Shown in pieces: positions 1 to 23,803 of a DNA stretch of 23,803 nucleotides. Within the stretch, counting starts at the first letter, position 1; each line of letters begins with the position of its first letter. This DNA is from a virus, in IMG/VR virus record IMGVR_UViG_3300028615_000080, positions 1 to 23,803 of that record; one strand, 5' to 3'. Below the pieces are notes generated by a model that was not told where the DNA came from, made no database searches, and was given only the letters and a program-made list of their open reading frames with translations. A program made the translations under genes and the position numbers.

Positions 1-1611
1 GATACTCAGACTTCCCCTGAGGTTGGCGGCGCGGTATTTTTGAAGCTGTTATATCGTGGTGGCGCTGCGTCGATTACAGACACAGTGGCGGCGGCTTCAA
101 CTAATTCGACTACTACTCTTGATTTAGTTACGGGTGGTTTGACACCAGCAGCTCATGTTGGTACTCAGGTGTATTCGGTGGAGTTAGACGAGTTTACTAC
201 TATTACGGCCAACACAGCTTCACAGATTACTGTAAGCCCAGCGTTTTCTGCAATCCCTTCTGATGCTTCGGCTATTCATATTATGACTGTAACCGAGTCT
301 GAAGGTGTTATTAATGGTTCGGCTGGTTCGGCTACTTCGTTGACTACCACTATTACTGGAGTAGCTGGGGATAACCTGAATCTCACTTTTAATGCTGGTG
401 AGACTCTTGCTGAGTTAGTGGCTCGCATTAATGCGAATACTAATTATCTGGCAACTATTCCCGCGGGTATTAATGGTGCGCTTACTGTTGTGGAGGACTT
501 TGATTTTGGGCCTAACACAACTCTAAATTTAAATAATTCTCCTACTTTAACTTCGGAAGGTTTTAGGCAGGACAATGTTGCATTAATTAACTACTTTAAT
601 ACTCAATCAGAGTATGTGTCGGCAGTGCGCTCGACTGGTGGTTCATTAGATGGTTGTTGCCCACCAAATGCTACTGCAGAGGCTTATTACTTCTCTGGTG
701 GAACTCGCGGTATTTCTACTAATACTGATTTCCAAAATGGGTTTGATGCGTTGCTGTTAGTTAGAGCAAATTCTGTTGTGCCTCTTATTGACCAAGATTT
801 GAATAATGAAGGATTTAGCAGCACTGCCACTTGGTCTTCTGTTGCAGCTCAATTAGGTGCACATGTTGTCGCAGCTAGAGGCGCTTCAACTTCTGAGCGA
901 GGTGGCTTCATTGGGTTCCGAGGAACGAAGACTGCAATTATTGATGCTGCGAATAGCCTGAATGATGCAGATGTTCAGCTGGTTTGTCAGAATCCGACGG
1001 CTCTTAATTCCGCGGGCACTCTTCAAGAGTTTGGTCCTCGATTACTGGCTGTTATTGGTGCGGGTATGCGAGCCGGTGTTGTGGAAGTTGGTGAGCCTCT
1101 TACTCACAAGTTCTTACGTGTTAGCGGCTTGACTCAGGATTCGTCTTGGGACCCGACTGACACAACTGATGCTGCTGAGTTAATCCTGAATGGTGTATTG
1201 TTTGCTGAGGCCATTGATGGATTGGGCGTTCGTTGGGTTCGAGATCTGACTACATATGTTCAGGATGATAACTTGGCGTATTCGGAAGGCTCGGTTCGAG
1301 ATGCTGTTCGGTTTACAGCTTTTGGGTTGCGTGAGACTATTGTTAATAGGTTCACGGGTAAGAAAGCAACACCAGCTACGGCGGCCAATATTAAGGATGT
1401 GGCTTCTTCGTATCTAGAGTTGCTACGCGGAGATAATATAATTGTGGATTCTACGGACCCAGCAACTGGGTCTACTGTTAGGGCTTACCATAATCTTAAG
1501 GTGGTCCTTAGTGGAGATGTTCTCAAACTTAACGTAGGGATATTCCCTGTTCCTGGAATTAACTTCACACTTCAGGAGATATTCCTTCAGCTGCCAACAC
1601 AGGCTGCTTAA
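1..1611 (+). CDS. Tail sheath protein, 5' end cut by window
   Basis: The frame is open from base 1 (it reads DTQTSPEVGGAVFLKLLYRG), so the gene starts upstream. The TTG at 40 is only an internal codon. The visible part is 536 residues. The C-terminal ~130 residues have the usual sheath fold signature: GVRWVRDLTTYV, then a basic helix region with LRETIVNRFTGK, then LLRGDNIIV and the final beta strands. The sheath polymerises around the tail tube and contracts to drive it through the host envelope. The N-terminal part carries an inserted beta-rich module (about 65-290) resembling modules in the baseplate genes downstream. A CC pair sits at SLDGCCPPNA. The position immediately upstream of tube, chaperone and tape measure genes agrees with P2 FI. 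The family call is from recognition of the C-terminal pattern, not from a search. Confidence 0.88.
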   Translation, partial: DTQTSPEVGGAVFLKLLYRGGAASITDTVAAASTNSTTTLDLVTGGLTPAAHVGTQVYSVELDEFTTITANTASQITVSPAFSAIPSDASAIHIMTVTESEGVINGSAGSATSLTTTITGVAGDNLNLTFNAGETLAELVARINANTNYLATIPAGINGALTVVEDFDFGPNTTLNLNNSPTLTSEGFRQDNVALINYFNTQSEYVSAVRSTGGSLDGCCPPNATAEAYYFSGGTRGISTNTDFQNGFDALLLVRANSVVPLIDQDLNNEGFSSTATWSSVAAQLGAHVVAARGASTSERGGFIGFRGTKTAIIDAANSLNDADVQLVCQNPTALNSAGTLQEFGPRLLAVIGAGMRAGVVEVGEPLTHKFLRVSGLTQDSSWDPTDTTDAAELILNGVLFAEAIDGLGVRWVRDLTTYVQDDNLAYSEGSVRDAVRFTAFGLRETIVNRFTGKKATPATAANIKDVASSYLELLRGDNIIVDSTDPATGSTVRAYHNLKVVLSGDVLKLNVGIFPVPGINFTLQEIFLQLPTQAA

Positions 1612-1630
1612 TTAACACGAGAGAGATATA

Positions 1631-1634
1631 GGAG
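1631..1634 (+). promoter_or_regulatory. Ribosome binding site for the 424-aa gene
   Basis: GGAG lies eight bases before the ATG at 1643 and supports that start. The 31-base gap after the sheath stop contains no terminator, so both genes are probably on one transcript. Confidence 0.6.
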
Positions 1635-1642
1635 TTTAAATA

Positions 1643-2917
1643 ATGCCTACTTTGCCTAATTTGACTACAGATTTTCTGACGAGAGTTAAGAATGATTTGT
1701 CGGTAGGCTCCGACCTGGCTACACCAGGTTCAGGCGATATCCGGGGTGCGGCTGCGAATTATGTACGTGCTCAGGATATGGCTACTGTGTTGGAGCTGCT
1801 GGCGGATTCTCTTAGCAAAACTATTGCCACGGCGACACTAACTTTTTCCACCAATGCGGCTAACGCTGAAACCGTTACCATTGGGGGTGTAGTGTATACC
1901 TGGGCTACTTCGCCATCGGCTGCTTATGAAGTTGATGTGGGGGGTACTGCTGCTGCTTCTGTTACTAACTTGGTGGACGCAATTAACGGCACGGGTACTC
2001 CAGGCACAACGTATGGTGAGGGTACAGAGCCTCACCCGGTTGTGACTGCGGTGGATGGTGCTGGTGACACAGTGGTTGTGTCTGCTACTCATGCGCCTGG
2101 TACAGCTGGGAATATTACCACTGGTGAAACTATGGGTGGTGGCTCTTGGGATGGCAATCTAACTGGTGGTTCGGATGGTCTTCCTTTAACTGCGACAGGT
2201 GGTTCAACGACTACTTTTGTGGATGGGGCCTCTACATTTGTGGCTGGTGCTCATGAAGGATGGACGTTTACATTTGATGCGGCGACTACAACTGCAGATC
2301 TTCGTGGTGTGAGTGCGGTAGTTGCTTCTAATACTACAACTACTTTGACTTTCACTTCTACTTTGCCAGCGGCAGTGGTTTCGGGTGATGATGGTGTGTT
2401 AGTCAATACGGCTCTTGATGGACATGTTTTGGAGCTTCGTCAGGGTCGTACAAATCGTGCGGATGCCCCACCGGCTAATGTGTATGGTACCAATCGTCAG
2501 ATGACTGATGCTCTGATTATTCTTCTGAACCAAATGGGCGGAACATTATCGGAGCGTACTCTTAGTCGTCCAGGTTTACAGACAGGTACTGGTTCTACTA
2601 CTACACGAGTAGTTTTGGCTACTGCGGACATTCCATTTAGGATTGATGAATTCAAGAATGCCAAGGTGGCTGTTAGTGGTGAGACTCCTCGTTTTGCAAT
2701 TAGTAATGATGAGTCTTCGGTTCTTTTAAATGCGGCATTGTCTAGCGCGCCTTCGTCTGGTACGGCAGTTACGATTACTGTTCCAGCGGATACAGCGAAT
2801 AGTAACTTTGTTAAGACGGTGACGCACCCAGGCGGGCAGCCAGGGGAAAATGCATACTTGTCTGATTTGGTTCAGCAAGTCCAAGATGCGGTTGAAGCAT
2901 TTACGTTGCCCACGTAA
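1643..2917 (+). CDS. Structural protein of unknown role between sheath and tube
   Basis: This 424-residue protein is not one I recognise by family. The N-terminal ~60 residues look helical (FLTRVKNDL, MATVLELLADSLSKTI). Residues ~60-180 form a Thr/Gly/Val-rich beta domain (ETVTIGGVVYTW, NLVDAINGTG) of a kind common in phage virion proteins. Residues ~183-255 are a second beta module that closely matches part of the 1111-residue baseplate protein (16170-16410), including the shared string LPAAVVSGD. The C-terminal part (LIILLNQMGG, LVQQVQDAVEAF) is partly helical. There is no signal peptide or membrane segment. It follows the sheath by 31 bases with a good RBS and is followed by a terminator, so it probably shares the sheath transcript and is virion-associated. 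In P2 and Mu, sheath and tube are adjacent, so this gene is an addition. It could be a sheath-terminator, collar or decoration component, which is inference only. Confidence 0.7.
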   Translation: MPTLPNLTTDFLTRVKNDLSVGSDLATPGSGDIRGAAANYVRAQDMATVLELLADSLSKTIATATLTFSTNAANAETVTIGGVVYTWATSPSAAYEVDVGGTAAASVTNLVDAINGTGTPGTTYGEGTEPHPVVTAVDGAGDTVVVSATHAPGTAGNITTGETMGGGSWDGNLTGGSDGLPLTATGGSTTTFVDGASTFVAGAHEGWTFTFDAATTTADLRGVSAVVASNTTTTLTFTSTLPAAVVSGDDGVLVNTALDGHVLELRQGRTNRADAPPANVYGTNRQMTDALIILLNQMGGTLSERTLSRPGLQTGTGSTTTRVVLATADIPFRIDEFKNAKVAVSGETPRFAISNDESSVLLNAALSSAPSSGTAVTITVPADTANSNFVKTVTHPGGQPGENAYLSDLVQQVQDAVEAFTLPT

Positions 2918-2922
2918 TTTTT

Positions 2923-2984
2923 AGGAAGGGGAAGGTTGCTGTTGTCCCCTCCGGTAATCTTCCCCTACCTAATTTTTCTTTTTT
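2923..2984 (+). terminator. Rho-independent terminator after the sheath gene pair
   Basis: Arms at 2923-2937 and 2956-2970 pair over 14 of 15 positions, with one A-A mismatch and one G-T pair. They include a GGGGAAG/CTTCCCC core and close an 18-base loop. A T-rich tract (T5-C-T6) follows at 2973-2984. It lies 5 bases after a stop codon and is the only strong terminator I see in the window. Confidence 0.88.
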
Positions 2985-2988
2985 GTTG

Positions 2989-2996
2989 TATAATTA
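2989..2996 (+). promoter_or_regulatory. Possible late promoter for tail tube gene (TATAAT box)
   Basis: TATAATTA starts 5 bases after the terminator T-tract. The expected transcript start (~3001) would leave a very short leader containing the RBS AGGAG (3004-3008) and the ATG at 3015. No convincing -35 box is present at 17 bases upstream (TACCTA). It would therefore have to be a T4-late-like promoter (consensus TATAAATA) or need an activator. AT-richness makes a chance TATAAT plausible, so the support comes from placement between terminator and tube gene. Confidence 0.38.
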
Positions 2997-3014
2997 GATA
3001 TTTAGGAGAGTCAT

Positions 3015-3482
3015 ATGGCTTCTAAAACATTTTCTGGTGCTAGGGCAGTTTTCTTCATCGATAGTGGTGGGGGTCCTGTACCTGTTGCTTTTGCGGGCGG
3101 CGTCAGTGGCGAAGAGTTAATTGATTACGAGCCTATCGATGTATTAGGTTTGCTTGAGGTGCGTGAACACGTGCCGGTTGCTTATCGCACTAGTATCAAT
3201 GCTCAGATTTTTAGGGTTGTGAATGATTCGTTGAAAGCTCAGGGTATTATGCCCGTGCAAGACGAGATTATTACGTCTGGTGATTTAGAAGCCTTAGTTC
3301 GTGATGAAGGTAAGGCTCGATTAGGCGGAACTACAACTGGTCTTACCAATGAAACAATTCAACTGTTTCAAGGCGTGCGGTGTTCTGGTCATAGTTTTGA
3401 TATTACAGCACGTGGTGTTGTGCAGGAGAACGTGACGTTTGTAGCGATTAGGACAGTAGATGAGCTTGAGAATCCTATCTAA
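3015..3482 (+). CDS. Tail tube protein
   Basis: This 155-residue protein has the size and pattern of a contractile-phage tail tube subunit, which forms the inner rigid tube through which DNA passes. Visible signatures are an N-terminal strand-rich start (SGARAVFFIDSGG), the stretch GVSGEELIDYEPIDVLGL, EVREHVPVAYRTSINAQIF, and a final strand pair SFDITARGVVQENVTFVAIR. RBS AGGAG lies 6 bases before the ATG. It sits after the sheath and before the tail chaperone, equivalent to P2 FII. A dedicated terminator and possible promoter just upstream suggest separate control, as expected for one of the most abundant tail proteins. Assignment is from pattern and context. Confidence 0.85.
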   Translation: MASKTFSGARAVFFIDSGGGPVPVAFAGGVSGEELIDYEPIDVLGLLEVREHVPVAYRTSINAQIFRVVNDSLKAQGIMPVQDEIITSGDLEALVRDEGKARLGGTTTGLTNETIQLFQGVRCSGHSFDITARGVVQENVTFVAIRTVDELENPI

Positions 3483-3508
3483 CTAATAATTTACAATAAG
3501 AGGGGTTT

Positions 3509-3988
3509 ATGAAAAAACAGCATATTTTTGAGATCAATTATAGGTCAGAAGTTGATGACACCACTTATAGTGGAACTTTTACGGCTAAGAAGTTATCAGT
3601 TCGAGATCAATCTAAACTTAATGTAAGAAAGGCTCAGTTGAATGGTGGACTTTACCACATGCCCGACAATCCTGGATGTGGTATTGATGAATACACAGAC
3701 GAGTTTAATCAAATTTTGGCTCACCTGGAAGTGGCTATTATCAACGCTCCCCAGTGGTGGGATTTGGATCAGATAGGGGATAGCGGTGTTATTGTCGAGG
3801 TCTTTAAGGAGGTGGCCACTTTCGAAAATAGCTTTCTTACACGAGGGAATCAAGACCTCCATACAGGACAGCAATCACTTAGTCAGTCTGGCCAAGGCGG
3901 AAGCCAAGAGAATGTTGGTCAAGCCAACTCTACAGGAGCAGCTTCAGTTGTGGTGGACGAAAAAGTACAATCTGCCTTGGAACCATAA
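3509..3988 (+). CDS. Tail assembly chaperone, short (zero-frame) product
   Basis: This 159-residue protein is the gpG/gpE-type chaperone that coats the tape measure protein during tail assembly and is absent from mature virions. Residues 1-~105 form the conserved part: beta start (HIFEINYRSEVDD), TFTAKKLSVRDQSKLNVRKAQ, NQILAHLEVAIINAPQWW, and IVEVFKEVATFENSF. A Gln/Gly/Ser-rich tail follows. An AGAGGGG RBS lies directly before the ATG. The last ~25 bases overlap a second frame that encodes the conserved extension, reached by frameshift near 3960-3965. The position between tube and tape measure is the standard one. Confidence 0.85.
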   Translation: MKKQHIFEINYRSEVDDTTYSGTFTAKKLSVRDQSKLNVRKAQLNGGLYHMPDNPGCGIDEYTDEFNQILAHLEVAIINAPQWWDLDQIGDSGVIVEVFKEVATFENSFLTRGNQDLHTGQQSLSQSGQGGSQENVGQANSTGAASVVVDEKVQSALEP

Positions 3989-4352
3989 TCTGTTTCAGTC
4001 TAGTTCAGTAGAAGATCTCCTAGTTGAGTTTTATGTAGATCTGTTTATGGAGATGCCTTCGGAGAAGTATCGTCAAGAAGATGGTACATACCGCATTACT
4101 GATTCAGACGACCCATATATTAATAAGTGGGAAGAGGAGATTGCTTCTGGCGCCATTCCTAATATGGAAGAGGCGTTTACTCCTGCCCAGTTGGAGTGGT
4201 ATAAGAGAATTAGAAAGAAGCAGTCTGTCTTAGTTGACCCAGCTTTTAATAGAAGTTTGAGCCCGTCTAGTACTCAAACTAGACGTGTTTCTTCTACTTC
4301 TAAAGGGCCTTCATGGCAGACTTTAGAAGATATGCAGTTTGGTGATGAATAA
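3786..4352 (+). CDS. Frameshift extension of the tail assembly chaperone (gpGT-like T part)
   Basis: This frame is open from 3777, but the GTG at 3786 has no RBS and the residues before ~3963 look like a shadow of the chaperone frame. The meaningful part starts at KKYNLPWNHNLF (from 3963) and continues with VEDLLVEFYVDLFMEM, ITDSDDPYINKWEEEI and a Ser-rich end, about 130 residues to the stop at 4352. This is the typical C-terminal extension of chaperone fusion proteins made by recoding. The extension binds tail tube subunits while the N-terminal part binds the tape measure (known for lambda gpGT). It lies one base forward of the chaperone frame, so a +1 or -2 shift is needed. The stop overlaps the next ATG (TAATG). 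Confidence 0.8.
   Translation: MLLSRSLRRWPLSKIAFLHEGIKTSIQDSNHLVSLAKAEAKRMLVKPTLQEQLQLWWTKKYNLPWNHNLFQSSSVEDLLVEFYVDLFMEMPSEKYRQEDGTYRITDSDDPYINKWEEEIASGAIPNMEEAFTPAQLEWYKRIRKKQSVLVDPAFNRSLSPSSTQTRRVSSTSKGPSWQTLEDMQFGDE
3959..3967 (+). other. Probable programmed frameshift site (GAAAAAGTA)
   Basis: In the chaperone frame the codons are GAA AAA GTA. A tRNA-Lys on AAA can slip +1 onto AAG (3963-3965) or -2 onto the first AAA (3960-3962). Both land in the frame that reads YNLPWN. The joined proteins would read VVVDEK-YNLPW (+1) or VVVDEK-K-YNLPW (-2). The zero frame stops at 3986-3988, 21 bases downstream, and the second frame is open throughout the overlap. Confidence 0.65.
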
Positions 4353-4645
4353 TGCCCCCTAAGTCAGCCGTAACGCCCAAGTTTAATGCTCTTATTAAAC
4401 AGTTTAAAGAGCTGAGGGAAAAGAGTATGGGCGATGCTCGTACTAACCTTAGGGATTTAACTAAAGTACAAGGTACTACTACTAAAATATATGATGTTCA
4501 GGCTAAGGCTGATAAAGCACATACAAAAGCCTTAAAAGAGCAGCTTAAGCTTCAAGAAAAGATGTTTAAGCTTCAGCGTCAAATGATTTCTGATGGAGGG
4601 GGGGGCTTGGCTTTATGCCTCGTAGGTGGATGCCTGCTGCCTTAG
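4352..4645 (+). CDS. N-terminal part of tape measure protein, or small coiled-coil protein
   Basis: This 97-residue frame begins at an ATG overlapping the chaperone-extension stop (TAATG). Residues ~10-85 are a strongly charged helix (FNALIKQFKELREKSMG, KALKEQLKLQEKMFKLQRQM) typical of the start of a tape measure protein. It ends shortly after a G8 tract with an unlikely Cys/Leu/Gly tail (LALCLVGGCLLP). A -1 shift at the tract joins it to the next frame as SDGGGGLGFMPRRW, giving a tape measure of about 685 residues with a coiled N-terminus followed by a hydrophobic segment. It may be a recoded gene, an assembly error in the homopolymer, or a true separate gene. Confidence 0.7.
   Translation: MPPKSAVTPKFNALIKQFKELREKSMGDARTNLRDLTKVQGTTTKIYDVQAKADKAHTKALKEQLKLQEKMFKLQRQMISDGGGGLALCLVGGCLLP
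4598..4605 (+). other. G8 tract at the tape measure frame break
   Basis: Eight consecutive G lie where the 97-residue frame (codons GGA GGG GGG GGC) meets the -1 frame that encodes the rest of the tape measure. The -1 frame is open from 4594. Ribosomal -1 slippage (G GGG GGC), polymerase slippage adding one G, or a sequencing undercount of a G9 run would all restore one continuous frame. Confidence 0.7.
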
Positions 4646-6381
4646 CTGCGGGAGCTATTTTTAGTTTAGTTGGTGCGATTCGAGGCCAATTTAGTGGGGC
4701 TATTGATAAGTACGCGGGTACATTAAAAGCTCGTAGAGGTATTGCAGCTGGTATACCTACAGGTCAAGCTGAGTCATTATATGGACTCGGTGGGGGTATG
4801 TTTGCTCCTGAAGAGGTCTTACAGCAAGCTCGTCCACTTACTCGGGCTGTAGGTGTTAGAGGGCAACAGTTTCCTAAAGCTGCTTTAAACACTATCTTAA
4901 CTTCTGTTGTGGAGGATATGATAGAATTCCCACAAGCTCAGGGTTTTATGAAAACTTTAGTTCAGGCTGGTGTTCCCACACAACAGTTTGTGTCTGAGGG
5001 TGGACAGGGTATTCGTATATACAAAAAGGTTACAACTGATGCTTTTGCTTCTGGTTTAGAGAAGGGTCGTTTTGGGGAGCATCTTGAAAACGTAGATATG
5101 ATTGCCCAGTCTATAGGGCAAGCACAACCAGGGCGCATTGATGCAGCTGCTATTTCTAGTTTATTAGCTGAGCTAGGAGCCATTGGTCCTGGATTTAGAG
5201 GAGAGCGTGGTAGGGGTACTTTGGCTACTTTGCAGCAGGGCTTTATGACTGCGGCGATGGGTGGTGGAGACCCTGCGGCGCGTGCTTTAATGCTTCAATC
5301 TCAGGGTTTTGGCATGCCCGGGGCGGGTCGAGTTAGTTTTTTTGAGGCTATTCGAGGACTTGAGGAAGGTTTAACAGCGGATAATTTAAAGAAAGCTTTA
5401 GACGTTTCTATCCGTGCTGGAGGTATCAGTGCGGGTGAGAATCCTGCTGAATATGCTGGGTTTATTCTAAAAAATATGTTTAAAGGACTGTCACAGACTA
5501 GGTCCGAAGCTTTGTTAGAAGCTTTTATGGCGGGCGGAGCTGATTTAGAGAAAAACCCAGCATTGCGTAAGCAGTTGAAGCTTGCTCAGGAAGAAACAAA
5601 GCCTTTAGATAAACAGACTGTAGAGGAGTTACAAACTAGTAATCAAATTAACAGAGAGTTAATTGGGCAAGGAAAAGAGCTTTTTAAAGTATCTCAGGAT
5701 ATTAGACACGAGTTGGTGAGCTTAATTGGTCAGCTTTTGCCTGTGGCTAAGGATATATTACTAGCGGTTAAGGATTTGGTTAGATTGGTTAGTAAGGCTG
5801 TTGAAGCTTTTAAGAGTTCTTTTACGGCTGAGGAATTTGCTGAAACTCAGGTTGAAAAAATTAGAGCTGTTTCAGATCCTGATGAACAGATGAAGTTACT
5901 GAAAGGTAATTTAGAAGCAGCTCGATTGGCTTTTAAGAGTGATGCGCCATTAAAGGATCGCAATGATTGGATTGGCAATATTGCTAAGGGTTTACGTAGT
6001 AAGGCTAATGCCGATATACAAAAGTTAACTCTTACTCCTGGTATGGAGATGCCCATGAGGGTTTCCGACCAAGAGAAAATAAAGCAGCAGCATTTACAAT
6101 CGTCTTATGATGAGTTTGTGAAGATTATCAATGAGGATTTAAAACAGCTTGAGGAATTTAAAAAGAACAAAGATAAAGCTGACCAAGATGCGAAAAGAAT
6201 GGAAAGAGAGGATAGGCAACGACGAGAGCGGGAGAAGACAGAGCAGCAGTCTCGTAGAGAGGACACTATTAAAGATACTCTTAAAGCAGAACTAGGAGAT
6301 AGAGCTGCTAGTATGATTACGAGTGCGAAGAGTTCTGGGATTCCTACTCCTCATGTAGCTTCACGAAGTAAGCCTGTTTAA
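4615..6381 (+). CDS. Tape measure protein (main part)
   Basis: This 588-residue protein fits the tail tape measure, which sets tail length and occupies the tube lumen before DNA release. Residues ~5-22 are hydrophobic (AALAAGAIFSLVGAI). A helical, Gly/Ala-rich middle contains several amphipathic segments, including one at ~360-400 (LVSLIGQLLPVAKDILLAV). The C-terminus is a highly charged coiled coil (KRMEREDRQRREREKTEQQ) ending in a Ser/Pro-rich tail. The ATG at 4615 has a G-rich sequence (GGAGGGG) rather far upstream, so independent initiation is possible. However, the Gly linker and helix encoded just upstream in another frame suggest fusion with the 97-residue frame. The position after the chaperone supports the call, which rests on architecture since tape measures diverge strongly. 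Confidence 0.82.
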   Translation: MPRRWMPAALAAGAIFSLVGAIRGQFSGAIDKYAGTLKARRGIAAGIPTGQAESLYGLGGGMFAPEEVLQQARPLTRAVGVRGQQFPKAALNTILTSVVEDMIEFPQAQGFMKTLVQAGVPTQQFVSEGGQGIRIYKKVTTDAFASGLEKGRFGEHLENVDMIAQSIGQAQPGRIDAAAISSLLAELGAIGPGFRGERGRGTLATLQQGFMTAAMGGGDPAARALMLQSQGFGMPGAGRVSFFEAIRGLEEGLTADNLKKALDVSIRAGGISAGENPAEYAGFILKNMFKGLSQTRSEALLEAFMAGGADLEKNPALRKQLKLAQEETKPLDKQTVEELQTSNQINRELIGQGKELFKVSQDIRHELVSLIGQLLPVAKDILLAVKDLVRLVSKAVEAFKSSFTAEEFAETQVEKIRAVSDPDEQMKLLKGNLEAARLAFKSDAPLKDRNDWIGNIAKGLRSKANADIQKLTLTPGMEMPMRVSDQEKIKQQHLQSSYDEFVKIINEDLKQLEEFKKNKDKADQDAKRMEREDRQRREREKTEQQSRREDTIKDTLKAELGDRAASMITSAKSSGIPTPHVASRSKPV

Positions 6382-6387
6382 TATTAT

Positions 6388-9300
6388 ATGTCGGTTATTG
6401 ACCCAAAGTCTAGTGATACAGCTGTTAAGGCTGCGGGAAGGTCTAGAAAATACAGGACTACCTGTAAGGTTTTAATACATTCTCATGAGCCGGAAATTAT
6501 TCGTGGTGATGGGAATCCTGGGATTTATGACATTTCCCAGGATGTATTTTCACTTACTTTGACTAAGAATATTAAGGGTGTGGGGCAAGCTTTAATTAGT
6601 GCTGTTGCTAATATCAATTATTTAAATCATTTAGGACCCAATGATTATATTAATGTTTATTTGAATATTAATGATGGTAATGGATGGATTCGTACTTTTT
6701 TCGGTATGATTGATCGTATTGAAGAAAGTTATGTAGTTCAAGAAGACGGGATTCCCCAAACACAGTATGTGCTTTATTGCACGGACTTTCAAAAAGCTTT
6801 TGAAGTTACCCAGGTCTATTTTAATCCTCATTTATTGAGCCGCCAAGATTTTGGTGGTGAACAGTTTGGTGTTACTAACGTTGGTGGAATTTCTTTATTG
6901 ACTAAAGGTATTAGGTCCTGGGGTAATCCTGCTAGTATTGTAAAAAGTATTCTTACGTTATTGTTTGGGTTTGGGACTCAATTTGCGTTGCCTGATACTT
7001 ACAAAACAACTGTTGCCAGTGAAACTATTATTAAAAGGTATTTAAATAGGCGGCGAGAATTTGTTGTTAAGTCATTAGGTAATTTATCATTAGATTCTAT
7101 TAATGATTTCGAGTCGTTAAAACAGTTATCCCTGGATTTAAAGAGACAAGCTGAAGGCATAGCTGACCAATTAGCTACAGCCACAGATTCTGAATTCCGT
7201 AGTCTTTTAATTAATGAAGGAAATTTGACTCCAGGTGATTTACAAAGGTTTGGTGGTATTTTAAAGGACCCGAGTAAGAGGTCACAGACTTCTAATATCA
7301 TTTATAATAGTTTGTTAAAGGATCAGTTTGGTTTTAAACAAAAGAAGTATAGAGAATCCGATGTTTCACTGGTGGGCGTGTTTGATGCGATCCAAAGTAA
7401 TACATTGGGATTATTAGATGTTATAAATATCTTTGATTTTATTGAGGAAGATGCTATTGATGGCTTTATTGTTGATGCAGTGATTTGGTCTAGTACTGGT
7501 TCTGTAGGTACTATTCTTAGAAATTGGTCTAATGATATTGTAAATGAGTTGTTTTTTGATTTAAGGCCAATGTCTCCTTTTATCAATTCGCCGTTTGATG
7601 ATTTTTCTACAGAAGAGAATAATGCTTCAGTTTCTAGAGGAGACCCCACACAATTGGGTAATGCGGATATAGTTGATTTTTCTTCTTATTCGAGAGAGCC
7701 GGATGAGATTAGAGGCAATATTGATGAATTAGGTATAGATGGGAATGGTATTCAGTTCATGCCTACTGTGGTGATGAGAGAGTATCCTTTTGGTACTATT
7801 CCGGAAATAGACCCTACTGAAATACAGACTATGCCTGATAATGTTAATTTGACTGAACAAGAATTGTCATTAATTAGCAAGACTCAGGTGGGGGCTATAT
7901 TTAGTGATGGGCCCAATGTACGTGGTAGACATGAGATTTTAGTTAATACTATTAATGTGGCTAGACTAGCAACCGGGCAGTCTACTAAAGCCAGAAAAAT
8001 TTTAGATGTCGCAGTTATTAATTCTCATGACATAACTCACACTAAATTTAGTAAGAGTGATAGAGACCATTTTAATTTGTTTGAGGTAGAGTCTCAGCAG
8101 TTAGAGACTCAGGGCGTAAAGAATATTATGAGGGAGCTAACTCCTATTATTACGCCTATTCATGTAATGCGACATGGTTTGAGATTGAGGTCTTTAGCTT
8201 CTAAGTTTGCTGCGTTCCCATTAGATTATGCTGCTGCGATTGATAGGGCCGTAGCTGGAGAAAACTCTACTAGTGGAGTTTCCACAGAATCTGCTATAGA
8301 GGAGAATTTAGCTAGAGAGACGGAAGCACCAGGAATTGCTACACAATTTTTTGATCTACAGCAGGTGTCTATTGGTGATGTTGTGCCTCCTGTTGATATA
8401 AATCCTGATCCTTCAAATCCTATTGGGAGGATTACTAGTGGTTATGGATATCGTCGCCGTGGGACGGAGTTTATTTTTCACCACGGTGTAGATATTAAAG
8501 GAGATGTAGGAACACCTGTTCGTGCAATAATGAATGGTGTAGTGGTCGGTTCTACACCTAATGGGGTCTTATCAAATTATGGTGAGACGATTATTATTAT
8601 GCATGTTTCACCGGAAGGTGAAAGAGTGTTTACACAATACTCTCATTTGTCTAAGAGGTTAGTAGGCCAGAATAATACGTCTCCGTACCGTCGAGATGGA
8701 TTTTCGGCAGATTTAATGGCAGGAGGTCAGTTTAAACCTGTGTCTGTCAGTAGAGGTCAAGTGATTGGGTCAGTTGGAACTACTCAATTACCAAAACCTA
8801 GTTTTTCTCCTCCAAGAGCCCATTTACATTTTGAAATTCTTACGGGTGCTGGAGGGGTGGTATATCCTGCTTCTAAGGGTGTGGGTAATGAGAAAGTACC
8901 TCCTAATATTCCTGTGGAAGACCCACCACAAGCCACTCCTATTGGTACAACCCCTAATTCTTTGGATCCTCGTGTAAAGTTTGCTGATTGGGGCAGTAGT
9001 CTATCTCTGTCAGGTGCAATTAGTAGTGACTTAGTTATCTCTGATCAAGAAGACGATACAGACGATGACCGACTATTTGTGAGGTCGGTGCAAGATCAGT
9101 CTGTGTTAGATCAAAAAGCAGCTAATAAAAAAGTTAGTAGTTCCCCATCTAGAACGGACTCTACGAATCACCGAAGACAGTTACTGCGTTGGACACTATT
9201 ACAAGATCACTGGTACCAGCATAATTTAGAATATTTATCAGGTACTATCCAAATGAGAGGTGCTCCTGAAATACGTGTTGGGTATAGATTAGATATCCTA

Positions 9301-9876
9301 GACCGTGAGATGAGTTTTTACGTAGAAGGGGTTAATCATACTTGGACATTTCCTAATCAGTTGATCACTACTCTAAATGTGTCTCGTGGTCAGCCTAATA
9401 ATCCATATCCTATTTATGTAATGCCGGGCACTCCTATTTTTGTAGGAGACACTAATGTTGAAAATCAGAGAAAGTTGGGGGGCCGTTTAAGTAAGTTTGC
9501 TATCATTCCTGATCCGCCAGCGGTTAATAGGTCAATTGTATTTAGGACCGCAGGAGGGTACCAGATAGCAGAGAAACGTAGTACTGGTGGTATTGTGGGA
9601 ACGAATTCGAATATTACGGATATTTTGGATAATGATGATGTTCCTAATTTTTCTGGTAAGGCTGAATTCGATTCAGAAAATTATCAAGAATATATTATTA
9701 GGCCATCGGTGATAGGTAGCAGAGATTTTGATACTTCTATTGAGTTTGATAAGTTTATTGGAGATACTATAGCTGGGCTAGACCAAGTTACTGGTCTGGA
9801 TAGACAAGGTCCTATTAATGAGGATGTTAAGCAATTTGAAAGTAGCAAAATTCCTAGAAAGTTTTTTAATGATTAA
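6388..9876 (+). CDS. Baseplate hub protein with embedded M23 peptidase
   Basis: This 1162-residue protein starts 6 bases after the tape measure stop, with only a weak RBS. Residues ~20-160 resemble the N-terminal hub domain of gpD/gp27/gp44-like proteins (YDISQDVFSLTLTKNIKGVG, FFGMIDRIEESYVV). Residues ~680-830 are an M23 (LytM-type) metallopeptidase: SGYGYRRR, HHGVDIKGDVGTP with zinc ligands His698 and Asp702, then AHLHFEI with His812 and His814. All expected zinc-site motifs are present, so it should be active against peptidoglycan cross-links. Residues ~928-1030 return to hub-like sequence (WYQHNLEYLSGTIQMRG, YRLDILDREMSFYVEGVNHT). The lysin therefore looks inserted between hub domains. 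Within the baseplate it would anchor the spike and open the cell wall during infection. The stop overlaps the next ATG (TAATG). Confidence 0.85.
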   Translation: MSVIDPKSSDTAVKAAGRSRKYRTTCKVLIHSHEPEIIRGDGNPGIYDISQDVFSLTLTKNIKGVGQALISAVANINYLNHLGPNDYINVYLNINDGNGWIRTFFGMIDRIEESYVVQEDGIPQTQYVLYCTDFQKAFEVTQVYFNPHLLSRQDFGGEQFGVTNVGGISLLTKGIRSWGNPASIVKSILTLLFGFGTQFALPDTYKTTVASETIIKRYLNRRREFVVKSLGNLSLDSINDFESLKQLSLDLKRQAEGIADQLATATDSEFRSLLINEGNLTPGDLQRFGGILKDPSKRSQTSNIIYNSLLKDQFGFKQKKYRESDVSLVGVFDAIQSNTLGLLDVINIFDFIEEDAIDGFIVDAVIWSSTGSVGTILRNWSNDIVNELFFDLRPMSPFINSPFDDFSTEENNASVSRGDPTQLGNADIVDFSSYSREPDEIRGNIDELGIDGNGIQFMPTVVMREYPFGTIPEIDPTEIQTMPDNVNLTEQELSLISKTQVGAIFSDGPNVRGRHEILVNTINVARLATGQSTKARKILDVAVINSHDITHTKFSKSDRDHFNLFEVESQQLETQGVKNIMRELTPIITPIHVMRHGLRLRSLASKFAAFPLDYAAAIDRAVAGENSTSGVSTESAIEENLARETEAPGIATQFFDLQQVSIGDVVPPVDINPDPSNPIGRITSGYGYRRRGTEFIFHHGVDIKGDVGTPVRAIMNGVVVGSTPNGVLSNYGETIIIMHVSPEGERVFTQYSHLSKRLVGQNNTSPYRRDGFSADLMAGGQFKPVSVSRGQVIGSVGTTQLPKPSFSPPRAHLHFEILTGAGGVVYPASKGVGNEKVPPNIPVEDPPQATPIGTTPNSLDPRVKFADWGSSLSLSGAISSDLVISDQEDDTDDDRLFVRSVQDQSVLDQKAANKKVSSSPSRTDSTNHRRQLLRWTLLQDHWYQHNLEYLSGTIQMRGAPEIRVGYRLDILDREMSFYVEGVNHTWTFPNQLITTLNVSRGQPNNPYPIYVMPGTPIFVGDTNVENQRKLGGRLSKFAIIPDPPAVNRSIVFRTAGGYQIAEKRSTGGIVGTNSNITDILDNDDVPNFSGKAEFDSENYQEYIIRPSVIGSRDFDTSIEFDKFIGDTIAGLDQVTGLDRQGPINEDVKQFESSKIPRKFFND
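8425..8880 (+). other. M23 peptidase domain inside the hub gene
   Basis: This region encodes hub residues ~680-830. The HxxxD motif reads HHGVD (8479-8493) and the HxH motif reads HLHFE (8821-8835). A loop of variable sequence (SKRLVGQ to VSRGQVIG) separates them, as is usual in this family. Confidence 0.9.
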
Positions 9877-11402
9877 TGTCAGGTGAACGTAACATAATAT
9901 TCCCCGATGGGGAGGTAGTTGCTTCGTCTATTACGATGGACGAAAGTGATTACCGTTTAAATAATCTAAGTGGGTGTTACTTAGGGGTGATTCTGTCTGT
10001 TTATGAGGCGGACAGGTCTAGAAATATACTTTCTTCTAGATATACGGACCGCCGTAGTTATTTGCACACAGCGGACGTGTTGCTTATTAATGATGGGTAT
10101 AACAACACTCCTAGTGTGATACCGCAAGTAGCTATCTTGCCAGTCGGTCCATCTGGTATTGACAACTACATAGAGTCGTTGCCTAGGGGTAGTTCGGTAT
10201 ATATAGGTTCTGAATCTTTTGATATTAGTGTGAGAGAAGGAGATCCATTTGATTTAGATGGAGATTGGTGTGTTGTCAGTTTTATAGGAGGGAATGTTAA
10301 TATTCCCTATGTGTCAAACTGGTGGCCTAATCCTCGAAATGTTTATGATCCACAGACTAGTGGACAGGGAAATCCTGATTCTCAAGGTAGTGGTACCACT
10401 CTGGGACAGTCAGGTAGACACTTTTCTCGTAGTAATGGAGTTGAACATGTTATTACTGCTTCTGGAGATGTCTATTTTTCCACATATTTTGCGGGTAGTT
10501 ATTTAGATACTCAAGCTGATCCTTTGCATGGTAGATTTGGTAGGCAACTAGCCACTGATGGTGGGGGTGTTAGAGTTACTATAAAGCCCACACAACCCTT
10601 GGAGCTGACGTGGAATGACCAAGAAGATGGTATTGGGTTGAACAATACCCATGACCCTCAACTTCCTCAGACTAATCCACCACCTGTACAGCCGTTTGCT
10701 CAGCAGCCTATAACTAATACTTATATACGTATTACCTCTGGAGGAGCTAGTTTATCAATTCCTAATCTCTTTTCTACAATTACACGGGATATCTATTTGG
10801 AGGCTTCTAGAGATTTTGATATAATAGTAGGACAACGTTTAGGTATAAATGTTTCTGATTTTATGGAACTTTCTGTAGTCAATAACATGACTACAACTAT
10901 TTCTTCTGGTGATTATAACCTAACTGTAGATAATGGTAATATAGAAATAGAAGCTACTGAAGGTCAAGCAAGTTTAACAACTAATGATTCTTTAACTTTA
11001 ATTTCTCAAACAGATGACATAATACTGACAGCTGAACAACAGAATATCACTCTTACTGCTCAACAATCAATTGATCTATTTTCACAATCCACCATTAATC
11101 TTTCAGCTGTTGGTGCTATGTCTTTATCCGCTCAAAGTTTTAGTATGATTCCTTCGTCTGTTGGCACAGGCGCGTTAGGATTAGGTGCGGGTGACCAAGA
11201 ACCAGTTTTATTAGGAGAGACTTATACTAATGCTGAGGCGGAGTTTTTATTAGCTTTAAATGTGTGGGCTAGTGCTGTCTCTTCTGCTATTGGTGGAACA
11301 TTTACTACGGTTCCTCCGGCTACTACTACATTTTTAGATGCCCTTAATACATTTTTATCGGGGTTGTCTGAGTCTTTTTCTACGGATGTTACGGTGTCAT
11401 AA
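9876..11402 (+). CDS. Baseplate spike / gpV-like assembly protein
   Basis: This 508-residue protein starts on the TAATG overlap with the hub. Residues ~30-170 look like the OB-fold of gpV/gp5-type spike proteins (LSGCYLGVILSVYE, DLDGDWCVVSFIGGNV, followed by NIPYVSNWWPNPRN, the usual ending of this domain). Residues ~285-425 are repetitive short beta strands with alternating polar and hydrophobic residues (NIEIEATEGQASLTTNDSL, DDIILTAEQQNITLTAQQS), consistent with a trimeric beta-helix needle as in gp5/gpV. The last ~70 residues (YTNAEAEFLLALNVWAS onward) are helical and may cap the needle or contact the wedge. It pierces the outer layer of the host on contraction. Its place directly after the hub gene supports the role. 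Confidence 0.82.
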   Translation: MSGERNIIFPDGEVVASSITMDESDYRLNNLSGCYLGVILSVYEADRSRNILSSRYTDRRSYLHTADVLLINDGYNNTPSVIPQVAILPVGPSGIDNYIESLPRGSSVYIGSESFDISVREGDPFDLDGDWCVVSFIGGNVNIPYVSNWWPNPRNVYDPQTSGQGNPDSQGSGTTLGQSGRHFSRSNGVEHVITASGDVYFSTYFAGSYLDTQADPLHGRFGRQLATDGGGVRVTIKPTQPLELTWNDQEDGIGLNNTHDPQLPQTNPPPVQPFAQQPITNTYIRITSGGASLSIPNLFSTITRDIYLEASRDFDIIVGQRLGINVSDFMELSVVNNMTTTISSGDYNLTVDNGNIEIEATEGQASLTTNDSLTLISQTDDIILTAEQQNITLTAQQSIDLFSQSTINLSAVGAMSLSAQSFSMIPSSVGTGALGLGAGDQEPVLLGETYTNAEAEFLLALNVWASAVSSAIGGTFTTVPPATTTFLDALNTFLSGLSESFSTDVTVS

Positions 11403-13483
11403 TGGTTCTTAATTCAGCATTAGGTGTTTTAGGGGGAAATAGGGAAGCTAAGCTGGAACAAGCTGTGATTCCCACGGCTTTATTTTCCCAAGCATTTGCC
11501 TATGCTGTGAATGGGGAAATATTAACTACTACTATTAAGAGGCTTTATTCTTTGGCTTTATGGGAGCTAGAAGAGGGCCGTGTTCTGCCTATTGATGATT
11601 TAGATACTCATAACGGTACAGATGGCACGTCTAAAGCTGTTAAAGCAGAATTCTTCTTTACAGTACCTCCTAAGATTCATGAGGTTGGAGAGCCATATGC
11701 AACTCGTATTGTACCAACACAAAACGGTGGTAAGTATGTTGAATCGCATGGTGTGTTAATTCGGGAGATTAGGTTACAGGGTACAACTGGTCTGCGACCT
11801 AATAAGCCATTATCCCCTGGAACTGCTTTTGCGTCTAGATTAGGTCCTTTAGCTGGTCCGGCTAATTCTTTAGTTGGTCCAATTATTAATAGAGGTGATA
11901 GGCTAGTTGAAACAGCTACGGGATTAGCAGACTCAGCAGTGGAGTTATTTACTGGTAATGCGTCACAAGACCGAGACTTGCGGGATAAGTCTGAGAGAAC
12001 TGGCTGGGATGACATGATGTTTCTACGAAATATTTTTCGTAGATATTCTGATATTCAGAAATCTAATGAGAATTCCTCTAATGTAGTGATGGTGTGGAGG
12101 AATGCTAAAGATTCAGAATACTGGGTAGTGGAGCCAAAGGAGTTTAAGTTATTACAGAGTTCTACTTCTCCTTTGACATATCAGTATGTGATTACACTTA
12201 GTACTATTTCTAGGTTAGACCTAACTGTTGATATGGGTGAAGATCCTTTACAGTCTATCAGAGCTGGCCAGAAGTTTTTGTCGAGATTACAGAAAGCCAA
12301 TAAAGAGATTGTTAATACATTTTCAGTGGTTTCTACTCAGCTTAATCGTCTGGAATCAGCTGGTATATTTGCTAAGAACTTATTGAGTACGTCTTATAAG
12401 AATGTTTTAGATGCTAATAAAGCTGTGATTTCCACGGCTAATAATTTTAAGCCTGCTTTAGTTGGTGCGTGGCAATCTCTGAAAGCTGAGCAAGAAAGGG
12501 CATACCATATTGCTTCGGCAAAGTTTGCTTCGACGACTATAGATCCTACACAACCCATAGGATCTGTGTCTCCTATTACAGCTCCTGGAAGTGCTGATGA
12601 TATTATTTTCTGGTCTGACTCTTCTAATTCGTTTTTAAAAGCTCTGAGGGCTGCTACTAGAGTTTTAACTGAGCCTTCTCTCCATAACTCTGTACAGAAT
12701 CAAACTGATGACCGTCGAAATAGAGCCTTAGGGTCATACCGGTCAGGTATTGTGTCTGGGACTGTAGCTGGTACTGGGCCCGATACAGGAGGCTCTAGGG
12801 GGTTTTTGGGTAATCAAAGTTACGGTGGGGCTTTGTCTAGGGCTGAAATATGGACTAATGACGATATTAAATCTTTGGCTAAGAGGTTATTAGGTAGTCG
12901 GGATCAGTGGCATATTTTAGTTATTATTAATGATTTACGAGCCCCTTATATTAGTTCTGCTGGTGGAGATGGTGTGCTTAGGCCGGGTGATTTTATTTTG
13001 TATCCTTCTAAGGAGCGAGGTGGGGTTTCGGCATCTAATCTAAATGAGACTGATTTAGAGAAAGATCAAAAGGGCCAGAATATTGACACGGCTGTTGAAC
13101 GGGCATATGGCCGAGATTTGAGACTGTCTTTAAATTCGAAGAATAAGTCTGATATTTTTATTAGTGAAGGGGATTTTGGAACTATTGTTGGTATCCCAAA
13201 TGTGAAGCAGGGTATTCGATTAAAGCTAGCAACTGAACAAGGTGAACTAACTGTTCATCCAAAATATGGTTTAAGGGTTCCAATAGGCACTAAAGCAGAG
13301 ACTTCTTCGTTTAATGAGTTTATTATTAATGTTCATGCTACCTTGGCAAGCGATGTACGTATTAAGTCGGTAAAGAGTTTAGATTTATTGTCTCGTGGGG
13401 ATATTGTAAGTGTAGCAGCTGAGTTGATATTACGAGATGTTGCTGATCCGGTTTCAGTTGCTGCTGCAATTAGGAGTTTGTAA
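11402..13483 (+). CDS. Baseplate wedge protein: N-terminal domain, LysM-like domain, gp25-like domain
   Basis: This 693-residue protein combines parts that are usually separate. Residues 1-~475 are unassigned; the middle is helical (FLSRLQKANKEIVNTF, SAKFAS). By position it may correspond to Mu gp43/gp53-type tail proteins. Residues ~480-535 form a LysM-like unit (IKSLAKRLLGSRDQWHILV, INDLRAPYI, then LRPGDFILYP). Residues ~584-693 match the gp25/gpW wedge family (DFGTIVGIPNVKQGIRLKL, GELTVHPKYGLRVP, SVAAELILRDV). gp25 links the sheath initiation ring to the wedge. In T4, the LysM-containing gp53 and gp25 are separate neighbours in the inner baseplate, so a fusion makes structural sense. TAATG overlaps are present at both ends. 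Confidence 0.8.
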   Translation: MVLNSALGVLGGNREAKLEQAVIPTALFSQAFAYAVNGEILTTTIKRLYSLALWELEEGRVLPIDDLDTHNGTDGTSKAVKAEFFFTVPPKIHEVGEPYATRIVPTQNGGKYVESHGVLIREIRLQGTTGLRPNKPLSPGTAFASRLGPLAGPANSLVGPIINRGDRLVETATGLADSAVELFTGNASQDRDLRDKSERTGWDDMMFLRNIFRRYSDIQKSNENSSNVVMVWRNAKDSEYWVVEPKEFKLLQSSTSPLTYQYVITLSTISRLDLTVDMGEDPLQSIRAGQKFLSRLQKANKEIVNTFSVVSTQLNRLESAGIFAKNLLSTSYKNVLDANKAVISTANNFKPALVGAWQSLKAEQERAYHIASAKFASTTIDPTQPIGSVSPITAPGSADDIIFWSDSSNSFLKALRAATRVLTEPSLHNSVQNQTDDRRNRALGSYRSGIVSGTVAGTGPDTGGSRGFLGNQSYGGALSRAEIWTNDDIKSLAKRLLGSRDQWHILVIINDLRAPYISSAGGDGVLRPGDFILYPSKERGGVSASNLNETDLEKDQKGQNIDTAVERAYGRDLRLSLNSKNKSDIFISEGDFGTIVGIPNVKQGIRLKLATEQGELTVHPKYGLRVPIGTKAETSSFNEFIINVHATLASDVRIKSVKSLDLLSRGDIVSVAAELILRDVADPVSVAAAIRSL

Positions 13484-15336
13484 TGGTATTTACCCCGAGA
13501 ACATTTCCGGAAATCTTGAACGACATGGTAGCGTACGTTCAAGCCAATACTGAACTAAGTGATTTTTCTCCTGGTTCGTTGATTAGGACTATTTTAGAAG
13601 CTGCTTCTCTGGAGGATGATGAACAATACTTCCAGATGATTCAGCTTTTGAATATGTTCGCTATTGCTTCTTCTAGTGGCGCGGATCTCGACCGTAGGTT
13701 AGCCGAGTATAATATATATAGACTGCCCGCTAAAACGGCGTTTGGTAGAGTTCGTTTTTCTAATACTTTATTAATTACAGATAATGTGGCGTTAGATGCT
13801 GTGGCTGGTGCTACTTCGGTCACTCTATTTGACACAACTGGTTTCCCTACATCTGGATACCCATATACTATTCGTATTGGTGAAGAAGGACTTAGTGTTC
13901 AAGATGTGGATGTGACAAATAATGATACTGCGTCAGCCACATTCACACTTAGTGGTACCACAACTCTTGTTTCAGATATTGCGGTTGGGGATAGAGTGTC
14001 TCTAGTAACTGGTGGGACAACTAAATTGATTGCCATTGGTACGGAAGTAGAGGCGCCAGCGACCGTTAGTTCTGCGGTTAAAAAGTATGTAACTCAAGAG
14101 CCTGCTACTATTGAAGCTGGTAACTTCTTTTCTAATTCTGTATTAGTGAAAGCAAATAATGCAGGACCCACAGGCAATACTGGTGTAAACACGGTTACTA
14201 AATTTACAGGTGGAGACCCCTTTGTTGGAGCGGGTGTAACAAATATTACAGCTATTGAAGGTGGTGAGAGAACCGAGTCGGATAAGTTGTTTAGAGAAAG
14301 AGGTCTACAACAGCTGCAATCTCTCTCTAGGGGAACTCCGTTGGCTATTAAGTCAGGTGCCACTGGTGTTGAAGACCCCTCTACTGGGCAACGTGTGACC
14401 TCAGCTAATTTGCTTGAGGATTTTGTTGAGGATTTGGTTAAAGTTTTTATTGATGATGGTACTGGTTTTACTCCGGATAGTGCATCTAGAGGCGTTAATA
14501 ATCTAAATACTGCTGCAACTGGAGGCTCTACAGATGTGTTAGAGGTGGATGATGGGTCTTCTTTCAGCTCTTTTGGGTCGGTTTTGTTGTTGAACACTGT
14601 GGGTGACCCAACGGTAGATACTGAGCTAGTAACTGTCATTAGTAAAAATAATGTGTTTCTTACTTTAGATGCTGCGGTGGCGAATAGTCATGTGGTGGAT
14701 TCGCAGGTCTTAGAGGTTGATGTCCTAACTTTGTCAGCGGAAACGGGGCAACGTAGGTTTAGAATCCAGAATATGCCAGTTATTTTTAATACTGAGCGTA
14801 TTCTTATTAAACGTCCTGTAGAAAACTGGCAAGAACTGACAAGAGACACAGACTATATTATCAATTATGGTTTAGGCGAAATACAAATTATAGATGTTGG
14901 TGGCTTACCAGAAGGTACAATAGTGGTGGCCCACTATCAGTACTACACAAACCTGATTGCTCAGGTTCAGAAAGTATTAGAAGGTGATTTAGATGACCCG
15001 ATTAACTTCCCTGGTATTAAAGCAGCCGGTATCACTTTACGAGTAGAAGCTTCAGTTCCTAAGCGTATTAATGTTCGTATGACGATAAGCGCAGAGGAAG
15101 GATTCCTGGAGACTGATTTACGAGACCCGGTTCGTAGAGCGGTTGAGGATTATATTAATAGTTTGACCCTCGGTGAAGAGGTTATTGTTAGTAAGTTTAT
15201 TGATGTAGCATATGATGTTGTGGGGGTGAAAAATGCAATTGTTCAGGAGCCCACGGCTAGTACTGTTGTTACTCTAGAAAATGAATTACCTGTGGCATTC
15301 GACGTTAATGGTAATTCTACTGTGATTGTTACCTAA
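13483..15336 (+). CDS. Baseplate J / gp6-like wedge protein
   Basis: This 617-residue protein begins on a TAATG overlap with a good RBS (AGGAG, 6 bases before the ATG). The N-terminus is a typical baseplate J start (FPEILNDMVAYVQ, DFSPGSLIRTILEAA at ~28-41, SSGADLDRRLAEYNI). The C-terminal ~120 residues continue the family pattern (GITLRVEASVPKRINVRMTI, LRDPVRRAVEDYINSLTLGE, FIDVAYDVVGVKNAIV). Two beta modules, at about 13793-14010 and 14515-14715, are extra relative to a minimal J protein and resemble repeats in the next gene. J/gp6 subunits form the dimeric ring of the wedge that opens when contraction is triggered. Confidence 0.87.
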   Translation: MVFTPRTFPEILNDMVAYVQANTELSDFSPGSLIRTILEAASLEDDEQYFQMIQLLNMFAIASSSGADLDRRLAEYNIYRLPAKTAFGRVRFSNTLLITDNVALDAVAGATSVTLFDTTGFPTSGYPYTIRIGEEGLSVQDVDVTNNDTASATFTLSGTTTLVSDIAVGDRVSLVTGGTTKLIAIGTEVEAPATVSSAVKKYVTQEPATIEAGNFFSNSVLVKANNAGPTGNTGVNTVTKFTGGDPFVGAGVTNITAIEGGERTESDKLFRERGLQQLQSLSRGTPLAIKSGATGVEDPSTGQRVTSANLLEDFVEDLVKVFIDDGTGFTPDSASRGVNNLNTAATGGSTDVLEVDDGSSFSSFGSVLLLNTVGDPTVDTELVTVISKNNVFLTLDAAVANSHVVDSQVLEVDVLTLSAETGQRRFRIQNMPVIFNTERILIKRPVENWQELTRDTDYIINYGLGEIQIIDVGGLPEGTIVVAHYQYYTNLIAQVQKVLEGDLDDPINFPGIKAAGITLRVEASVPKRINVRMTISAEEGFLETDLRDPVRRAVEDYINSLTLGEEVIVSKFIDVAYDVVGVKNAIVQEPTASTVVTLENELPVAFDVNGNSTVIVT

Positions 15337-18300
15337 TGAGTACAGAAAAAACACAAAGCCAAATTAAAGAAGTCCGGGACCAAATGTCTTTGGACTTCTC
15401 GGATGGTCGATATTTAAATACTATTTCAACAAATTTAGGTATTGCTCGTCCTCGTATTGGTTTGTCTGATTCTGAATGGCGGGCGATTGTTAAAGCTATC
15501 GCTTTGCATTATAAGCAGGTTAGAACTGCTTTTGCAGCGGTGTTGTCTATATTTTTTGGCCCTCGTATTACCGTGGGAACAGCATTATCCCAAGACGCTG
15601 TAGTGGGCGATACTAGCATTTTTGTACTTGATACTAGGGAATTTCCGCAAGTTGGCACTATTGTTATAGACGAAGGATTAGGAACTGAGGAAACAGTTGA
15701 ATATTGTTATATAGACCGCACCACTGGTGAAATGTTTTTGGAGACTGCGTTAACCCAGAATCATACAGCTCTTTTAAGTGATGCGGAGACAAATCTATTG
15801 TTTGATGTTCCTAATGGGTCTAATTCTCTTATTGTCGAGGATATTAGTCAGTTTCCAGATTTATCCCCTTTTGTAAATTATCCTATTATTGTGGGCGCTG
15901 GAACTGTCAATGAAGAAGTATTAACTGTTAGTGCTGTTGACCACGAAAATCTTACCCTTACTACATCGGCCATAAATAACACTAGACTAAGTGCTTTGCC
16001 TTCGTCAATTAGAACTACTGTTGCAAGAGATTATAGTACTATAACTACTCCCACTGTTTTAACTAATAACTCTTCTTTACTACTAACTGTGGCGGATGCA
16101 TCCCAGTTTCCAGAAACAGGAACGGTAATATTGAGTGCCTTGGGGCCTAAAACTATAAGCGCTTCTGTGTTTACGGCGAATGGTGGGTCTACTTCTACTA
16201 TTACAGTTCCGACTATATCGGCTCCTGATTTACCAATATTAGCCAATGAAACTCATGCGGGGCATCGAGTTGTATTTGAGCCTGATACTACCACAGCCGC
16301 CTTGCGTAACATAGAAGTTACGGTTTTGACCAATACCGAGACTAGTATCACATTGGTGGAGACTTTACCTGCGGCGGTGGTTTCTGGGGATACGTTTAAA
16401 ATACGCCCCGTTGTTAGTTATTTTAATGTAGACTATGACACTAATGTTCTTTCTTTAAATAAAGTTATTACGGATGTTTTGATTGAAGATCAGTTGGCGG
16501 TACATACAGATACGGCAGCTGCTGGTTCTGATAGTCTAAATATAGTTTTAACTACTGGTGGATTAACGGCAAATGAGTTTAGGGGCTATGTTGTTCAGGT
16601 TGGCACAGAACAATCAGTGATTTCTAGCCACTCTTCCCCTGCAGATACTCTAGTGTTGAGTACGGCTTTGATGGATGCTACTCCAGCTGGGTCTACCGTT
16701 ATTATTTATGAGTCTGTAGATGTAGAGCTTTTGTCTTTTAGGGAAACGGTTCATGTAGGACAGGTAAAATCAGTAGGGACAGGCTGGGATATTTTTCAGA
16801 CTGACCCCCTTATTATAGATGTTCAGATACCTGAAGATTTAGTAGAAGAAAGAGATTCTCGTAGTGGTGGGTATATACACACAACTTATGATTCTACTAT
16901 TCCTAATACTACTTTAGCTTCTGGTGTTACCGCTGGTGATTCATTTTTCTTGGTGTCGGATCCTACTGATTTTCCTATTGTGGGGGTAGCTATTCTAGAT
17001 GCGGGTGGCGGTAATCAGGAAAATGTTGCTTATTTCAATCCGAGAAGTGTTACTACTGATTTTAATGCTTCTGGGTCTACTACATTAGTTGTAGAAAATA
17101 GTTCGCTATTCGGAAATTCCGGGTCTATCATTTTAGCTGAAAATACAGCGATACAAGAAACCGTTACCATTTCAGATAATAATGAGGGTACTAATACTCT
17201 CACTGTCAGTTCTCTTACTAATACGCATTATACTGGTACATTAGTTCGGTCTGTACAGTTTAATGTTCCAAATAGTACGTTGGCTAACACTCATAGTGGT
17301 GGTACTTCGGTTGATTTGTATCAACCCTTTCATTTAAATAGTTCTTTACCTTTTAATCTAATCCCGCCTTTTGGGACGTTAACACAGGGATTGGACGGTA
17401 ATGCGCATCTTATAGATGATGTGTTTTATGGTCCTTATATGTATCGTAATAGTGGATCTATGAACCCGGAGGTACTGATCAATGCCCCAGCTTTTGGTAC
17501 TGGATCCACTACTCTGTCTGAATTATTACCAGGTCCTACTAGGATGGCCATAGATCAGCAAGTAGGGTCCATCACATTAGAAGTAGAGAATGCCACTGCG
17601 TTTGATCTAACTAATTTTCCATATTCAGTACGTGTAGGTGCTGGGACTGGGAATTTGGAGACGGTATCAGTTGCTGATATTTCATTGAAGCAGCGAACGT
17701 CAACATCTGTGAGTGTCGCAACTGCGGGGTCTTCGGTAATTACAACTACTGGATTATTAGATACCTCTTCGGGTATTAGTAATGGTATTGCAGATTCCTT
17801 TCCAGTTTCTACTGATTATATGGGGTATCGTATTGTGATAGATAAAGATGGCTCTAATGAAGAAGTTGCCTATGTGGTGTCCGCAGCTGGATCTGATCTG
17901 ACATTAGAAAGCCCACTAGTAAGTACGCATGTTTCGGGAGAGCGTATTTTACTAATGTCCGATGTATTAGTATTATCGTCTGCCACAGCTGATGATCATG
18001 AGGGTATTGTAGGTTTGGATGATCGTACGGTACGGTGGCCAGTTTTAGCTTCGTCCGATTTCAACACTGCTGAGAGTGTCTCTCCTTTGCTTTCAGGTAT
18101 GCTAATAAATGATGTTACTGGGTTTTCTGAAACTGGGGATGATTTTTATTTGAATTTTAGTGGTGTTCTTAAAGATGTAAAAACTTCTATTGTTGGTAAT
18201 CCTGCAGGCGGTTCGACGTCCATTGTTGTAGATAGTGTTGTTGGGTTGCCAGATTTTTCTATTACAGATTTTATTATTACTATTGCGCCTGGTGCTTTAG

Positions 18301-18671
18301 TAGAAGAAAATATGCGGGTTATTGGTGTAAATCCGGGTACAAATACTCTTACTTTAGCATCTAGAACATTATTTGATCACACCGATAATACTCCTGTTGT
18401 TTTCGAGGCTTCAGGTATGAAGTCTATTGTAAATACACAGGAATTTTTAACTTATAATTCTATCAGTGGGAATACGCTTAGCTTTTCTTTTCCAATTGTG
18501 TTACAATTTAATCATAGTCCTGGAGAATCTGCCGTTGTTTCTAAAGTAGACAGCGAGCCAAGGGACAATGGATTCGATTTCCCGTTTATATTGACTCCGG
18601 AAGCTAGTTTTAGGGTTGCTACAATTTTGGATTTGGTAAGAGCAGCTGGTGTAAATATCCGATTTAGTTAA
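15336..18671 (+). CDS. Repeat-rich baseplate protein in the gpI/gp7 position
   Basis: This 1111-residue protein overlaps the J stop (TAATG) and has no clear RBS, so it is probably coupled to J translation. The N-terminal ~80 residues are helical (SLDFSDGRYLNTISTNLG, SEWRAIVKAIALHYKQVRTAF), as in gpI-like wedge proteins that bind J. The bulk is at least eight related beta modules with the pattern xxLxVxDxSxFPxxGxIxI...E.V.V..., for example TSIFVLDTREFPQVGTIVI, SNSLIVEDISQFPDL, SLLLTVADASQFPETGTVIL and DSFFLVSDPTDFPIVGVAIL. The C-terminus (FPFILTPEASFRVATILDLV) again looks like a conserved attachment region. It probably connects the wedge to spikes or fibres. I cannot assign a firm family to the whole protein. 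Confidence 0.72.
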   Translation: MSTEKTQSQIKEVRDQMSLDFSDGRYLNTISTNLGIARPRIGLSDSEWRAIVKAIALHYKQVRTAFAAVLSIFFGPRITVGTALSQDAVVGDTSIFVLDTREFPQVGTIVIDEGLGTEETVEYCYIDRTTGEMFLETALTQNHTALLSDAETNLLFDVPNGSNSLIVEDISQFPDLSPFVNYPIIVGAGTVNEEVLTVSAVDHENLTLTTSAINNTRLSALPSSIRTTVARDYSTITTPTVLTNNSSLLLTVADASQFPETGTVILSALGPKTISASVFTANGGSTSTITVPTISAPDLPILANETHAGHRVVFEPDTTTAALRNIEVTVLTNTETSITLVETLPAAVVSGDTFKIRPVVSYFNVDYDTNVLSLNKVITDVLIEDQLAVHTDTAAAGSDSLNIVLTTGGLTANEFRGYVVQVGTEQSVISSHSSPADTLVLSTALMDATPAGSTVIIYESVDVELLSFRETVHVGQVKSVGTGWDIFQTDPLIIDVQIPEDLVEERDSRSGGYIHTTYDSTIPNTTLASGVTAGDSFFLVSDPTDFPIVGVAILDAGGGNQENVAYFNPRSVTTDFNASGSTTLVVENSSLFGNSGSIILAENTAIQETVTISDNNEGTNTLTVSSLTNTHYTGTLVRSVQFNVPNSTLANTHSGGTSVDLYQPFHLNSSLPFNLIPPFGTLTQGLDGNAHLIDDVFYGPYMYRNSGSMNPEVLINAPAFGTGSTTLSELLPGPTRMAIDQQVGSITLEVENATAFDLTNFPYSVRVGAGTGNLETVSVADISLKQRTSTSVSVATAGSSVITTTGLLDTSSGISNGIADSFPVSTDYMGYRIVIDKDGSNEEVAYVVSAAGSDLTLESPLVSTHVSGERILLMSDVLVLSSATADDHEGIVGLDDRTVRWPVLASSDFNTAESVSPLLSGMLINDVTGFSETGDDFYLNFSGVLKDVKTSIVGNPAGGSTSIVVDSVVGLPDFSITDFIITIAPGALVEENMRVIGVNPGTNTLTLASRTLFDHTDNTPVVFEASGMKSIVNTQEFLTYNSISGNTLSFSFPIVLQFNHSPGESAVVSKVDSEPRDNGFDFPFILTPEASFRVATILDLVRAAGVNIRFS
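16170..16410 (+). repeat. Beta module shared with the 424-aa sheath-proximal protein
   Basis: The translation aligns with residues ~183-255 of the protein at 1643-2917 (DNA ~2190-2409). Shared elements in order are TANGGST/TATGGST, TTTAALR/TTTADLR, VVASNTTTTLT versus VLTNTETSITL, and the identical LPAAVVSGD. The two copies are about 14 kb apart. Confidence 0.75.
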
Positions 18672-18686
18672 AAGGTACAGTAATAT

Positions 18687-21600
18687 ATGCCAAAGAAAGT
18701 ATTAATTCATCCCAATCAAAGAATTGATTTACCTGATTGGACTAGAGCTGCTAATGGGTACACTGCGGATGTTGCGTCGGTTGCTGTGGATAGGCAGATT
18801 TTAGATGCTCGTCCGTTGGCTTTAGATGGATTTAGAATTCGGGTTCCGGACCAAACATTAGAGCCTGGGGTAGTCTATATAAAAAATGGTAATGCGTTTG
18901 ATAGGGAAGGTAAACTTCTTAACGATGAAGACACGGTTGATGAAGAAAAACAAGTAACTTGTACAGGGGCTTCCACAACTTTTTATATTGAGATTGAATA
19001 TGTTGAGTCCCAGTCTGATGTGGATGCTCGGGTTTTTTGGGATCCTACGGTAGCTAATACGTCCCCAATTCCTGATGGAGAGGAGTTTTCGGATAATGTT
19101 ACTACTCGCTTGACTCCTTCGTGGAGGCCGGTAAATCCTCCTTCTACAACTGGTTTTGCAGTTGTTACAAATCCTAATAGTAACCGAGTTCCTATCGCAG
19201 CTGTAGATACAAACGGGTCTAATGAAATTGATTTAACAGGCATTACTTTAGTCCAGCCTTCCACTGTTACTTTACGGGAGAACGACACTCCCACGATTCT
19301 ACATGTGGCTGATGCTAGATTATTCTCGTCTGTTACTGGAGAAAATGAGGTTACGTTAACTACTCCGGATACTCCTGCAATACCTACTTCCACTATTATT
19401 CGTAACGTAGTTAGTGTAGATAAAGTTAATAATCGTTTAACTTTGAATTCTAGCCCGGGTGCAGTTTTAGCAGGCACTCGTGTACAAGCAACTGGATTAA
19501 CAGCTGATTTATTATCTGAACGGGTGAGGGCTCTTCGTACCGCTAGTTCTGTGGTATACGATAATGTTGAACGTGTTTTTCAAGGTGACACAGAAGCTGG
19601 GGCTGGTTTAATTGTAGATAAAGAAGATCCTACTCTACGTAATGATTTAAATGTTCGTAGTTTAAAGAATTACGTGGATTTTATGGCGGGTCAGTTGAGA
19701 GATTTGCGTTGGGGTCACCCTCATCCGCAAATTACATCATATGCGCCTCCGTCTTCATTTAGTGGATACGATAAATTACATTATACCCATAGTGGCGGTA
19801 TTGCTGGTGCTCGTTTTGCTCATATTAGCGTAGGTGATGGTGTTAATTCGTGGGGCGATTTTAATGGGAATGATGAGACTGAATTACAGCAAGCTTTTGA
19901 TGCTTTACAAGGTGTTGGGGGTGTCATACATATTAAAAAGGGTACTTATACTATTAATAGCCCAATAGTTATTTCGGAGTCTACATCTATTAAATATGAA
20001 ATTCTGTTGGACCCTACTACTACGTTAACCACGCCCTTAGATCATACTGACCCTGTTTTTGATTTTCAGGGTCCAGTAAGTATTTATATCAAAGGCTCAA
20101 ATAGATTCACTAGTCTTATAGGTCATGGAGGTGCGGCTAGTTCCAGCACTATTCTGAATCAAAAAGCCATTGATTTAGATGAAGATGTGGCTTCTTTTTC
20201 CATACAGAGTTGTGCCATTGTTGGCTCAGTGTTGATGCCTTCTACAGCGAATTTGGTTCTGTATAGTGAAATTGATTGTGAGCATATTGATCTTAATCTA
20301 ACTGGTGTGTCTACATCAGCATCAGATACGCCTTTAATAGGCAACTCTACTCCTTCAGATATTAGGCAAGTTTATCTACAAAATACAAAATTTCAATTAG
20401 TTGGAGGTTTGGATTCCAGTATTGTTAGGTTTAATGATGTTGATTCTTTAAATGTTTCTAATTGTGAATTATCTATGGGTGGGAATACTCTTCCTTTTCG
20501 TATAGATAATATTGCTAGTAATTTATCGATTAAGAATAACACGTTAGTGATGTCTAATTCTACTCAAGGTTGTGGGTTCTTAAAAGCTTCCAGGGTGTTA
20601 AATGGTGTTATTTCTGATTTAACTGTTGATACTGGTGGGAATACGTTAACATATGGGGCTACTACCTCTGCTTTTATTGACATCGCTTCATTTTTGAATT
20701 TCAGTGTTAAAGATGTAGGTTTTGCTAATTCTAGTGGTGTTTTAGGCTTTCATGATCGGTTTTTTCATTTTGCCACTACTGCGGCCGACCCAGTTACAGT
20801 TCATCATAACTTAACGATAGATAATGTAACTCTTAACTTAGGCGGGTCAGCTTTTACAGCTATTACTACAGGTACAATAAACAACATATATAATCTTTCT
20901 TTAAAGGATTGTGTTATTGAGAATATGGCATCGGGAGTTAGTTTTCATGTTCCTGGTAGATTAAGTATTAAAGACTGTACTATTGATGGACAGTTGAGTT
21001 CTTCGGCTCAACGGGGGGTCGTCTGCGGTAGTCAGGCGGGAGCAGGTACACGACAGATTATTCAAATTGACGATTCTGAAATCCGAAATTTACAGAGTAC
21101 TACGGCCGGTAAAATTTGTGGGGTGCTAGTTAATGCTGCAACAGGAGAAATAGATCTTCACGTTAAGAATTTGACTATTTCGGATTTGGGAAATTCAGGT
21201 ACAACTTCTACTAGTCTTTGTGCTGGTATATATCTTGATTCACTTAACGATTATAAGAATGTTATAGTTAAAGACTGTTCTATTAAGGGACTTAAAGCGG
21301 CGCCTACTTCTACTATCATAGGAGTGGGTGTTGTGGGTCAGTTTGATTCGGCCACTAAGCCGTTTGTGTCTGTGTGTTCTAATAATATTTCTGATTTAGG
21401 TCAGGTAGGAGATTCTGGCTCTGCGTGTTATGGGGTTAGGCTTACTTCGTCTGATTCTGGTACCAATATAGTTTCTAATGTTAAGATAGAAGATAATCAG
21501 ATTTCAGATTTAAATACTCCTAATAATACGAACACAGCAATTTCTGTGCGAGCGGATACGGTACTGTCTACTAGTGTGGAAGGTAATGTGATTACCAATG

Positions 21601-22364
21601 TTTTAGGTAGTACTCCTATATCGGAGTCTGGCGGGATTATTGATATTGGTACAAGCGGTTCGTTTATTAGTGTTCGCAGAAATACTATGAATCAGTCTCT
21701 TACAGCACGAGGCGGGGCTGGTATTCAATTTATCTCTAATCTTGATACAGATGTGTTCTCACATGTAACTGTGGAAGGTAATAAGATTCATGGGGCCAAT
21801 GCACTCAATACGAATGGATTAGTACACGGTGTTCATTTAGTTGGGGTGATTGGGTCTACATCGGCTACTACGTTTAACCAGACTGTTATTGAATCGAATA
21901 CAGTTGAGTTGAATCAGACGGACTACACAATTGTGTCTTCTGGGGTGAGAGTTAATAATATTCAGGGCTTGGGTGTTTCTGTTTGTAGAAACATTGTTAA
22001 TGAAACTGCTTTTAATCAAGGTAGGCAGGGTGTCTTTGTAAGCGGGCCTATTATTGGTGGTGAGAAAAAGTTGGTATTGGTTAAAGTCGATGGGAATACT
22101 GATGTGAGTATTTTGATTGCTACATCAGAAAGTGGAGTGGCTGAGGGTAATGTTATTAGGCCAAGTGCAGGTGCTGTGTCTATGGATATTGTTTCTTCTG
22201 TGAATACCTTAGCAATGGGTAATGTGTTGGGTAACTCTGCGGAGACTGGCGGTGTTAACGGACATGATCGAACCGACCGAGTTGTGGCGATAGCAGGAAC
22301 ACCAACACAGGTCTCAGATACGCAGGCGGCTGGTGCTGATAATCATTATTTGAATATAGTATAA
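18687..22364 (+). CDS. Tailspike with parallel beta-helix, possible glycan-active receptor-binding protein
   Basis: This 1225-residue protein follows after a 15-base gap with RBS AAAGGT. Residues 1-~180 look like a particle-binding part (MPKKVLIHPNQRIDL, LALDGFRIRV, FYIEIEYVESQ), followed by a beta module (~190-265) like those in the preceding gene. From ~380 it has the classic start of a pectate-lyase-like right-handed beta-helix (ETELQQAFDALQGVGGVIHI, KKGTYTINSPIVI). It continues with about a dozen rungs marked by motifs such as KDCTIDG, EDNQISDL, EGNVITN, EGNKIHG and ESNTVEL, spaced 31-40 residues. The C-terminal ~60 residues are a short cap. Such spikes bind and often cleave capsule or O-polysaccharide; no catalytic residues can be named here. 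Confidence 0.82.
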   Translation: MPKKVLIHPNQRIDLPDWTRAANGYTADVASVAVDRQILDARPLALDGFRIRVPDQTLEPGVVYIKNGNAFDREGKLLNDEDTVDEEKQVTCTGASTTFYIEIEYVESQSDVDARVFWDPTVANTSPIPDGEEFSDNVTTRLTPSWRPVNPPSTTGFAVVTNPNSNRVPIAAVDTNGSNEIDLTGITLVQPSTVTLRENDTPTILHVADARLFSSVTGENEVTLTTPDTPAIPTSTIIRNVVSVDKVNNRLTLNSSPGAVLAGTRVQATGLTADLLSERVRALRTASSVVYDNVERVFQGDTEAGAGLIVDKEDPTLRNDLNVRSLKNYVDFMAGQLRDLRWGHPHPQITSYAPPSSFSGYDKLHYTHSGGIAGARFAHISVGDGVNSWGDFNGNDETELQQAFDALQGVGGVIHIKKGTYTINSPIVISESTSIKYEILLDPTTTLTTPLDHTDPVFDFQGPVSIYIKGSNRFTSLIGHGGAASSSTILNQKAIDLDEDVASFSIQSCAIVGSVLMPSTANLVLYSEIDCEHIDLNLTGVSTSASDTPLIGNSTPSDIRQVYLQNTKFQLVGGLDSSIVRFNDVDSLNVSNCELSMGGNTLPFRIDNIASNLSIKNNTLVMSNSTQGCGFLKASRVLNGVISDLTVDTGGNTLTYGATTSAFIDIASFLNFSVKDVGFANSSGVLGFHDRFFHFATTAADPVTVHHNLTIDNVTLNLGGSAFTAITTGTINNIYNLSLKDCVIENMASGVSFHVPGRLSIKDCTIDGQLSSSAQRGVVCGSQAGAGTRQIIQIDDSEIRNLQSTTAGKICGVLVNAATGEIDLHVKNLTISDLGNSGTTSTSLCAGIYLDSLNDYKNVIVKDCSIKGLKAAPTSTIIGVGVVGQFDSATKPFVSVCSNNISDLGQVGDSGSACYGVRLTSSDSGTNIVSNVKIEDNQISDLNTPNNTNTAISVRADTVLSTSVEGNVITNVLGSTPISESGGIIDIGTSGSFISVRRNTMNQSLTARGGAGIQFISNLDTDVFSHVTVEGNKIHGANALNTNGLVHGVHLVGVIGSTSATTFNQTVIESNTVELNQTDYTIVSSGVRVNNIQGLGVSVCRNIVNETAFNQGRQGVFVSGPIIGGEKKLVLVKVDGNTDVSILIATSESGVAEGNVIRPSAGAVSMDIVSSVNTLAMGNVLGNSAETGGVNGHDRTDRVVAIAGTPTQVSDTQAAGADNHYLNIV

Positions 22365-22374
22365 AGGTAATTTT

Positions 22375-22968
22375 ATGGGTATTATTAAACCTTGGTCTTC
22401 TAATTATCCTACGTCTCTGGATAACACGACCACAAATTTTACAACCTTAGTTGATACCGCGGATGATGTTATTGCTTCTCATCCTAATTCCTTGGCCGGC
22501 GCTGTTATTGTTCTGGAGCAAGAGAATATTGGTTACAAGGATAATGTGGTTGTGACTGCTGCGTCTAATGAAGTTGAAACACAATTGCAGGTGGAAAGGG
22601 TTATTGGAAGTATTTTGTTTGACGGTGGGGATTTAGCTCACTTAATTCCACATTTACGTTTTATAGGGATTTATAACACAAATTCAGGTTCAGGAAACGC
22701 CAGAGTGCGCATGTATGATATGGGCGCTCCTGGTACTCCATTATTGCCACCACAGTTAAGGTCCACGGTTTCTATTGCTGATTCCGATGATGGAAATATC
22801 ATTAAAGCCCAGCAAGTATTGACTTTATCAGGTTCGCCTGGAGTTGGGTTGAACCAAATTCATAGTTCTCTCAGAGTGTATGAGTTTCGATTAATTTTGG
22901 ATACTGCTACTTCAGGGGCAGATATGATTGTTCATTGGGCTGGGTTGGCATTGGGTGTGACCCAATAG
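22375..22968 (+). CDS. Small virion protein of unknown role between spike and fibre
   Basis: This 197-residue protein has RBS AAAGGT and a 10-base gap after the tailspike. It is beta-rich with no signal peptide or membrane segment. Segments include MGIIKPWSSNYPTSLD, VIASHPNSLAGAVIVLEQEN, VERVIGSILFDGG, and an ending with VYEFRLILDTATSGADMIVH. The length and strand pattern could suit a capsid- or fibre-decorating jelly-roll type protein, but I do not recognise a family. Location between two host-recognition genes suggests a fibre-associated or attachment role. Confidence 0.65.
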   Translation: MGIIKPWSSNYPTSLDNTTTNFTTLVDTADDVIASHPNSLAGAVIVLEQENIGYKDNVVVTAASNEVETQLQVERVIGSILFDGGDLAHLIPHLRFIGIYNTNSGSGNARVRMYDMGAPGTPLLPPQLRSTVSIADSDDGNIIKAQQVLTLSGSPGVGLNQIHSSLRVYEFRLILDTATSGADMIVHWAGLALGVTQ

Positions 22969-22976
22969 GGGAATAA

Positions 22977-23803
22977 ATGGCTACATACACTAATAGAGTA
23001 CACGACACTGTAGCAAGTGCTTTTGTGAGGTGGGATACCTCAACTCCTGATACAGGAGGTTCGTCGTACCCAGGTCCGGGTACGTTTGGAGTTGATACCT
23101 CAGATTTTACTGTTGAAAAGGTTATAGATACCGCAGGAGTTACTGATCATGGTGCGTTGACTGGTTTAACTGACGATGATCATAGTGTTTATGCGTTGTT
23201 AGCAGGCCGTGCAGGCGGACAGATTTTGATCGGAGGCACAGCTGCAGGTGATGATTTAAGTCTTAGAGCTTCCACAGATATAGCTCCTGGGGATATTATT
23301 TTACTGGATCGATTGGATGTCAATAGCAATAATGTCATTAATGTTGCGGATATCACAACTGTAGCCAGCTCTACACAAGCTCTACAAGACGTGACGGCTG
23401 TTTCTGTGAGTGCTACAGACGCCACTACTGCTCCTATTAGTGCTACACAAACTACAGATGATTCGTCCCCTGTTGTTGGGTTGACGAATTCGGGTACAAA
23501 CTCGGGGTCTACTAACATATTTTTAGGGTCTCAAGATCCATTAAATAATATTGTTGCGGATGCTGGTGATTTATATATTAGAGATAGTGGGGCTTCTTCA
23601 TCTTTGTTTGTTAAAACCTCTGATGGTGTGAGTACTGGTTGGGTAGACCTATCTACCAGTGGAGGAACTCCTGCTGGGTCTGATACAGAGATTCAGTTTA
23701 ATAACTCTGGTGCTTTTGGAGCTAGTGCTAATCTCACATGGGATGGCTCAATATTAGACGTTACTGGAACGGTTAGAAGTAGTGTACAATTGTCTGTTAC
23801 TGG
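22977..23803 (+). CDS. Tail fibre protein, 3' end cut by window
   Basis: The frame starts with ATG at 22977, eight bases after the previous stop, with a GGGGA RBS at 22968-22972, and stays open to the window end (275 codons visible). After a short N-terminus (MATYTNRVHDTVASAF) it shows motifs common in phage tail fibres: DHGALTGLTDDDHSVYALLA followed by GRAGGQILIGGT, then GDLYIRDSGASSSLFVK with GWVDL, then SDTEIQFNNSGAFGAS with LTWDGSILDVTG. These are short repeating beta units found in trimeric fibres. The receptor-binding end, and any chaperone domain, lie beyond the window. Confidence 0.82.
   Translation, partial: MATYTNRVHDTVASAFVRWDTSTPDTGGSSYPGPGTFGVDTSDFTVEKVIDTAGVTDHGALTGLTDDDHSVYALLAGRAGGQILIGGTAAGDDLSLRASTDIAPGDIILLDRLDVNSNNVINVADITTVASSTQALQDVTAVSVSATDATTAPISATQTTDDSSPVVGLTNSGTNSGSTNIFLGSQDPLNNIVADAGDLYIRDSGASSSLFVKTSDGVSTGWVDLSTSGGTPAGSDTEIQFNNSGAFGASANLTWDGSILDVTGTVRSSVQLSVT

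Follow-up and report, generated by a model that had tools for sequence, protein, structure and literature searches.

The window analyzed here, the whole 23,803-base stretch of DNA corresponding to a complete IMG/VR virus record, looks from its sequence like a contractile-phage tail block, with its genes in the order of sheath, 424-aa ORF, tube-like protein, tape-measure candidate, M23-peptidase protein, DUF2345 protein, tube-initiator/gp25-like protein, J, 1111-aa protein, and fibre. The last three are as follows.

13483..15336, forward strand: baseplate J protein, 617 aa, with two modules inside (PF04865; phrog_6)
15336..18671, forward strand: I-like baseplate protein, 1111 aa, enlarged by nested modules (N-terminal domain homology, gene order)
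18687-22364: fibre/tailspike-like protein, 1225 aa

The J protein matched PF04865 with an E-value of 1.3e-14 and 54.6 bits, exceeding the curated cut-off of 21.1, and also matched the baseplate wedge family phrog_6 (E = 4.4e-38). The 1111-aa protein showed no wedge-type Pfam match, no tblastn match among annotated phages, and a weak match to the baseplate family phrog_4056 (E = 0.022). Its N-terminal domain aligned with the proteins encoded after J in a second group of relatives (group 2, described below; hhalign E = 1.3e-11), the 375-aa homologues matched the baseplate protein family phrog_1160 in 20 of 20 cases, and the gene order of J, 1111-aa protein, and fibre fits that of a P2 gpI-like or baseplate wedge protein. 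Elsewhere in the block, two ORFs directly before the tape-measure region (3509-3988 and 3786-4352) overlap in different frames and may encode a tail assembly chaperone pair made by frameshifting, and the tape-measure candidate (4615-6381) starts within the end of a 97-aa ORF (4352-4645), possibly reflecting a split gene, a frameshift, or a sequencing error.

A preliminary description of this DNA had pointed to at least eight units of a small beta module in the 1111-aa protein and two in J. A seed HMM was built from seven units picked by eye from the window and, in order to limit circularity, was retrained solely on relatives, which were taken from 65 loci on viral contigs found with J. This window-excluded HMM recovered eight units in the 1111-aa protein (residues 90-143, 161-212, 250-292, 532-566, 578-631, 744-793, 819-865, and 959-1015) and two in J (residues 108-161 and 352-403), with none in the reversed sequences, and the coordinates given earlier were also found to be correct. 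Over all loci it gave 291 matches of at least 8 bits, as compared with zero in the same proteins reversed, and class profiles trained without the window found most units at their own place. With two nested modules of another type (residues 280-357 and 391-461) included, the 1111-aa protein holds approximately 10 modules, in addition to a split C-terminal unit. Pairwise hhalign comparisons between the position classes yielded E-values below 1e-5 in 42 of 45 pairs, demonstrating at the level of profile similarity that all units are homologous and constitute one family. The family has no Pfam model and is thus currently unannotated, and a few PHROG tail-fibre families match some of its members. 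A scan of genome contigs identified no relatives.

The two modules in the J protein were delineated as follows.

13783..14022, forward strand: J module 1, residues 101-180, a clean insertion (class profile, cut test, absence in relatives)
14509..14718, forward strand: J module 2, residues 343-412, a clean insertion (profiles, cut test, absence in relatives)

J module 1 scored 94.9 bits against the window-excluded profile of its class. Neither module is present in the J proteins of three relatives (L064, L066, and L067), which have clean boundaries at both places. When module 1 (approximately 80 residues) was excised from the window protein, its score against these module-less proteins rose from 31.0 to 58.3 bits (shuffled tails gave no more than 20), while excision of module 2 (approximately 72 residues) raised it from 65.6 to 94.9 bits (control, approximately 21). 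Since J proteins without either module and, in distant relatives, a 375-residue version of the 1111-residue protein both exist, the modules are, on the evidence of these alignments, real insertions, and the earlier view that they outnumber what a minimal baseplate needs was borne out.

The layout of the 1111-aa protein proved to be more elaborate, as summarized below.

15348..15566, forward strand: conserved helical N-terminal domain, residues 5-77 (hhalign; helices in the model)
15588..15791, forward strand: U1, residues 85-152 (95.9 bits to its class profile; single-unit model pLDDT 86.5)
15801..16016, forward strand: U2, residues 156-227 (unit profiles)
16068..16757, forward strand: U3, residues 245-474, interrupted by U4 and U5 (whole in relatives; cut test)
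16173..16406, forward strand: U4, type B, residues 280-357, between strands 2 and 3 of U3 (window-excluded type-B profile, 47.7 bits)
16506..16718, forward strand: U5, residues 391-461, inside U3, present in the window only (low model confidence here)
16917..17327, forward strand: U6a, residues 528-664, interrupted by U6b (whole in relatives; cut tests in relatives)
17052..17252, forward strand: U6b, residues 573-639, inside U6a (profiles, strand pattern)
17541..17735, forward strand: U7, residues 736-800 (65.2 bits to its class profile)
17736..17957, forward strand: U8, residues 801-874 (48.5 bits to its class profile)
18075..18539, forward strand: terminal unit, likely ancestral, residues 914-1068, interrupted by U9 (whole in group-2 proteins; cut test)
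18189..18410, forward strand: U9, residues 952-1025, inside the terminal unit (profiles; nearest to J module 1)
18540..18668, forward strand: conserved C-terminal domain with an LVRAAGV motif (orthologue alignment; group-2 terminal profile, which extends over residues 1047-1110)

An alignment of 16 orthologues revealed that a unit which is intact in certain phages can be interrupted by another module elsewhere, a nesting that had been overlooked in the preliminary description. Thus, U3 is whole in five relatives (L020, L021, L022, L025, and L030), and cutting approximately 150 residues out of it took the score of the window protein from 10.8 to 28.4 bits, a value obtained without a shuffled control, and that of L006 from 16.0 to 30.0 bits (control, at most 10). 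Likewise, with U9 removed, the terminal unit fitted at 27.6 bits instead of 16.0 (control, 8). U6a is whole in L009, L020, L021, L022, and L025; the cut test for U6b was not significant on the window sequence itself, and this nesting was retained on account of the relatives, namely L003 (22.5 to 60.5 bits; controls, 33-41), with further support in L006 and L019. The cut points are uncertain by approximately 10 residues, because the nested modules resemble their hosts. Taken together, these comparisons of related sequences established that modules are nested in other modules at U3, U6, and the terminal unit. In one relative, L030, the U6 loop holds a LamG/concanavalin-like lectin domain instead (residues 414-570 of the I-like protein, L030:11842-14952; PF13385, E = 2e-24), and once this domain was removed the fit was 108 bits, up from 52 (control, 59). 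L003 (10001-13594) alone carries a long GG.DG-type insert in U8 (residues approximately 850-960), which by eye is similar to a stretch of the window's 1643-2917 ORF.

The relatives fell into groups with differently built baseplate genes. Two units in J, six to eight in the next protein (820-1197 aa), and one in the fibre are found in the closer group (L003 to L032 and others). In group 2 (L033 to L063), complete copies of J are 1037-1420 aa long and are followed by a protein of approximately 375 aa, the C-terminal part of which contains one uninterrupted unit (32.7 bits in L034, and a weak match at the corresponding place in most of the others); whole-length profile-profile comparison of the I-like proteins recovers the N-terminal domain only, so that the C-terminal link is formed by these weaker profile matches. 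The large J and small next protein of group-2 loci such as L033, L037, and L053 are the reverse of the arrangement in the window, and one or two modules were recognized in the enlarged J. Matches to the main-type profile were confined to the three adjacent genes in seven related phage records of 125-171 kb. Among isolated phages, the 1925-aa J-like protein of Myxococcus phage Mx1 (L097:7980-13757) contains one unit (E = 2.9e-10) and, by appearance, other small beta modules. A 187-aa ORF lying directly before a divergent I-like baseplate gene (L094:5405-5968) looks by eye like a ferritin-like four-helix protein.

Whether the units had multiplied within or between genes, a question which the preliminary description had proposed to address by phylogeny, was assessed with a tree of 153 units, which rests on few columns and in which the position classes are clear and the deep branches unresolved. 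The units grouped by position with 15 label changes, against a minimum of 9 and a mean of 110.9 under shuffling, none of 200 shuffles being as low, and same-position units of different phages were approximately 30-50% identical. As the units cluster by position and not by genome, the main array is older than the split of these phages, and the duplications are demonstrated by this grouping of sequences to be old. The two nearest classes were J module 1 and, in the gene that follows, U9 (hhalign E = 1.1e-25), indicating that duplication crossed genes. Recent tandem duplication was ruled out by the clustering by position and by the absence of long DNA repeats in the window. The idea of a mobile structural module expanded by duplication was therefore upheld insofar as the units are homologous, structural, duplicated, and have crossed gene borders, whereas recent mobility of the main array found no support from the same two observations. 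Both J modules, U1, U2, U7, U8, U9, and nearly all fibre units were kept in all 18 aligned relatives, while the unit number differed among relatives, with single modules gained or lost.

Related modules were also located outside the J and I-like genes, those in the sheath gene and the 424-aa ORF having likewise escaped the preliminary description.

103..261, forward strand: sheath-gene module, kin to an insert in the I-like protein of L006 (phmmer iE = 5.5e-7)
2189..2389, forward strand: type-B module of the 424-aa ORF that follows the sheath gene (type-B profile, 40.9 bits)
19293..19496, forward strand: fibre/tailspike unit, residues 203-270 (fibre-class profile, 15.1 bits, against 3.3 for the best reversed hit)

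The tailspike unit proposed earlier was thus confirmed weakly; a clear unit occupies this position in 17 of 18 aligned fibres, that of the window being the exception. When the L006 insert was searched against the window ORFs by phmmer, the best reversed value was 0.23, as compared with that of the sheath given above, and the insert of L019 gave no significant match in the same ORFs. The type-B site of the 424-aa ORF (1643-2917) was also matched by the 1111-aa protein in tblastn (E = 8.4e-7), and the type-B module represented by U4 was found in three genes, namely the I-like gene, this ORF, and the group-2 J genes (up to 71 bits). The ORF itself had no Pfam or PHROG match and seemingly consists of two or three modules, one being type B and one ending in GGSDG.

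To gain insight into the fold, an AlphaFold2 model of the full-length 1111-aa protein was built with 25 sequences (mean pLDDT 73.2), in which the strand pattern is repeated across units, most having a pLDDT of approximately 85-92, and in which the relative placement of the units is not reliable at a pTM of 0.41. A model of a single 77-residue unit built with 93 units reached a pLDDT of 86.5 and a pTM of 0.70. Approximately six strands were found around U1, U6b, U7, and U9 in the full-length model, and four strands of at least three residues plus bridges in the isolated unit. In a Foldseek search of solved structures, the confident matches of the single unit were nearly all phage proteins, including the Chi tail tip, the Mystique tail tube, and the tailspikes of AP22, K64-1, Phi92, K1-lyase, LKA1, and phi297, with weaker matches to the JBD30 hub and V-ATPase barrels; the E-values were modest (0.004 and up), as expected for 77 residues, and we relied on the probabilities and the consistency of the list. 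Its matches in predicted viral structures were to J-like, fibre, sheath-containing, and tail-assembly proteins. The isolated unit matched no Ig or FN3 structure with confidence, and an Ig-like Pfam match appeared in only 1 of 93 units, marginally (E = 0.027). According to the model, the unit fold is therefore a small beta barrel and not an Ig sandwich, so that the comparison with Ig-like domains drawn earlier did not hold, in line with the published barrels (PMC5701251; PMC11445458), and by predicted structure the units belong with the phage insertion-barrel fold. In sequence searches, no match to LKA1, phi297, or AP22 and no significant match to the barrel tailspikes was found, and the best match to a solved member was weak (8rk3_o, residues 490-555, E = 0.056). 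A match to 6xi1 (E = 6.6e-5) was rejected as homology, as it rests on repeated short 'EG..ET.TV' stretches. A full-length match of the 1111-aa protein to one known protein was also discarded (8rk3_D and 8vjh_B, rmsd above 30 Å and TM below 0.15), and only local matches were used.

We consider it rather probable, at about two chances in three, that one barrel family was inserted long ago into three tail genes, became nested, and acts as a structural scaffold. In such a scenario, copies of a small beta-barrel domain would have entered permissive loops of the J wedge, the I-like protein, and the fibre at an early time, and later copies would have entered loops of the modules already present, giving rise to nested modules. 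The extra barrels may project from the conserved wedge core and pack on each other and on neighbouring wedges, serving as stiff spacers and as cement, by which the baseplate would be made wider and the fibre supported; host binding would presumably be the task of the fibre or, occasionally, of an inserted lectin domain. Such a structural role is likely by analogy with the JBD30 and P22 domains described below, given also the conservation of positions in 18 relatives and the paucity of sugar-binding features.

The preliminary description had also raised the binding of surface glycans, and units acting as glycan-binding domains through which the virion touches the host surface weakly at many points, a role put forward for phage Ig-like domains, would be compatible with the LamG domain in the U6 loop of L030 and with the unit in the fibre/tailspike-like protein; moreover, a similar barrel forms part of the polysaccharide-cleaving groove in LKA1 gp49 and KP34gp57, so that a direct glycan role is conceivable. 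The Trp content of the units, however, is 0.29%, as opposed to 0.59% for the full proteins and 3.2% for LamG, their shared pattern is composed mostly of glycines and of apparently core or turn residues, and no unit matched a carbohydrate-binding family in Pfam. Glycan binding by the units is thus neither shown nor favoured, direct binding is not supported, and we regard this explanation as unlikely. Less likely still, the units could be near-neutral passengers, spare domains collected by large phages in assembly-tolerant loops with no specific function: most positions are kept in 18 of 18 aligned relatives despite identities of approximately 30-50%, which suggests selection, even though the unit number is variable, single modules come and go among relatives, and the peripheral additions of sheath proteins similarly scale with genome size (PMC9230969).

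Beyond the structural scaffold itself, we tentatively propose, with slightly less than even confidence, that self-nesting could be a general mechanism by which the baseplates of large phages grow, barrel loops accepting both their own copies and LamG-like domains. If so, the wedge would grow like nested boxes and would provide a docking frame for new surface functions, leaving the core undisturbed. The loop that contains a barrel in most phages and LamG in one is a candidate site for gaining surface functions, and the relatives devoid of individual modules form a natural series with which the role of peripheral domains in contractile baseplates can be studied. This case thus illustrates how large phages can enlarge their host-facing part.

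The insertion fold itself is known, such barrels having previously been described singly in tailspikes, hubs, and capsids; what is new herein is the number of modules, their nesting, and their spread over three adjacent genes. Domain shuffling among phage tail proteins is documented (PMC10684548), and extra peripheral domains of sheath proteins increase with genome size (PMC9230969). Phage Ig-like domains (Fraser et al., 2006, as cited in PMC10684548; compare the extra sheath-protein domains of PMC9230969) are also peripheral beta domains added to structural proteins and swapped between genes, but they are beta sandwiches, whereas the units of the window are predicted beta barrels. The insertion (I) domain of the P22 coat protein, which likely stabilizes subunit contacts, was reported by the LKA1 authors to be structurally similar to the tailspike barrel (PMC5701251); it resides in a capsid protein, and its link to our units is made via that comparison, as the searches did not retrieve it directly. 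The small six-stranded barrel of JBD30 (domain VI) was reported to stabilize the baseplate (PMC11445458), and the unit matched the JBD30 hub (8rk3_D) at 2.4 Å and 23% identity, the matched part being only presumed to be domain VI, as well as the Chi tail-tip protein (8vjh_B) with a probability of 1.00 at 2.6 Å and 26% identity. Both are likewise tail-tip proteins, although of siphophages, whereas the array of the window belongs to a contractile phage and lies in its J and I-like proteins. A close parallel is found in the tailspikes LKA1 gp49 and AP22 gp54, in which a six-stranded barrel similarly interrupts a host domain (PMC5701251; PMC10653864), a domain listed in several tailspikes in the KP34 paper (PMC10653864). 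The unit matched 4ru4, 4ru5, and 4y9v with Foldseek probabilities of 0.96-1.00 and shared with the tailspike barrel its published likeness to the V-ATPase N-terminal barrel. In these tailspikes, one barrel is set in the beta-helix and forms part of the enzyme groove, whereas in the window approximately 10 are contained in a baseplate protein, with others in J and the fibre, and some are nested within one another.
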